The notes beneath the pieces were generated by a model. That model had not been told where the DNA came from and did not search any database. It saw only the letters and a program-made list of their open reading frames with translations. Below are positions 1-64,000 of a stretch of 64,000 nt of DNA, piece after piece. The position numbers and the translations under genes are program-made. The stretch is from the NCBI RefSeq assembly GCF_020217425.1, contig NZ_CP084090.1:2976001-3040000 (forward strand), given 5' to 3'. The stretch comes from Halomicrobium urmianum (GTDB taxonomy: Archaea; Halobacteriota; Halobacteria; Halobacteriales; Haloarculaceae). Position 1 is the first letter of the stretch, and each line of letters begins with the position of its first letter.

Positions 1-2
1 CG

Positions 3-767
3 GGCCCCGCGCTCCAGACGCGGACGATCCTCCTGACGCTGGGCGGTGGCGTCCTCGCCATCGGCGCGTCCGGGACGTTCAACCACGTGCTGGAGCGGGA
101 CGTCGACAAGCGGATGGACCGGACCTCGGACCGCCCCGTCGCGACACACCAGATCCCGGTCAGGAACGCCGTCGCGTTCGGCGTCGCGCTGGCGCTCTCC
201 TCGCTGGTCGCGTTCTGGCAGCTGAACGCCCTCGCGGCCGCGCTCGGGCTCGCGGCCATCCTGTTCTACAGCGTCGTCTACACGCTCGTTCTCAAGCCGA
301 ACACGGTCCAGAACACGGTCATCGGGGGCGCGGCCGGCGCGCTGCCGGCGCTGATCGGCTGGGCGGCCGTCACCGGCGACGTCCAGCTCCCCGGGCTGGC
401 GCTGGCCGGCGTCATCTTCCTGTGGACGCCCGCGCACTTCTACAACCTCGCGCTGGCGTACAAGGAGGACTACGCGAAGGGCGGCTTCCCGATGATGCCG
501 GTGGTCCGCGGCGAGACGGAGACGCGGAAACACATCTGCTACTACCTCGGCGCGACGCTCGTGGCGGCCGGCGCCCTCGCGGCGCTGACGCCGCTGGGCG
601 CGCTGTACGCCGCGACGACGGCGACGCTGGGCGCGGTCTTCTTGGCCGCCGTCGTCGTCCTCCACCGCGAGCGGACCGAGCGGGCGGCCTTCCAGGCGTT
701 CCACGCGTCGAACGCCTACCTCGGCGCCCTCCTGATCGCCATTGTAGTCGACGCGCTCGTCCTATGA
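3..767 (+). CDS. ctaB: Protoheme IX farnesyltransferase (heme o synthase), 5' end cut by window
   Basis: This UbiA-superfamily membrane enzyme adds a farnesyl group to heme b, giving heme o for terminal oxidases. The frame is open from base 3, so the N-terminus lies outside the window; the first internal Met (base 87) is not the true start. Two Asp-rich prenyl-diphosphate motifs are visible: NHVLERDVDKRMDRTSDRP near the left edge and YKEDYAKGGFPMMP further on, both diagnostic of CtaB rather than other UbiA proteins. Several hydrophobic helices follow. The stop overlaps the start of the next gene (ATGA), so the two are probably co-translated. Confidence 0.93.
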   Translation, partial: GPALQTRTILLTLGGGVLAIGASGTFNHVLERDVDKRMDRTSDRPVATHQIPVRNAVAFGVALALSSLVAFWQLNALAAALGLAAILFYSVVYTLVLKPNTVQNTVIGGAAGALPALIGWAAVTGDVQLPGLALAGVIFLWTPAHFYNLALAYKEDYAKGGFPMMPVVRGETETRKHICYYLGATLVAAGALAALTPLGALYAATTATLGAVFLAAVVVLHRERTERAAFQAFHASNAYLGALLIAIVVDALVL

Positions 768-1432
768 ACACGACCACGTACTCCATCGACCGGTTCGAGG
801 TCCGCAAGGACACGCTCCTGTGGGGCCTGCTGCTCCTGAACAGCGAACTCCTGCTCGTGTTCGCCTACCTGCTGCTGAGCCCGAACACCATCACCGGCCT
901 CACGCCGGTGGTGGTCCCGTTCGTCTGGATCAACCTGGGCCTGTGGGCCATCGTCCGGACCGACGTGCCGCCGGCGGGCCAGCGCCGGCGGAGGATCGGC
1001 GTCGCCGTCGCGGTGGCGTACTTCGGTCTGCTGACCTACTTCGGCGGCATGTGGGGCCTCGGCCACCCTGAGATGCCCTCGTCGCTCCGGCTCGAGCTGT
1101 TCTCGCTCCCGCCCGGGTGGGCGCCCGCGCTGCTGGCGAACACCCCGTACCTGCGCCTGAGCGTCCTCTCCTACCAGGTCGTCGGCTACCTCGCGCTGGC
1201 GTACCTGGTGTACGCGACGGTGCTCGACGCGGCGGGCTCGGCGGTCACCGGCGTCGTCGGCCTGCTGTCGTGCGTCTCCTGTTCGTGGCCGATCCTGGCC
1301 GGCGTCGTCACGGGCCTCGTCGGCGGGTCGACGGCCGTCGCCGCCGCCGTCTACGACCAGTCGTACCTCCTCTCGACGGTCGTCTTCTCGGTGACGGTCG
1401 GCCTGCTGTACTGGCGGCCCGGGTTCCGGTAG
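764..1432 (+). CDS. Polytopic membrane protein with an intramembrane CxxC, linked to ctaB
   Basis: A 222-residue protein whose ATG overlaps the ctaB stop. Hydrophobic segments lie near residues 17-38, 46-64, 76-96, 130-155, 160-190 and 195-218. A Cys-x2-Cys pair (C170, C173; SCVSCSWP) sits at the start of a hydrophobic helix, a placement that suggests metal or thiol chemistry inside the membrane. I do not recognise an enzyme family; haloarchaea carry a conserved unknown protein at this position after ctaB. Translational coupling with heme o synthase suggests a role in oxidase or heme maturation, which is inference only. Confidence 0.8.
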   Translation: MNTTTYSIDRFEVRKDTLLWGLLLLNSELLLVFAYLLLSPNTITGLTPVVVPFVWINLGLWAIVRTDVPPAGQRRRRIGVAVAVAYFGLLTYFGGMWGLGHPEMPSSLRLELFSLPPGWAPALLANTPYLRLSVLSYQVVGYLALAYLVYATVLDAAGSAVTGVVGLLSCVSCSWPILAGVVTGLVGGSTAVAAAVYDQSYLLSTVVFSVTVGLLYWRPGFR

Positions 1433-1501
1433 CTGGCCGTCGCGACGACTGACCGGGAGACGTCCACGGGCCTTTTGGTGCCGCGAAGCGACCCTGCGAA
1501 C

Positions 1502-1732
1502 ATGACCCGCGTCGAAATCGAGTACTGCGTGCCCTGTGGCTTCCGCGAGCGAGCGCTCGACGTCCAGCGAGCGATCCTCGCCGCCTGCGAGGACGAGATC
1601 GACGAACTGGCGCTGGTGATGGGCGAGCACGGCGTGTTCCGCGTGCTGGTGGGCGAGGAGATCGTCTTCGACAAGGACGAGGGCGAGTTCGACGTCGACG
1701 CCATCGCGCGGGACGTCCGGGCGGCGCTCTGA
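1502..1732 (+). CDS. SelW/Rdx-type thioredoxin-like protein
   Basis: A 76-residue protein with a CVPC motif at C9-C12 just after the first beta strand (MTRVEIEYC), the arrangement of the Rdx/SelT/SelW/SelH thioredoxin-like family in which CxxU is replaced by CxxC. The length matches single-domain SelW proteins. The ATG at 1502 is chosen because an upstream extension would precede the conserved first strand. The family is thought to act in thiol redox exchange; the partner is unknown. It lies between the ctaB pair and an ABC exporter on the same strand and may belong to the same unit. Confidence 0.85.
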   Translation: MTRVEIEYCVPCGFRERALDVQRAILAACEDEIDELALVMGEHGVFRVLVGEEIVFDKDEGEFDVDAIARDVRAAL

Positions 1733-1797
1733 GTCGGCGTTCGCCGTCGCCGCCCGGAGTCGAAGCGGCTTTCGGGCCGCCGGGCGGAGAGCCGTCC

Positions 1798-2751
1798 ATG
1801 GACGAGGTACTGGTGGCCGAGGAGCTCCGCCGGGCGTACGGGGACGCGGTGGCCCTCTCGGGGGTGTCGCTGTCGCTGTCGGCGGGCGAGGTGTTCGCGC
1901 TGGTGGGGCCCAACGGCGCCGGCAAGACGACGCTCGTCCGGGCGCTGACGGGAACGACGGACGCCGAGGGTCGCGTCGAACTGTTCGGCGGCCCGCCGCG
2001 CGAGGTCGCCCGCGAGCGGATCGGCCTCCTGCCCCAGTCGTTCGGGCCGCCGTCGCGGCTGACCGCCCGCGAACTGGTCGACTACTACGCGGGCCTGTAC
2101 GACGAGCACCGGCCGGTCGAGGGCGTCCTCGACGACGTGGGGCTGGCCGACGCGGCCGACACCCACTACGAGGACCTCTCGGGCGGGCAGCGCCGGCGCG
2201 TCTGCGTCGGGACGGCGCTGGTCAACGAGCCGGACCTGCTGTTTCTCGACGAGCCGACGACGGGCATCGACCCGGCCGGCCGGCGCGACCTCTGGGACCT
2301 GATCGAGGGGCTGGCCGACGAGGGCGTGACGGTGCTGGTCACGACGCACTACATGGAGGAGGCCGAGCGGCTGGCCGACCGCGTGGGCCTGCTGGCGGAC
2401 GGCGAACTGGTCGCCGTCGACGACCCGGGGACGCTGGTGGCCGAACACGGCGGCGAGTCCCGGTTGACGGTCGCGGGCGCGTTCGACCCGGAGGCCGCCG
2501 ACGCGCTCGACTATCCGACGACCGTCGCGGAGGGGACGCTCACCGTCCGCGGCGTCGATCCGCGCGAAATCGGCCGCGTCGTCGAGCGACTGGAGACGGC
2601 CGGCGTCGAGTACGAGGAGCTCTCCTGGTCGGAGCCGTCGCTGGAGGACGCCTACCTCGAACTGACGGGGCGGTCCGTCGACGGCGGCGCGAGGACCGGA
2701 ATCGGGGCCGTCGATCGCGGCGGACCCGTCGTCGCGGGGGGCGAGCGATGA
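1798..2751 (+). CDS. ABC transporter ATP-binding protein
   Basis: A 317-residue ATPase subunit of an ABC-2-type exporter. Walker A GPNGAGKT is at 37-44, the signature LSGGQ at 127-131, Walker B LLFLDE at 147-152 and the switch His in TTHYMEEAE near 182. The roughly 90-residue tail after the nucleotide-binding domain is typical of drug or multi-substrate exporters of the CcmA/NatA group. The gene overlaps the following permease by 4 bp (ATGA), so they form one transporter. The substrate is unknown; position behind heme o synthase and a redox protein hints at a link to oxidase assembly, but this is not demonstrated. Confidence 0.93.
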   Translation: MDEVLVAEELRRAYGDAVALSGVSLSLSAGEVFALVGPNGAGKTTLVRALTGTTDAEGRVELFGGPPREVARERIGLLPQSFGPPSRLTARELVDYYAGLYDEHRPVEGVLDDVGLADAADTHYEDLSGGQRRRVCVGTALVNEPDLLFLDEPTTGIDPAGRRDLWDLIEGLADEGVTVLVTTHYMEEAERLADRVGLLADGELVAVDDPGTLVAEHGGESRLTVAGAFDPEAADALDYPTTVAEGTLTVRGVDPREIGRVVERLETAGVEYEELSWSEPSLEDAYLELTGRSVDGGARTGIGAVDRGGPVVAGGER

Positions 2752-3503
2752 GCCGCGTCGGACGGGTGAGCGCGGAGGTGACGGCCGCCCGAAAGGCCTT
2801 CCTCCGGCGCCGGACGGCGGTCTTTTTCACCTTCTTCTTCCCGCTCCTGCTGGTGGTCATCTTCGGCACGGTGATCGGCACCGGTGCTGCCGGAGGGTTC
2901 CTCGGCGGCACGCCGGCGGAGAACGTCGCCGCCTACCTCGCCGTGGTCGTCCTGTTCACGCCGCTCTCGCGGGTCGGCAGCGAGGTCGCTCGGTCCCGGG
3001 AGGGCAACCGCTTCGAGAAGCTCGCGACCACGCCGCTCTCGCGAGTCGAGTGGCTCCTCGCTCACTCGCTCGTGAACGTCGCCGTCATCGGAATCGCAGG
3101 CCTCCTGTTGCTGGTCGCCGCCGTCGCGGTCACGGGTGCCGAGGTCGTCGTCTCGCCGACTTCCGTCCTGTTCGTCCCGGCGTTCGTCGCGACCGGCGTC
3201 GTCGCGTTCTGCGGCGTCGGCGCCGTCATCGGCAGCGTCGCCGACTCCCAGGACGGCGTCATCGCGGCCGCGAACGGCCTCGCGCTGCCCCTGATTCTCC
3301 TCTCGGAGACGTTCGTCCCGCCCGCGGCGCTGCCCGGATGGCTCCCGACCGAACTGTCGCCGCTGACCTACTTCGCTCGCGGCGTCCGTGCCGTGCTGAC
3401 GGAGAACGCGGCCGGCGCGGGCGCGGCGAACCTGGCCGTCCTCGCGGCCGTCGCCGTGATGGCGCTGCTGGTCGGCGCGGTCGCGCTACCGCGGACGGAC
3501 TGA
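2748..3503 (+). CDS. ABC-2 type transporter permease
   Basis: A 251-residue integral membrane protein with about six hydrophobic segments, beginning around residue 25 (FFTFFFPLLLVVIFGTVIG) and ending near the C-terminus. A large extracytoplasmic or cytosolic loop follows the first helix, as in ABC-2 permeases. It starts inside the stop of the ATPase gene, so both are translationally coupled and almost surely form one exporter. The conserved stretch LSPLTYFARGVRAVL near residue 200 is typical of this permease family. Substrate not inferable from sequence. Confidence 0.9.
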   Translation: MSRVGRVSAEVTAARKAFLRRRTAVFFTFFFPLLLVVIFGTVIGTGAAGGFLGGTPAENVAAYLAVVVLFTPLSRVGSEVARSREGNRFEKLATTPLSRVEWLLAHSLVNVAVIGIAGLLLLVAAVAVTGAEVVVSPTSVLFVPAFVATGVVAFCGVGAVIGSVADSQDGVIAAANGLALPLILLSETFVPPAALPGWLPTELSPLTYFARGVRAVLTENAAGAGAANLAVLAAVAVMALLVGAVALPRTD

Positions 3504-3518
3504 GGCGGGGGAGACCCC

Positions 3519-4238
3519 TCACAGCGAGACGGCGTCTATCTCGTCCGAGAGCTCCCGCATCTCCGCGTTGAACGCCTGGACGAACGCCCCGAAGTCGCCG
3601 GCGTGCGCCCGGACGTCCCGCGGCGCCGGCGGCTCGTACTGCGACAGGAGGTAGATGCCGCCCTCGCCGCCGACCCGCAGGTATGACGCCCGGCCGTCCT
3701 CCCACTTCAGCTCCCAGCGGGTCCCGTTCACGCGCGCCGAGTACGCGCCGTAGTCGCCGCCCTCGACGCGCCGGAGTTGTCCCGCCATCGCGTCGGCGCA
3801 GTCCCGGACCCGGCCGAGGAGTCGCTCGCGGTCCTCGACCGCCGCGTCCGCGGACGCCACTTCGGGCGGGTCGAACGAGAGGTCCGCGAGGACGGCCTCG
3901 GCGTCGCGGACGTGCTCGTTGAACGCCGCGACGAGGGCGTCGTAGTCGTCGAGCGCAGTGGCCAGCGGTCCCGGCTCCGGCGGTTCCTTCGTCGAGACGA
4001 CGTAGATTTCCCGACCCCGTCCCTCGAAGCGGAGGTACTGGACGTCCCCGCCCTCGTACTTCAGCGTCCACTCGCCAGCGTCGGTGTCGAACTCGGCGGT
4101 CCCGTAGTCGCCGCCCTGCAGGCGGGCGAGTTCACGCGCCATCCGCCCGGCGTGGTCGGTCACCCGCGCGAGGATCTCGTCCCTGCGATCGGCCGCGTCG
4201 TCGGCTCCGACGACGTCGGTGTCCAGCCCGTCTACCAT
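3519..4238 (-). CDS. Unknown protein with internal tandem duplication
   Basis: A 239-residue soluble acidic protein made of two similar halves. Residues 42-113 and 160-228 align throughout: each begins with GGDYG, continues with W(T/E)LK(Y/W)E, then YLR, an I-Y strand, (K/Y)EPP and a helix containing F(V/N)-AFN. The pattern of alternating strands then helix suggests a small alpha/beta domain that has doubled. I cannot name the family with confidence. An in-frame ATG at 4265 would add nine residues; the 4238 start is preferred because it directly precedes the conserved body. It is divergently oriented from the dehydrogenase at 4380 and convergent with the ABC genes. Confidence 0.8.
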   Translation of the reverse strand: MVDGLDTDVVGADDAADRRDEILARVTDHAGRMARELARLQGGDYGTAEFDTDAGEWTLKYEGGDVQYLRFEGRGREIYVVSTKEPPEPGPLATALDDYDALVAAFNEHVRDAEAVLADLSFDPPEVASADAAVEDRERLLGRVRDCADAMAGQLRRVEGGDYGAYSARVNGTRWELKWEDGRASYLRVGGEGGIYLLSQYEPPAPRDVRAHAGDFGAFVQAFNAEMRELSDEIDAVSL

Positions 4239-4379
4239 TGGTTCCGGAAGGCGCTGGACGGTCATAACGGCCGCGCATCGCGCTCGCCGCTCCGCGTGCG
4301 GTGACGCCTCGTCGGATCCAGCGCCCGAATTGCTGCCGGTATGCGGAACCCTTTCGTGGGACGGACCCACGCGGTAGCC

Positions 4380-5366
4380 ATGAGCGACAGCGACGTAGAC
4401 GTCCTCGTCCTGCGGAAGGGCACCCACGGGATGCCGGCCGACGACTACGCGGCGGCGCTTCGGGAGCGACTCCCCGACCACCGGATCGAGCGCGCGCGGA
4501 CGCCCCGGGCAGAGCGGGACCTCGCCGAGAGCGCCCGGGTCATCTCGTCGACGAGCGTCGACCTGGACCTCGTCGAGCGGGCCGACCGCCTGGAACTGTT
4601 CGCCGGCGTGGCGGCGGGCTACGGCCACCTCCCGCTGGACGAACTGGCCGAGCGCGGCGTGGCCGTCACGAACGCCTCGGGCATCCACGCGCCGAACATC
4701 GCCGAGCAGGTGATCGGGTTCGTCCTCGCGCACGCGAGGCGGCTGCGGACGGCGCTCCACCGCCAGGAGCGAAGCGAGTGGCGTCACTTCCAGATGAAGG
4801 AGCTGCAGGGCGGCACCGTCACCGTCGTCGGGATGGGCGCCATCGGCGAGGCCGTCCTCCAGCGGATCTCCGCCTTCGAGGTCGACACCGTCGGCGTCCG
4901 ATACACCCCCGAGAAGGGGGGTCCGGCCGACGAGGTGATCGGGTTCGACGAGGACGACCTCCACGATGCGCTCGCCGACACGGACTACCTCCTGATCGCC
5001 GCGCCGCTGACGGACACAACCCGCGGGCTGATCGGCGAGGCGGAGTTCGACACGCTCCCGCCGAACGCCTTCCTCGTCAACGTCGGCCGCGGCCCCATCG
5101 TCGACACGGACGCCCTGATCGGCGCGCTGCGCGACAACCAGATCGACGGTGCCGGGCTGGACGTGACCGACCCCGAGCCGCTGCCCCGCGACCACCCGCT
5201 GTGGGACTTCGAGAACGTCTTCGTGACGCCGCACAACGCCGGACACAGCCCGAAGCACTGGGAGCGGCTCGCCGACATCGTCGCCGGCAACGTCGAGCGA
5301 CTCGACGACGGCGCCGACCCCGAGGACCTGGAGAACCTCGTCCGGGCGCCAGATCCGGAGACGTAG
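4380..5366 (+). CDS. D-isomer-specific 2-hydroxyacid dehydrogenase
   Basis: A 328-residue NAD(P)-dependent dehydrogenase of the D-2-hydroxyacid family (2-oxoacid to D-2-hydroxyacid). The Rossmann glycine motif GMGAIG is at 151-156. Catalytic residues fit the family: Arg237 in NVGRG, Glu266 in DVTDPEPLP and His285 in TPHNAGHSP. An ATG 39 bp upstream is possible, but 4380 begins at the usual N-terminal strand. No Asp or Arg switch was used to decide NAD versus NADP. It stands alone between divergent and convergent neighbours; the physiological substrate is not evident. Confidence 0.92.
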   Translation: MSDSDVDVLVLRKGTHGMPADDYAAALRERLPDHRIERARTPRAERDLAESARVISSTSVDLDLVERADRLELFAGVAAGYGHLPLDELAERGVAVTNASGIHAPNIAEQVIGFVLAHARRLRTALHRQERSEWRHFQMKELQGGTVTVVGMGAIGEAVLQRISAFEVDTVGVRYTPEKGGPADEVIGFDEDDLHDALADTDYLLIAAPLTDTTRGLIGEAEFDTLPPNAFLVNVGRGPIVDTDALIGALRDNQIDGAGLDVTDPEPLPRDHPLWDFENVFVTPHNAGHSPKHWERLADIVAGNVERLDDGADPEDLENLVRAPDPET

Positions 5367-5465
5367 CGACCCTCACAGCTGCGCCGTAGCGCCGACCACG
5401 TACGCGCCGGTGCCATCGACGCGGCGCCCACGCGCGACGCCGCTACCGGATGGCGGCCGACCGCG

Positions 5466-5720
5466 TCACCGCGAGTGGCGGTACCCGCACTGCGGACAGG
5501 ACACCTCCCCGCGGCCGACGAGCAGCAGGCTCCGGTGGCACCTGTTGCAGGGCCCGCCGACCGAGAGCCCGGTCGCTTCCCGGGTCACCGCGCGGAGGGC
5601 GTTTTCGACCTGCAGCGTCCGCTGCTCCGTCCGTTCCAGTCGTGACCGCAGCCGTTCGAGCTCCGACGCGCTCTCCCCGCCTCGCTCGCGGTTCGCTCCC
5701 GGTGGGGATCCGCGCGCCAT
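5466..5720 (-). CDS. Small coiled-coil zinc-ribbon protein coupled to PspA
   Basis: An 84-residue protein. Residues 15-50 (ELERLRSRLERTEQRTLQ and following) form a predicted coiled coil; the C-terminal part has CNRC and CPQC pairs separated by 15 residues, a likely zinc ribbon. Its ATG overlaps the PspA-like stop (TGATG), so it is almost certainly translated together with that gene. The family is unknown to me; co-translation suggests that it binds or regulates the PspA-like protein. Confidence 0.82.
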   Translation of the reverse strand: MARGSPPGANRERGGESASELERLRSRLERTEQRTLQVENALRAVTREATGLSVGGPCNRCHRSLLLVGRGEVSCPQCGYRHSR

Positions 5721-6469
5721 CAGTTCGCCGCCTCCTCGGTCTCCGCCGCCTCCAAGTCGGTCGCTTCGGTCTCGCGTCCCAGTTGCGTCTTCAGCTCCTC
5801 GAGTTCCCGATCGACGCGCTGTTCGGTCGACTGCCGCTCCAGTTCCCGGTCGATCTCGTCGCCGTCGGAGAGGATGTCGTCGAGCGCGCCGGTCTCCTCG
5901 AGCTCCTCCAGCGCCGCCGCGCGGGCCTCCATCTGCTCGGTGCGCTCGCTGGCCCGCTCGATGGCGCGGCTGACGTCGCCCATCTCCCCGCCGACGCCCG
6001 TGAACGCCTCCGCGACGCGCGCCGACGCCCGCGCCGCCTCGTGGCGCGCCTTGAGCGTCTCCTTGCGCGTCCGGAACCCCTCGATCCGGCCCCGGACGTC
6101 CACCTGCCGCTGGACGAGTCGGTCCTGCGTGGCCTGGAGCCGCTGGATCTGCTCGTCGAGGTCGGCGATCTGGTCGGTGGCGGCGTGTTTCTTCTGGAGC
6201 GCTCGCCGGGCCAGGTCGTCGCGCTCCTGCCGGACCGCCTCGCGGACCTGCTCGTCGTGCTTCTCGGCGTTCGAGCGGAGGCGCTCGCGGTGCAGCTCCA
6301 GGCGCTTCTTCTGGGTCGTGAGGTCGGCGATGCCGCGGTTGACCTCCTGCAGCTCGTCCCGCATCTGCTCGTAGGAGTAGTCCAGTTCCGCCGACGGGTC
6401 CGCGGTGCGGTTCAGCAGGTCGTTCAGCCAGGCCCTGACGGCGAAGGAGATGCGGTCGAAGAGCGTCAC
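5720..6469 (-). CDS. PspA/IM30-family membrane-stress protein
   Basis: A 249-residue, almost fully helical protein rich in Glu, Arg, Gln and Ala, with continuous coiled-coil heptads from about residue 25 to 215. The amphipathic N-terminus (VTLFDRISFAVRAWLNDLLN) matches the membrane-binding helix of PspA/Vipp1 proteins, which polymerise on damaged membranes. I choose a GTG start at 6469: a perfect GGAGG lies six bases upstream and the family N-terminus begins here, whereas the ATG at 6535 would add an unrelated Pro/Arg-rich tail. The next gene, a zinc-ribbon protein, overlaps its stop. Confidence 0.87.
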   Translation of the reverse strand: MTLFDRISFAVRAWLNDLLNRTADPSAELDYSYEQMRDELQEVNRGIADLTTQKKRLELHRERLRSNAEKHDEQVREAVRQERDDLARRALQKKHAATDQIADLDEQIQRLQATQDRLVQRQVDVRGRIEGFRTRKETLKARHEAARASARVAEAFTGVGGEMGDVSRAIERASERTEQMEARAAALEELEETGALDDILSDGDEIDRELERQSTEQRVDRELEELKTQLGRETEATDLEAAETEEAAN

Positions 6470-6797
6470 GACTTCCCTCCGCGGTCGCGGCGATCTGTCG
6501 GCTGTCGGAGTCGGTTCGGAAGCACGCGATGGCACAGGGACGAGACGGGCTTAGTTATGCTCTCGTGTACGGAACAAACCCCGCCCTGTGTCCGCTGGGA
6601 CTGTCAGTAACGGGAACCCAAGGGGGTCTCTGCTCGCCCCGTGTGACGTCCGTCCGGTGGTGCGGACGGTACGGCGTTACTGACAGCGGCCGGACGGTAC
6701 GCCTGCGCTGACCCACAGCGGCCGCCGTAGCGCCGCTCGCTGGCCCACGTCAGGGACCACCGTCAGAGTGAAACAGCATCGCGTGGTAGCAAGTCGC
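6470..6797. other. Intergenic region with nested inverted repeats
   Basis: No convincing gene lies here; an open frame at 6529-6711 has no haloarchaeal composition. A perfect 12-bp inverted repeat (6601-6612 with 6675-6686, CTGTCAGTAACG) encloses a second hairpin (CCGTCCG at 6650-6656 with CGGACGG at 6663-6669). An 11-bp direct copy, CGGACGGTACG, occurs at 6663-6673 and 6691-6701. The function is unknown. Confidence 0.7.
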
Positions 6798-7232
6798 ATG
6801 AGCGCGGACCGGCGACGGGAGACGGAGGAGCGACCTATCCGCTGTCTGGTCGCGAAGGTGGGGCTGGACGGACACGACCGCGGCGCGCACGTCATCTCGC
6901 GGGCGTTCCGGGACGCGGGGTTCGAGGTCATCTACTCCGGGCTCCACCGGGCCCCCGAGGAGGTCGTGCAGGCGGCCGTCCAGGAGGACGTGGACGTGCT
7001 GGGCGTCTCCATCCTCTCGGGCGCCCACGAGACGCTTGTGCCCCAGATTCTCGACGGACTGCGGGAGTACGGCGCGCTGGCGGACACGCTCGTTCTCGTC
7101 GGCGGCATCGTCCCCGAGGGCGACCAGGCGGAGCTGCTGGGGCAGGGCGTCGACGAGATCTTCGGGCCCGGCGCGTCGATGACGGAAACGATCGAGTACG
7201 TCCGCGAGCACGCCCCCGAGCGGGAGCGATGA
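6798..7232 (+). CDS. mcmA2: Methylmalonyl-CoA mutase, cobalamin-binding subunit
   Basis: A 144-residue protein consisting only of the B12-binding domain of methylmalonyl-CoA mutase. The DxHxxG motif is complete (D24, H26, G29 in GLDGHDRG); His26 would be the lower axial cobalt ligand. SILSG near residue 75 and the GGIVPEGD segment near 105 are also conserved. In haloarchaea the catalytic TIM-barrel subunit is encoded separately; it is not in this window. The stop overlaps the start of meaB, the mutase chaperone, confirming the role in propionate or methylaspartate-cycle carbon metabolism (methylmalonyl-CoA to succinyl-CoA). Confidence 0.93.
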   Translation: MSADRRRETEERPIRCLVAKVGLDGHDRGAHVISRAFRDAGFEVIYSGLHRAPEEVVQAAVQEDVDVLGVSILSGAHETLVPQILDGLREYGALADTLVLVGGIVPEGDQAELLGQGVDEIFGPGASMTETIEYVREHAPERER

Positions 7233-8221
7233 GCCTCGTCGACGACCTGCTGGCGGGCGACCAGCGAGCGCTGGCCCGCGTGATCACGCGCATCGAGGAC
7301 CGGGCACCGGGCTACCGTGAGGACGTCGCAGCGTTGCACCGACACGCCGGCGGCGCGCACGTGATCGGCGTGACGGGCCCGCCAGGGGCCGGCAAGTCGA
7401 CGCTCGTGGATCGCATCGCTGCGGCCTACCGGGAGCGGGGACGGACGGTCGGCGTCATCGCGGTCGACCCCGCGTCGCCGTTCACCGGCGGCGCAGTCCT
7501 GGGCGACCGGATCCGACTGGGCGCCAACGCGGGTGACCCGGGCGTGTTCGTCCGCTCGATGTCCGCCCGGGGCACGCTGGGTGGACTCTCGACGGCGACG
7601 ACGGACGCCGTCACCGCGCTCGACGCCTTCGGGACGGACGTGGTCATCGTCGAGACGGTCGGCGCGGGGCAGAACGAGGTAGAGGTCGTCGGCGCGGCGG
7701 ACACGGTCGCGGTGCTCGTCCCGCCCGGCAGCGGCGACGACGTGCAGATGCTCAAGGCCGGCGTCCTCGAGATCGCCGACCTGTTCGCCGTCAACAAGGC
7801 CGACCTCGACGGCGCCGACCGGACCGTGCGGCAACTGCGGGAGATGCTCCAGCAGCGCCGGAGCGAGGGCGAAGACGACGCTCCCGCGTGGGACCCGCCG
7901 ATCCTCGAGACGGTCGCCGACCGCGGCGAGGGGGTCGAGGCGTTCGTCGACGCGGTCGCCGACCACCTCGACTGGCTGGAGTCGTCGGGCCGCCGCGAGG
8001 AGCAGGTCCGGGAGCGGTACGCGGCGGCGGTGCGGACCCTCCTGCGGGAGGACACGCGCGACCTGCTCGCCGAGGAACTGGCGGCCCGCGGCGGCCTCGA
8101 GGAGCAGGTCGACCGCGTCGTCGCCCGGGAGACCGACCCCTACTCCGTCGCGGAGGCGGTGCTGGCGCCGCTCCGGGAGTGCGTCCGGGAGCGCCGCGAG
8201 GGGAGCGGCGACGGCGAGTGA
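7229..8221 (+). CDS. meaB: Methylmalonyl-CoA mutase-associated GTPase MeaB/ArgK
   Basis: A 330-residue G3E-type P-loop GTPase that loads and protects the adenosylcobalamin cofactor of methylmalonyl-CoA mutase. Walker A GPPGAGKS is at 50-57, followed by VIAVDPASPFTGGAVLGDRIR, shortened here to its core VDPASPFTGGA, which is diagnostic of MeaB. Switch region ETVGAGQNEVEV and the specificity motif NKAD are present. The gene starts within the stop of the B12-binding subunit (ATGA), so the two are co-translated. No frame damage. Confidence 0.95.
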   Translation: MSLVDDLLAGDQRALARVITRIEDRAPGYREDVAALHRHAGGAHVIGVTGPPGAGKSTLVDRIAAAYRERGRTVGVIAVDPASPFTGGAVLGDRIRLGANAGDPGVFVRSMSARGTLGGLSTATTDAVTALDAFGTDVVIVETVGAGQNEVEVVGAADTVAVLVPPGSGDDVQMLKAGVLEIADLFAVNKADLDGADRTVRQLREMLQQRRSEGEDDAPAWDPPILETVADRGEGVEAFVDAVADHLDWLESSGRREEQVRERYAAAVRTLLREDTRDLLAEELAARGGLEEQVDRVVARETDPYSVAEAVLAPLRECVRERREGSGDGE

Positions 8222-8304
8222 CGACGACCGGGGGTGGCGGTCGCGCCCGGGAGCGGGCGTCGGACCCGCCACGGTGTCGCGGTCGGGGGCCTGCCGGCAC
8301 CACG

Positions 8305-8311
8305 TATATAT
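8305..8311 (+). promoter_or_regulatory. TATA box of the alpha/beta hydrolase gene
   Basis: TATATAT centred about 27 nt before the ATG at 8335. No ribosome-binding site precedes the ATG, so the transcript is probably leaderless. Confidence 0.6.
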
Positions 8312-8334
8312 CCGCCACGGACCAGTGTGAACGT

Positions 8335-9270
8335 ATGAAGCTCCGGAGCCTCCTGGCTGGTGCGGCCGGAACCGTCGGCGCGGCGGCGCTCGGTAACCGA
8401 GCGCTGTCCGCGCGCGCGGACGACCTCGAACCGTTCCTCCCCGGCGACCACCACATCTACCGGTGGCGCGGGTTCGAGGTGGCCTACGACGAGATCGGCG
8501 ACCCGGACGACCCCGATCTGGTCCTCCTCCACGGGATCAACGCGGCCGCCTCGAACCACGAGTTCGACCGGATCTTCGAGGCGCTGGGCGAGGACTACCA
8601 CGTCATCGCGCCGGACCTACCCGGGTTCGGGCGCTCCGATCGGCCCCCGCTGCTGTACTCGTCGTCGCTGCTCGCGACGTTCGTCGAGGAGTTCCTCGCC
8701 GACGAGAGCGAGCGACCGATCGTCGTCGGGTCCTCGCTGACGGGGGCCTACGCCGCGATGGCGGCCCGCGAGGTGCCGGTCGAGCGCCTCGTGCTGATCG
8801 CTCCGACGGACACCTCGATGGGCGGCCGGCGCACCTGGGTCCGATCGCTGGTGCGCTCGCCGGTCGTCGGCCAGGCACTGCACAACCTCGTCGTCAGCGA
8901 GGCGGGCCTGCGGCACTTCCACGGCGACCACGGTTACTACGACATGGACAACCTCGACGACGAAGTGCTCGCCCGCGAGTGGCAGACGGCCCACCAGCCC
9001 GGCGCCCGCTTCGCGCCGGCTTCCTTCCTCGCCGGCTTCCTCGACCCCGACGAGGACCTCGACGCCGTGCTGCGCGACGTCGACGCCCCCGTGACGCTGG
9101 TGTGGGGCCGGGAGGCCGATGTGTCGCCCCTCTCGGACGGCCAGGCGCTGGCCGAGGAAGTCGACGCGCGGCTGATCGTCTTCGACGAGACCCTCCTGTT
9201 ACCGCACGTCGAGCATCCCGAGAAGTTCGCCGACGTCGTCCGCGAGGAGTACGCGACCGTCACGCACTGA
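8335..9270 (+). CDS. Alpha/beta hydrolase
   Basis: A 311-residue alpha/beta-hydrolase-fold protein. The oxyanion strand reads LVLLHGINAAA, followed by VIAPDLPGFGRSD, then a nucleophile elbow in VVGSSLTGAYAA (Ser in G-S-S-L-T, so GxSxT rather than the common GxSxG), a cap region and the catalytic His in LPHVEHPEKF. The first 27 residues are Ala/Gly-rich with a basic start (MKLRSLLAGAAG), possibly a signal or membrane-surface anchor. It is monocistronic with its own TATA box. Substrate unknown; esterase, lipase or haloperoxidase-like hydrolase are possible. Confidence 0.88.
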   Translation: MKLRSLLAGAAGTVGAAALGNRALSARADDLEPFLPGDHHIYRWRGFEVAYDEIGDPDDPDLVLLHGINAAASNHEFDRIFEALGEDYHVIAPDLPGFGRSDRPPLLYSSSLLATFVEEFLADESERPIVVGSSLTGAYAAMAAREVPVERLVLIAPTDTSMGGRRTWVRSLVRSPVVGQALHNLVVSEAGLRHFHGDHGYYDMDNLDDEVLAREWQTAHQPGARFAPASFLAGFLDPDEDLDAVLRDVDAPVTLVWGREADVSPLSDGQALAEEVDARLIVFDETLLLPHVEHPEKFADVVREEYATVTH

Positions 9271-9374
9271 CTGGACTCTCGCGGGTCTCATCTTCCGGGA
9301 ATCGGCGACGGGAACTTAACCGACTCGTTCGAACTGTCGGGTACCCGTCGACGTAGGGCGGAAGTGACAAACCC

Positions 9375-9986
9375 ATGCAAGACTCATGCCCCTCGGAGCA
9401 ACACCGTCACGGGACGCACGACTGTCGTAACCACCTCACTCGACGTACCGTCGTGGCCGGTTCGGCGGCCGTCATCGCGGGCTCTCTGGCCGGGTGCCAG
9501 GGAGGCGACGGCGGAGACGTCCCCGAACCGATCACGCTGACGACCGAGCACTCGTGTGACGTCTGCGGGATGGTCATTCCGAACCATCCGGGACCGTCGA
9601 CCGAGATCTTCTACCGCGACCAGCAGCCGTCGGGGCACGACAACCCGGCCCGGTTCGACAGCACGTGGGAGGCGTTTCAGTACGACTTCCAGCGCGACTG
9701 GGAGCGGCAGGTCGTGTACGTGACAGACTACTCGTCGGTCGACTACTCGCTGACGCAGGCCGAGGGCGACCTGCTTATCTCCACGCACCCGGAGGCGGAC
9801 GCCTTCGTCGACGCCGAATCGGTCACGTTCGTCGTCGGCTCCGAGGTCAAGGGCGCGATGGGCCGCGACCTCATCGCGTTCTCCGACGAGGCCGACGCGG
9901 AGTCGTTCGCCGACGAACACGGCGGGTCGCTGGCGACGCTCGACGAAGTGACCGAGGAGACCATCTCCAGCCTCCGGCAGTCCTGA
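9375..9986 (+). CDS. nosL: NosL-type copper-binding lipoprotein
   Basis: A 203-residue exported protein of the NosL family, which binds Cu(I) and delivers it to nitrous oxide reductase or other copper enzymes. A Tat-like twin Arg (R23-R24 in TRRTVVAG) precedes a hydrophobic stretch and a lipobox LAGC with Cys41. The copper motif CDVCGM lies at 61-66 (C61, C64, M66). The C-terminal DAESFADEHGG (174-184) is typical of NosL. The following gene, nosD, carries the same motif and an identical 32-bp stretch. The nos genes 9375-13507 are tightly packed and probably one operon. Confidence 0.9.
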   Translation: MQDSCPSEQHRHGTHDCRNHLTRRTVVAGSAAVIAGSLAGCQGGDGGDVPEPITLTTEHSCDVCGMVIPNHPGPSTEIFYRDQQPSGHDNPARFDSTWEAFQYDFQRDWERQVVYVTDYSSVDYSLTQAEGDLLISTHPEADAFVDAESVTFVVGSEVKGAMGRDLIAFSDEADAESFADEHGGSLATLDEVTEETISSLRQS

Positions 9987-9987
9987 G

Positions 9988-11874
9988 ATGGACGTGCGCT
10001 ACCCGCTGGCCGTCGTCGCACTCACCCTGCTCCTGTTCGGCACCGCCTTCGCCGTCCAGCCGGGGGGCGCCGAGCTCTCCCCAGTCCCGTTCGACGAGAC
10101 GCTGTCGATGGGGATGACGGGGCTGGACGTCCGCGCCGCCGAGCACGCTGGCTACGCGCTGCCCCGTGCCCAGGCGTTCTACTCGCAGTACCAGTACGTC
10201 ATCGGCTATTACGGACTGGAGGCGGCCGCGTCCCACCTCGATAGCGGACAGGCACAGCGGCAGTTCGGCCAACCGCTGGGGGTGTTCGTCACGGAGTTCA
10301 GCGGCGCCGGTCTCGAGTTGACGCCCGAGGGATACCTCGTCGTCACGAACGACCCGGGCGTCGGCTGGATCAGGGCCGAGCGGGCCAGCTACGTCGTCGA
10401 CGGCGCGGCCCGGACCACGGCGGGACCGGCCGTCGTGCCCTTCGAGACGGACGGCGACGCGGAGTCGTTCGCCGACGAACACGGCGGCCGCGTCGTCGAC
10501 TGGGAGACGGTTCGGGCGGAGTACGCCGACCGCGATAGGGCCGGGACCGAGCAGTTGCGTTCGATCAGGGAAAACCGGACGCGCTGGGCCGACGACCGCG
10601 TCGCGGACAGCCGGGACCTCCTCGACCGACCCCGGTCGGTCGTCGTCGGCGAAGACGCGCCGACGCTCGCGGACGCCGTCGACCGCGCACCGCCGAACAC
10701 GACGGTGTATCTCCCGCCCGGGACCTACGAGTCGAACGTCACGGTCACGAAGCCGCTGACCGTCCGCGGCGCGGGCGACGCGACCGTCGTCGACGGCGGA
10801 GGCGACGACAGGGTGATCCGCGCCAACGCCTCGCGCGTCGCCGTCGCGGACCTGCGCATCCGGGGCGTCGGTCCCGTGGGCGTTAGTTCGCCGACCGGGA
10901 ACGCGTCGGGGTGGGATTCGCGGGTCGAACTCGCCTACGGCCGCGGGGACGCCGCCGTCCTGTTCTCGGACGCCGAGCGGTCGCTGGTCGCCGACGTGGC
11001 GATCGAGACGCCGTCCAACGGCGTCCTCGTGCGGTACAGTCCCGGAACCGTCGTCCGGAACGTCACTGTCGACGGCGCCGACGACTGGCGCGACGGGTTC
11101 ATGGGCGTGCTGACGATGTACTCGCCGACGGTCGTCCAGAACGCGACCGTCCGCGGCGGGCGGGACGGCGTGTACACCCACCGCTCGCACGGCACCGTTG
11201 TCCGGAACAGCGACATGCGCGGCCTGCGATACGGCGTCCACGAGATGTACACCTCGGGGACGCTCGTCGCGGACAACGCCGTCGCCGACGCCGAGATGGG
11301 CGTGGTGGTGATGACCCGGCCGCGCGGCAACGTGATCGCGGACAACGACGTGCGCGACAGCGGCATCGGGGTCTCGATGGCCGGCGACGCGTCCTACGTC
11401 GTCGGGAACGTCCTCGTCGACAACCGGGTCGGGATGTCCGCCGGGGCGACCCGGTCGCTGTACACGCGCAACACCGTCGTCGGCAACGACCGGGGCATCC
11501 GGGCGGACACCATCGTCCCGACGAACGTCGTGGTCGCCAACGACGTCGCGGGCAACGGCCAGCCGGCTCCCCCCGGCAGCGGTCCGGTCCACGTCTGGAC
11601 CAGCGACGGCCGCGGGAACTACTGGGCCGACGCCCGCGGCCTGGACCGCGACGGCGACGGGACGCTCGATCGGATCCACCGCCCGTCGTCCCGCGTCGAC
11701 CGCACGCTCGGCCGGTCGCCGGCCGGGACCGCGATGAGCCGCGCACCGGCGTTCGACCTGTTCAGGGGCGTTCAGTCCGCGACGCCGGGCCTCCGCCGGA
11801 GCGCCGTCGTCGACACGGCGCCGCTGGCGGACCCCGTCAGACCCGAGGTGCTCGCGGAGGTGAACGAGTCGTGA
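9988..11874 (+). CDS. nosD: NosD-like periplasmic copper-maturation protein with NosL-like N-terminal domain
   Basis: A 628-residue exported protein. Residues 1-24 form a signal sequence. Residues 45-175 resemble NosL (GMTGLDVRAAEHAGYALP, FGQPLGVFVTEFSG, then DAESFADEHGG at 157-167). From about 205 to 560 repeated short strands (VVRNVTV, VVQNATVRGG, VVRNSDMRG, VIADNDVRDSGIG) form the right-handed beta helix of NosD. NosD works with NosFY in maturing the copper centre of nitrous oxide reductase. The NosL-like part lacks the CxxCxM metal motif. It begins one base after the nosL stop and overlaps nosF (GTGA). Confidence 0.9.
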   Translation: MDVRYPLAVVALTLLLFGTAFAVQPGGAELSPVPFDETLSMGMTGLDVRAAEHAGYALPRAQAFYSQYQYVIGYYGLEAAASHLDSGQAQRQFGQPLGVFVTEFSGAGLELTPEGYLVVTNDPGVGWIRAERASYVVDGAARTTAGPAVVPFETDGDAESFADEHGGRVVDWETVRAEYADRDRAGTEQLRSIRENRTRWADDRVADSRDLLDRPRSVVVGEDAPTLADAVDRAPPNTTVYLPPGTYESNVTVTKPLTVRGAGDATVVDGGGDDRVIRANASRVAVADLRIRGVGPVGVSSPTGNASGWDSRVELAYGRGDAAVLFSDAERSLVADVAIETPSNGVLVRYSPGTVVRNVTVDGADDWRDGFMGVLTMYSPTVVQNATVRGGRDGVYTHRSHGTVVRNSDMRGLRYGVHEMYTSGTLVADNAVADAEMGVVVMTRPRGNVIADNDVRDSGIGVSMAGDASYVVGNVLVDNRVGMSAGATRSLYTRNTVVGNDRGIRADTIVPTNVVVANDVAGNGQPAPPGSGPVHVWTSDGRGNYWADARGLDRDGDGTLDRIHRPSSRVDRTLGRSPAGTAMSRAPAFDLFRGVQSATPGLRRSAVVDTAPLADPVRPEVLAEVNES

Positions 11875-12695
11875 CGGGCGACTCGGTCTCCGATCGACCG
11901 GGTGCGACCGGGTCGGGGACAGAGGCCGAGACCGCGACGAATGCGCCGGCGGAGTCCGGCGGCGACCCGCTACTGACCGTCGAGGACGTCTCCCAGTCGT
12001 TCGGGGACGTCGAGGTCCTCGACGGGCTCTCCTTCGACGTCGAGCGCGGGTCGGTCGTCTGCGTCGTTGGGTCCAACGGATCCGGCAAGACGACCGCTCT
12101 GCGGGTCGTGGCGGGTCTGCTCGCCCCGGACGGCGGCGAGGTCCGGATCGCGAGCGACTCGGAGCGACCGGTGGGCTACCTCCCGCAGACGCCCGCGTTC
12201 CACCCGCAGTTCACGGTCGCGGAGACGCTGACGTTCTACGGCCGGCTGGCCGGCACCGGGGTCGACGTCGACGCGAAACTCTCGACCGTCGGCCTCCAGA
12301 GCGTGCCGGACCGCCGGGCCGGTGCCCTGTCGGGCGGGATGACCCGGTTGCTCGGCATCGCGCAGGCGACCATCGGCGACCCCCCGCTGCTGGTGCTGGA
12401 CGAGCCGTCTAGCGGCCTCGACCCGGCGATGGTCGAGCACATCTCGTCGGTGATCGGTCGCATCGCCGACGACGGGTCGGCCGTGCTGCTGGCGACGCAC
12501 AACATCGGCGCCGTCTACCAGATGGCAGACCGGGTGCTCGTTCTCGACGACGGGCACGTGGTCGCGGCGGGCTCGCCGGACGACCTGATCGACGAGACGG
12601 GGACCGAGACGCTCGACGCGGCGCTGGCTGACCTCATCGAGCGCAGTGGCGCCGGCGGGGCCGTGAGCGTCGCATCCGGGGGTGACGAGGCGTGA
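11871..12695 (+). CDS. nosF: NosF copper-maturation ABC ATPase
   Basis: A 274-residue ABC ATPase. Walker A GSNGSGKT is at 67-74, the signature LSGGM and Walker B LLVLDEPSSGLD follow, and the switch His lies in LATHNIGAVYQ. The GTG at 11871 overlaps the nosD stop; the first 32 residues are a low-complexity acidic/Gly/Ala extension before the ATPase core. The NosF-NosY pair energises NosD-dependent assembly of the copper-sulfide centre in N2O reductase. The stop overlaps the GTG of nosY, so the whole set is translationally coupled. Confidence 0.9.
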   Translation: MTGDSVSDRPGATGSGTEAETATNAPAESGGDPLLTVEDVSQSFGDVEVLDGLSFDVERGSVVCVVGSNGSGKTTALRVVAGLLAPDGGEVRIASDSERPVGYLPQTPAFHPQFTVAETLTFYGRLAGTGVDVDAKLSTVGLQSVPDRRAGALSGGMTRLLGIAQATIGDPPLLVLDEPSSGLDPAMVEHISSVIGRIADDGSAVLLATHNIGAVYQMADRVLVLDDGHVVAAGSPDDLIDETGTETLDAALADLIERSGAGGAVSVASGGDEA

Positions 12696-13507
12696 GCGCG
12701 GACCGGGGCGATCAGGTCCTCGCGCTCGCTCAGCGCGAGTTCGACGCGTTGTTGCGGACGCCCGCGTACCTGCTGCTCGCCGCGCTGTTCGGGCTGTCGG
12801 TTCTGGCCGTCCCGCTGCTCGGGGGCGCCGGGGGCTACCTGCCGCTGGTGTTGAACCTGGCGACGCCGGTCGAGGTTCTGGTACCGGTGCTCGCCGTCGG
12901 CCTCGGTTACCGCGCCGTCGTCGCCGACGAGGCGCGCGGCGAACTGGAAGTACTCCGAACCTATCCCATCGACCGCGCGACCTACGTCGCGGGCACGTAC
13001 CTCGGTCGGGCCGCCCTCCTGGCCGTCGCCGTCGCGGCGCCGCTGGTGCTGGGAGTGCTCGCGGTCCCGCTGACCGACCAGCCCGCGCCCTCCTTCCTCG
13101 CGTCGCACGCGACGGTCGACTCGCCGACGTACTACGCCCGGTTCGCCTTCCTCGCGGTGGTCTACGCCCTCGTCGTGCTCGCCGTCGTCATGCCGCTGTC
13201 GGCCGTCGCGCGCTCGCGCCGCCGCGCCGTCGCCCTGGCCGTCACGGCCGTCCTGCTCGTCGTGCTGGGAATCGACTTCGCCCTGCTCGCGGGCGTCGCC
13301 GAGGGCCTGATCGGACCGGCGAACCTCGGGCCGGCGCTGGCCGCGAGTCCCGCCAGCGCTTTCCGCGGTCTCGTGCTCTCGCTCGCGGCGGCGCCCGTCC
13401 AGAGCGGGAGCTTTCCGGCTCCGTCGCCGCTGCCGGGCGCCGTCAGCCTCCTCGCCTGGTTCGTCGGATCGCTCGCGCTCGCCAGCGTGATAGTCTGGTC
13501 GGAGTGA
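12692..13507 (+). CDS. nosY: NosY-type ABC permease
   Basis: A 271-residue integral membrane protein with six hydrophobic segments. The N-terminus (QVLALAQREFDALLRTPAYLLL, here cited as REFDALLRTPAYLL) is typical of ABC-2/NosY permeases. The cytosolic loop ADEARGELEVLRTYPIDR is strongly conserved in NosY. A GTG start at 12692 overlaps the nosF stop. It completes the nosLDFY set; no nosZ, nosR or nosC gene lies in the window. Confidence 0.88.
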   Translation: MSADRGDQVLALAQREFDALLRTPAYLLLAALFGLSVLAVPLLGGAGGYLPLVLNLATPVEVLVPVLAVGLGYRAVVADEARGELEVLRTYPIDRATYVAGTYLGRAALLAVAVAAPLVLGVLAVPLTDQPAPSFLASHATVDSPTYYARFAFLAVVYALVVLAVVMPLSAVARSRRRAVALAVTAVLLVVLGIDFALLAGVAEGLIGPANLGPALAASPASAFRGLVLSLAAAPVQSGSFPAPSPLPGAVSLLAWFVGSLALASVIVWSE

Positions 13508-13535
13508 TCGCGACGGCGGCGGTCGCCGACCGACG

Positions 13536-13922
13536 CTACCGCGGCCGGAACACGACGGCGCGGTCGCCCGTCGTCGCCCGCTCGCCGACCTCGACGCCGA
13601 CGACCGTGCCGATCTCGACGTCCTCGGGGTCGGCCCCACGGACCATCCCCGTGATCGACGCCGGACCGAAGTGGGCCACGGCGATGACGTAGGGCGCGTC
13701 GTCCTCGAACTGCGGCGTCGGGACGTGGACCGTCGAGTGGGTGGCCACCTCGCCGGCCTCGGGCAGCGGTTCCTCGCTCAGTTCGCGGGAGCCGCAGTCC
13801 GGGCAGACCCGCCGCGGCGGGAGCCAGCCGTGGCCGTTCTCGCACTCGACGTAGTAGCCCTCGTCGTCCCCGATGGCGTCGAGCCAGTCGTCGTACGCGC
13901 CGTTGCGGACGCGCTCGCTCAT
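13536..13922 (-). CDS. DUF35 OB-fold/zinc-ribbon partner of thiolase
   Basis: A 128-residue protein with an N-terminal helix, a rubredoxin-like zinc ribbon (C at 27 in VECENGHGW and CPDCGS), and a C-terminal OB-fold-like strand region (STVHVPTPQF, PYVIAVAHF, ITGMVRG, GTVVGVEV). This matches the DUF35/acyl-CoA-associated OB proteins that bridge thiolase or HMG-CoA synthase partners in archaea. The gene overlaps the thiolase stop by four bases, so it likely forms a complex with that enzyme. In the ribbon the first metal pair reads C-x-x-G-H, so one ligand may be His. Confidence 0.88.
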   Translation of the reverse strand: MSERVRNGAYDDWLDAIGDDEGYYVECENGHGWLPPRRVCPDCGSRELSEEPLPEAGEVATHSTVHVPTPQFEDDAPYVIAVAHFGPASITGMVRGADPEDVEIGTVVGVEVGERATTGDRAVVFRPR

Positions 13923-15085
13923 GCTTTCACCTCGAAGACGTGAATCGTGGCGCTCGCCGCGGTGCCGCCGGCGTTGTGCGCGACGCCGACGTCCGCGGCC
14001 GGGACGGCGTCGGCTCGCGCGTGAGTCCCCTCCAGGACCTTCGTGATGGTCACGAGCTGTGCGACGCCGGTCGCGCCGACGGGGTGGCCCTTGGCCTTGA
14101 GGCCGCCCGAGAGGTTGATCGGGGTCTCGCCGTGGCGCGTCGTCTCGCCCTCGCGAGCCGCGGAGATGCCTTTGCCGGGCTCGTAGAGGCCGATCGACTC
14201 GATGGCCAGCACCTCGGCGATGGTGAAGCAGTCGTGGACCTCGGCGAAGTCGACGTCGTCGGCGTCGATGCCGGCGTCGGCGTAGGCCTCCGCGACGGCA
14301 CCGGCGGCAGCGGGCGTCGCGGCGTAGTTCTGGCGGTCATGCAGCGCCAGGTTGTCGCCGTCCTGCCCCGTGCCCGTGACCGCGACGGGCGCGTCGAGGC
14401 CGTGGCGCTCGGCGTAGTCCTCGCTGGTCAGGACGGCCGCAGAGGCCCCGTCCGTGATGGGACAGGCGTCGTACAGCCCGAGCGGTTCGGCCACCATGGG
14501 CGCGTCGAGCACTTCGTCGACGCTGATCTCCTTCTGGAGCTGGGCGTTGTCGTTGACGAGCGCGTGCTCGTGGTTCTTGACGGCGACGTGGGCGAGGTCC
14601 TCGCGCGTGCCGCCGTGCTCGTCGAAGTACGAGCGCGCCATCAGCGCGTAGGCGGCGGGGAAGGTCATCCCGGCGCGGACCTCGTAGAGGTCGTCCGCCG
14701 CGATGGCGAGCGCGTCGGTCGCCGCCGCCGTCCCGACGTTGGTCATCCGTTCCATCCCGCCGACGAGGACGACCTCCTGCTCCCCGTTCCTGATCGCCCG
14801 CACCGCGTCGCGGATGGCCGCCCCGGAGGACGCGCAGGCGGCCTCGTAGCGCGTCGCCGGCACGGTCAGGCCGACGGCCTCGGCCATCAGCGGGCCCTGG
14901 TGGCCCTGGTGTTCCGCGATCTCGCCCATGAAGTTGCCGTAGTAGAGGGCGTCGACGTCGTCTGCGGGGACGCCGGAGCGGTCCAGCGCCGCCAGGCCCG
15001 CCTCCGCGAAGAGGTCGCGGCCGGTCCGTTCGGGATGTTTCCCGAACCTGGTGACGCTGGCCCCCGCAACGCGTGGGTCTGACAT
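13919..15085 (-). CDS. Thiolase family acetyl-CoA acetyltransferase
   Basis: A 388-residue thiolase of the SCP2/archaeal type. The nucleophile Cys lies in YEAACASSG, the general-base regions are EVHDCFTIAE and GHPVGATG, and NLSGGLKAKGHP is conserved. Archaeal homologues condense or cleave acyl-CoA, often in mevalonate or fatty-acid routes, together with a DUF35 partner, which is encoded next and overlaps its stop. A TATA-like element lies 25 nt upstream of the ATG and no ribosome-binding site is seen, so translation is probably leaderless. Substrate chain length is not inferable. Confidence 0.93.
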   Translation of the reverse strand: MSDPRVAGASVTRFGKHPERTGRDLFAEAGLAALDRSGVPADDVDALYYGNFMGEIAEHQGHQGPLMAEAVGLTVPATRYEAACASSGAAIRDAVRAIRNGEQEVVLVGGMERMTNVGTAAATDALAIAADDLYEVRAGMTFPAAYALMARSYFDEHGGTREDLAHVAVKNHEHALVNDNAQLQKEISVDEVLDAPMVAEPLGLYDACPITDGASAAVLTSEDYAERHGLDAPVAVTGTGQDGDNLALHDRQNYAATPAAAGAVAEAYADAGIDADDVDFAEVHDCFTIAEVLAIESIGLYEPGKGISAAREGETTRHGETPINLSGGLKAKGHPVGATGVAQLVTITKVLEGTHARADAVPAADVGVAHNAGGTAASATIHVFEVKA

Positions 15086-15105
15086 TACCTACCAGTGCGT
15101 GCTCC

Positions 15106-15115
15106 GTACTTAAAT
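15106..15115 (-). promoter_or_regulatory. TATA box of the thiolase/DUF35 operon
   Basis: ATTTAAGTAC on the minus strand, centred about 25 nt before the ATG at 15085. No Shine-Dalgarno sequence lies before the start. Confidence 0.55.
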
Positions 15116-15249
15116 GCCTGCCGCCGATGGCGGCCTCGTCGGGGACGATACCCTGTGGAAACAGCCCGTTAACCGTATTTTCGCGACAATCGGAATCTGT
15201 GGGTCCGAGCCGTATAATCACACACGTGGGAACGAAACAGCGGGACGGT

Positions 15250-15447
15250 TCATTCGACGATCTCGGCGATCCGCTGGGCCTCCCCCGAGAGGGTCGGTTC
15301 GGGTTCGACTATCTTGAGCACCTCGTGGTCGGTGACGTCGGGGTAGGACTTGCCGGTCGCGTCCTCGATGAGGGCCTTCTCCAGGCGGAACTCCGTTCCC
15401 TCGTAGACCACGTCGACGCCTTGCTCGTCGAAAGAGAGGAGAGTCAT
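15250..15447 (-). CDS. Small acidic haloarchaeal protein (DUF5800-like)
   Basis: A 65-residue acidic protein (MTLLSFDEQGVDVVYEGTEF at the start). I recognise it as resembling a conserved haloarchaeal family of unknown function, called DUF5800 from memory. The ATG at 15447 is selected because a TATA-like CTTTTAT (minus strand, 15472-15478) lies about 27 nt upstream; a longer frame starting at 15555 would run through that promoter. No transmembrane segment or Cys. Monocistronic. Confidence 0.8.
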   Translation of the reverse strand: MTLLSFDEQGVDVVYEGTEFRLEKALIEDATGKSYPDVTDHEVLKIVEPEPTLSGEAQRIAEIVE

Positions 15448-15471
15448 GCTCCCGTCTAGACCGACGCCGAA

Positions 15472-15478
15472 TAAAAGC
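15472..15478 (-). promoter_or_regulatory. TATA-like box of the DUF5800-like gene
   Basis: CTTTTAT on the minus strand, about 27 nt before the ATG at 15447; supports the short 65-residue start. Confidence 0.5.
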
Positions 15479-15576
15479 CTGTAGATGCGCCCCGGCCCCG
15501 TTCCGTTCGAGAGCGGGCCGACGACGCGGCGCTCCGTCAGACGCCCGTCAGACACTCGTCATCGCCATCCTCAGGG

Positions 15577-15583
15577 TTTAATA
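15577..15583 (+). promoter_or_regulatory. TATA box of the bactofilin-like gene
   Basis: TTTAATA, centred 27 nt before the GTG at 15607; no ribosome-binding site between, which suggests a leaderless message. Confidence 0.55.
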
Positions 15584-15606
15584 CGCCGGAAACGAGTCAT
15601 TCGCAC

Positions 15607-16602
15607 GTGTCGATAGGGACCGACCCGCTGGACCGGCTCGTCATCCCCGACGGGACCACCGTCGAGGAGCACGACCTGGTGACCGACGGGAACGTGGTCG
15701 TCGGGGGCCAGAGCACCGTCGACTTCGGCGTCCGCGGCCGGTCGGTCATCGCCGGGGAGCGCGTCTCCTTCGGCGGCCACATCGAGGCCGAGGGGGACTG
15801 CCGACTCGACATGTGGTGCGACGTCGAGGAGGACGTCCTCGTCGGCGAGGACGCTTACGTCGGCGAGCGCGTCCACGTCGGCGGCGAACTGCGGGTCGCG
15901 GGCGACCTGGACATCGGCGACGAGGTCGACATCGAGGAGGGCTTCGAGGCCAACGGCTGGATCGTCATCCGCAACCCGATGCCCACCGTCGTCTTCCTGT
16001 TCGTCTACCTCTCGCACCTGCTGCGCATCGGCGAGGAGGAGGCCGCCGAGGACGTGCTGACGGAGGTCGCCGGCGACGACGCCGAGGGCGACCCCGTCCT
16101 GATCCCGCGGGGCGCCCGCGTGGGCGACGACGTCTGGCGCGTCTCGACGCCCGCCGTGGTGGGCGACGACTGCCGCCTCCACGGCAACCTCCGCGCCGAG
16201 TCGCTGGAGGTCGGTCGGGACAACACCGTCTTCGGCAGCCTCCGGGCCCGCGAGGACGTCGTCGTCGGCCGCGGCTCGGAGATCAAGGGCGACGTCACCA
16301 CCCGCGGCGGGACCGTCCGCATCGGCCCCGGCGCCAAGATCTGGGGCGATGTCTCCGCCGACGACGTCGCGCTCCACGAGAACGCCACCGTCGACGGGAC
16401 CATCCGCGCCCGCGGTGAGGTCGAGATGCACACCGACGAGGTGCTCGACCGCCCCGACGAGACCGCCGAGGCGATGATCGAGATGGCCGAGGAACTGGAG
16501 GGCGACGACGCTACGGACGACTCCGACGCGTCCGACGAGGCCGACGAGGCCGACGGCGACGAGGGCGCGTCCGAGGCCGGCGCGGCCGAGCCGTCAGACT
16601 AA
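15607..16602 (+). CDS. Polymer-forming (bactofilin-like) beta-helix protein
   Basis: A 331-residue acidic protein with a GTG start fixed by a TATA box 27 nt upstream. Residues 25-120 and 165-280 consist of short repeated strands with Gly turns (VIAGERVSFGGHIEAEG, VGEDAYVGERVHVGGELRV and similar), the right-handed beta helix of the bactofilin/polymer-forming cytoskeletal family. Between the two beta blocks lies a hydrophobic stretch, TVVFLFVYLSHLLRIG (127-142), then an acidic helix. The last 45 residues are Asp/Glu/Ala low complexity. Bactofilins form non-polar filaments at membranes; a scaffold role is inferred here. Confidence 0.85.
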   Translation: MSIGTDPLDRLVIPDGTTVEEHDLVTDGNVVVGGQSTVDFGVRGRSVIAGERVSFGGHIEAEGDCRLDMWCDVEEDVLVGEDAYVGERVHVGGELRVAGDLDIGDEVDIEEGFEANGWIVIRNPMPTVVFLFVYLSHLLRIGEEEAAEDVLTEVAGDDAEGDPVLIPRGARVGDDVWRVSTPAVVGDDCRLHGNLRAESLEVGRDNTVFGSLRAREDVVVGRGSEIKGDVTTRGGTVRIGPGAKIWGDVSADDVALHENATVDGTIRARGEVEMHTDEVLDRPDETAEAMIEMAEELEGDDATDDSDASDEADEADGDEGASEAGAAEPSD

Positions 16603-16689
16603 TCGCTGGTCCGACAGGTACGGACCGCCGCGACTCACCGAACTGAAAGAACCGAAATCCCCTTGCCACAGACTCCGGTAGAGAATGGC

Positions 16690-17868
16690 ATGCTCTCTAT
16701 CGCGCTGGCGGGCAAGCCCAACGCCGGCAAGTCTACGTTCTACCGGGCGGCGACGGAGTCGGAGGTCGACGTCGGGAACTACCCGTTCACCACCATCGAC
16801 CCGAACCGAGGCGTCAGCCACGTCCGGACCGACTGCCCCTGCCTGGACCGCGACGAGCGGTGCGGCAACGACAACTGCCGGGCCGGGAAGCGCTACGTGC
16901 CCGTCGAGCTACTTGACGTCGCCGGTCTCGTCCCGGGTGCCCACGAGGGCCGCGGCCTGGGTAACCAGTTCCTTGACGAACTGACCAACGCCGACGTCAT
17001 CCTCAACGTGGTCGACGCCTCGGGCGCGACCAACGAGGAGGGCGAGCCCGTCGAGCGCGGGAGCCACGACCCCGTCGAGGACGTCGACTTCGTCGAGGAG
17101 GAGATGGACCTCTGGCTGGCTTCCATCGTCGAGCGCAACTGGGAGTCCGTCGAGCGCGCGTCGCGGTCGCCGGACTTCGACATCGACGAGGCGCTGACGG
17201 ACATGCTGACCGGCGTCGGCGCGACCGAACTCGACGTGGCGCGGGCGCTGCGCGACCTCGAGTACCCGGAGGACCCCATCGCCTGGGAGGACGAGCACCG
17301 AGAGGCGCTGGCCAGCGACATCCGCCGCCGGACCAAGCCCATCGTCGTCGTCGCCAACAAGGCCGACGTGGCACCGCCGGAGAACCTCGAACGCCTGCAG
17401 GCGGCCGCCGACCTGGTCGTCCCGGCCACCGCCGACGGCGAACTCGGCCTCCGCCGGGCCGCCGAGGCGGGCGTCGTCGACTACGACCCCGGCGACGAGG
17501 ACTTCGAGATCGTCGGCGACGTCAGCGACGACCAGCAGGCGGGGCTGGAACAGATCCGCGAGGTCATGGCCGAACACGGCGGCACCGGCATCCAGACAGC
17601 GCTGGACCGGGCCGTCTACGAACTGCTCGATCAGATCACCGTCTATCCCGTCCAGAACGAGTCGAAGTGGACGGACGGCCAGGGCAACGTCTTGCCGGAC
17701 GCTCACCTGCTGCCCACCGGGTCGACGCCGCTGGACCTGGCCTACGACGTCCACTCCGACATCGGCGACGCCTACCTCCACGCCGTCGACGCTCGCGAGA
17801 ACCGGCGAATCGCCGAGGACCACGAACTGGCGGAGGGCGACGTGATCAAGATCGTCAGCTCGAACTGA
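16690..17868 (+). CDS. YchF/Obg-type GTP-binding protein with TGS domain
   Basis: A 392-residue P-loop protein. It opens with MLSIALAGKPNAGKSTF, giving Walker A GKPNAGKS, followed by the G2/G3 region NYPFTTIDPNRG and ELLDVAGLVPGAHEGRGLG, and the base-specificity motif NKAD. A C-terminal TGS-like domain (LPTGSTPLDLAYDVHSDIGD) ends the protein. The archaeal/eukaryotic YchF-DRG-like branch is ribosome-associated. I place the start at ATG 16690, since it begins directly at the G-domain strand; a TTG at 16663 would add nine residues. Cys pairs CPCLDRDERCGNDNC after G2 are an insert typical of the archaeal form. Confidence 0.92.
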   Translation: MLSIALAGKPNAGKSTFYRAATESEVDVGNYPFTTIDPNRGVSHVRTDCPCLDRDERCGNDNCRAGKRYVPVELLDVAGLVPGAHEGRGLGNQFLDELTNADVILNVVDASGATNEEGEPVERGSHDPVEDVDFVEEEMDLWLASIVERNWESVERASRSPDFDIDEALTDMLTGVGATELDVARALRDLEYPEDPIAWEDEHREALASDIRRRTKPIVVVANKADVAPPENLERLQAAADLVVPATADGELGLRRAAEAGVVDYDPGDEDFEIVGDVSDDQQAGLEQIREVMAEHGGTGIQTALDRAVYELLDQITVYPVQNESKWTDGQGNVLPDAHLLPTGSTPLDLAYDVHSDIGDAYLHAVDARENRRIAEDHELAEGDVIKIVSSN

Positions 17869-17884
17869 CGGTTTCTCTCGCCGA

Positions 17885-18739
17885 TCAGCTCAGCGGCCGC
17901 AGCCACACCGCCGCCAGCAGGACGGCCAGGAACACGTACGCGCCGCGGATCAACAGCATCGTCGCCAGTTCCGGGCCGGCGTCGCGGGCGATCAGCGCGA
18001 CGGCGCCGAACGCGACGGCGGCCAGCGCCGCGGAGGGCGGGACGCCCGGAACGAGCGCCGCCAGTACGACCACGGTGACCATTCCCGTCGTCATGAGCCC
18101 GTAGGCCAGCCGACGGGCCCGCAGCGGGCCGAGGACGACGGCGACGGTGCGCTTGTCGATCGAGCGGTCGTAGTCGTAGTCGGTGGCGTCGTCGATGACC
18201 TTGATGCCCGACAGCGTGAGCAGGAACACGCCGGCGAGCCCGAGGATCGTCGGCCCGAACGCCGTCGCCTGCGCGTAGTAGCCGCCGAGCAGCGAGACGG
18301 CGATGCCGGTGGGGTAGCCGACCGTCGCCGTGACGGGGTTGGTGTCCAGTTGCGGCGCGTGGTGGTACGCGATCAGCCAGCACGGCAGCGTCACGAGGCC
18401 GGCGACGACGTTTACCAGCGCGACGAGCGCGAGCGTCGCGGCGAAGAAGCCGGTCGTCGCGCCGGCCAGCGCGAGCCGACAGCCCCCCTCTGTCAGCGGG
18501 TGGTCGTCGTCCTCGCCGCGGCCGTAGAAGTCGACGTAGCCGTCCTTGACGTGGGCCGTGTACAGCGCGCAGAAGACGGCGACGGCGTGGATCGCCGCGA
18601 CTGCGGGCGCGAACGACTCGGCGTACAGCCCGCCGAACAGCGACGCCGACACCGCCGGGAGCATGAACACGGGATGGACCTGCGACGCCAGCGCCCGCAG
18701 GTCGGCTGCGGGGCCGGCGCCGTGGCGAGCGACACCCAT
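17885..18739 (-). CDS. UbiA-family prenyltransferase
   Basis: A 284-residue polytopic enzyme with eight or nine hydrophobic helices. The second Asp-rich motif DDATDYDYDRSIDKRT is clear; the first is reduced to HVKDGYVDFYGRGEDDD. UbiA proteins join an isoprenoid diphosphate to an aromatic ring, lipid or heme. In haloarchaea several paralogues serve menaquinone, archaeal ether lipid (DGGGP) and heme pathways; which of these applies is unclear. A TATA box (TATTTTAACA, minus strand, 18761-18770) lies 27 nt before the ATG, so it is probably leaderless and monocistronic. Confidence 0.87.
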   Translation of the reverse strand: MGVARHGAGPAADLRALASQVHPVFMLPAVSASLFGGLYAESFAPAVAAIHAVAVFCALYTAHVKDGYVDFYGRGEDDDHPLTEGGCRLALAGATTGFFAATLALVALVNVVAGLVTLPCWLIAYHHAPQLDTNPVTATVGYPTGIAVSLLGGYYAQATAFGPTILGLAGVFLLTLSGIKVIDDATDYDYDRSIDKRTVAVVLGPLRARRLAYGLMTTGMVTVVVLAALVPGVPPSAALAAVAFGAVALIARDAGPELATMLLIRGAYVFLAVLLAAVWLRPLS

Positions 18740-18760
18740 GCCTTACCGTACGGGCCGACG

Positions 18761-18770
18761 TGTTAAAATA
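18761..18770 (-). promoter_or_regulatory. TATA box of the UbiA gene
   Basis: TATTTTAACA on the minus strand, centred 27 nt before the ATG at 18739, with no ribosome-binding site. Confidence 0.6.
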
Positions 18771-18777
18771 ACAACAG

Positions 18778-19173
18778 CTAACGGGGCCGCCGGGACTCCC
18801 GGGAGCGCCAGTTGGAGCGGTCGAGGACGAACCCGGAGATGTACGAGGCCAGCGAGCGGGCCGCGGCCTCCGTCGGGGCGTGGAGTTCGCCGGAGACGGG
18901 CCCGGCCTCGCCGCCGACGGCCTCCGATTCGGAGATGGGATCGGTGTCGGTGGGGTACGAGCGCCGCGAGCGGACGCGGTCCCGGAGCGCCTGCACGGCG
19001 CCGTCGTCCAGTTCCCGCCCCAGGTGCTGGAGGTCGTACTTCACGATGAACCCGCGCTCGGCGTCCCGGACGGCGAGCACCGGCTGGCCGCGTTCGGCGC
19101 AGCGCTCCCAGATAGCCCGCTGCTCGTCGCGGGTCCCGTAGACGGGGACGTTCGAGGGCGCGAGGTGATCCAT
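18778..19173 (-). CDS. Conserved haloarchaeal protein of unknown function
   Basis: A 131-residue soluble protein starting MDHLAPSNVPVYGTRDEQRA. It has an N-terminal alpha/beta-looking region (QPVLAVRDAERGFIVKYDL) and a C-terminal helix-rich region ending in basic residues. No Cys, no membrane segment, no motif I can assign. A GTG at 19182 could add three residues; the ATG is preferred. It ends 38 bp from the UbiA start on the same strand, but a promoter for UbiA intervenes, so they are probably separate transcripts. Confidence 0.65.
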   Translation of the reverse strand: MDHLAPSNVPVYGTRDEQRAIWERCAERGQPVLAVRDAERGFIVKYDLQHLGRELDDGAVQALRDRVRSRRSYPTDTDPISESEAVGGEAGPVSGELHAPTEAAARSLASYISGFVLDRSNWRSRESRRPR

Positions 19174-19446
19174 CGGGAACACGGTACGGGCGCCAGGCCT
19201 ATCGACCTGTCGGACAGTTTTCGCAGCGCTCCCGGCGAACCAATCGAGGACGCGACGTCTGCGGCGGTCACTTCACTGTCACGCAGCTCAGCGCTGCGAT
19301 GGCGACGAACTAGACGCCGCGCAGGACGAGCACGGCCTGCTGGACGTGGGGTCGCCGGAGTAGACGCCACTCATCGAGAAGAAGAAGTAGACGGCGACGG
19401 CGTCTCGAACCACTTGACCCCGAGGCGATTTACAGCGCTGCGCCCG

Positions 19447-20568
19447 TCACTGCACCGCCTGGTACGCCTCATCCATGATTTCCAGGGCCTCCTTCAGCGT
19501 CTCGACGTCGACGGGGTAGGAGATGCGCGCGTGACCCGCCCCGCCCTCGCCGAAGGCCTCGCCGGGGACGACGACGACGCCGCGGTCGATGGCCTCGTCG
19601 ACGAACCCCTCGGGGACCTCGGGCATGGCGTAGAAGGCGCCCGAGGGCGTGGGACAGTCCAGTCCGACGTCCGCCAGGCCGTCGACGAGGACGTCCCGGC
19701 GCTCCTCGAAGGCGGCGACCATCTCGTCGACCGGGTCCTGCGGGCCGGAGAGGGCCGCCTCGGCGGCGTACTGCGCGGGCGCGGAGGCGCAGGCCTGGCC
19801 GTACTGGTGGACCCGAAGCATGCGCTCGATCCGGTCGCTCGCGCCGGTCACCCAGCCCAGCCGCCAGCCCGTCATCGAGTAGGCCTTCGAGCAAGCGTTG
19901 ACGACGACCACGTTGCCGCCCTCGTCGAACTCGGCGGGCGAGCGGTGCTCGCCGTCGAAGACGATGTGCTCGTACACCTCGTCACTGAGACAGAGCACGT
20001 CGTGGTCGTTCGCGATGCGCGCGAACTCGCGCATGTCCTCGGCGGACTGGACCGCGCCCGTGGGGTTCGCGGGGCTGTTGACCACGAACGCCGCGGTGTC
20101 CTCGGTGATCGCTGCCTCGACGGCCGCGGGGTCCATCGTCAGGTCATCGCGCAGCTCGACCGGCTTCGGCGTCCCGCCGGCGAGGTGGGTCAGCGCGTCG
20201 TAGGAGACGAAGCCCGGGTCCGGGAAGATCACCTCTTCGCCCTCGTCGACGTGTGCCTCCAGCGCGATGTGCAGCGCCTCGCTCCCGCCGGCCGTCGCGA
20301 TGACGTCCTCGGGGTCGACGTCGAGGTCGTTGTCCCGCGCGTGCTTCTCGGCGATGGCCTCCCGGAGCTCCCGCGTCCCCTTGTTCGAGGTGTAGGCGTC
20401 CGCCTTCCCGGCCTCGATGGCCTCGACCGCCGCCTGGCGGGCGTGCTCGGGCGTCGGGAAGTCGGGCTGGCCCAGCCCCAGGTTGATCGCGTCCTCGCCG
20501 GCCGCCTCGAACACCTCGCGGATGCCCGAGATGGACACCCGTTCCACGCGTCGTGAGAAGTCCGTCAT
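19447..20568 (-). CDS. PLP-dependent class I/II aminotransferase
   Basis: A 373-residue fold-type I aminotransferase. It has the substrate-binding start INLGLGQPDFPTPEH, the conserved NSPANPTGA asparagine, the DEVYEHIVFDG segment with PLP-contacting Asp and Tyr, and the Schiff-base lysine in NACSKAYSMTGWRLGW. The C-terminal Arg that binds the substrate carboxylate is in HARISYPV. The closest general group is archaeal aspartate/aromatic aminotransferase; amino-donor specificity cannot be told from sequence. Full length, no lesions. Confidence 0.93.
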   Translation of the reverse strand: MTDFSRRVERVSISGIREVFEAAGEDAINLGLGQPDFPTPEHARQAAVEAIEAGKADAYTSNKGTRELREAIAEKHARDNDLDVDPEDVIATAGGSEALHIALEAHVDEGEEVIFPDPGFVSYDALTHLAGGTPKPVELRDDLTMDPAAVEAAITEDTAAFVVNSPANPTGAVQSAEDMREFARIANDHDVLCLSDEVYEHIVFDGEHRSPAEFDEGGNVVVVNACSKAYSMTGWRLGWVTGASDRIERMLRVHQYGQACASAPAQYAAEAALSGPQDPVDEMVAAFEERRDVLVDGLADVGLDCPTPSGAFYAMPEVPEGFVDEAIDRGVVVVPGEAFGEGGAGHARISYPVDVETLKEALEIMDEAYQAVQ

Positions 20569-20643
20569 ACCCTACCGGGAGGCGCCGACGCCGATAACTC
20601 TTGATATCGCCCGCTGGGCCCGGGAGCGTCGGGGAGCGGGGCG

Positions 20644-20790
20644 CTACTCCGCTGCCTCGCGTAGCTCCTCGACGTGCTGTTCGAGGCGCCGCAGCGTCGC
20701 GTCTGCGTCCTCGTATCCCTGATCGTACTCCGAGTAGCAGGTGTCGGCCGCCGAGAGGAACTCCTCGACCGCGTCTTCCAGGTCGCTCAT
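20644..20790 (-). CDS. 48-residue acidic helical protein
   Basis: A short frame starting MSDLEDAVEEFLSAADTCY and ending HVEELREAAE, very acidic and almost fully helical, in keeping with haloarchaeal coding composition. It is divergent from the phosphoesterase at 20892 and lies downstream of its own ATG with no overlap with another convincing gene. It has one Cys. Function unknown; the composition and clean boundaries make it a likely real gene. Confidence 0.6.
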   Translation of the reverse strand: MSDLEDAVEEFLSAADTCYSEYDQGYEDADATLRRLEQHVEELREAAE

Positions 20791-20891
20791 GGACGGCCGT
20801 TCGGCCGACGACACCGAAAGGCCACCGGTCCGGCGGTACCGCGCCGACGCTCCCGCCAGCCCTAAGCCCGCAGAACCCCGACGACCGGGCG

Positions 20892-21569
20892 ATGGAGCCC
20901 ACCTACCGGGACCGGGCGGTCGTCCTCGGAGAGGCGCTCGTGCTCGCTGACCTCCACGTCGGGAAGGGGACCTCGAACCTGGAGCTGCCCGTCGGTGGCG
21001 CGACGGACGTGGTCGAGCGCTTCGAGGCGCTGGTCGAGCGCTACGAGCCCAGAGCGGTGGTGTTCGGCGGCGACCTGCTGCACTCCTTCTCGACGGTCCC
21101 GCGGTCGGTCCGGCGCACGGTCGACGCGCTGGCGGCGGCCTGTCGCGAGGCCGGGGCTCGGCCCGTGGTGACGCCGGGGAACCACGACACGATGCTCGAC
21201 GTGGCGTGGGACGGACCGACCGAGCGCGAGTACCGGGTGGGCGACGCGGTGGTGCTCCACGGTCACGAGCCGCCGGAGGCCGAGGCCGACCTCTACGTCG
21301 TCGGCCACGACCATCCGACCGTCGAGATAGAGGGCCAGCGGCGGGCCTGCTACCTGTACGCCGAGGACGCCTACGAGGGCGCCGACGTGCTGATGCTGCC
21401 CGCGTTCAACCGCCTGCTGGCCGGCGTCGACGTCGGGGGAATGTCGACTGCGGACTTCCAGTCGCCGCTGATCACCGACGCCGACCGGTTCCGGCCGATC
21501 GTCTACGACGAGGCGAGCGAGGAGCCCCTGGAATTTCCGCCGCTCGGGGAGATCCGGCGGATGCTGTGA
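20892..21569 (+). CDS. Archaeal metallophosphoesterase (SbcD-related, MJ0037 type)
   Basis: A 225-residue calcineurin-like phosphoesterase with all metal-binding blocks: ADLHVGK, GGDLLHS, GNHD and GHDHPT, plus an upstream His in VVLHGHEP. The short length and single domain match the archaeal SbcD-related phosphoesterase family rather than full-length Mre11. Likely two Mn or Fe ions are bound; the substrate (nucleic acid or phosphodiester) is unknown. The chosen ATG at 20892 gives the usual N-terminus just before EALVLADLHVG. No ABC ATPase partner gene is adjacent. Confidence 0.9.
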   Translation: MEPTYRDRAVVLGEALVLADLHVGKGTSNLELPVGGATDVVERFEALVERYEPRAVVFGGDLLHSFSTVPRSVRRTVDALAAACREAGARPVVTPGNHDTMLDVAWDGPTEREYRVGDAVVLHGHEPPEAEADLYVVGHDHPTVEIEGQRRACYLYAEDAYEGADVLMLPAFNRLLAGVDVGGMSTADFQSPLITDADRFRPIVYDEASEEPLEFPPLGEIRRML

Positions 21570-21690
21570 GACGGACGGTCGTCGGCCAGTGCCGGTACGA
21601 CCTCCCACCGACGACGGCGGAACCGGAGAACGGCTACGACAGTCCGTATGAAACGGCAGATTCTTGAGGTCGCCGGGTCCACCGTCGGGC

Positions 21691-21846
21691 ATGGTCATGA
21701 CGAATACGGCCCTGGCGCTGATCGGGATTGCCGTCGTCGCGTCGCTGCTGCTCCTCGCCGCGACGCTCTACTACGTCCCGGCGATCCTCGACGTCGAGGA
21801 GGACGAAGAGGGAAACTCGAGTAGGACCGGCGGCCACGGTGCCTGA
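21691..21846 (+). CDS. Small single-pass membrane protein
   Basis: A 51-residue protein: residues 5-28 (NTALALIGIAVVASLLLLAA) form one transmembrane helix, followed by a short acidic cytosolic tail (DVEEDEEGN). A second ATG at 21697 gives 49 residues. Composition fits a haloarchaeal membrane microprotein. No family assignment. It is flanked by the phosphoesterase upstream and a convergent FAD protein downstream. Confidence 0.6.
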   Translation: MVMTNTALALIGIAVVASLLLLAATLYYVPAILDVEEDEEGNSSRTGGHGA

Positions 21847-21921
21847 CGGTCCGGTACCGTCGTCCGTGCTGTCGGTCGAGTTCTCGCCGCACCGACGCCC
21901 AACAGCTACCGCGATCGCCGG

Positions 21922-23187
21922 TCACTCCAGCAGCGTCTCGGCGGCGATCCGTCCGCTTTCCAGCGCGCCCTGGATCGACGACCAGCGGGTGTAGTCGCCG
22001 GCCAGCACGACCGGACCCGCTGGCGCCGTCGGGGCCGGCAGCCTCGCCAGGAACCCCGGCGGCTGTTCGAACTGCGCGAACGGGATCCGGTCCGTGGCGA
22101 CGTGTTCCAGGTCGGCGAAGCTCGCCTCGGGGTACCACCGTGACAGGGCCGAGCGCACCTCGTCGAACAGCGCCGTGTCGCTGTTCTCCTGCGTCCCGAG
22201 GAAGGTCGCGGCGTACAGCTCACGGCCCTCGGGCGCGTACTCGGGAGCGACCCGTGACATCGGTGCGACGTGGTTCGGCCGGTCGTCCGCTGCGTTCAGC
22301 ACGAGCCGCCGGTCCGTCTCCGGCCGCCCCCCCGACGGCAGGCTCACGTACTGGGTGACGCAGCCACGCCCCTCGGTCGGTATCCCGTCGACGCCGGTCA
22401 GCTCCCGGGCGGTCGGGGGATCCGTCGCCACCACGACTCCGTCGGCAGCGACCGCCTCGCCGCCGACGGTGACGGTCGCGCCGTCGGCGTCCGCCTCGTC
22501 TCCTCCGTCCACCGCGTCGACCGTCCGGCCGGTCTCGATCCGCGCTCCCGCCGCCCGGGCGCGCTCGGCCAGTTGCGCCGGAATCGCGCCCATCCCGTCG
22601 GCGGGGACGGCGGTGCGCCCCTCTGCCATCATCTTGAACGCGTACTCGAACACCGCGCTGTCGGTGCCCAGCGACCGGTCGAGGGTGATGCCGCCGAAGA
22701 AGGGCTTCGCGAACGACTCGACGAAGGCCCGCGAGAACCCCTGCGCGACGAGGTAGTCGGCGGTGGTCGACCCGCCACGCCGGAGGATGTCCGCGGGTTC
22801 GTCCCCGGCGAGCGCTCGCTGGAGCCGGAACACGCGCAGCTTGTCCCCGAACTGCACCTCGCGGTTGAGCAGCGTCTCGATGGCCTCGCCCGGCGCGCCC
22901 AGCGGGTCCGCCAGGACCGATCGCTCGCCCGGCCGGGCGATGGTCGCACCCGGCGTGAACGAGCGCAGGTCCAGCGCGTCGAGGTCCAGCTCCCGCCGGA
23001 CGGCGGGATACGCCGTGAAGAGCACCTGGAAGCCCCTGTCCAGCGTGTAGCCGTCGACGGTCCGGGAGGCGACACGTCCGCCGACCCGGTCCGCCCGCTC
23101 GAACACCCTCACGTCCGCGCCTGACTCCGCCAGGTGCGCGGCCGCCGTCAGCCCCGCCAGTCCGCCGCCGGCGACGACGTATTCCAT
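21922..23187 (-). CDS. FAD-dependent amine oxidase/phytoene desaturase-like protein
   Basis: A 421-residue flavoprotein. It opens with the Rossmann motif VVAGGGLAGLTAAAHLAESG, then the ADRVGGRV motif that binds the adenylate ribose, and ends with a C-terminal FAD motif GDYTRWSSIQGALESGR. This domain order is that of phytoene desaturase, protoporphyrinogen oxidase and amine oxidases. Substrate not determinable; carotenoid metabolism is possible in haloarchaea. A TATA-like CATTTTAC (minus strand, 23211-23219) lies 28 nt before the ATG, indicating a leaderless single gene. Confidence 0.9.
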   Translation of the reverse strand: MEYVVAGGGLAGLTAAAHLAESGADVRVFERADRVGGRVASRTVDGYTLDRGFQVLFTAYPAVRRELDLDALDLRSFTPGATIARPGERSVLADPLGAPGEAIETLLNREVQFGDKLRVFRLQRALAGDEPADILRRGGSTTADYLVAQGFSRAFVESFAKPFFGGITLDRSLGTDSAVFEYAFKMMAEGRTAVPADGMGAIPAQLAERARAAGARIETGRTVDAVDGGDEADADGATVTVGGEAVAADGVVVATDPPTARELTGVDGIPTEGRGCVTQYVSLPSGGRPETDRRLVLNAADDRPNHVAPMSRVAPEYAPEGRELYAATFLGTQENSDTALFDEVRSALSRWYPEASFADLEHVATDRIPFAQFEQPPGFLARLPAPTAPAGPVVLAGDYTRWSSIQGALESGRIAAETLLE

Positions 23188-23210
23188 ACTGACGGCTTTG
23201 GACGGGTCCC

Positions 23211-23219
23211 GTAAAATGA
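23211..23219 (-). promoter_or_regulatory. TATA-like box of the FAD protein gene
   Basis: CATTTTAC on the minus strand, about 28 nt before the ATG at 23187. Confidence 0.5.
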
Positions 23220-23322
23220 TCCGGGGGACGTCGGGTGTCAGACGGCCTGCTCGCTCCTGGTGCCTCCGTCCGATCAGAAACGAAATCGATCGAGGGTGAG
23301 CCGAGCTGTACCAGATACACAC

Positions 23323-23352
23323 AAAAATTTTAATTTATGCAGACGTAATTAA
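23323..23352 (+). promoter_or_regulatory. AT-rich promoter region upstream of the broken lyase gene
   Basis: The stretch 23323-23352 is unusually AT-rich for this genome and includes AAAAATTTTAATTTATG and GTAATTAACTA. It precedes a leader of about 130 nt before the ATG at 23482. Confidence 0.5.
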
Positions 23353-23358
23353 CTAGGC

Positions 23359-23388
23359 GCCGGCCGGGTTGGGGTGGTCCCGGCCGGC
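23359..23388 (+). promoter_or_regulatory. GC-rich hairpin in the 5' leader of the lyase gene
   Basis: A perfect 10-bp stem, GCCGGCCGGG at 23359-23368 with CCCGGCCGGC at 23379-23388, and a 10-nt loop. It lies between the AT-rich promoter and the ribosome-binding site, so it would be part of the transcript. Confidence 0.6.
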
Positions 23389-23467
23389 ATCCCCCTACGT
23401 TTCACGGGACGAACGGGGTGGCGGCCGCACGGTCCGCTCCTGTGCGGTCGCGATTTCGATACTACTC

Positions 23468-23474
23468 AGGGAGG
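23468..23474 (+). promoter_or_regulatory. Strong Shine-Dalgarno of the lyase gene
   Basis: AGGGAGG ends seven bases before the ATG at 23482. It fixes this start and shows that this gene, unlike many here, uses a leadered message. Confidence 0.7.
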
Positions 23475-23481
23475 AATACAC

Positions 23482-25945
23482 ATGCGGGAACACGCGAACG
23501 ACAACAGAGGGGAATCGGCACCGTTCGATTCGGGAGCGCTCGGCACGGATCGGCGCGATTTCGTGAAGCTAGTCGGGAGCCAGGCGCTCGCCGGCGCGGT
23601 CGGCACGGCGGCCCTGTCCGGGGCGGCCGGCGCGGCCGTCACGACGGCCGAGATATCGCCGAGCGACGGCTTCGCGGACGTGGCGCCGTGGCTCGAGGCG
23701 GAGGACGTCGACGTCCACAGAATCACCGAACCGACGCGCAGCGAGGTCGAGGCGGCCTTCCACGCGTCGGGCGCGCGCGTGGTCGTCTTCGAGACGAGCG
23801 GCACGATCGACCTCGGCGGCGACCGCCTCCAGATCACCGAGGACAAGTGCTGGGTGGCGGGTCAGACCGCGCCCTCGCCGGGGATCACGTTCATCAACGG
23901 GATGGTACAGGTCGCCGCGAACGACTGCGTCGTCCAGCACGTCCGCTCGCGGATCGGACCGGGTTCGGACGGCGACATCCAGGGCAACGACTCGATCAAC
24001 ACCGCCGACGAGACGACGAACAACGTCATCGACCACTGCACGGCCTCGTAGGGTACCGACGAGTGCATGTCCGTCGGCTACGACACCGACCGGACGACGT
24101 ACTCGAACAACCTCATCTACGAGGGGCTGTATGACCCCTACGGCGACGGCTCGGACCACAACTACGCCACCCTCGTCGGCGACGGCGCCACGCGCGTCGC
24201 GCTGCTGGGTAACGTCTGGTCGAAGGTGCGCAACCGCGTACCGCGACTCAAGAGCGACACGACCAGCGTCGTCGCGAACAACTTCGCGTACTTCTTCGAC
24301 GAGGCGTGTAGCACCGACGGCTCGGCCGAGACGGCCTGGGTCGGCAACAAGTTCACCGGGACCGCCGCGACGGGCGAGTCCATCGTCGAGGGGAGCGGGA
24401 CGGTCTACGGCGAGGACAACGTCACGGCGGACCCGCAGATCGACTCGGACGTCGACTTCGTCAAGACCGGCACGGTCGGTAGCAAGCCGCTGTGGCCGCC
24501 CGGCTTCTCCGCGATGTCGTCCTCACGGGTCGAGCAGCACAACCTGGCGAACCCGGCGCGCGGCCGGCCGATCGGACCGCCAACGACGAGCGGATCGTCC
24601 GGGAGATCCGGAACCGCGCCGGCAACGACCGGCTCGACTCCGAGTACGGCTACTGGATCCCGCATCCCGACGCGGTCGGCGGGTACCCGGACCTGCCGGT
24701 GAACGCGCACACGCTGGACGTGCCCGACAGCGGGCTCCGCAAGTGGCTCTCGGAGTGGGCCGCCGAGGTCGAGGGCGACGATCCGTCGACCCCGACGCCG
24801 TCTGACCCCGACGAGACGGCGCCGTCGACGCCGCCAGGCCTGACGGTCACGGAGACGACGGCCTCGTCGATCACCTGGAGTGGGACGCCGCGAGCGATCG
24901 GGGCGGCTCCGGACTCGACCAGTACCACGTCACGTACGACATCGTCCACGACGGACCCGGCGGCGACGCCGGCATGACCAGTCGGGGCGTCCCGGCCGGG
25001 ACCACGAGCGTGACGCTCGAACAGGTGGATCCGGACACCGAGTACGCGATCGCCGTCAGCGCCGTCGACAGCGCCGGCAACGAGTCTGGCGCCGCGACGG
25101 TCACCGCATCGACCGAGAGTGCCACCGGCGACCGCACCGGCGGTCGCGGCCCGATCGCCGTCCGCGGCGGCGGCGCGGACATCTGGAACGAGGCGGACGC
25201 GTTCCACTACTACTACGGCCGGGCCGGCGGCGACTTCGACGTCGCCGTCAGGGTCGCCGCCGTCGAGGAGACCGACTCCTACGCCAAGGCCGGTCTGATG
25301 GTCCGCGACTCGCGCGACGCCGGCGCGGCCAACGTCATGATCCGCCGACGGCCGAGTTCGACGGGCGTCCAGTGGCGGGCCAGCGCCGGCGGGACCACCG
25401 ATAGCACTACCTCCAGCGAGGGCCAGTCGGAGAGCGAAGTCCCCGGCGGGACGACCGACCACGCCTGGCAGCGACTGGTCCGGTCCGGTGACGTGATCCG
25501 GGCCTACTCCTCGCCCGACGGCGTCGAGTGGACGCTGCTCGCCGACCTGTCCCTGTCGCTGTCGGACGACGTCTACGTCGGACTCGCAGTCACCAGCCAC
25601 GCCGAGGGGACGCTGTGTACAGCCGAGTTCGACGGCTTCAGCGGCCTGCGGCTGACGAGCAACCGCGACGTCGGTGACGTCGACGCCGCGGGCGACGTCG
25701 AGGACGACGGCGGACCCGACCACTCCCCGTTGCCGGAGGTCGACGGCGTCGAGGTGAACGACCCCGACGGCGACGGCGACTACGAAGACCTCAACGGCAA
25801 CGGCGAGACCGACTTCCAGGACGTCGTCGAGTACTTCGACCACATGGACGACCCGGCAGTGACTGACAACGTCGACGCCTTCGACTACAACGGCAACGAC
25901 GAGATCGACTTCGCCGACCTCGTGGAGCTGTTCAGGGAGGTGTAG
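23482..25945 (+). pseudogene. Secreted pectate-lyase-like multidomain protein, broken by one stop and two frameshifts
   Basis: Read through its lesions this encodes about 820 residues: a Tat signal (TDRRDFVKLVGSQALAGAVG), a right-handed beta-helix polysaccharide-lyase domain (DKCWVAGQTAPSPGITFING, DHNYATLVGDG, RNRVPRLK), a fibronectin type III domain (PPGLTVTETTASSITWS, VDSAGNES), a DUF1349-like jelly-roll (DAFHYYYGRAGGDFDVAVRV) and a C-terminal pair of dockerin-like EF-hand loops (DPDGDGDYEDLNGNGETDF; DYNGNDEIDF). A TAG at 24049-24051 stands where Trp is expected (TAS-stop-GTDECMSVG). A one-base deletion near 24551-24553 and another near 24881 shift frame. Each lesion is a single-base change, so decay is recent or these are assembly errors. 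Confidence 0.85.
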
Positions 25946-26063
25946 CCGGGCGGAGGCGCCGCGGCGGACCGCACGGGACCGCCTTTCCGGCACCCGCCGC
26001 GGTCGGCGCCCCCCGGAGCGACACATCGCACCACACAAGGCAATGCCCGTTCGAGTCGGGCCC

Positions 26064-27230
26064 ATGGACACGACGACGGCGTTTCGCGGGCTGGAGTGCG
26101 TCGACTGCGGGGCGACGGCGCCCGACGGGAGCTACCGCTGTCCCGACTGCGGCGGGCTGCTCCGCGGGACCTACGACGCGGACGCGGTCCCGGATGCCGG
26201 CGACCTGAACGGGCGCGACCCGGGCCCCTACCGGGTCGCCGAACTGCTCCCTTTCTCGCGAGACGACGCAGTCACGATGGACGAGGGCGCCACGCCGGCG
26301 ACGGCGTGCCCGTCGCTGGCGGACGAGTTCGGCGTCGACCGACTGCTCGTCAAGGACGAGGGCCGCAACCCGACGGGCGCTGCGACCGACCGGGGCCTGT
26401 CGCTGGCGGTCACCGCCGCCCGGGACGGCGACGCGGCGGCCGTCGCGCTGCCGACGACGGGCAACGGCGGCCAGTCGGCCGCCGCCTACGCCGGGCGGGC
26501 CGGGCTGGACTCCCACTCGGTCGTCCCCTCGCGGTGTCCCTTCGTCAACAAGGCCATGATCAACGTCCACGGCGGCGACATGAACGTCGTCGAGGGGCGC
26601 TATCCCGACGCGGTCGAGGCCTACGAGGACGGCCGCGAGGACGACTGGGCACCGGTCGGCCCGGCCTCGCCGTACCGCCGCGAGGGGCTGAAGGGAATCT
26701 ACTTCGAGGTCGCTGCGGCGCTCTCGTGGTCCGCTCCGGACGCGCTCGTCGTCCCGACCGGTCACGGAACCACACTCGCGGCGACCGACGCCGCGGCTAC
26801 CCAGCTCGCCGACGCGGGCGTCGTGGCCGAGACGCCCCGGCTCTACGCGGCCCAGCCGACGGGCTGTGCACCCGTCGTCGACGCCGTGGCGGACGGCGAA
26901 GTCGTCCCGGCGGAGCAGCCGGACTCCATCGTGGGGTCGCTGGAGGTGCCCGATCCCGTCCTCGGCGACCGGGCCGCCGCCGCGGTCCGCGAGAGCGGCG
27001 GCGAGGGAGTCGCAGTGGACGACGACGACGCGCTCGCCGCCGCAGTGGACGCGGCCGGCGACACCGGACTGGAGGTCGGCGCGACGGGCGGCGTCGGCGT
27101 CGCCGCGGCGCGCGAACTGGCGGACCTGGGCGCGTTCGACGCCGACGACGCCGTGGCCGTCGTCAACCCCGTCGCCGGCGGCAAGGAGGACGACCTGCTG
27201 CGGAGCCACCTGATGACTCGGGGCGTCTGA
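26064..27230 (+). CDS. Threonine-synthase-like PLP-fold protein lacking the Schiff-base lysine
   Basis: A 388-residue protein of fold-type II PLP enzymes. An N-terminal zinc ribbon (C12, C15, C26, C29) and LVKDEGRNPTG match threonine synthase, but the block that normally reads SFKDRG is GAATDRG, with Thr108 where the cofactor-binding Lys belongs. The phosphate-binding glycine loop is TTGNGGQ. The rest of the fold is intact (PTGHGTTLAA; NPVAGGKEDDLL). It is either a non-catalytic or altered-function paralogue. An ATG at 26043 could add seven residues. It stands alone between the lyase pseudogene and a convergent J-domain gene. Confidence 0.85.
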   Translation: MDTTTAFRGLECVDCGATAPDGSYRCPDCGGLLRGTYDADAVPDAGDLNGRDPGPYRVAELLPFSRDDAVTMDEGATPATACPSLADEFGVDRLLVKDEGRNPTGAATDRGLSLAVTAARDGDAAAVALPTTGNGGQSAAAYAGRAGLDSHSVVPSRCPFVNKAMINVHGGDMNVVEGRYPDAVEAYEDGREDDWAPVGPASPYRREGLKGIYFEVAAALSWSAPDALVVPTGHGTTLAATDAAATQLADAGVVAETPRLYAAQPTGCAPVVDAVADGEVVPAEQPDSIVGSLEVPDPVLGDRAAAAVRESGGEGVAVDDDDALAAAVDAAGDTGLEVGATGGVGVAAARELADLGAFDADDAVAVVNPVAGGKEDDLLRSHLMTRGV

Positions 27231-27260
27231 GCCGGGTACCGCTGCCGTGCGGCACAGCCA

Positions 27261-27881
27261 TCAGTCCGCTGGCCGCGCCTCGACGGCGTGGCGCTTGGCG
27301 GTCGTGTAGGCCTCGCGGACGCGGCGGAACTCGTCCTCGTCGCCGCCGTGGTCCGGGTGGACCTCCTTGACCTTGCTGCGGTAGGCGGCCTTGACCTCCT
27401 CCAGCGTGGCGGACGTGGGCAGCCCCAGCTCCCGGAACGCTGCAGCGGTGGGATGCTCCCGGCGCTCCTCAGTCTCGTCGGGGCCGAAGTCGACCTCGGG
27501 CGTCTCGAAGGGCAGGCGGGCGCCGAGCTGGACGCCCGGCATCTCGTGTTCGACCAGGACCGGACGGGTCGCCGAGCGCTCGATCCGGTAGTAGGCGCGG
27601 GCGTCGAACGTGATGGCGACGTCCCGCTTCGGGAGGTAGAAGGCGACGTGCTGGCCCTCGACGAAGTGGTCCTCGGCGTACTGCTCGTCGACGGCGTCGA
27701 GGTACTCGCGCAGCTCCGCGCGGCGGCGCTTCTCGCCGCCCCGTCGGCCCCGCGCCACGGGGCGACTCGGGAAGTAGCGGACCGCGACGAAGAAGAGGGC
27801 CGCAACCACGAGGCTCCCCAGGACGCCGACGCCCACACCTACGAGGAGCCACTCCGGCCACGCACCGGGATCGAGTTGCAC
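27261..27881 (-). CDS. Membrane-anchored protein with C-terminal J domain
   Basis: A 206-residue protein with one transmembrane helix (residues 11-36, LLVGVGVGVLGSLVVAALFF), a basic juxtamembrane region, a beta-rich middle (HVAFYLPKRDVAITF) and a C-terminal J domain from about 145 with the HPD tripeptide in KEVHPDHGG. The J domain would recruit DnaK to the membrane. This order, membrane helix first and J domain last, differs from classical DnaJ (encoded at 56464-57612). Convergent with the PLP-fold gene. A recognised haloarchaeal arrangement, but client unknown. Confidence 0.88.
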   Translation of the reverse strand: MQLDPGAWPEWLLVGVGVGVLGSLVVAALFFVAVRYFPSRPVARGRRGGEKRRRAELREYLDAVDEQYAEDHFVEGQHVAFYLPKRDVAITFDARAYYRIERSATRPVLVEHEMPGVQLGARLPFETPEVDFGPDETEERREHPTAAAFRELGLPTSATLEEVKAAYRSKVKEVHPDHGGDEDEFRRVREAYTTAKRHAVEARPAD

Positions 27882-27950
27882 GCGCGCCCGTTGGGATGCA
27901 GACTGTAAGAATCGTTCGCTCGCTTACGGGACGGCGTAGGCCCGGCGGTA

Positions 27951-28706
27951 TCAACCGATGTAGCGGAGGTCCTCGTCGGAGGTCGTCGGCGACCCCTGCT
28001 CCATCTCCTGGATCTTCCGGACGACTTCCTCCATCTCCTCGGCGCGGTCCTCCAGGGAGCCGTAGTCGACATCGAAGCCGACGAGATCCTCGAGGGTCTC
28101 CAGCACCGCCTGCGCGCTCTTGGGGTCGACGAGGTAGCCGGACGTCTCGCCCATGAGGCAGGCCGCCGGCAGGTCGCGACGGTCGCTCAGGCCCAGCAGG
28201 AGACCGGAGACGCCGACGATGCCGCCGGCGGGCTCGTTCTCGCGGAACTCGACGCCCACGTCTTCGAGGTCCTCGATCAGGTCGTCGGTCGTCGTCGCGC
28301 CGACGACGTCGTACTCCTCGATGAGCTCGCCCGTGGGGACGCCGCCCAGCGCGTACACCGTCTCGACGCCGAACTCCTCGGCGACGTCGAGGAAGGTGTC
28401 GGTCAGGCCGTAGTGGCCCTCGTTGTCCTGCGCCTGGTGGTCGCCGGTCAGCACGAGCAGGTCTCGGCCCTCCTCGGGCGTGACGGCGTGGAACTCCGCG
28501 CAAGCGAGTTGCGTGCGCCCCTCCTCGACGCTCACCTGCGGTGGGAAGTGACGGGAGTAGACGCGCCGCACTAGCTCGCTGTCGAGTTCCTCCAGCAGGT
28601 GCTCGGCGGCGAGCTTGCCGACGTGGCCGACGCCGGGCAGGCCCTCGATGAGGACCGGCTCCGAGAGGTCGACCTCCGCGTGAGACTCGATGTCGAACTC
28701 GTCCAT
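27951..28706 (-). CDS. PAC2-family proteasome-assembly-chaperone-like protein
   Basis: A 251-residue protein of the PAC2/ATP-grasp-like superfamily. Conserved blocks are LIEGLPGVGHVGKLAAEHL, LVLTGDHQAQD, ALGGVPTGEL and GLLLGLSDRRDLPAACLMGE. Archaeal homologues (PbaA/PbaB group) are tied to proteasome assembly or regulation. The C-terminal 50 residues are helical and acidic. It is the last gene of the rpl44e-rps27e-aIF2alpha-nop10 operon; four bases separate its ATG from the nop10 stop, as in many archaea. Confidence 0.92.
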   Translation of the reverse strand: MDEFDIESHAEVDLSEPVLIEGLPGVGHVGKLAAEHLLEELDSELVRRVYSRHFPPQVSVEEGRTQLACAEFHAVTPEEGRDLLVLTGDHQAQDNEGHYGLTDTFLDVAEEFGVETVYALGGVPTGELIEEYDVVGATTTDDLIEDLEDVGVEFRENEPAGGIVGVSGLLLGLSDRRDLPAACLMGETSGYLVDPKSAQAVLETLEDLVGFDVDYGSLEDRAEEMEEVVRKIQEMEQGSPTTSDEDLRYIG

Positions 28707-28710
28707 GGGG

Positions 28711-28893
28711 CTACTCCCGCTCGCGGCGCTTAAGTGCGCGTCGATACTCGCCGTACGGGTCCGCCGGATTGTACGGGGCCGGGGCGCTGTTGACGGCCTC
28801 GGCGCCGCAGTCCGGACAGGACTCGGCGAGCGTGTATACGGGCCGGTCGTGGTTCGATTCCCAGTCGGAACAGACCCTGAGATCGGCCCGCAT
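28711..28893 (-). CDS. nop10: H/ACA ribonucleoprotein Nop10
   Basis: A 60-residue protein, the usual length for archaeal Nop10, a structural component of the H/ACA pseudouridylation complex with Cbf5, Gar1 and L7Ae. The zinc-like N-terminus has one remaining Cys (VCSDW) and the central pair CPDC; the Cbf5-binding linker NSAPAPYNPADPYGEYRR is nearly invariant across archaea. The neighbouring genes are those expected in archaea (aIF2alpha upstream, PAC2 downstream), with gaps of under 10 bp. Confidence 0.95.
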   Translation of the reverse strand: MRADLRVCSDWESNHDRPVYTLAESCPDCGAEAVNSAPAPYNPADPYGEYRRALKRRERE

Positions 28894-28902
28894 GGAGAAC
28901 GG

Positions 28903-29703
28903 TTACTCCTCTTCCTGCTGGCGCTCGCGGTGGAAGTCCCCGGAGCCGCCGTGCTCGGCGACGACGGCGCGGGCCCGCTCGGCGCTGTCCTCCAGCTCGG
29001 ACTCGGCGCGCTTGTAGTCGGGCGCCTGCACGCGGATGCGGTACTCGGGCGAGCCGACGTAGGTGACCTCCAGTTGCACTTCTTCGGGCACCTCGCCGTT
29101 GCCCTCGGCGGCCTGCAGGGCCTCCTTGATGACCTCGACGCCGTCGCCCTCGGGGCAGGTCAGGTCGACGTAGCCCGAGACGGTGACGTACGGCACCGAG
29201 ACGTTCTCACGAGCGGTCTCGACGATAGCGTCGACCTCGTCGTCGTCGAGGTCGGTCTCCTCGAGGGCCTCGTGGCCGTGGATGGCGGCCTCCTCGAAGC
29301 CGTCGTACATGGAACCGAACTCGGCGAGCAGTTCGTTGGCGATCGCCGCGTACTGCTCGCCGGGGAGGTCCTCGCCGAAGGCCAGTTCCATCCAGTTGTC
29401 GGCCTTCTGCTCGTTCTTCCACTCCTGGATCTTCTCCTTGCGCTGGTGGTCGTTGACGTCCTTGATCGAGAGGTTGATCTGCTGGGCGTCCTCGTCGACC
29501 TCCAGCACCTTGACGACGACCGTCTGGCCCTCGTTGACGTGGTCGCGGACGTTCTTGATCCACCCGCTGGCGACTTCGGAGATGTGGGTCAGTCCCCGCT
29601 TGTCCTCGTACTCCAGCAGGTCGACGAACACGCCGAAGTCCTCGATCTCGTCGACGCGTCCGACCGCGAGTTCGCCCGGTTCGGGCCAGCCGCTGTACTT
29701 CAT
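28903..29703 (-). CDS. Translation initiation factor aIF2 subunit alpha
   Basis: A 266-residue protein. Residues 9-82 are an S1 OB-fold domain ([38 protein letters not shown]), followed by a helical middle domain and a C-terminal alpha/beta domain, the three-domain layout of a/eIF2alpha. It supports Met-tRNAi binding to aIF2gamma. The ATG overlaps the rps27e stop (ATGA), a conserved archaeal arrangement. The last residues are Glu/Gln-rich. Full length and intact. Confidence 0.95.
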
Positions 29704-29873
29704 CGCGATTCGACGACCTCGGTGACCTCGCCCTCGATGGCCGCCTGTCCGCCGGTCGGCCGCGCGAGCGTGTGCCCGCAGACGGCGCAGTCGACCTCGG
29801 TGGCGGCCTTCTCGAAGAGGGTCTGTTCGTTCTCGCAGTCCGGACAGGTGACGGTGACGAAGTTTCCAGCCAT
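29700..29873 (-). CDS. rps27e: Ribosomal protein S27e (eS27)
   Basis: A 57-residue small-subunit protein starting [17 protein letters not shown]. The four zinc-binding Cys lie in CPDC and CAVC, spaced as in archaeal S27e, and [10 protein letters not shown] is typical. It overlaps the aIF2alpha ATG by four bases and begins two bases after the rpl44e stop, so the three genes form one tight operon. The gene is short and easily missed. Confidence 0.95.
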
Positions 29874-29875
29874 CG

Positions 29876-30154
29876 TTAGTCAGTCAGCTCCAGTCGACCG
29901 GCGCGCCATCCCTCGCGGAGGTGGGCCTTGCCGCAGTCGCTGCAGCGGTACTTGAGGTCCGTCTTCTTGGTGGGCTTGTCGCCCCCGGGCACCTTCGAGA
30001 ACTTGCCGTCGTTCCCGATGCCCGAGTTGCGCTCGCGCTGGCGGTCGATCCACTTCATGCCCGTCTCGCGTCCGCTGCGGACCTTCTCGACCTCGTGTTC
30101 GTTGTGCTCGTTACAGTGGGGACAGTACGTGTTAAACCGGCGTGGCATCTCCAT
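29876..30154 (-). CDS. rpl44e: Ribosomal protein L44e (eL42)
   Basis: A 92-residue large-subunit protein starting [17 protein letters not shown]. Zinc ligands are in CPHC and CSDC; the loop [16 protein letters not shown] is the conserved segment near the E site. The start at 30154 matches the family N-terminus (M-x-M-P-R-R-F-N-T-Y); an ATG at 30184 would add unrelated residues. First gene of the translation operon running to 27951. Confidence 0.95.
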
Positions 30155-30218
30155 AGATATCGACCTTACGGCGGAGTTAGACACCGCTGCTTAAAACGTC
30201 GACGGTTCCCGGTCGATC

Positions 30219-30443
30219 CTAGGCGAGCTCGGCCACCGCCAGCAGGATCTGGGGCACCACCAGCAGCACCGCTCCGGCGACGATCAGCAGGGCCGGGAGG
30301 AGCAACACGCCCGCGTCGGTCAGGAGCCACACCCCCAGGCCGGCCGCCACGAGGAGCAGCCCGAGCAGGCGGAACAGCCAGACGACCGCTCCCTCGAGCC
30401 CGGCGTCGGCGACGACGTCGACGACTTCGAGCGCTTCGTCCAT
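30219..30443 (-). CDS. Small two-helix membrane protein
   Basis: A 74-residue protein with an acidic N-terminus (MDEALEVVDVVADAG) and two transmembrane helices around 20-42 and 45-70 (LLVAAGLGVWLLTDAG; LLPALLIVAGAVLLVVPQ). It reads as a conserved haloarchaeal membrane protein, family unknown. It is divergent from the HAH_0734 family gene at 30585. Confidence 0.75.
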   Translation of the reverse strand: MDEALEVVDVVADAGLEGAVVWLFRLLGLLLVAAGLGVWLLTDAGVLLLPALLIVAGAVLLVVPQILLAVAELA

Positions 30444-30584
30444 CGTAGTGGGACGGTGACACGCCGCCCGGGGTAAGCTTTTTGACGGGCGGTTTCCGCC
30501 GCTGCGACGGGCGAGGAATGCATCTGACGGCCTCGGCGGCCGTCGTCCGAAGTCTCTAAGTGCGCCCTGAGACAACCGCCAGGC

Positions 30585-30845
30585 ATGAAGAAGCTGATCA
30601 TCCACGGGAACCCGGGGATCCGGCGGGGCGCCCGGATCGAGTACGACGGCCAGGAGTACGAGGTCTTCGGGATCAACGTCCAGGGCGAGTGGCACGGGCC
30701 CGACCGCCCGCAGCTGTGGTGTACGATCGGCTCCGAGGACGAGCGGGAGACCTACGAGCGGCGCAACTACATCGCACAGCACCTCGACACCGAGGACATC
30801 GACGCCGAGGACGTCGCGGTGCTGCGCGAGCGGTCGGACGCGTAG
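30585..30845 (+). CDS. HAH_0734 family protein
   Basis: An 86-residue acidic protein, MKKLIIHGNPGIRRGARIEY at the start, with WHGPDRPQLWCTIG in the middle. I recognise it as the haloarchaea-specific HAH_0734 family of unknown function; length and start match my memory of the family. No membrane segment, one Cys. Convergent with the DUF2298 gene, eight bases away. Function cannot be inferred. Confidence 0.88.
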   Translation: MKKLIIHGNPGIRRGARIEYDGQEYEVFGINVQGEWHGPDRPQLWCTIGSEDERETYERRNYIAQHLDTEDIDAEDVAVLRERSDA

Positions 30846-30852
30846 CGCGCCC

Positions 30853-33210
30853 TCAGGACGACGGCAGCGCCTCGCCGTCGACCCGGTAGATCGTCACGCC
30901 GGACCACTCTTCTGCGACCGTCACGCCGTCGAGTTCGCCGACCGTGATCCCGTCGTACCTGGCGCGCTCGGCCGGTCCGACGTAGACGTATTCGACGTCG
31001 TACTCCGCCAGTAGCCGGGCCTGCTCGGTCGGGTCGCCCACGTAGATGGTCTCCACGTCCGTCACGCGCTCGTCGTAGACCGTGTCGTTGCGGTACTGGG
31101 CCTCGTGCGTCCAGCCGGCGACCGTCGGCAGACCGGTCAGACTCGACGGCGCGCTGGCACCCTTGCCTTCACTGGGGTTCCAGCGGTATCCGGCGGGCGC
31201 TGCGGTGACGATGGTCGGCCGCCCCTCGCGCTCGTCGAGCCAGCGGATCGCCGGCGCCTCGTCGGGGTGGCGGACGTCGAGCCAGGCCCGCCCGTCCAGC
31301 GTGGGATCGTCCGTGCGCGCGACGTCGGACTGGCTCCCGAAGTGCGCCGAGAGGGCGAGGCCGGCGTACAGCGACGCCGAGACGAGCAGCAGCGCCGCGA
31401 ACCCGCGGGCGGCCAGCGGACGCCAGCGCCCGGGCGCCGGCGACCACCGACTCGCCACGGCCGCCAGCGCGACGCCGGCGGCGGCGGCCCACAGCACCCA
31501 CACCTGCATGTAGGTCTTGAACACCGTGTTCATCCGGCCGACGTTCTCCGCGACGAAGACGAACTCCACGAGCGTCACCAGACCGATGCCGCCGACGACG
31601 AGGACGCCCTCGAACCCGAGGGTCCCGTCCGATCGGTCGCCGTCGGGCTGCCCTCCGTCTGAGCTGACCGGCTCCACCGCGGCGCCGTCACCCGGGGCGG
31701 GTCCGCGCAGGAGCACCCACGCCGTCAGGACGACGGGGACGAACAGGCCGACGGCGGCGAGGTCGACCGAGGCCGCCAGGCCGACGGCGGCGACGGCAAG
31801 CAGGGCACCGACGCGGGCCCGGTCCGGGTTCAGCGCGTCGGCCGCCCGGAGGTAGAGGTAGGCCCCGATCGGGGCCAGGAGCGTCCCGTGGACGATCAGC
31901 AGTTCGCCGAGCGACGTCCGATCGGGGAGGACCGCGATCTCGCGCCCGCTGGCCGCGCCGAGCCAGAACGGCAGCGACCAGACCAGCCCGAGCGCGAGGA
32001 CCGCGGCCGCGACGGCCAGGCCGACGCCGAGCCGCGATAGCTCGCGCCGTACGGGGCCGCCGGAGAGGGCCGCCGTCGCCGGCGCTGGTAGCAGCGTCCG
32101 CGGGTCGGCCGGTGCGAGCGCGACGGTCAGCATGGCGAGCCCGCCGACGCTCGGGAACGACCAGGTGTTCGTCACCCCTAGCAGCCCGGCCAGCGGCGGG
32201 AGGACGCCCATCAGGAGCGCCCGGCGGCGTCGCACCTCGCCCTCCGGCGTCAGGTAGTAGGCGAAGCAGACCGCCGCGACCAGCACGAGAAAGCCCGTGC
32301 TCATCATGTGGGCGTGCAGGTCGCCGTTGAGCCACGCGAAGAAGGGGAACTCGTCGATGACGGGCGCGATGGCCGGTTCGAAGGTGACGAAGTCGGACGG
32401 GTCGTCCTGGATCACGCGCGAGGCGTCCCAGTAGTGGAACGCGGCCGGTCCCTCCGTCGCGACGCCCTCCAGTTCGACGCCGAGGCGACCGGTGATCCAC
32501 GCCGTCATCGGGTCCGGCAGGAGCCACAGCACCACCTTCCCGGGCGTCAGGAGGTTGCTCGCGATGCCGACGAGAAAGGCGCCTGCGGCGGCCGCGCGCC
32601 GGCGTGACAGCCCGCGCTCCGCGCCGAGGCTCCCGGCCAGCCCGTAGACTGCGGTGACCAGCGTCGCGTAGAAACCGGCCAGCGCGAGGTTGTAGGCGAA
32701 CCGGCCGGCCGTCCCGGTGATCCGGGTCAGCGTCGCCGCGAGCAGGTGGCCGCCGTAGTAGTAGGCGACCGGCTCGCCCGCGAACCACAGGTCCTCCGGC
32801 GGGAGCGAGTCGGCCCGCAGGACCGACTTCAGCAGGCCGAAGTCGAGGAACTTCTCGCCCCCGAGCGGGCTGATCGCCGGGTCGACCGCCCGTATCGCGA
32901 CGAGCAGCAGGAAGGCGACCGAGAAGACCGCCGCCGTCTCGGCGTAGAGCCGCCGGTCGACGCTCGCGCCGCGACTCTTCGCAATCCACGCCAGCCCCAC
33001 GAGGACGACGACGCCCAGCCACGTGCCCAGCCCGAGCGAGAGGTGGCCCGCGACGTAGGTCACTGTCCAGAGGACGGCCAGTCCCAGCGGGACTGCCACG
33101 CCCAGTCCACGGTCGGCGAACCGCGGGAAGACGACGGCTGCGATCGTCCCGCCGAGGTACAGCACGGCCAGATAGAGGATCAGCCAGAGCGCGACGAGAC
33201 CCAACTCCAT
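30853..33210 (-). CDS. DUF2298-family polytopic membrane protein
   Basis: A 785-residue protein with about fifteen hydrophobic helices. The long extracytoplasmic loops carry conserved motifs of DUF2298: FLDFGLLKSVLRADSLPPED, YYYGGHLLAATLTR, and FFAWLNGDLHAHMMS, then a C-terminal soluble domain with GYRWNPSEG and DVEYVYVGPAERARY. The acidic motifs in the first loops resemble those of GT-C glycosyltransferases (for example YYYxGH and DxHxH). The ATG at 33210 (MELGLVALWL) is preferred to GTG/ATG options upstream. It is divergent from the glycosyltransferase at 33308; together with GtrA they form a glycolipid or glycoprotein neighbourhood. Confidence 0.88.
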   Translation of the reverse strand: MELGLVALWLILYLAVLYLGGTIAAVVFPRFADRGLGVAVPLGLAVLWTVTYVAGHLSLGLGTWLGVVVLVGLAWIAKSRGASVDRRLYAETAAVFSVAFLLLVAIRAVDPAISPLGGEKFLDFGLLKSVLRADSLPPEDLWFAGEPVAYYYGGHLLAATLTRITGTAGRFAYNLALAGFYATLVTAVYGLAGSLGAERGLSRRRAAAAGAFLVGIASNLLTPGKVVLWLLPDPMTAWITGRLGVELEGVATEGPAAFHYWDASRVIQDDPSDFVTFEPAIAPVIDEFPFFAWLNGDLHAHMMSTGFLVLVAAVCFAYYLTPEGEVRRRRALLMGVLPPLAGLLGVTNTWSFPSVGGLAMLTVALAPADPRTLLPAPATAALSGGPVRRELSRLGVGLAVAAAVLALGLVWSLPFWLGAASGREIAVLPDRTSLGELLIVHGTLLAPIGAYLYLRAADALNPDRARVGALLAVAAVGLAASVDLAAVGLFVPVVLTAWVLLRGPAPGDGAAVEPVSSDGGQPDGDRSDGTLGFEGVLVVGGIGLVTLVEFVFVAENVGRMNTVFKTYMQVWVLWAAAAGVALAAVASRWSPAPGRWRPLAARGFAALLLVSASLYAGLALSAHFGSQSDVARTDDPTLDGRAWLDVRHPDEAPAIRWLDEREGRPTIVTAAPAGYRWNPSEGKGASAPSSLTGLPTVAGWTHEAQYRNDTVYDERVTDVETIYVGDPTEQARLLAEYDVEYVYVGPAERARYDGITVGELDGVTVAEEWSGVTIYRVDGEALPSS

Positions 33211-33276
33211 GGGCGAACCCACTGCCCGGCGACCCTATACGTCTTGCGACCCGGACCGCTGCTGCGAGTCGAACGG

Positions 33277-33284
33277 TTTTTACT
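33277..33284 (+). promoter_or_regulatory. TATA-like box of the glycosyltransferase gene
   Basis: TTTTTACT centred 28 nt before the ATG at 33308, no ribosome-binding site; probable leaderless start. Confidence 0.5.
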
Positions 33285-33307
33285 CGCGCCCGGGGTGGCT
33301 CTCACCA

Positions 33308-34075
33308 ATGAGTCGGTCGGTGGGCGTCGTCGTCCCCGCGTTCAGGCCGGACGTCGAGCGGCTGCGGTCCTATGTTCGTCGCCTCGACGAGCGGCTCTCG
33401 CCCGCCGCCCTGCGGATCGAACTCGACGACCCGGAGCCCGCTCTCGTCTCCCGCCTCGAGGACCTCCCGGCGACCGTCAACGCCGTGCCGTACCGGCGGG
33501 GCAAGGGCGCGGCGATCACCGCGGGATTCGAGGCGCTGGAGACCGACGTCCTCGCTTTCGCCGACGCCGACGGGTCGACCGGTGCCGATTCGCTGGCCGA
33601 CGTCATCGCACCCGTCCGCGAAGGGCGGGTCGATCTGGCTGTCGGCTCGCGCCGGCACCCCGAGGCCGACGTCCGGGGGCACCAGACGTTCGCCCGGCGC
33701 TTCCTCGGCGACGCCTTCGCCTGGCTGGCCGGGCGCCTGCTCGACGCGTCGCTGTACGACTACCAGTGCGGCGCAAAGGCGATCGACGCCGAGGCCTGGT
33801 CCGAGGTCCGACAGCACCTCTACGATCCGGGCTTCGCCTGGGACGTAGAGCTGATCGCCATGGCGGCGGCGCTGGACCGCCGGGTCGTCGAGGTCCCCAT
33901 CGAGTGGGAGGACATGCCCGGCTCGACCGTCTCGCCGGTCAGGACCTCGCTCAAGATGGGCAAGGCCCTGTTCTCGGCACGCCACCGCGCCAAGCGCCTG
34001 CGAGACAGCCGCCTCCACGCGGCCATCGCCGCCCGGCGCGACCAACCGACGGCGCTGATCGACAGAGATGAGTAA
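33308..34075 (+). CDS. Family 2 glycosyltransferase (dolichyl-phosphate sugar synthase-like)
   Basis: A 255-residue GT-A-fold enzyme without a C-terminal membrane domain. It has VGVVVPAFRP, the nucleotide-binding block YRRGKGAAITAGFEAL, the metal motif FADADGSTGADSL, and the DPM1-like DYQCGAKAIDAE and GFAWDVELIAMA segments. Homologues transfer a hexose from NDP to dolichyl phosphate. It overlaps the GtrA gene by eight bases; GtrA proteins are often partners that flip or bind the polyprenyl-phosphate sugar. It is probably part of N-glycosylation or glycolipid synthesis. Confidence 0.92.
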   Translation: MSRSVGVVVPAFRPDVERLRSYVRRLDERLSPAALRIELDDPEPALVSRLEDLPATVNAVPYRRGKGAAITAGFEALETDVLAFADADGSTGADSLADVIAPVREGRVDLAVGSRRHPEADVRGHQTFARRFLGDAFAWLAGRLLDASLYDYQCGAKAIDAEAWSEVRQHLYDPGFAWDVELIAMAAALDRRVVEVPIEWEDMPGSTVSPVRTSLKMGKALFSARHRAKRLRDSRLHAAIAARRDQPTALIDRDE

Positions 34076-34526
34076 CCGCACCGCCCCGCTCCGGGAACTG
34101 CTCTCCGGAGTCCGCTTCGGCAAGTTCGCCTCCGTCGGCGCCGTCGGCGCCGTCTTCGACACGACGACGCTCGTGGCCCTGACCGAGTTCGGCGGCCTCT
34201 CGGCCGCCGTCGCCAACGTCGTCAGCATCGAGGTGGCCATCCTCGTGATGTTCGCCATCAACGACACCTGGACGTTCGCCGGCGAGGGCCGCGACGACAC
34301 GCGCTCGCTCGGCGGGCGCCTCCTGCGGTCGCACTTCGTCCGCGCCGGCGGGTCGACCGTCCAGTACCTCCTGTTCGTCGCCGTCTTCTACGGCGCCACC
34401 GTCGACCTCTCGCTGGCCGGTTTCGACCTCTGGCTCGTCGCCGTCAAGGGCGGATCCATCGCCGCCGCCATGCTCGTCAACTACGTCTTCGAGAGCCTGT
34501 TCACCTGGCGCGTCCACGAGGAGTGA
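34068..34526 (+). CDS. GtrA-family membrane protein
   Basis: A 152-residue protein with four transmembrane helices and the GtrA hallmarks FGKFASVGAVGAVFD, FAINDTWTFAG and LVNYVFESLFTWR. GtrA proteins assist transfer or flipping of polyprenyl-phosphate-linked sugars. It overlaps the upstream glycosyltransferase by eight bases, so the two proteins are co-translated and likely act in one pathway. Confidence 0.92.
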   Translation: MSNRTAPLRELLSGVRFGKFASVGAVGAVFDTTTLVALTEFGGLSAAVANVVSIEVAILVMFAINDTWTFAGEGRDDTRSLGGRLLRSHFVRAGGSTVQYLLFVAVFYGATVDLSLAGFDLWLVAVKGGSIAAAMLVNYVFESLFTWRVHEE

Positions 34527-34661
34527 TCCCGCCCGCCTCGTCCCACTGTCGCGAGGGAACCCCTCGATTACGGTCGCTCGGGCGGCTATACTGCACGGGA
34601 GGAAGTAACGGACGGCGAGCGAATCACAACCCTTAATCAGGGGGCCGTGATATGAACTGGT

Positions 34662-34736
34662 AGCGGGATGGGATAGCCAGGAGATTCCGGCGGGCTCATA
34701 ACCCGTAGATCGGTGGTTCAAATCCACCTCCCGCTA
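34662..34736 (+). tRNA. Initiator tRNA-Met (CAT)
   Basis: A 75-nt cloverleaf. The acceptor stem AGCGGGA pairs with TCCCGCT (34729-34735), with discriminator A. The anticodon loop CTCATAA gives anticodon CAT, and the anticodon stem CGGG/CCCG contains the three consecutive G-C pairs typical of initiators. The first pair is A-U, also typical of archaeal initiator tRNA. The T-arm is GGTGGTTCAAATCCACC. CCA is not encoded. A weak TATA-like CCTTAATC lies about 28 nt upstream. The 3' 22 bases recur at 34845-34866. Confidence 0.95.
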
Positions 34737-34743
34737 TCATTTT

Positions 34744-34787
34744 GCCGACGCCACAACAAGGAGTGGAGCGACGAGGCTGGCGTCGGC
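34744..34787 (+). repeat. Inverted repeat just downstream of the tRNA
   Basis: GCCGACGCC at 34744-34752 pairs perfectly with GGCGTCGGC at 34779-34787, enclosing 26 bases. It sits between the tRNA and the duplicated tRNA tail. Confidence 0.65.
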
Positions 34788-34800
34788 TACTTATCGCCGA

Positions 34801-34858
34801 GTGGATTTGAACCCTGGAAGACGAGCGGCAGCGAGTCTTCCTCCGGTTCAAATCCACC
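34801..34858. repeat. Long palindrome containing the tRNA T-arm in both orientations
   Basis: GTGGATTTGAACC at 34801-34813 is the reverse complement of GGTTCAAATCCAC at 34846-34858, which is T-arm sequence. The inner parts (GGAAGAC and GTCTTCC) also pair, so the whole stretch folds into an imperfect hairpin of about 25 pairs. Confidence 0.75.
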
Positions 34859-34866
34859 TCCCGCTA
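34845..34866 (+). repeat. att-like direct repeat of the tRNA-Met 3' end
   Basis: These 22 bases (starting GGTTCAAATCCACC and ending CGCTA) are identical to 34715-34736, the T-arm, acceptor 3' strand and discriminator of the initiator tRNA. Such duplicated tRNA 3' ends mark integrase-mediated insertion; only 108 bp remain between the copies, and no integrase gene is present. Confidence 0.75.
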
Positions 34867-34994
34867 CTTCTCAGCACGACAACGCCGTGGAGTTTTATCT
34901 CCGCAGTCGCCTCGGTGTGCTGTCACCAGCAGTAGATTTGAAGCAGGAAGTCGCGGTTCCAGCATCTGCGCCGAGCGAAGCGAGGCGCAGTTCA

Positions 34995-35027
34995 CCGCAA
35001 GCGCCTCCGGCGCTTGCGGGGGTTTTT
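34995..35027 (+). terminator. Terminator-like hairpin with T-run
   Basis: CCGCAAGCGCC (34995-35005) and GGCGCTTGCGG (35009-35019) form a perfect 11-bp stem with a 3-nt loop, followed by GGGTTTTT. Read on the plus strand it could end transcripts from the tRNA side. Confidence 0.5.
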
Positions 35028-35032
35028 CGCCC

Positions 35033-35083
35033 ACGTTTTTGCGAGGGGGGTTCGCGGAGCGAACCCCCTGCAGTAAAAAGGTG
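35033..35083. repeat. Dispersed palindromic element, copy 1
   Basis: Begins ACGTTTTTGCGAGGGGGG and ends CCCCCTGCAGTAAAAAGG around a GGTTCGCGGAGCGAACC centre. The flanks are T5 on the left and A5 on the right, opposite to an intrinsic terminator. A related copy lies at 52578-52656. It sits just after the hpt stop codon (minus strand). Confidence 0.65.
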
Positions 35084-35088
35084 GTAGT

Positions 35089-35658
35089 TCAGCCGTCGCC
35101 GTTCTCGTCGACGATGACGACTTCGCCGTCCTCGACGGCGACGTTGATGAGGGTCTTGGCGTCGTAGCCGGCCTCGTCGAGCTTGTTCTCGCCGTCGGCC
35201 TTCTTGATGACGCAGACGATGTCGCGGATGTCGGCGCCGATGTCCTCGAGGGCGCCGGTGAGGCCGGCGAGGGTGCCGCCAGTCGAGAGGACGTCGTCGA
35301 GGACGAGTACCTTGTCGCCCTCGTAGACGTCGTTGACGTACATCTCGTTCTCGGAGTAGCCGGTGACCTGCGAGAGGGCGACCTCGCCGTCGAGGCCGTA
35401 CTGGCGCTTGCGGACGACGACGAGAGGGATGTCGGTCATCAGCGAGACGGCGGTGGAGATGTGGATGCCCATCGCGGCGGGGGTGACGATCTTGTCGACG
35501 TCCTCCAGTTCGGCCTTGCGGATGATCCGGATGACGATCTCCCGGAGGAGTTCCGGCCGGAGCATGGGGACCCCGTCGCTGATGGGGTGGACGAAGTAGT
35601 GGTACCCGTCCTTCTCGATGATCGGGGCCTCGAGCAGGGACTCCTTGAGTCGATCCAT
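35089..35658 (-). CDS. hpt: Purine (hypoxanthine/adenine) phosphoribosyltransferase
   Basis: A 189-residue type I phosphoribosyltransferase that joins a purine base to PRPP. The PRPP loop [16 protein letters not shown] is complete, and [17 protein letters not shown] and [15 protein letters not shown] match the archaeal HGPRTase-like/APRT group common in haloarchaea. ATG at 35658 begins [14 protein letters not shown]. Purine specificity (hypoxanthine, guanine or adenine) is not settled by the sequence. Possible palindromic element directly behind the stop codon. Confidence 0.92.
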
Positions 35659-35702
35659 GACGGCGGTTGCCCGGGGGGCAACAAAAACCCTCCGTCGCGC
35701 GG

Positions 35703-37610
35703 TCAGGTGACGGAGACGGCTTCGGCGAGGGCCCGTATCGCCGGGAGCACGTGAGCGTTCCCGTGGGTGTAGTATTCGACGACGACGCCGGCGACGAGCA
35801 GGGCGGCGGTCGCCGTGGCGAGCGCGAGGAGGACGGCGCCGGCCCGCGACGCTCGCGTCCCGTAGTCGCCGGCGGCCGCCCACAGCGCCAGCGGCGCCGC
35901 GGCGGCGAGCGACAGCAGGCCGTGGAGCTGGAGGGCCTCGCCGAGGGTGGGCGACAGCCGGACGAGCGCGACCAGCAGGAGTTGCCCGCCGACGAGCAGG
36001 GCCGCCGCGAGCGTCCAGCAGTAGGTCCGCCAGTGGGTCGCCAGCGCGTCGCGGACGGGCGACAGCGTCAGCCCGAGGTAGACGGCGACGGGGAAGACCG
36101 GGAACAGGTAGCGGACTGTGAGCTGGGCGTGCAGCGGCAGGCGCGGGAGGTACAGCAGGATCAGCGCCGCGCCGGCCAGCGCCAGGTACGCGTCGTCGGC
36201 CTCGACGTCGGCGGGGGCCTCCACTGCGTCCCGCCAGCCGCCGGCCCTCCGGAGCGCCGCGGCGGCGGCCGGCACCGCGGCGACGACGACGGCCAGCAGC
36301 GCGACGGACTCCAGCATCGACAGGTCCGCCGTCGCTGCGCCCGTGGATCGCTCGGCGACCCGCTCGACGTGACCGCTCCGGACGAACGTGTGGAACGCGT
36401 CCAACGGGGAGCCGAGGAGCGTCTCGACGCCGGCGACGAGGAACCGGACGAACGTCGTCAGCGGTTCGACGGCGGTGCCGGCGAACTCGATCCCCTCGCG
36501 GAGCGCCTGGTCCGGCGGCGCCATCCCGGACGCGCCGTCTCTCGGCGTCGCGGGGGACCCGTCTGTCCCCGACGCGCCGGAGCCGGCGGCCCCCGACCCG
36601 GCGTCGTCGGCCGCTACGGGTCGGTCTCCGGGGCTCGCGCCGGGGAGCATTCGCGGGACGCGCAGCGGGTGGCCGCCGACGAGGACGTTCGTGACGGCGA
36701 AGGGGAGCAGCGACGCGGCGAAGGTCGCTCCGAGGACACCGACGGTCCGCCGGTCGTTCGCGGGCGCGGTGGCGACGTCGACGGCGACGAACGGGACGAA
36801 GACCGCCAGCGCCTCCGGCGCGTGGACCCACGCCAGCAGGCCGACGGCGACGTACCCGAGCGCGCGCGCCTCGAGTGCGTGCGGGTCGTCGGCCGCCCGG
36901 CTCCGGCGGATGGCGTAGGCCCCTGCCAGTACGACGGCGGCGGTGATCACGTGGCGCTTGGGGACGGTCGCCCACACCGACAGCGGCGTGCCGAGGACGA
37001 CGGCGACCGTCCCGACGACGGCGGTGCGCCGGCGGTACCGGTCGGCCAGCAGCCGGTAAGCGAAGACGGCGACGAAGGCCGCGGCGACGGTGTGGACCGC
37101 CTGCAGGGCCAGCTGGTGGAGCGGCGGGTCCATCGGCGTCGCGAGCGCGACGTTGACGGCGAAGGCCGCCAGCGCGGCGGCGCTCCCGCCGAGGACGAAC
37201 GTCCGCTCCCGGTCGACGGCCCGCCCGGCGACGACGGCGGTGGCCAGGACCAGCAGCGACCAGACGGCGACCAGCCCGATCCGGATGTCCGTCACCGCCG
37301 CGAGGGCGCGCAGCGCCCACAGGAACGGCAGCGCCGCGATCAGCGCCCCGAAGTTCCGCGGATAGAGCCGGCCGTCGACGCTGGAGACGCCCGGCGTGAC
37401 GATGCCGTCACTGTAGGGCGCCGCCGTCATGTGGAGTCGCCCCTGCTCGACGGCGACCAGCCCGTTGGTCAGCGTGTAGGTGTCGGTGATCAGAAACCCG
37501 GCGCGCCAGCAGGCCCAGAACAGGCAGAGGCTCGCGAGGAAGATCGCCAGCCCGACGCGGTCGCCGAACGCGAACCGGACGACGGCGCTCCGAACCCACT
37601 CGCCGTTCAT
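35703..37610 (-). CDS. Large polytopic membrane protein, GT-C-like
   Basis: A 635-residue protein with about twelve hydrophobic helices. After the first helix comes [20 protein letters not shown], an acidic loop placed like the catalytic Asp loop of GT-C (PMT/ArnT-type) glycosyltransferases. Between helices lies a low-complexity insert of Gly, Ser, Ala, Asp and Pro (roughly 300-350). I do not recognise a named family; a membrane glycosyltransferase is the likeliest guess. Its ATG overlaps the stop of the upstream gene by four bases, and both are behind the pilin genes on the same strand. Confidence 0.75.
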
Positions 37611-38095
37611 CCGACCACCTCGATCACCACGCGCCTCGTCGCGACGGTCCGCTCGTCGGTGCCCGACCGGAGCAGGAGTTCCAGCCTGCCGTCGTAGCGG
37701 TCGCAGTCGATCCGCTCGCGGTCGACGGTCCCGCCCTCGAACTGGGCCGCGAACCGTCCCTCGTTGTCGGGCGACAGGATCGACGAGCTGACGCGGGCGT
37801 AGTCCAGCGCCGGAACGACCACTCTGTAGGCCAGCACCGGCCGGCCCGTGATCGACGCGAACTCGACGTCCGCGGGCGGGACCGACAGGCGGTACCCCTC
37901 GGTCCCGAAGCGGCCGCCCTCGAACGCGACGTCGGCCGGCAGCGTCGCGTTCGCGACGGTGGCCGACCCCTCGCCCAGCCCCGTCGTCGCCTGGGATTGC
38001 GTGAAGTCGACGCCGCCGACCAGCGGTCCCGAGGCCAGCGCCGTCGCCACGATGAGGGCTGCGACCCCGTAGACGGCGATGGACTCCGTTTGCAT
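37607..38095 (-). CDS. Exported/anchored protein of unknown function
   Basis: A 162-residue protein with an N-terminal hydrophobic segment (residues 5-25, SIAVYGVAALIVATALASG) followed by a beta-strand-rich acidic domain (TLPADVAFEGGRFG, YRLSVPPADVEF, LAYRVVVPALDYARV). One Cys near residue 130. It looks like a surface-exposed beta-sandwich held by one helix. It overlaps the GT-C-like gene, suggesting common function at the cell surface. No family recognised. Confidence 0.72.
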   Translation of the reverse strand: MQTESIAVYGVAALIVATALASGPLVGGVDFTQSQATTGLGEGSATVANATLPADVAFEGGRFGTEGYRLSVPPADVEFASITGRPVLAYRVVVPALDYARVSSSILSPDNEGRFAAQFEGGTVDRERIDCDRYDGRLELLLRSGTDERTVATRRVVIEVVG

Positions 38096-38183
38096 GCCAG
38101 TTGCCACGGGGCTACGGGGATAAAAAGCCCTACGCGACGCTCCGGGGTCAGCCGGGCGAAAGAAACTGAAGGAGGTGGGTCAG

Positions 38184-38687
38184 CTAGGCGTCGGGGCCTT
38201 CCCAAGTGCTGAGAGTAGTGCTCTGGCCGGTGTCTTCGTCAACGTAGATGATGCGAACAGTCTCTGTACCCAGTTCGTTATTACTTGTATCAGACGACAC
38301 CGTCACAGTTGTCCCCGCGGACACCTCACCACTCACCGAAAAGTCGTCTGTAAACTCAAGATCGCTCTCGTAGTTACCTGTGCTTGCATTTGTCCCCCCA
38401 GATCCGAGATCTACAGTCCCCTTTATTTTAACCCTCTCAACAGGAAGGTTGTCACCACTGCCGTGGGATATTGTGAGCTGATCGTACGTAGTGCCACTCA
38501 CAGTGTTATCGTTGGTGAAGTCAAAACTGAAACTCGCCTGCGGCGGGTCCTGTTGCGCCTGATTTCCCATATTTAGCACGAACGATGCGATAACGGCCGC
38601 GAGGATGACGGTAATCGCGACCATCAAGATGACGCCGATGACCGGCGACACGGCGTCGTCTCTCTCAAAGAGTTCTTGAATGGGCAT
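38184..38687 (-). CDS. pilA: Type IV pilin (PilA-like), copy 1
   Basis: A 167-residue pilin. The class III signal peptide ends at the charged MPIQELFERDD; cleavage by PibD is expected just before AVSPVIG. The following helix AVSPVIGVILMVAITVILAA matches Haloferax PilA proteins. The rest is beta-rich and ends STWEGPDA, as do the two other pilins here. The gene is noticeably AT-richer than neighbours, common for haloarchaeal surface genes. Type IV pili serve adhesion and biofilm formation. Confidence 0.92.
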   Translation of the reverse strand: MPIQELFERDDAVSPVIGVILMVAITVILAAVIASFVLNMGNQAQQDPPQASFSFDFTNDNTVSGTTYDQLTISHGSGDNLPVERVKIKGTVDLGSGGTNASTGNYESDLEFTDDFSVSGEVSAGTTVTVSSDTSNNELGTETVRIIYVDEDTGQSTTLSTWEGPDA

Positions 38688-38831
38688 TGCAACACAATAA
38701 ATGGTACAGTTTATATTAAAAATAATAGCAAAGTTTTCTAAATAATATTCGCCAAGGGTTGTTTGAATGGTGGTAAGCGAGGGCTTGAAGCTACTGGACG
38801 AAGTGCGAGACGAAAGAGAAGGGGAAATCAG

Positions 38832-39275
38832 TTACGCGTCCGGTCCTTCCCAGGTGGTCAGGGTCGAGGAGGAACCACCGGATTCAGCTGTGTAGATAAT
38901 TCGAACAGTAGAATCACTTAGGTCAAGAGGATCCGCATCTGTGACACTTTCATTCAGCTCAGTTGATGTCCCCGCCGTAATTTCTCCTATAAATACATCA
39001 CTATCTACATTGGCCCCATTCGAGATGGTGGCATTCAGACGCGCTCCATCGATGGTGTCACCACTTTCATGGGTAATTGTCAGATTATCAGTGCCAGTGG
39101 CGTTATAATCGAAGTCGAAGCTCGCCGTCGGCGTCGATTGCTGTGCCTGGTCCCCGAGGTTGAGGACGAACGACGCGATGACGGCAGCCAGGATGACCGT
39201 GATGGCGACCATCAGGATCACGCCGATGACCGGCGAGACCGCGTCGTCGTCCGTGAACAGTTTCTTGAGATCCAT
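38832..39275 (-). CDS. pilA: Type IV pilin (PilA-like), copy 2
   Basis: A 147-residue pilin, MDLKKLFTDDDAVSPVIGVI at the start, with the same 20-residue H-domain helix and the C-terminus TTWEGPDA. The ATG at 39275 is selected by homology to the other two pilins; a longer frame upstream is not pilin-like. The mature body differs from copy 1, so these are diverged paralogues rather than recent duplicates. It sits between copy 1 and a winged-helix gene on the same strand. Confidence 0.92.
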   Translation of the reverse strand: MDLKKLFTDDDAVSPVIGVILMVAITVILAAVIASFVLNLGDQAQQSTPTASFDFDYNATGTDNLTITHESGDTIDGARLNATISNGANVDSDVFIGEITAGTSTELNESVTDADPLDLSDSTVRIIYTAESGGSSSTLTTWEGPDA

Positions 39276-39529
39276 GGTTGGTGTTGTGCGCACACCCACG
39301 TCGGTGGACGCCGCCCCTGCCCGGGCAGCGCGCCCCCACCCCGCGGGTGCTACCCATTCCACTCGACCAGGTTCACTTATACCCCGATTACCATTCACCC
39401 GGTCAGCGCCCCCTTGAGGAGGGTTCAAGGCGGCGTTGAGGGTGAAAACTAGATGGGCGGTTGACAGCAATGAAATCACAAAACTTGAACCATAAAATAA
39501 AGGCTGAAAATAATGCCATCAGCTGTCCG

Positions 39530-40108
39530 TCACTCGCCGTCGCTCCGGGCCGCGTGCTCGGAGAGGGTGAGCTCCCGACCGAGGAAGGTGTGGTAGGCGG
39601 CGGAGACGGTGAGGATGACGGCGAACAGCGTCGCCCAGATTAGCGGCGGGACGACGGTGACGGGGTAGACGTCGGCCCACAGCGTCGCGACGACGGCCAG
39701 GTTCACCGCGCCCAGCGAGAGGTAGTACTCCCGCCAGGGAAACTCCTTGCCGGGGACGATCTCCAGATAGACCGTCAGCTCCTCGGTGTACGGCGTCGTG
39801 TCGATGACCCCGGCGTCCGAGTCGAACGCGACGATGCCGGCCTCGTCCATCTTCGGCAGGTGGGTCTGCTGGAGCGTCGTGTACACCCGCTTGCGCTGCT
39901 TGCCGGAGACGTCCCCCTCGGAGACCTCGTACTCGCGGGCGGCGACGCGGGTCGCGAGGTCACCCAGTTCGACGGGTCCGCCGTGTCGGCGGAGGTACTG
40001 CAGGACGTAGCGCCGTCGCTCGTTCTGGAGGACGTCGAATATTTCCCCGTTCGAGAGCGCGCAGCCCTCGCCGCCGACGGACTGGAGCGCGTCAGTCTGG
40101 TTACTCAT
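39530..40108 (-). CDS. Membrane-anchored winged-helix protein (DUF7344-like) in the pilin cluster
   Basis: A 192-residue protein. Residues 18-105 form a winged-helix domain beginning LSNGEIFDVLQNERRRYVLQ, typical of the abundant haloarchaeal DUF7344-like regulators (family name from memory). Residues 125-175 hold two transmembrane helices (YLSLGAVNLAVVATLWADV; TVVPPLIWATLFAVILTV). It stands between pilins 2 and 3. Position suggests control of pilin expression from the membrane, an inference. Confidence 0.82.
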   Translation of the reverse strand: MSNQTDALQSVGGEGCALSNGEIFDVLQNERRRYVLQYLRRHGGPVELGDLATRVAAREYEVSEGDVSGKQRKRVYTTLQQTHLPKMDEAGIVAFDSDAGVIDTTPYTEELTVYLEIVPGKEFPWREYYLSLGAVNLAVVATLWADVYPVTVVPPLIWATLFAVILTVSAAYHTFLGRELTLSEHAARSDGE

Positions 40109-40231
40109 GGCTCCCCCCGAAGCCGGTCGCGTCGACCTCGACCCACGCCATAGTGTTGTGTCGCATCTATCGTCGCACTATATATTCGTAGCGGTACCTT
40201 CACTGCGAGAAAAAGGACGCCGCGCGCTCGG

Positions 40232-40672
40232 TTACGCGTCGGGGCCTTCCCACGTGGCCAGCGTCGCGGAAGAGCCGCCCTCCTGGGGCTCCCAGACGAC
40301 GCGGACTGTCTGATCCGACTGAACGCCAACTGTGAGGCTGTTTCCAGCAGAGATCACGCTGTCCGCGCCATAGTTGCTGTTTCCGATGCTATCCGACCAA
40401 GCACCTTCGTCAGTACTATTAGCACCAGTAACGCGCAGTTCACCGGCGTCAATGTTCTCACCGCCGTCGTGGATGATGGTGAGATCTTGATCACCGCCGT
40501 CGTAGTCGAAGCTAAAGCTCGTTTGCGGAGAGGTGTTACTGACCTGATCGCCGAGACCGAGGACGAAGGTGGCGATGACCGCCGCGAGGATGACGGTGAT
40601 GGCGACCATCAGGATCACCCCGATCACCGGCGAGACCGCGTCGTCGTCCGCGAAGAGTTCCTTGGGATTCAT
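40232..40672 (-). CDS. pilA: Type IV pilin (PilA-like), copy 3
   Basis: A 146-residue pilin, MNPKELFADDDAVSPVIGVI at the start, with the conserved H-domain (ILMVAITVILAAVIATFVLG) and a beta-rich head ending ATWEGPDA. PibD cleavage is expected before AVSPVIG. Together with copies 1 and 2 it forms a cluster of minor or major pilin subunits. A lone divergent AT-rich region lies upstream (40690-40790), likely holding its promoter. Confidence 0.92.
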   Translation of the reverse strand: MNPKELFADDDAVSPVIGVILMVAITVILAAVIATFVLGLGDQVSNTSPQTSFSFDYDGGDQDLTIIHDGGENIDAGELRVTGANSTDEGAWSDSIGNSNYGADSVISAGNSLTVGVQSDQTVRVVWEPQEGGSSATLATWEGPDA

Positions 40673-40808
40673 GTGTTGGATCGACACGGACCCACCGCGG
40701 ACCGCCAGACAGCGATTGGTCGCGGGGGGTCGTGTTCGTATCCTATTGCATCGGATTGGCCTATAAGAAAATACGGATCCGAATACAACGAGTGATAACG
40801 AGGGGCGG

Positions 40809-42590
40809 TTACGAGAGCAAGACGAGAGCCACCGTGACGAAGAGGGCCAGTACCAGAATACTGAATCCGATACCGGCGCGGAGGCGACCGACCGGTTGCT
40901 CGTCCCCGGCGGGACGGACCCGCTCGACGACGGTCTCCGGATGGCGGGCCGCGGTCGCGACGGCACCGGCGGTCCGGACGGCCGCGCGGTCGACGGCGGC
41001 GTAGGTCTCCGTGACGCCGACGACCAGCGCGCGCGTGCCGTGGAACGTGAGGGGGTTGTAGACGGCGTCGACGTCGATGCCGCCGTGGACGGACGAGAGC
41101 GGCTTTTTCACGGCAGCGAAGCCAATCAGCCCCGCCGCGGCCAGCCCCAGGCCCTCGACGATGTGGCCGGTGGTGTACGCGTGATACGGGTGCTCCAGGG
41201 TCTCGGCGTGGACGTCGAGCGGGAGCAGGTCGTACAGGGCCCCGGCGTGGACGCCGAAGAGAACGCAGAGGCCGGCGATGGTCAGCATCGCGACGGTCTG
41301 GCCGACGTTGGCGTCACGGACTTCGCCCGTCCACTCCTGGCGCAGGAAGGCGTAGTACCCGAACTTGATGAACGACATGAACGTGCCGACGCCACCGAGC
41401 AGGAGCAGCGCCTCCAGCCCGCCGTAGCCGGCGACGTGGATCGGATCGTGGAACTCGTAGTGGCTCGCCGAGATGACGATACCCTTGCTGACGAACCCGT
41501 TGAAGTACGGGAAGCCGGCGATGGACAGCGCGGCCACGGTGAACGCGACCGCCGTGATCGGCATCTTCCGCGCCAGTCCACCGAGTTCCCCGAGGTCCTC
41601 CTCGCCGGTGCGGTAGATGATGACGCCCGCCGTCATGAACAGCAGCGCCTTGTAGAGGATGTGGTTGAAGACGTGCGCGAACGCGCCCGCCGTCCCGAGG
41701 ATCCCGCCGATGCCGACCCCGGCGATCATGTAGCCGACCTGCGACTGGATGTGGTAGGAGAGCAGCCGGCGCATGTCCTTCTGGAGCAGGGCGTAGAACG
41801 CACCGAAGACGGCCATGGTACCGCCCATGTAGGCGATGAGGAGCTGCTCGTCCGGGAACGCGCGGTACATCCCGTAGACGCCGGTCTTGGTGGTGTAGAC
41901 GCAGAGGAAGACGCTGGCGGCGATGTGCGGCCGCGGGTAGGTGTCCGGTAGCCAGGTGTGCAGGCCGACGAAGCCGACGTTGATGCCGATGCCCAGCGCG
42001 GCCAGCACCTGCGGGACGCCGGCAACCATCCCCGCGGCCTCCGGTCCGCCGGGAACGCCTGCGAACAGGAAGGTGCCGACCTCCACGTAGTGCCAGACAA
42101 TGGCCGCCATCAGCAGGCTCCCGCCGATGCCGTGCAGCAGCGCGTAGCGGAAGCCAGCCCGGACCGCCCGGCCGCCGTAGTGCCACACCAGCAGCGTGCT
42201 GGTGATCGCCATCAGCTCCCAGAAGAAGAGCAGCGACAGCCAGTCGCCGGCGAAGACGGCCCCGAAGCTCGTAGCGACGTACGACAGGGCGAAGCCCGTC
42301 TGCGTGCTGTCGGCGTCGCTGGCGTAGGAGTACAGTACGGCTGCGGCCCCGATCAGGCCGAAGATCAGTCCCATCAAGCTCGAGAACTGATCGACGTTGA
42401 GCAGGACCGCCCTGAACCCGAGGAACGTCGTCTCGAGGTGCGCGCCGTGGGGGACGACCACGGACCACGCCGCGGCCGTCCCGGTGGCGAGGAACCCGAG
42501 GGCGTGGCCGACTCTGCGGGGCAGGATCGCCACGAGGACGGCGACCGCCAGCAGCGCCACGACCGGTGGAACGGCAGTCAGCGCGCTCAT
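40809..42590 (-). CDS. mnhD: Mnh/Mrp antiporter D-type proton-translocating subunit (3 of 3)
   Basis: A 593-residue protein with about fourteen transmembrane helices of the NuoL/M/N family. It has the conserved acidic helix FFWELMAITSTLLVWHYGG and the lysine-bearing regions around VAGVPQVLAALGIGINVGFVGLHTWLPD (core GLHTWLPDTYPRPH) and FNHILYKALLFMTAGVIIYR. It is the last gene of the nine-gene antiporter operon and overlaps the preceding D subunit by four bases. It likely conducts protons in exchange for Na+. Confidence 0.9.
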   Translation of the reverse strand: MSALTAVPPVVALLAVAVLVAILPRRVGHALGFLATGTAAAWSVVVPHGAHLETTFLGFRAVLLNVDQFSSLMGLIFGLIGAAAVLYSYASDADSTQTGFALSYVATSFGAVFAGDWLSLLFFWELMAITSTLLVWHYGGRAVRAGFRYALLHGIGGSLLMAAIVWHYVEVGTFLFAGVPGGPEAAGMVAGVPQVLAALGIGINVGFVGLHTWLPDTYPRPHIAASVFLCVYTTKTGVYGMYRAFPDEQLLIAYMGGTMAVFGAFYALLQKDMRRLLSYHIQSQVGYMIAGVGIGGILGTAGAFAHVFNHILYKALLFMTAGVIIYRTGEEDLGELGGLARKMPITAVAFTVAALSIAGFPYFNGFVSKGIVISASHYEFHDPIHVAGYGGLEALLLLGGVGTFMSFIKFGYYAFLRQEWTGEVRDANVGQTVAMLTIAGLCVLFGVHAGALYDLLPLDVHAETLEHPYHAYTTGHIVEGLGLAAAGLIGFAAVKKPLSSVHGGIDVDAVYNPLTFHGTRALVVGVTETYAAVDRAAVRTAGAVATAARHPETVVERVRPAGDEQPVGRLRAGIGFSILVLALFVTVALVLLS

Positions 42591-44263
42591 AGTGCCACCC
42601 CCGGGAGCGCCCCGACGACGTCAGTGACGATGTCGAGGAAGACGGCGGCGTCCGGTGCGATTCCGATGATCACGGCGCCGGTCGCGGCCGTCAGGATCGG
42701 TCCGAGCATGAACCAGGTGCTCTCGCCGCCCCGCCAGCCGGCCCGCTCCCAGCCGCTGGCGGGCGAGCCGCCGTGATCGAGGTCCTCGTAGCCCTCACCG
42801 AGGTGATCGACCTGGTAGGGCTCGTGCTCGTCCGGGACGCCGGCGTCCTCCGAGGTGTCGTCCTCGCCGCCGTCGGGAACGATCTCGCGGCCGCCGAAGG
42901 GTGCCTCGATCAGGGGCTTTGCGTCGTGGTCCGCCGCGCTCTCGAAGTACGCCTGGTAGACGATGGGCCAGAAGTACGCGATGTTGAGGACGCCGGAGAC
43001 CAGCAGGGCGGCCGCGAAGACGACTCCGCCGCCCTGGACGGCGCCGATGAGGATGTACCACTTGCTGACGAAACCGGCCAGCAGCGGGATGCCGGCCATC
43101 CCCGCCGAGGCGACGGCGAAGGCGGCCATCGTCAGCGGCATCCGCTTGCCGATGCCGGCCATGTCGCTGATGTCGTCGGTGTGGGTCTCGACGTGGATGG
43201 CGCCGGCGCAGAAGAACAGGGTGAGCTTCATGAACGCGTGGGCGGGGATGTGCAGCAGGCCGCCGATCAGCGCCTCGCCCCGCAGCAGCGCCAGCCCGAG
43301 CACGATGTAAGAGAGCTGGCTGACCGTCGAGTAGGCCAGTCGGCGCTTGAGGTTGTCCTTGCGAAGCGCGATGACGCTGGCGGTCAGCAGCGTGAACGTG
43401 GCGACGACGGCCAGCGGCAGCCCGACACCCAGGTCGGCCATCAGGTCGGTGCCGTAGACGTCCAGGACGACGCGGGCGATGCCGAACACGCCGCTCTTGA
43501 CGACGGCGACGGCGTGGAGCAGCCCGGAGACGGGCGTCGGCGCGACCATCGCGTCCGGCAGCCAGGAGTGCAGCGGCATCAGCGCCGCCTTCACGCCGAA
43601 GCCGGTCGCCAGCAGCGCGAAGGCCAGCCGCGCCATCGCCGGGCTCGCGCTCGCCAGCGCCTCGATGCCGCCGGGCTGGAACGCGGTCGTCCCGGTCAGT
43701 GCGAACACGATGACGGTCCCGCCGAGCACGAACACGCCGCCGCCGAAGGTGTAGGCCAGGTACTTGCGACCGGCCCGGCGAGCGGCGTCGGTCTCGTCGT
43801 GAGTGACCAGCGGGTAGGTCGCCACGGTCAACAGCTCGTAGAAGACGAACACCGTCAGCAGGTTCGAGGCGAACGCGACGCCCAGGGCGGCGGCCAGGCT
43901 CCCCGCGAACGAGGCGAAGTAGCGCGTCTGGGCGTGCTCGTCGAGCCCGCGCATGTAGCCGATCGAGTAGAAGCTCGTGACGATCCACAGGAAGCTCGCC
44001 AGCAGACCGAACAGGAGTCCGAGCGCGTCGACCTCGAAGGCGAGCCGGATGCCCGTCGCGAGCTCGCCGAACTCGTAGGAATAGGTGTCCCCGCCGAGCA
44101 CGCCGGGGACGAGGCTCGCGACGAGGCCGAACTTCGCGAGCGCGGCCGCGATGGTCACGCCCTCCCGCAGGTTCGGCCGCTCCCGCAGTGCGAGGATCAG
44201 CGGGATGGCCGACGCGGAGGCGAGCACTGCCAGCAGCGGTCTCAGTGAAGCGACGTCAGTCAT
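42587..44263 (-). CDS. mnhD: Mnh/Mrp antiporter D-type proton-translocating subunit (2 of 3)
   Basis: A 558-residue NuoL/M/N-family membrane protein. The key acidic helix VFVFYELLTVATYPLV and GFGVKAALMPLHSWLPDAMV, in short GVKAALMPLHSWLPDA, are present, as are KLTLFFCAGAIHVETHTDD and a C-terminal hydrophilic extension (about 470-530) rich in Glu, Asp and Gly before a last helix. Overlaps both neighbours by four bases. Three D-type subunits in one operon is more than the usual A plus D. Confidence 0.9.
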   Translation of the reverse strand: MTDVASLRPLLAVLASASAIPLILALRERPNLREGVTIAAALAKFGLVASLVPGVLGGDTYSYEFGELATGIRLAFEVDALGLLFGLLASFLWIVTSFYSIGYMRGLDEHAQTRYFASFAGSLAAALGVAFASNLLTVFVFYELLTVATYPLVTHDETDAARRAGRKYLAYTFGGGVFVLGGTVIVFALTGTTAFQPGGIEALASASPAMARLAFALLATGFGVKAALMPLHSWLPDAMVAPTPVSGLLHAVAVVKSGVFGIARVVLDVYGTDLMADLGVGLPLAVVATFTLLTASVIALRKDNLKRRLAYSTVSQLSYIVLGLALLRGEALIGGLLHIPAHAFMKLTLFFCAGAIHVETHTDDISDMAGIGKRMPLTMAAFAVASAGMAGIPLLAGFVSKWYILIGAVQGGGVVFAAALLVSGVLNIAYFWPIVYQAYFESAADHDAKPLIEAPFGGREIVPDGGEDDTSEDAGVPDEHEPYQVDHLGEGYEDLDHGGSPASGWERAGWRGGESTWFMLGPILTAATGAVIIGIAPDAAVFLDIVTDVVGALPGVAL

Positions 44264-45804
44264 GGGTTGAGCAGGTTCTGGATTGCGCCTTCGATCGCGC
44301 CCTCGAACGCGGGCACGGCCGGCCCCAGCGCGACGGCCAGGACGGCCGCGGCCACGACGAGAGCGACCATGCCCAGCGAGACGGGGTCCGCGCCGCCGTC
44401 AGAGGCCCGCTCTGACGAGGGTCGGCTCGCTTCGCTCGCCTCGCCGCCGTCGGTCACCGTCGGCTCGTGGGCCTCGTCGGCGCCCGCCGGCGGGGTGAAG
44501 TACATCCGCTCGACCAGGCGGGCGAAGTACGCCAGCGTCAGGACCGTGCTCGCGAGCAGGACGGCGACCAGCCCCCACGACTCGGCCCGCAGCGCACCGA
44601 GCACGATGTACCACTTCCCGACGAACCCGACGCCCGGCGGGACGCCGACCATCGCCAGCGCGAGGACGGCGACGGCGGCGGCGGCGACGGGCGCCCGCGC
44701 GGCCAGTCCGTCGTACTCCTCTATCCGCGCGGCGCCGGTCGCCCGGCGGACGATCCCCGACGCGCCGAACAGGCCGCCCTTCATGACCGCGTGGCCGACC
44801 AGGTGGACCACGCCGCCGATGACGGCCGCCGGCGTGGCGACGCCGAACCCGCCGACCACGAGGCCGAACTGCGAGACCGACGAGTAGGCGAGCATCCGCT
44901 GGACCTCGGACTGGGAGACCGCGAGGACGCTCCCGGCGACGATGCTGACGGCGGCGACGACCGTCAGCGCCGTCTGGGCGGCGGGGACCGCCTCGAAGAA
45001 GCGGACGGTGAACACCGAGAACAGCACGCGCGCCAGCGCGTAGGCCGCGACGGTCGAGACCAGCGCGGAGATGAGTACGCTCACCGTGTCGTGGGCCCGC
45101 GAGTAGGCGTCGGGCTGCCAGGTGTGGACCGGGTACAGCGCGATCTTGACGGCCAGTCCGCCGACCATCAGCCCGAATGCGGTGACCACGAGCGTCGAGT
45201 CGTAGGCGACCTCCGTGCCGAGCAGTTCCGCCAGGTGCGCCATGTTCAGCGTCCCGGTGGCGGTGAGCAGGTACGCCGCGCCGAACAGGTACAGCGAGGC
45301 GCCCACCGTCCCGATCAGGAGGTACTTCAGCGCAGCGACGGCGGCGCTCGGGCGGTCGCCGGTCGCGACCAGCCCGTACGCGGCCAGCCCCGTGATCTCC
45401 AGGAACACGTAGAGGTTGAACACGTCGCCGGTGACCGTCATGCCCGAGAGACCGGCGACCAGCAGCAGGTACTGACTGTAGAAGGTGTCCGTGTGCGGGC
45501 CGGCGCGTCGGGCGTAGGCGAGCACGCCCAGCGCGACGACCGCTACGAGGACGACGACGGCCACGGAGAGCCCGTCGACGACGAGTTCGATCCCGTAGGG
45601 GGCCGCGAACCCGCCGACCTCGTAGCTGACAGCGCCGCCGGTGGCGACGGCGACACCCAGCCACGTGGCGAGGCCGGCCTGGACGAGCAGCGTCAGCGCC
45701 GCGAGCGGCCAGCCGGTGCGGTCGGCCGCCAGGCCGACCAGCAGCGGCAGGGTGGCGCCGACGATCGGTACGGCGATCAGCAGTACGGGCAGGTGGTCAA
45801 TCAT
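44260..45804 (-). CDS. mnhD: Mnh/Mrp antiporter D-type proton-translocating subunit (1 of 3)
   Basis: A 514-residue polytopic protein. Acidic helix LYVFLEITGLAAYGLVA and conduit motif GGLAVKIALYPVHTWQPDAY, core AVKIALYPVHTWQPDAY, are those of MrpD. Lys in HAVMKGGLFGASG follows. The C-terminal tail has a Ser/Glu/Ala-rich linker before the last helix. It follows mnhC by overlap and precedes the second D subunit by overlap, so all are co-translated. Confidence 0.92.
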   Translation of the reverse strand: MIDHLPVLLIAVPIVGATLPLLVGLAADRTGWPLAALTLLVQAGLATWLGVAVATGGAVSYEVGGFAAPYGIELVVDGLSVAVVVLVAVVALGVLAYARRAGPHTDTFYSQYLLLVAGLSGMTVTGDVFNLYVFLEITGLAAYGLVATGDRPSAAVAALKYLLIGTVGASLYLFGAAYLLTATGTLNMAHLAELLGTEVAYDSTLVVTAFGLMVGGLAVKIALYPVHTWQPDAYSRAHDTVSVLISALVSTVAAYALARVLFSVFTVRFFEAVPAAQTALTVVAAVSIVAGSVLAVSQSEVQRMLAYSSVSQFGLVVGGFGVATPAAVIGGVVHLVGHAVMKGGLFGASGIVRRATGAARIEEYDGLAARAPVAAAAVAVLALAMVGVPPGVGFVGKWYIVLGALRAESWGLVAVLLASTVLTLAYFARLVERMYFTPPAGADEAHEPTVTDGGEASEASRPSSERASDGGADPVSLGMVALVVAAAVLAVALGPAVPAFEGAIEGAIQNLLNP

Positions 45805-46153
45805 GGTAGAGTCGCTGGAGCACCTCCTCGTCGAGCGTCCCGTATTCGGAGTAGATCCGGACGATCAGCGCCAGCGCGACCGCAGTCAGTGCCACGCCGA
45901 CGACGATCGCGGTGAGGATCAGGACGTGAGGCAGCGGGCTGACGTAGACTTCGCCCCCCTCGCCGAGCACCGGCGGCACGCCGCCGTCGACGTAGCCGGT
46001 GGTGATCACGAACATGAAGATGCCTGTCTGGAAGACGTTCATCCCGATGACCTTCTTGACGAGGTTGTTCGACTCGACGAGTACGTACAGGCCGATACCC
46101 AGCAAGGCGACGACGGCGTAGTAGTTGTAGTGCGTGGCTAGCGTGTCGATCAC
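45797..46153 (-). CDS. mnhC: Mnh/Mrp antiporter subunit C (NuoK-like)
   Basis: A 118-residue protein with three transmembrane helices. A GTG start at 46153 follows GGAGG with a ten-base spacer; homology begins here (IDTLATHYNYYAVVALLGIG). NuoK-like features include IGLYVLVESNNLVKKVIGMNVFQTGIF, core SNNLVKKVIGMNV, and the C-terminal LTAIVVGVALTAVALALIVR helix. It overlaps mnhB and the first D subunit. In the complex it pairs with A/D subunits in proton movement. Confidence 0.93.
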   Translation of the reverse strand: MIDTLATHYNYYAVVALLGIGLYVLVESNNLVKKVIGMNVFQTGIFMFVITTGYVDGGVPPVLGEGGEVYVSPLPHVLILTAIVVGVALTAVALALIVRIYSEYGTLDEEVLQRLYHD

Positions 46154-46665
46154 GACTGATCTCCTCCCTCGATCGCGGCCTCGAAGCCGGCCGCGATGGC
46201 GAAAAAGAGGCCGACGATGACGCCGGCGACGACGCCACCGATGGCCAGCTCCACCAGTTCGATGCCGTACTTGCTGGCGTGATAGATACCCAGCACCTCC
46301 TCGTAGACGTGGTACTCGAGGAAGGACCCGCCAAGCGCCAGCGTGCCCAGGCCGACCCCGGCGAAGACGAGCACGCCGCCGCCTGCCATCGCGGCGATGG
46401 TCCGCCCGGAGAGCCACTCCCTGGTCGACTCGATCCCGAAGGCGAACGCCAGCATCATGATCACCGAGCCGGCGAGGACGCCGCCCTGGAACCCGCCGCC
46501 CGGGGAGTCCGCGCCGTGGAACATCACGAACAGGCCGAACGTCAGGACGAACGGCGCTACCACGCGGACGGTGGTCATGATGATGGTGCTCTCGACGTAC
46601 AGCGCCTGCCGCTCCTCGACCTCCGCGTCCGCGTTCGGATCCGCGGTGACGTCTCGATCGCTCAT
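46150..46665 (-). CDS. mnhB: Mnh/Mrp antiporter subunit B
   Basis: A 171-residue protein with four helices: an N-terminal acidic tail of about 22 residues, then ESTIIMTTVRVVAPFVLTFG, the diagnostic GADSPGGGFQGGVLAGS loop and GLFFAIAAGFEAAI near the end. This is the MnhB/MrpB signature. ATG at 46665 overlaps the DUF4040-type gene upstream and the stop overlaps mnhC. Confidence 0.93.
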   Translation of the reverse strand: MSDRDVTADPNADAEVEERQALYVESTIIMTTVRVVAPFVLTFGLFVMFHGADSPGGGFQGGVLAGSVIMMLAFAFGIESTREWLSGRTIAAMAGGGVLVFAGVGLGTLALGGSFLEYHVYEEVLGIYHASKYGIELVELAIGGVVAGVIVGLFFAIAAGFEAAIEGGDQS

Positions 46666-47201
46666 GCGAACGTCTCCCTCCCGAGGACGGCCAGCGTCGC
46701 GACGCCGGCGGTGAACACGACCGTCGCCTCGCCGAGCGTGTCCAGCCCGCGGTAGGCCGCCAGCACCGCGGTCACGGCGTTTCGTACCTCGGTCTCCTCG
46801 TAGGCGTTCTCGAGGTAGTACTGCGTCACCTCGCCGCTGGCTACCGGCGCCGACGGGTCGCCGATGGCCGGCAGCGCCGGCACGGTCGCCCCCATCACGA
46901 GGACGAACAGGCCCACGACGAGGGCCGTCCGGACGCTGATCCCCTCGAAGCGCTCGTCCTCGTTCGGCCGGACCGTGCTGGCCAGCGCCAGCAGCAGGAG
47001 GATCGTCATCACGCCCGCACCGACGGCGGCCTCCGTCAGGCCAACGTCCGGCGCCTGCAGGAACACCCACAGGATCGAGACGCCGAGGCTGTAGGTCGCG
47101 AAGGTCACGACCGAGGCCAGCACGTCCTTCAGCAGCGCGGTCCCGAGCGCCGAGGCGAGGATGAACGACAGCAGCACGAGCTCGATCGGTTCGGGGCTCA
47201 C
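46662..47201 (-). CDS. MbhD/DUF4040-type antiporter subunit (MrpA C-terminal part)
   Basis: A 179-residue protein with four or five helices. Its opening IELVLLSFILASALGTALLK and core APDVGLTEAAVGAGVMTILL are those of DUF4040/MbhD, which in bacteria is fused to the end of MrpA. Here, as in other archaea, it is separate. The second part, GEVTQYYLENAYEETEVRNA and the final helix, corresponds to MbhE-like sequence. Overlaps its neighbours by four bases on both sides. Confidence 0.9.
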   Translation of the reverse strand: MSPEPIELVLLSFILASALGTALLKDVLASVVTFATYSLGVSILWVFLQAPDVGLTEAAVGAGVMTILLLLALASTVRPNEDERFEGISVRTALVVGLFVLVMGATVPALPAIGDPSAPVASGEVTQYYLENAYEETEVRNAVTAVLAAYRGLDTLGEATVVFTAGVATLAVLGRETFA

Positions 47202-47518
47202 GACTGGTCACCCCCCTCCGTCTCGGTCCAGGGTTCGATCCCCTGGTCGCGGGCGGCCCGGGTGATGGCGTGGGCCGCCGTCGGGCTGGTCAGGAACACG
47301 AACAGCAGCAGCAGCACCACCTTGATAGTCGCGAGCTGGGCCTGGATGGTGACGGCGACGGCGGCGAGCGTCAGGACGGCCCCGAGCGTGTCGCTCTTGG
47401 AGGCCGCGTGGGTGCGGGTGTACACGTCCGGGAGCCGCACGAGGCCGACGACGGCGACCAGCCCGAAGAACGCGCCCGCGAGCGCCAGCGCCACCGCCAG
47501 CCACGAGAGCGCGTTCAT
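47198..47518 (-). CDS. mnhG: Mnh/Mrp antiporter subunit G
   Basis: A 106-residue protein with three helices and the MnhG signature LPDVYTRTHAASKSDTLG, followed by KVVLLLLFVFLTSPTAAHAI. Its ATG is directly at the mnhF stop and its stop overlaps the next subunit. Part of the antiporter operon. Confidence 0.93.
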   Translation of the reverse strand: MNALSWLAVALALAGAFFGLVAVVGLVRLPDVYTRTHAASKSDTLGAVLTLAAVAVTIQAQLATIKVVLLLLFVFLTSPTAAHAITRAARDQGIEPWTETEGGDQS

Positions 47519-47793
47519 CAGAGGACACCTCCCCGCTCGACGCTGAACTTCGAGATGGCGATCGACAGCAGGAAGTTCAGCAGGGCGTACACGAGCGCCA
47601 CGTCGAGGAAGACCGGCCGGTCCAGGGCCCCCGAGACCAGCGCGATGGCGATGACTGTGTTCGTCCCGACGACGTTGACCGCAATGACGCGGTCGTGCAG
47701 CGTCGGACCGTCGACCACCCGGTACAGCGCTACCAGGGCAAAGCCCACGAAGAGGGCGGCCACGCCCAGGAGGACGGTCCCGTGGCTAGTCAT
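47518..47793 (-). CDS. mnhF: Mnh/Mrp antiporter subunit F
   Basis: A 91-residue three-helix protein with the MnhF motif VDGPTLHDRVIAVNVVGTNT and FLDVALVYALLNFLLSIA. It overlaps the end of the MnhE gene by eight bases and touches mnhG. Required structural subunit in the Mrp complex. Confidence 0.93.
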   Translation of the reverse strand: MTSHGTVLLGVAALFVGFALVALYRVVDGPTLHDRVIAVNVVGTNTVIAIALVSGALDRPVFLDVALVYALLNFLLSIAISKFSVERGGVL

Positions 47794-48895
47794 CGACGGC
47801 CACCTCCGCCTGCTCGCTCTCGTTCGGTTCGCCGGTCGCCGAGTCGTGGTCGCCGCGCTCGCGCGGGCTCGGGATCCGAGCGGCGGCGCGTCCGTAGAAG
47901 ACGAACCTGACGGCCCGCTCCAGGCCGCCGTCGATCAGGTCCTCTCTGGCCCCTTCCGTGAGGGTGTGGATCACGAAGGCCTGCTGGGAGACGTCGACGC
48001 TCAGCGTGCCCGGCGTGAGCGTGATGCTGTTGGCCAGCGTCGTCACCGCGGCGTCGCCCCACACGGCCGGCCGCAGTTCCACTACGTCCGGATCGATCGG
48101 CAGCGACGGGTGCAGGACGACGTAGGCGATCTGGACGTTGGCCTTCGCGATCTCCCAGAGCAGGTACGGCGCGTAGACGGCCAGCCGGGCGAGCCGCCGT
48201 CCGAGCTGCGGGATGGACGGCTGGCCCGCGAAGGCGACCGGGCCGAGCAGCAGGGCCGCGATGGCGGCCGTCACCGCCCCGGTCGCGAGGTCGAACCAGT
48301 AGGTCGGATCGCCCAGCAGGAGGTAAAACCCCAGCGAGGCGACGAAGACGGTGCCGTACTTCGTGGCCGTGCCCGCGCGGGCCAGGGAGGTCCGCCGCGC
48401 CGGTCGATCGACCGGCGCCTCCTCAACCGCGAGGCCGCGCCGCTCCAGTTCGAGTTCGAGCGGCTGGATGATCGGCTCGGTGCCGCCGGGATCGTATTCC
48501 GGGTCCAGGATCACCCCGTCCAGGTCCCAGTCGGCCGCGTATCCGGCGAGCGCGTCGGCGTAGTCGCCAGGGGCGAACAGGTACCGGTCGACGCCCACGA
48601 CGGCCGTCTCGATCGCGAGGTCGGCGCCCTCGTCCCGGTCTTCCTCCGCCCACACCTCGGCCCGCTCGAGGAGGTCCTCCGCCGACGCGACGATGGCGGC
48701 GCCGTCCGGGTCGAGGATGCGACCGGTCGCGACGTAGACGAGGTGGACCGCGGGCCCGTCGCCCTCCACGGTGCTCCTGCCCGCATCACTCTCGTCGGGG
48801 GCGCCCGTCGCCGCCTCGACAGCGTACGCGACCGTTTCACGCATGGTCACCGAATCGGCCACGGGCACCAGCAGTCGTCGTTCGTGCGTACTCAT
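47786..48895 (-). CDS. mnhE: Fusion of universal-stress-like domain with antiporter subunit MnhE
   Basis: A 369-residue protein. Residues 1-150 have a universal-stress/nucleotide-binding-like fold (RRLLVPVADSVTMRETVAYA, AVHLVYVATGRI, DWDLDGVILDPEYDPGG). From about 170 the sequence is MnhE: two helices, then LLWEIAKANVQIAYVVLHPS and LANSITLTPGTLSVDVSQQA, ending in an acidic tail. First gene of the antiporter operon; overlaps mnhF. The extra N-domain could sense nucleotide or stress and couple it to ion transport. Confidence 0.88.
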   Translation of the reverse strand: MSTHERRLLVPVADSVTMRETVAYAVEAATGAPDESDAGRSTVEGDGPAVHLVYVATGRILDPDGAAIVASAEDLLERAEVWAEEDRDEGADLAIETAVVGVDRYLFAPGDYADALAGYAADWDLDGVILDPEYDPGGTEPIIQPLELELERRGLAVEEAPVDRPARRTSLARAGTATKYGTVFVASLGFYLLLGDPTYWFDLATGAVTAAIAALLLGPVAFAGQPSIPQLGRRLARLAVYAPYLLWEIAKANVQIAYVVLHPSLPIDPDVVELRPAVWGDAAVTTLANSITLTPGTLSVDVSQQAFVIHTLTEGAREDLIDGGLERAVRFVFYGRAAARIPSPRERGDHDSATGEPNESEQAEVAVDD

Positions 48896-48991
48896 GAAGT
48901 TCCCCATACAGGTGTCTCAGGCGCGTTACAGTTGTCCGAGACGAACCTCGGCGCAGGGATAACGGTTTCGGGATCGGCTGTCGCCTGTCGG

Positions 48992-50146
48992 TCACGCGAG
49001 GCGATCGGCCAGCCGCTGGGCGACGCGCTCGCCCAGGCCAGCCTTGTCCCCCTCGTACTCGCCGACCCCGTCGTCGACCAGCAGGGCGCGCGTCGCGTCG
49101 GTACCCATCACGCTCGCGTCGTTGGCCACGACGAAGGCCATGTCCACGCGATCGCGCGTCTCGCGCGCCCGCTCGACGAGCGTCTCGTCGTCGGCCGCCG
49201 TCTCGGCCTTGAACCCGATCACGGACAGGCCGGGGTACTCGTCTCGGACCCGATCCACGAGCTTCGGCGTCGGGGTCAGCTCCAGCGTCAGCGACTCCTG
49301 CCCCGACTTGATCTTCTCGTCGCGGGCCTCGACGGTGTAGTCCGAGATGGCCGCCGCGGAGACGAGCGCGTCGGCGTCGGCGCAGGCGTCGACCGTCGCC
49401 TCGGTCATCTCGGCCGCGCTCTCGACCAGCCGGACGTCGGCGTAGTGAACGTCCGGGCCGTCGTGGACCAGCGTCACGTCCGCGCCCCGGACGTGGCAGG
49501 CCCGAGCAACTGCGCGGCCGGTCCGTCCCGACGCGCGGTTCGAGAGCGTCCGGATCGGATCGACCGACTCCGTCGTCGCGCCGCTGGTGACGACGACCGA
49601 CTCGCCGGCCAGGGACTGCTCCGTCGTCGCTCGGGCCGTCGCTGTCACGATAGCGTCCTCCGTGGCTATCTTGGCTTTCCCCTCCTCAATCCGGGGGTCG
49701 ACGAACTCGACGCCCCACGACTCGACCCGGTCGATGGCGTCCAGCACGCCGGGGTGGTCGTACATCGGTTCGTGCATCGCCGGCGCGACCACGACCGGCA
49801 CGTCCGCGCCCAGCGCCGTCGTCGCGCAGGTCGTCACGGGCGTGTCGTCGATCGCGGCCGCCACCTTCCCGACGGTGTTGGCCGTCGCCGGCGCGATCAG
49901 GAGGACGTCGGCCCACCCCTCGCGCCCACAGAGGTCGACGTGCTCCACGGCGCCCGTTATCTCGGTGATCGGCTCGTGCCCGGTCGCGAACTGAAGCGCC
50001 CACGGGTGGACGATGCCCGTGGCGCTCTCGGTCACCACGGCCCGGACCGACGCGCCCCGCCGACGCAGCTCGTGGGCGAGTTCGACGGTCTTGACCGCCG
50101 CGATCGATCCGGTGACTCCGAGCGCCACGTTCACGTCCGAGAGCAT
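48992..50146 (-). CDS. coaBC: Bifunctional phosphopantothenoylcysteine decarboxylase/synthetase
   Basis: A 384-residue enzyme with two domains. The N-terminal CoaC half is a flavin-binding HFCD decarboxylase (GVTGSIAAVKTVEL, APATANTVGK, PAMHEPMYDHP). The C-terminal CoaB half ligates Cys to phosphopantothenate (VVVTSGATTESVDPIRTLSN, SAAISDYTVE, FKAETA, VVANDAS). It acts in coenzyme A synthesis. ATG at 50146 is the family start. A promoter was not clearly seen in the 660-bp gap upstream. Confidence 0.93.
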   Translation of the reverse strand: MLSDVNVALGVTGSIAAVKTVELAHELRRRGASVRAVVTESATGIVHPWALQFATGHEPITEITGAVEHVDLCGREGWADVLLIAPATANTVGKVAAAIDDTPVTTCATTALGADVPVVVAPAMHEPMYDHPGVLDAIDRVESWGVEFVDPRIEEGKAKIATEDAIVTATARATTEQSLAGESVVVTSGATTESVDPIRTLSNRASGRTGRAVARACHVRGADVTLVHDGPDVHYADVRLVESAAEMTEATVDACADADALVSAAAISDYTVEARDEKIKSGQESLTLELTPTPKLVDRVRDEYPGLSVIGFKAETAADDETLVERARETRDRVDMAFVVANDASVMGTDATRALLVDDGVGEYEGDKAGLGERVAQRLADRLA

Positions 50147-50813
50147 GTGCGCCCCCTTTGCCGGGGCGAGTCTTATAGCCCCTGTTCCCCGCCCTGGTCC
50201 CGAAACGCCGCGGCCGTCGGGAACGCCAGGGCCGCGACGAGCGTCGCCATCAGCGCGAAGACCGCTCGGCGGAGGCCGATCCGCGTCCGCGGTCTGTGCT
50301 TCCTGCCCCACGGTTCGGCGAGGATCGCACGACGACCCCCGTTCGACGTTCCAGTCCGGTCCCCTCCGCCCGCCGAGGACCGCACCCGGCGCTCGGGGAC
50401 GTCGCCGCGGAGCAGCGAAGCCCGGGAGCCAGTACCCGTCGTCCCCCCTCGCGGACCCGCCCACGTCCCCCGATCTGTGGCCACCAGATTACTGCTTTTA
50501 GTGGCTATACAGCAGCCAACCGGCATCTGACGGGACGTAACTGGATGGCCTTCGCGCGCCGATCGCTGATGTTAAATATTCTAACTTTCACGTCCAATGG
50601 AGTTTTATCGGAACTGAATCCGGCCTTGTGTGATCATATACAGAATAATCACTCCTGATCGGCGGGCGTTTTCTCATCTTCTCCAATTTTGACGGGCGAA
50701 ATCGCTATACGGCGGTAGAACCATCTTCAGATGATGTCGCCACAAGATCATCGAGTCGCACGTGACGCAGCGGGCACTCGCGAGGCCCTGGCCACGGGGT
50801 GTTCACAGTCGGT
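50147..50813. other. 667-bp intergenic region, AT-rich in its right half
   Basis: No gene can be supported. A minus-strand frame at 50173-50526 is open but rich in Arg, Gly, Thr and Ser, unlike local proteins. From 50565 to 50715 the composition turns AT-rich (AATATTCTAACTTTC, AATCACTCC), probably holding the promoter and leader of the winged-helix gene at 50814. Confidence 0.6.
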
Positions 50814-51155
50814 ATGAAGCAGGGGAACACGTCCAAACAGAGCACCGAGGATCTGCTGGAGATTCTGGCGGATCCCCGGCGCCGCTTCGTCCTCTCGTAC
50901 CTGTCGCGCAACGAATCGGCCACGCTCTACGACCTGAGCAGCCGGCTGGCCGAGATCGAGGACGTCGACTCCGCCGCTGACTGTCCCGACTCGCTGACGA
51001 CGCAGCTGTACCACGTCCACCTCCCGAAGCTCGAGGAGGCCGGGCTGATCACGTACGACCCCGTGAACCACGACGTCGAACCGGTCGACCTCGACGACGA
51101 GCGGATCTCGGGGCTCCTCCGACTCGCCAGCGAGGCGGACGACGTCAGCGAGTGA
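50814..51155 (+). CDS. Winged-helix regulator (DUF7344-like)
   Basis: A 113-residue protein with one winged-helix domain: TEDLLEILADPRRRFVLSYL for the first helices, a recognition helix around 60-75 and LTTQLYHVHLPKLEEAGLITY for the wing. The pattern marks the large haloarchaeal DUF7344-like family of presumed transcription regulators. It ends five bases before the next gene's possible first codon, so the two may be co-transcribed. Target unknown. Confidence 0.85.
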   Translation: MKQGNTSKQSTEDLLEILADPRRRFVLSYLSRNESATLYDLSSRLAEIEDVDSAADCPDSLTTQLYHVHLPKLEEAGLITYDPVNHDVEPVDLDDERISGLLRLASEADDVSE

Positions 51156-51255
51156 GGCCGTGATCACGGCGACCACGCCGGACCCGTTTTTTCGGCCGGA
51201 CGCGTTCGCACCGCGTTCCCGTAGCTCTTTGTGTGACCGCGCCGACGGATCACCC

Positions 51256-51786
51256 GTGGACTCCGTCGAAGTCAGTACCGTCGTCTATCTCCCACCCGAG
51301 GATGTCTACGAGTTTCTGGAGGACTTCCCGGGGTACGCCCGCTACTCCAAGTATCTGCGAGAGGTGCGCCAGGACGGCGACGGCTCGCCCGGAACCCGTT
51401 ACGCGCTGACCTTCGCGTGGTGGAAGCTCACCTACACCGCCGTCTCCGAGGTCACCGCGGTCGACCCGCCGACCCGCATCGACTGGCGCATCGTCTCTGA
51501 GCTCGACGCCGAGGGCCACTGGCGGGTCGAACCTGCCGACGACGAGGCCCCGCCGGACCGCGACCACGCGTCCCGCGTGTGGCTCACCGTCGAGTTCGAT
51601 CCGGACTCGGCCACCTCGGACGCGGTGGACCTCCCGCTGCTGGTGTCGCTCGACTGGGTCGTCGATAAGGTGCGGCCGCTGATCCGCGAGGAGGCCGAAC
51701 GGATCGTCGAGCGCATCGTCGCCGATCTCGAGGGGGAGCGTCGCGACGTCGATCTACGCATCCACGCCGGCCCCGACGACATCTAA
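51256..51786 (+). CDS. SRPBCC-family (START/polyketide cyclase-like) protein
   Basis: A 176-residue protein of the SRPBCC ligand-binding fold. It begins VDSVEVSTVVYLPPEDVYEF, with GYARYSKYLREV, then ITFAWW-like strands (YALTFAWWKLTY), DWRIVSELDAEGHWRV and a long C-terminal helix RPLIREEAERIVERIVADLE. The GTG at 51256 is chosen because the fold starts there; an in-frame GTG at 51160 would add a 32-residue disordered tail. Such proteins bind lipids or small hydrophobic ligands. Function unknown here. Confidence 0.83.
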   Translation: MDSVEVSTVVYLPPEDVYEFLEDFPGYARYSKYLREVRQDGDGSPGTRYALTFAWWKLTYTAVSEVTAVDPPTRIDWRIVSELDAEGHWRVEPADDEAPPDRDHASRVWLTVEFDPDSATSDAVDLPLLVSLDWVVDKVRPLIREEAERIVERIVADLEGERRDVDLRIHAGPDDI

Positions 51787-51869
51787 TCGCAGTCCGCGGG
51801 CGCGACGCGAGGTCCTCTCGAAGACGAATTGCGTCACGAGAACGGCTCGGCTTCGGCGGCGGAGCGACG

Positions 51870-52535
51870 CTACTCCGGCTGGTCGTAGTCGCCGCCGTAC
51901 TTGACGAACACGTACCCCATGCCCAGCGTCGCGAGCATCACGAACGACGTCGCGACGCCCAGCGACTTCACGCTGTCCGGCATCGTGGGGCCGCCGGCGC
52001 TGGAACCGCCGCCACCGCCGCCACCACCGCTGTCGGCGGTGGGGTAGTCGGAGCCGACGACGATGGCGCCTTTCATCCCCATGCCCACGTGGGGCTCGCA
52101 GATGTAGGGGTAGATGCCGTCCTCCTCGAAGGTGTGTTCGTAGTTGACGCCGGCCTCGCTGTAGGTGTCCGACCCCAGCGGTCCGTCGCCGTCGGAGACG
52201 ACGTTGTGGCCGCCGCCCTCGCCGGTCCACTCCCACTGGACGGTCGCGCCGTTGTCCACGTGGATGGCCACCGGGCCGAAGCCGTAGGCTCCGCCGTTGG
52301 CCTGGACCCCGACCTCGACGGTCGCCGAGTCTGATCCCGTGGCGTCCTCGACGCTCCCGTCGAAGTTGCCGACGCCGTCCAGGAACCCGCCGAAGTCCGG
52401 CGTGCCGCCGCCACCGCCGCCGCTGCTCTCGTTGTCCTGGCCGGCCGCGACGCCGGAGGCGCCCGCCGCCGCCGTCGCCCCCGCGGCCGTGCGCATGAAC
52501 GCGCGACGCGAGACGTCCGCCGTACCCTCTGTCAT
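51870..52535 (-). CDS. Halocyanin-type blue copper protein with C-terminal membrane anchor
   Basis: A 221-residue exported electron carrier. A Tat signal RRAFMRTAAGATAAA starts at R10. A Gly-rich linker precedes a plastocyanin-fold domain whose copper ligands are visible: H110 in GGGHNVVSD, and C146, H149 and M152 (or M154) in YICEPHVGMGMKG. A second Gly/Ser linker leads to a C-terminal helix (about 190-215, LGVATSFVMLATLGMGYVFV) that would hold it to the membrane. Halocyanins pass electrons to terminal oxidases or denitrification enzymes. Confidence 0.92.
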   Translation of the reverse strand: MTEGTADVSRRAFMRTAAGATAAAGASGVAAGQDNESSGGGGGGTPDFGGFLDGVGNFDGSVEDATGSDSATVEVGVQANGGAYGFGPVAIHVDNGATVQWEWTGEGGGHNVVSDGDGPLGSDTYSEAGVNYEHTFEEDGIYPYICEPHVGMGMKGAIVVGSDYPTADSGGGGGGGGSSAGGPTMPDSVKSLGVATSFVMLATLGMGYVFVKYGGDYDQPE

Positions 52536-52577
52536 ACCCGGCGCTTGGGTGTCACCCGTAGTGAATCCTCCGCTTCT

Positions 52578-52656
52578 CCCCGACGTTTTTGCAAGGGGGG
52601 TGCCCGCAGCGAGCCGAAGGCTCGTGAGGACACCCCCCGCAGTAAAAACGTCGGGG
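52578..52656. repeat. Dispersed palindromic element, copy 2
   Basis: CCCCGACGTTTTT (52578-52590) pairs exactly with AAAAACGTCGGGG (52644-52656); inner blocks GGGGGGTG and CACCCCCC also pair. The left block ACGTTTTTGCAAGGGGGG differs from copy 1 at 35033 by a single base in 18. Confidence 0.75.
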
Positions 52657-52663
52657 CAAAACC

Positions 52664-52726
52664 CCTTCTCGCTCGGTCGCTCCGCTCCCTCGCGAGAAGG
52701 AAACCGCGAGCACTCCGCGCTCGCGG
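52664..52726. repeat. Two further hairpins next to palindromic copy 2
   Basis: CCTTCTCG (52664-52671) with CGAGAAGG (52693-52700), then CCGCGAGC (52704-52711) with GCTCGCGG (52719-52726). No gene is seen in 52536-52858; open frames there are translations of these palindromes. Confidence 0.65.
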
Positions 52727-52858
52727 ATGCTTGTCCGCACCGCCGCCTACACTGACCGCGCGCGACCCGGCTTGCGACGTAGTATAAAAGCGTCCCGGCA
52801 GTGGCACCGTTCTCCGGGCTTCCCAATGCCTAACCCCGGTCGACCCTGAACTCCGGTG

Positions 52859-53695
52859 ATGCCGAATCAGCAGCCGACTGCCGAGAGCGTCCCGACTGCA
52901 CAGGGCATGCCGATGCTGGGGCTAGGCACGTGGCAGAACACGGACCCCGACCAGTGCGCCGACAGCGTCGCGACGGCCCTCGATGCGGGCTATCGCCACG
53001 TCGACACGGCCCAGGCCTACGACAACGAGGAAGACGTCGGTCGCGGCATCGAGCAGGCCGACGTCGACCGCGAGGACGTCTTCCTCGCGACCAAGGTGTG
53101 GATCGACAACCTCGCGGGCGACGACGTGATCGAGACCACCGAGGAGAGCCTGGAGAAGCTCGGCGTCGACTACGTCGACCTGCTGTACGTCCACTGGCCC
53201 GCGCGGACGTACGACCCCGAGGACACCCTGCCCGCGTTCGCGGAGCTGAAAGACCGCGGCCTGATCGAGCGCATCGGTGTCTCCAACTTCGAGCCCCGGC
53301 ACGTCGACCGCGCCCGCGAGGTCCTCGACGAGCCCGTCTTCGCCGACCAGGTCGAGATGCACCCGCTGCTGCCCCAGGAGGAACTGCGGGAGTACGCCGA
53401 GGAGACGGGCCTGGAACTGGTGGCCTACTCGCCGCTGGCCCGCGGCGCGGTGTTCGACAACGACGTCATCTCGGCCATCGCTGCGGACAACGGCGTCAGC
53501 GAGGCCCAGGTCAGCCTCGCGTGGCTGCGCGAGAAGGGCGTCACCGCCATCCCGAAGGCCACCAGCGAGGACCACATCATCGACAACTGGGGGAGCCTCT
53601 CGCTGGACCTCGACGACGAGGAGATCGAGCGCATCGACGCCGTCGACGAGCGCGACCGGCGCGTCGATCCAGGCTTCGCTCCGGACTGGGAGTGA
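52859..53695 (+). CDS. Aldo/keto reductase, copy 1
   Basis: A 278-residue NADPH-dependent (beta/alpha)8 oxidoreductase. The catalytic tetrad is complete: D49, Y54, K79 and H112 (DTAQAYDN, LATKVW, YVHWP). The NADPH-binding end reads TAIPKATSEDHIIDNW. Closest general class is the 2,5-diketogluconate reductase-like AKR5 group. A paralogue with the same features lies on the other strand at 59706. The ATG at 52859 follows GTG; either could start. Substrate unknown. Confidence 0.93.
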   Translation: MPNQQPTAESVPTAQGMPMLGLGTWQNTDPDQCADSVATALDAGYRHVDTAQAYDNEEDVGRGIEQADVDREDVFLATKVWIDNLAGDDVIETTEESLEKLGVDYVDLLYVHWPARTYDPEDTLPAFAELKDRGLIERIGVSNFEPRHVDRAREVLDEPVFADQVEMHPLLPQEELREYAEETGLELVAYSPLARGAVFDNDVISAIAADNGVSEAQVSLAWLREKGVTAIPKATSEDHIIDNWGSLSLDLDDEEIERIDAVDERDRRVDPGFAPDWE

Positions 53696-53920
53696 GCAGA
53701 GGCGAAGTCTCTGCGACGGCCGGGTGGCGCGGAGCGTCTCCCGGAAGTGAGGGGAGACTCTGCCGCCGCGATGGTCGACTCGGAACCGAGCACGGACCCC
53801 GTCTCTGCGACGACCGGCCGCAGCGCGACCCCGTTCTTCGCGCTAGAACCGCAATACGTCATCGGGTCGACGTTACGACAGCCGAAAGGAACAAAACGGC
53901 ACGCCGAGAAACGGGTCGAC

Positions 53921-54664
53921 ATGGCAGTCGGGAGCGAGCGAGGGATCGTCGGCGGCATCAGGATCGACCTGAAGCGGCTGCACGAGACCTGGATGGAAGT
54001 TGTCTATCCCCGTCAGCGCGGGGCCGACGACACCGTGTTGGGGAAGTGGACGCCAGACAGCCAGTTGCAGCTGGTCCTCTATCGCCTCTGGTCGGCCGTG
54101 GGGATGCCCGTCATCGCGCTGGTCTACCCGCTCGTCCTCCTGGGCGCCTTCCTTCGGTTCCAGACTCGCAGGATCGACAGCACCGCTACCCGTCTGGGCG
54201 TCGTCGGCGTGATCGCCCTCTCCGTGCTCGTCTGGGGCGCGCTGATCGCGCTGGCCCGGTTCCAGCTGGACCTCGATCCCGGCGGGCTCGTCGCCGTGAT
54301 CGCCGCCAGCGTCGTCGCGACCGTCTCCGCCGCGCTGGCCGTGTTCACCCGGCGCGTCGGCGGCCGCGGGACGACCGTGGCGCTCGCGTACCCCTTCGGG
54401 ATGACGGCCATCTTCCTGCCGCCGGTCGTGGCCGCCCTGTTCTCTCAGGACGTCGCCAGCGTCGTCCTCCCCAGCAGCGACCGGCTCGCACGCTGGCTCC
54501 TCTGGGACGTGCTCGACCTGGTCGGCCTCGCCGAGCCCCTCGTCGAGAACTTCGAGCGGGAGGGCGGCGCCTACGCCCTCATGTGGCTCGGCATCTCCGT
54601 CCCGCTGGGCTGGGTGCTGGGCCTGCTGGTGACGCTGGCCGACCTCGTGCGTCCGACCGAGTAG
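53921..54664 (+). CDS. Unknown polytopic membrane protein
   Basis: A 247-residue protein with a soluble N-terminus of about 55 residues (GIVGGIRIDLKRLHETWMEV), then five hydrophobic segments (about 60-80, 95-115, 120-145, 150-180, 215-240). No conserved motif recognised. The ATG at 53921 is preferred: an AT-rich AAGGAACAAAACG lies about 28 nt upstream, while the frame further 5' is non-coding in character. The preceding 225 bp hold no gene. Confidence 0.72.
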   Translation: MAVGSERGIVGGIRIDLKRLHETWMEVVYPRQRGADDTVLGKWTPDSQLQLVLYRLWSAVGMPVIALVYPLVLLGAFLRFQTRRIDSTATRLGVVGVIALSVLVWGALIALARFQLDLDPGGLVAVIAASVVATVSAALAVFTRRVGGRGTTVALAYPFGMTAIFLPPVVAALFSQDVASVVLPSSDRLARWLLWDVLDLVGLAEPLVENFEREGGAYALMWLGISVPLGWVLGLLVTLADLVRPTE

Positions 54665-54728
54665 CGCCTCTCCGTCCGGTTACTGGTATCTCGGCAACTT
54701 TTTCCCGGATCGCTCCGAGCCTCCCCAC

Positions 54729-54917
54729 ATGGAGTTCGACCAGACGGTGACCGCAGTGGCGTTTCTCGTGCTGTTCGCGGTGCTCGGGGTCGGGACGTTC
54801 ATGAGTCCGATGCAGACGAGCACGGTGGCGATGGTGCTCGGCGGGCTGCTCGTGTTCGGTCTGGTGACCCTACTCATCGGCGTCAAGCACGGCGAGTACC
54901 GCGCGTCCTCGCGGTAG
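54729..54917 (+). CDS. Small two-helix membrane protein
   Basis: A 62-residue protein with two hydrophobic helices (7-28 and 33-51; TVTAVAFLVLFAVLGVGTFM and VAMVLGGLLVFGLVTLLIGV). It starts MEFDQTV and ends in a short basic tail. A T-rich CAACTTTTTCCC lies about 28-35 nt upstream. Likely a conserved haloarchaeal microprotein; function unknown. Confidence 0.72.
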   Translation: MEFDQTVTAVAFLVLFAVLGVGTFMSPMQTSTVAMVLGGLLVFGLVTLLIGVKHGEYRASSR

Positions 54918-54935
54918 AACGGCGTCGCAGTCGAC

Positions 54936-55679
54936 TCAGAGGACCGACTCGGGAGCGATCGTTCTCCCCTCGGGCGCGTCGCCGGCGGCGACGGCGACCG
55001 TCCCCTCCGCTTCGTCGCCCAGAACGACCGTCGCGCCGGCCCGCATCGGCGCGAGCAGGCCTGCGACGACCGCGCCCGCTCCGGTGACGGGCGCGCGGAT
55101 CGCCACCGCGTCGTCCTCGTCGATGTCGTGGTCGGCCGCGACCCGTCGGCTCGCCGCGAGCAGTTCCCCGTGACTGTACAGTTCGTCCGCGGCCAGCGCG
55201 TGGTCGTCAGGGGCGACCTCACCCGGAGGCTGCAGCGGGTTCTCGCTCCAGGCCTCCCGCTCCAGCTGGGCGACCGTCGGGTCCTCCGTCGGGCCGCCGT
55301 AGGCCAGCGTCTTGGTGCCTGGGCCGCGCTCGTAGCGGTCCAGCCACGCGGCGGGCGCGACGAAGGCCGTCGCGTCGACGGCGCCGGGCGGATCCAGGTC
55401 GACGACGGCCCCGTCCAGCGCCGCGCCGAGGAAGACCTGCAACGGCGTCGGCTCCGGTCCGAGCCACCCCGGTTCGTCGCCGTCGTCGGGATCCTTCGGT
55501 CCCGCGACGACGGCGACGCGGGCGCCCTCGCGGACGCCGTAGTGCCGCAAGAGGTTTCCCGTCTTCCAGACGTTCGTCGCGAAGTCGGCGTAGCTGTACG
55601 GCGCCGAGCGCTCGGCCGCCCGGAAGAGTGCGCCCTCGCGCTCTCGCGCCTCTGCCACGAGGTCCCCGAGTACCTGCAT
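54936..55679 (-). CDS. Shortened acyl-CoA-synthetase-like protein
   Basis: A 247-residue protein resembling the N-terminal part of AMP-forming acyl/acetyl-CoA synthetases: SYADFATNVWKTGNLLRHYG and VREGARVAVVAG, a GAVV segment, then ELYSHGELLAASRRVAADH and a final GATVVLGDE strand. It lacks the P-loop-like TSGTTGxPK motif and the whole C-terminal catalytic domain, so ordinary adenylation is unlikely. I see no frameshift remains at either side; it appears to be a stable short family. Role unknown. Confidence 0.75.
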   Translation of the reverse strand: MQVLGDLVAEAREREGALFRAAERSAPYSYADFATNVWKTGNLLRHYGVREGARVAVVAGPKDPDDGDEPGWLGPEPTPLQVFLGAALDGAVVDLDPPGAVDATAFVAPAAWLDRYERGPGTKTLAYGGPTEDPTVAQLEREAWSENPLQPPGEVAPDDHALAADELYSHGELLAASRRVAADHDIDEDDAVAIRAPVTGAGAVVAGLLAPMRAGATVVLGDEAEGTVAVAAGDAPEGRTIAPESVL

Positions 55680-55744
55680 GCGCGGGGCTTGGGAGCGGTG
55701 GGGGAAAAGGCGGCGGGTCTCAGTCCATCGGCGGAACGTGACGA

Positions 55745-56146
55745 CTACGCGACGACATCGACGTCGAGAAGCTGTTGGATCCGGCGACTCCCGAAGTCAC
55801 CGCTGTCGCACGTGACGAACGTTGCGCCGAGTTCCCGTGCGTGAGCAGCTATCAGGAGATCGCGCATCTCGAGGGCGGCGTCCTGTTCCCGCAGTCTGGA
55901 CTCCACGCCGGCCGCAGTCATGCTTGCACTCTCGGTGAACGGTTCGACGTCGTCGAGAACTCGACCGAGCCATGACTGGACCTGCCGGCGGTTGTCGCGG
56001 CGCTTCACCGGCCTGAAGAACTCGAAGATTATCAGCGACGAGGTGACGAAACGCTCGTCGGCGTGGTCCTGTAGATACGGGACGACCTCGCCCTTCCGAT
56101 CCGGATCCCCCCACCTCGCCAGGACACTCGTATCTAACAGCCTCAT
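55745..56146 (-). CDS. vapC: PIN-domain toxin VapC
   Basis: A 133-residue PIN-domain ribonuclease. The four acidic metal-binding residues fit: D5 in MRLLDTSVLA, E42 in IIFEFFRP, D96 in EMRDLLIAAHA and D114 in VTCDSGDF. The ATG overlaps the vapB stop (ATGA). Toxins of this type cleave tRNA or rRNA when the antitoxin is lost. Full length. Confidence 0.92.
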   Translation of the reverse strand: MRLLDTSVLARWGDPDRKGEVVPYLQDHADERFVTSSLIIFEFFRPVKRRDNRRQVQSWLGRVLDDVEPFTESASMTAAGVESRLREQDAALEMRDLLIAAHARELGATFVTCDSGDFGSRRIQQLLDVDVVA

Positions 56147-56373
56147 TCCTCTCCGGATCTCATCACCAGAGACTCACGGACTTCGCTCGAGGACTCCTCG
56201 ATATCGTTCGCGCACTCGCTGCCGAGTCCACCCGCCAGTTCCTCGATCTGTTCTTCGGTCGTCGGCGACGCCGTCAACCGTAGCACGACGTCGCTGAAGC
56301 TCTCGTCTTCACGCTTTGCCTCTTTGAGGCGATCGTACGCCTCGTCTCTGAGCGAAATCGTGGTCGTCCCCAT
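56143..56373 (-). CDS. vapB: Antitoxin VapB (ribbon-helix-helix)
   Basis: A 76-residue protein. Residues 3-34 (TTISLRDEAYDRLKEAKRED, SFSDVVLRL) are the ribbon-helix-helix DNA-binding half typical of archaeal VapB; the acidic C-terminal half (EEQIEELAGGLG, IEESSSEVRESL) would bind the toxin. Directly upstream of the ATG is a perfect palindrome (56374-56395), the probable operator for self-repression by VapBC. Confidence 0.92.
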   Translation of the reverse strand: MGTTTISLRDEAYDRLKEAKREDESFSDVVLRLTASPTTEEQIEELAGGLGSECANDIEESSSEVRESLVMRSGEE

Positions 56374-56395
56374 ACGTACATGTATGCATGTACGT
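56374..56395. promoter_or_regulatory. Probable VapBC operator palindrome
   Basis: ACGTACATG (56374-56382) and CATGTACGT (56387-56395) form a perfect 9-bp inverted repeat with TATG between. It abuts the vapB ATG, between the start codon and the TATA-like box at 56401-56408. It fits binding by a dimer of ribbon-helix-helix dimers. Confidence 0.75.
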
Positions 56396-56400
56396 CGAAG

Positions 56401-56408
56401 AATATCTT
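56401..56408 (-). promoter_or_regulatory. TATA-like box of vapBC
   Basis: AAGATATT on the minus strand, about 31 nt before the vapB ATG; the operator palindrome occupies the gap, so bound VapBC would block the transcription start. Confidence 0.5.
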
Positions 56409-56463
56409 TCGTTACTCGTCTCTAACGGGTCGTCAATCACCGGTGGGGAACAGTCGAGTTCGA

Positions 56464-57612
56464 CTACAGGGAGTTCTTGATCTTCTCGAAGAAGCCCTCG
56501 TCGACGTCGATCTCCTGGCCGCCGGCCTCTGCGAACGCCTCCAGGGCCTCCTTCTGTTCCTCGTTGAGGCTATCGGGGGTGACGACCTGCACCTCGACGT
56601 AGAGGTCGCCGTGGCCGCGCCGGCGGAGGCGGGGCATGCCCTTGCCCTCCAGGCGGAACACCTCACCGCTCTGGGTGCCCTGGGGGATCTCGAACTCGAC
56701 GGCGCCGTCCAGCGTGGGGACCTCGACGGTGTCGCCGAAGACGACCTGCGGGAAGGAGACGGCCAGGCGGTGCTTGAGGTCGTCGCCGTCGCGCTCGAAG
56801 TCGGGGTGGTCGGCGACGCTGACCTCCACGAGAAGGTCGCCGCTGGGCGCGCCGGGCTCGCCGGGGGCGCCCTCGCCGTTCATCCGGATGGTCTGGCCGT
56901 CCTGGATGCCGGCGGGGACCTCGACCTGGAGCGTCGCCTCGTTGCGGACGACGCCGTCGCCGCCGCAGGTGCCGCAGGTCTCGTCGTAGAGCGTGCCCTC
57001 GCCCTCGCAGCGGCGGCAGGTCTGGGTCTGCTGGACGCGCCCCATCGGCGTCTGCTGGACGGTGGTCTGCTGGCCCTGGCCGTTACACTGGGGACAGGTG
57101 CGTGAGTCGCTGTCGGCCGGGTGGCCGCGGCCGTCGCAGTCGGGACAGGTCTCCGGGCGGCGGACGCTCAGTTCCTTCTCGACGCCCTCGTAGGCCTCCT
57201 GCAGGTCGATGGTGAGCGAGGTCCGCAGGTCCTGGCCGCCCCGGCTGCGGCTTCGGCCCCCACCGCCGAAGAACTGGTCGAAGATGTCGCCCATGTCGCC
57301 GAACGGCCCCTGGCCGCCGCCGAAGGGGTCGCCCCCGCCGGCCCGGCCGCCGCGCTGGCCGTTGCCGCCGACGCCGCCGTGCTTCTCGGCCTGCTGGAAG
57401 CGCTCGTGGCCCATCTGGTCGTACATCTGGCGCTTCTCGTCGTCGGTCAGCACCTCCTTGGCCTTCTTGACCTTCTTGAACTTCTCCTCGGCGTCCGGGT
57501 CGTCGGAGACGTCGGGGTGGTACTCGCGGGCCTTCGTCCGGTACGCCTCCTTGATCTCGTCCTCGCTGGCGTCCCGGGAAACCCCGAGTACGTCGTAGAA
57601 GTCCTCGCTCAT
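56464..57612 (-). CDS. dnaJ: Chaperone protein DnaJ
   Basis: A 382-residue class I DnaJ. It has an N-terminal J domain with HPD (REYHPDVSDD), a Gly/Phe-rich linker (GGGDPFGGGQGPFGDMGDIF), four zinc repeats (CPDCDGRG, CPQCNGQG, CRRCEGEG, CGTCGGDG) and two C-terminal substrate-binding beta domains. It recruits substrates to DnaK. The ATG at 57612 matches the family start MSEDFYDVLGV. DnaK and GrpE are not in the window. Confidence 0.95.
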   Translation of the reverse strand: MSEDFYDVLGVSRDASEDEIKEAYRTKAREYHPDVSDDPDAEEKFKKVKKAKEVLTDDEKRQMYDQMGHERFQQAEKHGGVGGNGQRGGRAGGGDPFGGGQGPFGDMGDIFDQFFGGGGRSRSRGGQDLRTSLTIDLQEAYEGVEKELSVRRPETCPDCDGRGHPADSDSRTCPQCNGQGQQTTVQQTPMGRVQQTQTCRRCEGEGTLYDETCGTCGGDGVVRNEATLQVEVPAGIQDGQTIRMNGEGAPGEPGAPSGDLLVEVSVADHPDFERDGDDLKHRLAVSFPQVVFGDTVEVPTLDGAVEFEIPQGTQSGEVFRLEGKGMPRLRRRGHGDLYVEVQVVTPDSLNEEQKEALEAFAEAGGQEIDVDEGFFEKIKNSL

Positions 57613-57719
57613 TCGTTGCCAGTCCGTAGACGGTTGATCCACTTGAAAAGCCCGGGTCGCGGACCTCTCGCTCGTGGCGGGGCGACCGCTGCGGGTCCGC
57701 GTCCGGTCAGTGCCGACGC

Positions 57720-57726
57720 TTTATGT
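57720..57726 (+). promoter_or_regulatory. TATA-like box before the 36-residue membrane protein
   Basis: TTTATGT centred 28 nt before the ATG at 57751; no ribosome-binding site. Confidence 0.45.
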
Positions 57727-57750
57727 GACAGCCGTTCGAACGTCCGGCTG

Positions 57751-57861
57751 ATGAACCTCCGTGCGGCCCTCGGTGTCGAGCGCATCGCCGCCTGGCTCGT
57801 GACCATCGCGGCCGCGGCAACGGCGGTCTACGTGGTCGGGCTCGTCCTCGGCCTGGTGTGA
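57751..57861 (+). CDS. 36-residue single-pass membrane peptide
   Basis: A tiny frame, MNLRAALGVERIAAWLVTI at the start, with one transmembrane helix (about 12-35). It has a TATA-like box at the correct distance and stands alone between dnaJ and the Rieske gene, so it is a plausible real microprotein. No family known. Confidence 0.55.
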   Translation: MNLRAALGVERIAAWLVTIAAAATAVYVVGLVLGLV

Positions 57862-57935
57862 TCCGAAACCATATTCAGTCTTACAAAACGGCCGTTCAGC
57901 GAATCTTTACCACTGCCTGTGCCGTCCGATAGCAC

Positions 57936-59684
57936 ATGGCAACGACAGAGGAGTACGAGCGCGCGACGGCCCTCGACGACCTGGCGGAGAGCGGCCGCGA
58001 GGTCGTCTCCGTCGGCGGGCACACCGTCGCGCTGTTCCACCACGAGGGCGAGGTGTACGCCGTCGACAACCGCTGTCCGCACATGGGCTTTCCCCTCTCG
58101 GAGGGGACCGTCGAGGACGGCCTGCTGACCTGTCACTGGCACCACGCCCGCTTCGAACTGGCCTGCGGGGACACCTTCGACGTGTGGGCCGACGACGTCC
58201 AGACGTTCCCCACCGATGTCCGCGACGGCGACGTCTACGTCGACCCGGACCCCGAGCGGGACGTCCCCCCGGAGACGTACTGGCGCAACCGACTCGTCGA
58301 CGGCATGCAGGAGAACCTCTCGCTGGTCGTGGCGAAGTCGGTGATTCACCTGGACGATTTTGGTGAGGGGTTCCACACCCCGCTGGAGACGGCGGTGAAC
58401 TTCGGCACGAAGTACCGCGAGGACGGCTGGGGACGCGGACTCACCACGCTCGGTGCGATGGCGAACCTCTACGACCGCGTCGACCACGACGAGAAGCTGC
58501 GCGCGCTGTCCGTCGGCATCGGCGAGGTGGCCGACGACTGCGCCGGCCAGCCGCCCCGCCATCCCCAGCACGAACTCGGCAACGCCGACCTCTCGAAGGA
58601 GCGGCTGAAGTCGTGGTTCCGCGAGACCTGCGAGGTCCGCGACGAGGACGGCGCAGAGCGCTGCATCCGGACCGCCGCGGCCGTCCTCCCGCCCGACGAG
58701 GTGGCGGAGATCGTCCTCGCCGGCGCGACGGACCACCTGTACATGAACGCGAGCCACACCCTCGATTTCGCGAACAAGGCCTGCCAGACGCTGGACCACC
58801 TCGACTGGGCGGACGCCGCCGACGCGCTCGCCGCCGTCGTCCCGCAGATCACCGACGCTGCGAGGGCCGAGGAGACCTCGGCGTGGCGCCAGCCAGTCGA
58901 CGCGGCCGAACTGTGTCTGGACGCCCACGAGGCCCTCCCCGACCTCGTCGCCGCCGGCGAGGGGCGCGAGTGGACCCGGCCCGACGACTTCGTGGACCGC
59001 CTCCTCGACGACGACCCCGAGGCCATCGTCGACGCCCTCCGGGACGCCGTCCGCGGGGGCGCGTCCGCCGAGCAACTGACCGACGCCGTCGCACGCGCCG
59101 CGACGCGGCGGGTCGCGCAGTTCGCCACGAGCAACGAGTTCTCCGACTGGGACACGGTCCACCACACCTTCTCCTACGCGACGGCCGCCCACGCGATGGC
59201 CCGTCGGACCGACTGCGTCGAGGCCTACCGCCCCGCCTTCGACGGCGCGACGTCCGTCTACCTCGACCGCTTCCTGAACCAGCCCGCGGCGCCGGTTCCG
59301 GACCCGGGGTCGACGGGCGACGCCGACCGCGAGCCCGACGAAATCCGCGATGCGCTGCTGGACGCCTTCGACGAGCACGGCCAGGTGAACGAGGCCGGAC
59401 GCCTCGCCGCGGCCCACTTCGACGCCGGCGGCGACCCCGACGCGCTCGTCCGGGCGCTCGCCCGCGGCCTGCTCCGGGAGGACGCCGGCTTCCACGAGCT
59501 ACAGAGCCTGGAGGCCGCCGTCCAGCGGCTCGACGCGGCCGACGACGAGCGCGGTCGACGGCTCCAGCTGATCGCAACCGCCCGGTACCTCGCCGCGCAC
59601 TTCCCGACCCGGAGGGAACGCGAGCAGACGTTCACTATCGCCCGCCGGCTGTTCCGGGGCGAGCAGATACACGGGGACGAATAG
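57936..59684 (+). CDS. Rieske [2Fe-2S] protein with long C-terminal helical domain
   Basis: A 582-residue protein. Residues 10-108 are a Rieske domain with complete cluster ligands C47, H49, C66 and H69 (NRCPHMGFPL and LLTCHWHHARF). The remaining 470 residues are mainly helical and Ala/Asp-rich, without membrane segments, with His-containing patches such as LYMNASHTLDFANKA and VHHTFSYATAAHAMAR. I do not recognise this part; it is not the ring-hydroxylase catalytic domain (no H-x4-H plus D facial triad seen by eye). It is monocistronic with a possible TATA element around 57903-57910. A redox role is likely, substrate unknown. Confidence 0.85.
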   Translation: MATTEEYERATALDDLAESGREVVSVGGHTVALFHHEGEVYAVDNRCPHMGFPLSEGTVEDGLLTCHWHHARFELACGDTFDVWADDVQTFPTDVRDGDVYVDPDPERDVPPETYWRNRLVDGMQENLSLVVAKSVIHLDDFGEGFHTPLETAVNFGTKYREDGWGRGLTTLGAMANLYDRVDHDEKLRALSVGIGEVADDCAGQPPRHPQHELGNADLSKERLKSWFRETCEVRDEDGAERCIRTAAAVLPPDEVAEIVLAGATDHLYMNASHTLDFANKACQTLDHLDWADAADALAAVVPQITDAARAEETSAWRQPVDAAELCLDAHEALPDLVAAGEGREWTRPDDFVDRLLDDDPEAIVDALRDAVRGGASAEQLTDAVARAATRRVAQFATSNEFSDWDTVHHTFSYATAAHAMARRTDCVEAYRPAFDGATSVYLDRFLNQPAAPVPDPGSTGDADREPDEIRDALLDAFDEHGQVNEAGRLAAAHFDAGGDPDALVRALARGLLREDAGFHELQSLEAAVQRLDAADDERGRRLQLIATARYLAAHFPTRREREQTFTIARRLFRGEQIHGDE

Positions 59685-59705
59685 CGGGCGAGAAACGCAG
59701 CGCGA

Positions 59706-60512
59706 CTACTCGTTCCAGGGCCCCTTGTCGGGGTCGAGGTGCCGGTCCTCGCGCTCGATGCCGTCGATCTTCGCGACGTCCGCGTCGTCGAGCTCGAGGT
59801 CCAGGCTCGCCCAGTTGTCCTCGATGTGCTCGCGGCTGGTCGCCTTCGGAATGGCGACTACGTTGTCCTTCCGGGTCAGCCACGCGAGGCTGACCTGGGC
59901 CTCGCTGACGCCGTGCTTTTCGGCGACCTCGCTCACCTCGGGGACGTCGAAGACGTCGCCCCGGGCCAGCGGCGAGTAGGCCACGACGTAGTAGTCGTGT
60001 TCCTGTGCGTGCGCGACGAGTTCCTCCTGCTGCAGGAGGGGGTGCATCTCGACCTGGTTGGCGAACAGCGGCTCCTCGAGGGCCTCCATGGCCTCCTCGA
60101 CCTGCCACGGCTCGAAGTTGGAGACGCCCACGTGGCGCGTGACGCCCTCCTCGACCAGATCGTCGTAGGCCGGCAGCGTCTCCCCGGGCGCGTAGTTGCC
60201 CGTCGGCCAGTGGACGTACAGCAGGTCCAGATAGTCGACGCCCAGTCGCTCCAGGCTGCCGTGCGCCGTCTCGATCACGTCGTCGTAGGTCAGCCCGGTC
60301 GAGTCCGAGTGGACCTTCGTCGCGAGGAAGACGTCCTCGCGATCCACGTCGGCCCGCGCGAGCCCCTCGCCCACGTGCTCCTCGTTGCCGTAGATCTCGG
60401 CCGTGTCGACGTGTCGGTAGCCAACGTCGAGCGCGGTCGCGACGGCGGACGCGCACTCCTCGGGGTCAGTGTTCTGCCACGTGCCGATGCCCAGCGCCGG
60501 CAGTTCATTCAT
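59706..60512 (-). CDS. Aldo/keto reductase, copy 2
   Basis: A 268-residue AKR. The tetrad is intact: D36, Y41, K66 and H101 (DTAEIYGN, LATKVH, YVHWP). Closely resembles the AKR at 52859 (both contain LGVDYxDLLYVHWP, NQ/DQVEMHPLL and VAYSPLARG) but lacks its first ten residues. The ATG at 60512 begins MNELPALGIGTWQ. A possible promoter lies in GTATTCCC (minus strand, near 60525-60532). Substrate unknown; the pair may have arisen by older duplication. Confidence 0.92.
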   Translation of the reverse strand: MNELPALGIGTWQNTDPEECASAVATALDVGYRHVDTAEIYGNEEHVGEGLARADVDREDVFLATKVHSDSTGLTYDDVIETAHGSLERLGVDYLDLLYVHWPTGNYAPGETLPAYDDLVEEGVTRHVGVSNFEPWQVEEAMEALEEPLFANQVEMHPLLQQEELVAHAQEHDYYVVAYSPLARGDVFDVPEVSEVAEKHGVSEAQVSLAWLTRKDNVVAIPKATSREHIEDNWASLDLELDDADVAKIDGIEREDRHLDPDKGPWNE

Positions 60513-60771
60513 GATCGAAGAAAGGGAATACCCCGCAATGGCTCTTGTGGACGAATGCAACAATGGTAATCTGGCCAATAGATTGTCGGTAGGTGGCCGG
60601 CGACAGCGGGACGGCACCCGATTCACTCTCGCGACGCTCGCACGGCCGTCGACCGAGCACTCGTGATCGAACCTCTCCGCGTCGCGGTGGTCGTTCACAC
60701 GGACAGCCGTCGTTCACTACCGGTACGGCCGATCGCTACGGCCGGGCCGGGGCAGACGATGGGGCAGCGTC

Positions 60772-61428
60772 TCAGGCGGACTCGGTGCCGGTCGGCGACA
60801 GGAGATCCGTGACGACCGACGGGAGGTCGTCGACCGCGACGACGACGTTCTCCTCGGGGTCGTAGTGGAGGAGGTCCGCGGCTCCCAGCTTCGGCAGGTG
60901 TACGTGGTGGAGCGACGTGGCCACGTCGTCCGCGACGTCGGCGGGGACCGCCGCGGGCCGGCAGTCGCGCTCACGGGCGGCGACCAGACGGGCCACCCGC
61001 TCGAGTTCGCAGGGCCCCTTGCCGGCGACGCAGGTGAGCAGGGCCTGGCGGCGCTCGTTGGCCAGCGCTTCCAGCGTCGCGCGGTCGTCGCCGTCGGCCG
61101 CCGACGCGATCCGCTGCGCGATCCGGGCCGGCCGCGCGGACCGCGCGGCCACCCAGTTCGACGTGCGGTCGTACTCGAGCACGCCGGCGTCCTCCAGCGC
61201 GGGGAGGTCGACGTGGACGAGCGACGAGTGCATCTCGCGGCGGCGGTCGTCCGTCACGACCGTCGCGGCCGCCGTCGCCTCGTCGGCCAGGACGGACGCG
61301 GCGAGCGATTCCGTCGACAGCGCGTCGATGTCTTCGAGGACACTCACGACGCGGCGGCGCCGCGGCGGCGCCAGGACCTGCATGAGTTCGGGATCGACCT
61401 GCGCGGGCTCCTCGATCTCGAGTGCCAT
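60772..61428 (-). CDS. Double winged-helix regulator (tandem DUF7344-like domains)
   Basis: A 218-residue soluble protein with two similar winged-helix domains: the first near 15-95 (LMQVLAPPRRRRVVSVLEDI, HSSLVHVDLPALEDAGVLEY), the second near 118-205 (LEALANERRQALLTCVAG, TSLHHVHLPKLGAADLLHY). The repeated HxxLVHV/LHHVHLPxL pattern indicates an internal duplication of the common haloarchaeal regulator domain. It could bind DNA as an internal dimer. Same strand as the PAS regulator upstream, 127 bp apart. Confidence 0.85.
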   Translation of the reverse strand: MALEIEEPAQVDPELMQVLAPPRRRRVVSVLEDIDALSTESLAASVLADEATAAATVVTDDRRREMHSSLVHVDLPALEDAGVLEYDRTSNWVAARSARPARIAQRIASAADGDDRATLEALANERRQALLTCVAGKGPCELERVARLVAARERDCRPAAVPADVADDVATSLHHVHLPKLGAADLLHYDPEENVVVAVDDLPSVVTDLLSPTGTESA

Positions 61429-61555
61429 GTCTCCACCGAACGGATGTAGTACATTGAGGTGCGTGCCTGAGTAATCAGGTACGGTCCCAGCGGCCGCTCG
61501 CATCCGCCGGACGGCCCGCCTCGCGGCGCGACTCCCAGGAATCGCACGAGGCGGA

Positions 61556-63613
61556 TCAGGCGGCCTCGTTCGAGGGTCCGTCGCCGAACAGCGTCCGGAA
61601 CACCTTCTGCTCGGCGATGCGGAGGTGCTGGTGGAACGTCTGCGGGGCGATGTCGAGCACGTCGGCGATCTCCGCGGCCGTGTTCGACCGCGACGGCCAC
61701 TCGAAGTACCCCGAGAAGTACGCCGCCTGCAGCGCGGCCCGCTGTTTCTCCGTCAGGTCCGCGGACAGCTCCTGCCGGACCGCCATCGGCGTCCGCAGCG
61801 TCCGCGAGGTCTCCCGGCGGGCCTTCAGCTCCGTCTCCGGGTACGTCTCCGTGAGCGCGTCGACCAGTTCTCGAACGTCGACGTCCGGGGAGAGGTGGGC
61901 GACCAGCCTGCCGTCGCCCTCGTCCGCCGTCGCCGCGGTGGTTCGCGCGCCGTACTCCGCCAGGGCGCTCGTCATCGTCCCCGACCCGACGTTGAGCTTG
62001 AAGCGGTGCCGGTCGGCGTTCGTCCCGAGGTGCTCGACGGATTCGACGCCCGGCTCCGTCCCGGCCGCTTCCCGGAACCGCTCGACCGGAGCGCCCGTGA
62101 CGGTCACGTAGAACACGAAGTCGTCTCCGAAGGTCAGCACGCGGTCGAGTTCGATCCGGCAGTCGGCCCGCCCGGAGAGGGAGACGAACGTCAGGCCGCT
62201 GTCGGTCGTCCCCAGCTCGAGCTCGGTCACCGCGTCGGCGTGCAGCAGCTCGCGCGTGACGGCGTTCTGGAGCGCGTCGCCGACCACCCGCCCCATCTCC
62301 TCGAGGATCTCCCGCTCGCGCTCCGGGACGCCCTCTCCCCGCCGCGCGTAGACGCCCAGCACGCCGAAGGTGCGTTCGTCCGTGACCACGGGGACCGCCA
62401 CGAGCCGATCGTACCCCTGCCGGTCGGCGTCGCGGTGCCAGGCGGGCTCTCCCGACTCCGTCGGGTCGATCACCTGAACGGCGCGCTCGTCGAGCGCTCG
62501 CGCCGCTGGGGAGTCCGCGAGCGGTCGATCTCCCCCGGGCAACAGCGTCCGGAACCCCTCGACGTCGACGCCGTCGGCGGCCCACACCTCGAGGGCCTCC
62601 CGGTCGGTGTCGAACCCGCCGACGGCCGCCCCGACGTAGGTGTCGGCGGCCGCGAGTCGCTCGCAGATCGCCTGTTCCATCTCCGAGCGGGTCGTCGCCT
62701 CGATCAGCGCCTCGTCGACCGACCGGATGACGGCGTTGAGCGCGTTCAGCCGCTCCAGGCGTCGCTCCCGCCGGCGCCGTTCGGTGACGTCCCGGCTGAC
62801 GCCCGTCAGCCCCACCACCTCGCCGTCGTCGTCCGTCAGCGGCGCTCCGGTGAACTCGAAGGGGATCCGCTCGCCGCCCTTCGTCACCAGATCGCCTTCC
62901 GCCGTCGCGATACCCCCCGTCTCGAAGACCTCGATCAGCGACGAGACGACCTCGTCGCGGTCGTCCGCCGCGACGAAGTCGAGTGAGTGCATCGACGCCA
63001 CCTCCGCGTCGGAGTACCCCGTGACCGCCGTCAGGCGGTCGTTCCAGCGCAGGAACTGCCCCTCGCGGTCGAACGCGTACACCACGTCCGGGAGGGCGTC
63101 GAAGACGCTGTCGACGAACGCCCGCTCCGTGCTGAGTTCGTTCTCCCGCTCCACGCGGTCGGTGACGTCCCGCATGACGCCGACGAAGTACTGCCGGTCG
63201 TCGACCGCGAACTCGCGGACGGAGACGGACAGCGGGACCTCGATCCCGTTCCGCGCCAGCCCGGGGAACTCCACCTCCGTCCACTCGAACGTCTGCTCGC
63301 CGGTCCTGAGGTACCGCTGGAACCCGTCGAGGAAATCCGCCCGGAGCCGCTGGGGGATCAGCTCCGCGAGTCGCTCGCCGATCAGCTCGTCCGGCTCGTA
63401 GCGGAACACCCGGTCCACGGCGGGGTTCGCGAAGGCGATCCGTCCCTGATCGTCGATCACCAGCAGACACTCCGAAACGGCGTCGAGGAGGACGCCGACC
63501 AGCGGCGCCAGGTCCACCCGCTCCGCCAGTTCCTCGTGGACGGCGCACTCCTCGGACGCGAGCGCCTCCGTCCCCTCGACGAGCGGTCTGCTCCTGTCCT
63601 CGGTCACAGACAT
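61556..63613 (-). CDS. PAS-PAS-GAF regulator with bacterio-opsin-activator HTH
   Basis: A 685-residue sensor-regulator. Two PAS domains (about 35-155 and 165-285: GRIAFANPAVDRVFRYEPDE; EGQFLRWNDRLTAVTGYSDA), a GAF domain (about 300-450) with VAVPVVTDERTFGVLGVYA, a bacterio-opsin-activator (Bat-like) middle domain, and a C-terminal HTH-10 (LTEKQRAALQAAYFSGYFEW; TAAEIADVLDIAPQTFHQHL). No histidine-kinase core, so it is a one-component regulator as in Bat proteins. The ATG at 63613 is fixed by a TATA box 27 nt upstream. Confidence 0.92.
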   Translation of the reverse strand: MSVTEDRSRPLVEGTEALASEECAVHEELAERVDLAPLVGVLLDAVSECLLVIDDQGRIAFANPAVDRVFRYEPDELIGERLAELIPQRLRADFLDGFQRYLRTGEQTFEWTEVEFPGLARNGIEVPLSVSVREFAVDDRQYFVGVMRDVTDRVERENELSTERAFVDSVFDALPDVVYAFDREGQFLRWNDRLTAVTGYSDAEVASMHSLDFVAADDRDEVVSSLIEVFETGGIATAEGDLVTKGGERIPFEFTGAPLTDDDGEVVGLTGVSRDVTERRRRERRLERLNALNAVIRSVDEALIEATTRSEMEQAICERLAAADTYVGAAVGGFDTDREALEVWAADGVDVEGFRTLLPGGDRPLADSPAARALDERAVQVIDPTESGEPAWHRDADRQGYDRLVAVPVVTDERTFGVLGVYARRGEGVPEREREILEEMGRVVGDALQNAVTRELLHADAVTELELGTTDSGLTFVSLSGRADCRIELDRVLTFGDDFVFYVTVTGAPVERFREAAGTEPGVESVEHLGTNADRHRFKLNVGSGTMTSALAEYGARTTAATADEGDGRLVAHLSPDVDVRELVDALTETYPETELKARRETSRTLRTPMAVRQELSADLTEKQRAALQAAYFSGYFEWPSRSNTAAEIADVLDIAPQTFHQHLRIAEQKVFRTLFGDGPSNEAA

Positions 63614-64000
63614 CCATACCGTCGTGGACCGATAGGCATTATTTCGGCCTGGAGACGTCCTGTGGACGTATGCTAACCGGTTGAATGCCTGTCGTCCATA
63701 CTTCTGGTTCAGTGACCCGACACGTTCGAACCGACTACGTCCCGAGACCGCGCAGAAACGCCCCCGTGCTCGGTCGGACGCGCACTTAGACGCGCGCTGC
63801 GCGCCGCTGTCCGATTCGAACGCTCGCAACCCTTCTCGCTCGTGACGCTGCCAGAACGACCCTCTGACGGACCTCTGGACCTCTCGTTCGGTTCTGAAAC
63901 GCCTGTGTCCGATCGGTAGCGGCCCTATCGAGTCGACGACGAAGACCCGTCCTTTCAGCCCTCGTCTTCGCCAAACTCGAAAAGCTCGCTTCGATCGTCC
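63614..64000. other. Window end, no gene supported
   Basis: The first bases hold the promoter of the PAS regulator. Beyond about 63660 I see no credible coding frame; an open minus-strand frame at 63786-63974 is Arg/Ala-rich and lacks haloarchaeal acidity. Confidence 0.6.
63637..63644 (-). promoter_or_regulatory. TATA box of the PAS-GAF-HTH regulator
   Basis: AAATAATG on the minus strand, centred about 27 nt before the ATG at 63613, no ribosome-binding site. Confidence 0.6.

Follow-up and report, generated by a model that had tools for sequence, protein, structure and literature searches.

The PLP lysine is usually held to be indispensable, and databases call proteins of the kind described here, from which it is missing, 'threonine synthase'. 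Two proteins of the cysteine synthase lineage, CYSL-1 of C. elegans and CysK of E. coli, differ by that lineage from the protein described here; both retain the PLP lysine, and CYSL-1 acts through a protein-binding mechanism. Both are reported to be fold-type II proteins that bind other proteins (PMC10942545, PMC5562914). The nearest documented parallel is TSB-like of eudicot plants, a fold-type II pseudoenzyme that activates a partner without catalysis (PMC12727527), i.e., the fold is kept, catalysis is lost and the protein works through partner binding. TSB-like differs in that it belongs to the tryptophan synthase beta lineage and carries E190A and D386E as its key changes, with the PLP lysine not among them (PMC12727527), and in that it is a paralogue derived from duplication, whereas the haloarchaeal case is a recurrent loss in orthologues at one locus. 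In Haloferax volcanii, a mutant with a transposon in thrC3 (HVO_2969) grew with glycine, serine and threonine all supplied (PMC4300041).

Here, we analysed a window of 64,000 nucleotides (the term denotes the whole stretch of DNA) from a genome whose nearest named relative is Halomicrobium katesii, and compared its Lys-less threonine-synthase-like protein with relatives across Halobacteriales. No earlier description of Lys-less haloarchaeal threonine synthases, and none of residue roles in Thermus ThrC, was found in the literature searched. The Lys-bearing NF006050/PRK08197 'threonine synthase' (e.g., that of Halorarius halobius, L004) shares with the window protein its orthologous group, fold, zinc ribbon, locus and both the KDEG-NPTG-DR and NKAMINVHGG motifs. 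It differs in that Lys115, Thr376 and a GGGVG phosphate loop are all present, and its NF006050 score is 386 bits (cut-off 303), compared with 228.2 bits for the window protein. The genome also carries a canonical ThrC (L012, TIGR00260), a point raised in the first-pass annotation. This protein has a fold-type II PLP fold and a zinc ribbon like the window protein, to which it is 35% identical, but keeps the lysine and the full PLP site and scores 298 bits at a cut-off of 167.1, compared with 119 bits for the window protein. Because the window protein falls below the NF006050 cut-off and is without the defining lysine, we do not file it as a threonine synthase. In the Lys members (L004, L005, L034 and others), the SAGNAGQ and PTGGGVG motifs are closer to those of threonine/serine dehydratases (SAGNHAQ, GGGG) than to those of ThrC (STGNTS, GNAGN). 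The NCBI model names the Lys form threonine synthase, a label that, given these dehydratase-like motifs, may also be wrong.

The window gene and its diagnostic positions are given below. Residues are numbered along the 395-amino-acid open reading frame from 26043 (26043–27230, plus strand); Thr108 counted from Met 26064 is Thr115.

26064–27230, plus strand: Lys-less threonine-synthase-like protein, 388 amino acids from Met 26064; intact open reading frame, PALP profile (PF00291) match of 189.7 bits, AlphaFold model.
26097–26150, plus strand: N-terminal zinc ribbon, Cys19/22/33/36, all four invariant in an 11-sequence alignment.
26385–26387, plus strand: Thr115 codon (ACC), the Schiff-base Lys position by alignment to PDB threonine synthases and 123 family members.
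26457–26459, plus strand: Thr139; 44 of 46 Lys members have Ala, which became Thr in four of six recent independent losses.
26763–26765, plus strand: His241, part of the phosphate loop; each of 46 Lys members has Gly.
27168–27170, plus strand: Pro376, at the pyridine-N1 position; each of 46 Lys members has Thr.

The start at Met 26064, as given in the first-pass annotation, agrees with the family start motif METT. The PF00291 match places the protein in the PLP fold-type II superfamily as far as the fold is concerned. Its AlphaFold model (mean pLDDT 83.6) has threonine synthases as best PDB matches (Z 36–42), and the matched model of Lys-bearing L004 (pLDDT 84.5) shows no difference in fold that would separate the two. 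The site motif reads NPTGAATDRG, compared with NPTGSFKDRG in solved threonine synthases, and Thr115 aligns with the Schiff-base lysine of the threonine synthases 2zsj, 6cgq and 1uim. The first-pass annotation had read a threonine in place of the PLP lysine, at least two codon changes away from it; the alignment bears this out, and ACC is two changes away from AAG. Its statement that the rest of the fold and the zinc ribbon are kept is right for the fold and the four cysteines and wrong for the phosphate loop (PTGHGTT in the window protein, PTGGGVG in Lys members) and the N1 threonine (Pro376), while Asn141 and the TGN motif are retained. From the alignment and Thermus ThrC structures, we take Asn141, the 240–244 loop and Thr376 to be PLP contacts.

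A search of 59 relatives and then of 60 chosen genomes, from which the loci were fetched, yielded 123 Halobacteriales members. Genomes usually have a single member, and most members are 40–65% identical to the window protein. The Lys column holds Lys in 47 of them and another residue, of 14 kinds, in 76 (Ala 25, Thr 16, Val 9, Leu 7, Arg 5, Phe 4, Asp 3 and seven residues once each). All seven members from the genus of the window are without Lys, as are dozens across the order, and the alignment places no other lysine at the site. An isolated mutation or sequencing error is ruled out by the uniformly Lys-less genus and by codons that differ by lineage. Of 392 Halobacteriales genomes scanned for the motif KD(E/D)xxNPTxxxxDR, 335 contained it and 214 contained its Lys form. 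The latter count is raised by a related paralogue that carries KDDGRNPTGCFKDR; the Lys-less form is thus the only one in at least about 120 genomes. Beyond Halobacteriales, the best matches are only about 29–35% identical, and the six examined all have Lys and all lack the NKAMINVHGG motif; a plasmid search returned distant 'threonine synthase' matches only. The phosphate-loop His does not by itself diagnose PLP loss, since the Lys-bearing paralogue L014 has GHG as well.

Two groups of members stand apart in other respects. In family f4 (loci L063, L067, L126), the local copy has no Lys, and a large hydrophobic residue (Leu, Phe, Val, Ile or Tyr) occupies the site, compared with the usual Ala or Thr elsewhere. 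A subclade of five members (L061, L062, L121, L123, L124; families f1 g5 and g12) has lost the zinc-ribbon positions C22, C33 and C36, and two of these members keep Lys, i.e., zinc and Lys losses are uncoupled.

The lysine was lost repeatedly. On a 117-row tree with the site columns left out, the fewest Lys-state changes are nine, six of them forced by supported branches, and 16 losses are needed if Lys was never regained. A careful 45-row tree with fifteen pocket columns removed gave six changes, which are nested changes of state, across the whole 5–95% bootstrap range. Lys-bearing sisters of Lys-less members occur at 89–94% identity: L081 (Asn) stands beside L078 (Lys; 94% identical), L088/L090/L094 (Thr) beside L089 (Lys), L096 (Arg) beside L086, L054/L120/L127 (Ala) beside L035, and L009 (Thr) and L006 (Asp) are both near L003. 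Deep Lys-less clades, including that of the window, come in addition to these recent examples. Since Lys is present in the outgroups and a regain of Lys together with the pocket is implausible, the direction of change is loss; the Haloglomus trio may instead represent one loss plus one regain. Sliding nucleotide windows revealed no tract at the site that would indicate import of a Lys-less segment by recombination in L081, L090, L096 or L009, with L054 and L006 too diverged for full judgement.

The genes that flank the Lys-less gene in the window are the following.

20895–21569, plus strand: calcineurin-like phosphoesterase (PF00149), a further conserved neighbour on the upstream side; neighbour cluster at 11 loci.
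21922–23187, minus strand: FAD amine-oxidase-like protein (PF01593, 174 bits), the conserved divergent neighbour; neighbour cluster at 34 loci.
27261–27881, minus strand: DnaJ-domain protein (PF00226), found next downstream across the genus and in some relatives.
27951–28706, minus strand: PAC2-family protein (PF09754), downstream neighbour.

Gene-neighbour clustering found a common divergent FAD amine-oxidase-like gene, often with the phosphoesterase before it, beside Lys members (L003, L005, L034, L044) and Lys-less members (L006, L018, L051, L056 and the window); the gene caller was simple and composition-based, so a neighbour missing from a row means little. Because they occupy the same chromosomal locus, the Lys and Lys-less versions are orthologues, and this locus and the NKAMINVHGG motif place the window protein in the haloarchaeal NF006050-like orthologous group. 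An explanation by paralogues only is ruled out by the locus common to Lys and Lys-less copies, second Lys copies being found elsewhere in some genomes only. Two members each are present in G017, G022, G023, G037, G053, G129, G181 and G224; in G022, G023 and G037 the copy at the shared locus is the Lys-less one. In several of the two-member genomes a Lys-bearing copy is found outside the ancestral locus, and such copies were possibly acquired after the local copy had lost Lys. In the window, a secreted-protein region separates the FAD amine-oxidase-like gene from the Lys-less gene. In this region (23374–25945, plus strand), a secreted polysaccharide-lyase-like protein, with DUF1349 and dockerin/EF-hand-like parts after it, appears to be split over several open reading frames; two of these, 23374–24051 and 24067–24702, lie in one frame and are separated by a stop, a pattern that fits gene decay or a sequencing error.

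We consider it probable that the window protein is a recurrently evolved pseudoenzyme that binds a partner or ligand and does not perform PLP chemistry. Its ancestor, within the haloarchaeal 'threonine synthase' group (NF006050), would have been a fold-type II PLP enzyme encoded at one locus next to the FAD amine-oxidase-like gene. Its catalytic activity would have been, or become, dispensable, and a second role of the folded protein, the binding of a partner protein or small ligand, would not. In many lineages, including that of the window, the Schiff-base lysine would have been lost, the emptied PLP site would then have been reshaped in a repeatable series of changes, and the protein would have been retained for its binding role. 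We infer that PLP is no longer used catalytically and that the remaining role is binding. The first-pass annotation had likewise proposed a repurposed PLP fold, either regulatory or with cofactor-independent chemistry. Purifying selection and parallel pocket changes now back the repurposing; the annotation missed the recurrence of the loss in one orthologous family.

Loss of the lysine is accompanied by parallel changes in the pocket. Among the 133 columns in which Lys members are at least 95% invariant, those most often changed in Lys-less members include F114, A139, G241, V243, G244, N141, T376, K216, M219, Y237 and G306–S308, and PLP-contact columns are retained less than the rest (Mann-Whitney p 0.005). 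Across the six recent losses, eight columns invariant in the Lys clade changed at least three times (0 of 20,000 permutations); the permutation assumes equal rates among invariant columns and thus shows a repeatable path, not by itself adaptation. In the deep Lys-less clades, these eight columns are on average 8% retained, compared with 88% for columns that the recent losses left unchanged. Independent-pairs sign tests per position, with six pairs too few to reach 0.05, were mostly consistent in direction; the permutation took their place. The same new residue appeared in independent losses at A139T (four times) and at K216A, Y237H and A307G (three times each). At position 241, Lys-less members have His more often than any other residue (24 of 70). 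Parallel changes to the same residues (A139T, K216A) could reflect adaptation to a new catalytic role and not only loss. The recurrent replacements and the frequent His241 speak for Lys-less proteins that are still enzymes and that came repeatedly, along one path, to a cofactor-free or non-Schiff-base chemistry. We regard this as unlikely, as no new residue is common to all Lys-less members, several pocket positions vary widely and the Lys site itself holds Ala, Thr, Val, Leu, Phe, Arg, Asp and others; the lack of a functional consensus among these 14 residues argues for the pseudoenzyme.

Close pairs have dN/dS values (NG86) of 0.09–0.34 when Lys-less and 0.05–0.16 when Lys-bearing, i.e., far under 1, and the Lys-less proteins are under purifying selection. 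The somewhat higher Lys-less values mean that part of the signal is relaxation, which counts against the pseudoenzyme. These values, the long branches of some members and the redundancy with thrC (58 of 59 genomes score above the TIGR00260 cut-off, and the other is a 60% complete assembly) are what a decaying gene would show, an unneeded enzyme caught at different stages of loss. Yet the haloarchaeal members retrieved contain no internal stop codons, whole genera and deep clades share the Lys-less state, and dozens of columns are still at least 97% conserved, which makes decay decidedly unlikely. The positions kept at this level in Lys-less members include K104, D105, T111, G112, D116, R117, K170, H176, R212 and G242, and the KDEG/NPTG/DR motif is retained. 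In the family of the window protein, a catalytic residue has been lost from an otherwise conserved protein under selection, which is one mark of a pseudoenzyme.

PLP might still be bound non-covalently, with an external amine or another base in place of the lysine. The overall fold, Asn141 and the TGN motif of the window protein are consistent with such an enzyme, but in relatives the phosphate loop, the N1 threonine and Asn141 are often lost along with Lys; as no Lys-gain column exists among Lys-less members, no substitute lysine was found, and we hold this explanation to be highly improbable. A more specific version of our explanation makes the protein a regulatory subunit in mixed oligomers with either the true ThrC or some other active paralogue. 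It has a precedent in TSB-like, which activates tryptophan synthase alpha (PMC12727527), and is the least probable of all, given only about 35% identity between the family and ThrC and their unlinked genes in the genome.

For the pseudoenzyme that we favour, an anionic compound is one speculative candidate ligand, because K170 and R212, which align with a Lys and an Arg of solved threonine synthases, are at least 97% conserved in Lys-less members. The neighbour genes point to no clear pathway, which counts against a binding pseudoenzyme. More tentatively, and with more doubt than confidence, we propose that one orthologous PLP-fold protein of haloarchaea changed at least six times, by the same active-site path, from an enzyme into a protein that does without the cofactor and has a new function common to all these cases.

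The Lys-less members should not be annotated as enzymes. With repeated loss in one orthologue and close Lys-bearing sisters, the steps from enzyme to pseudoenzyme are directly testable. If repeated conversion to one new function is true, the family would be a replicated natural experiment in the origin of pseudoenzymes, and the new function would be vitamin-independent.
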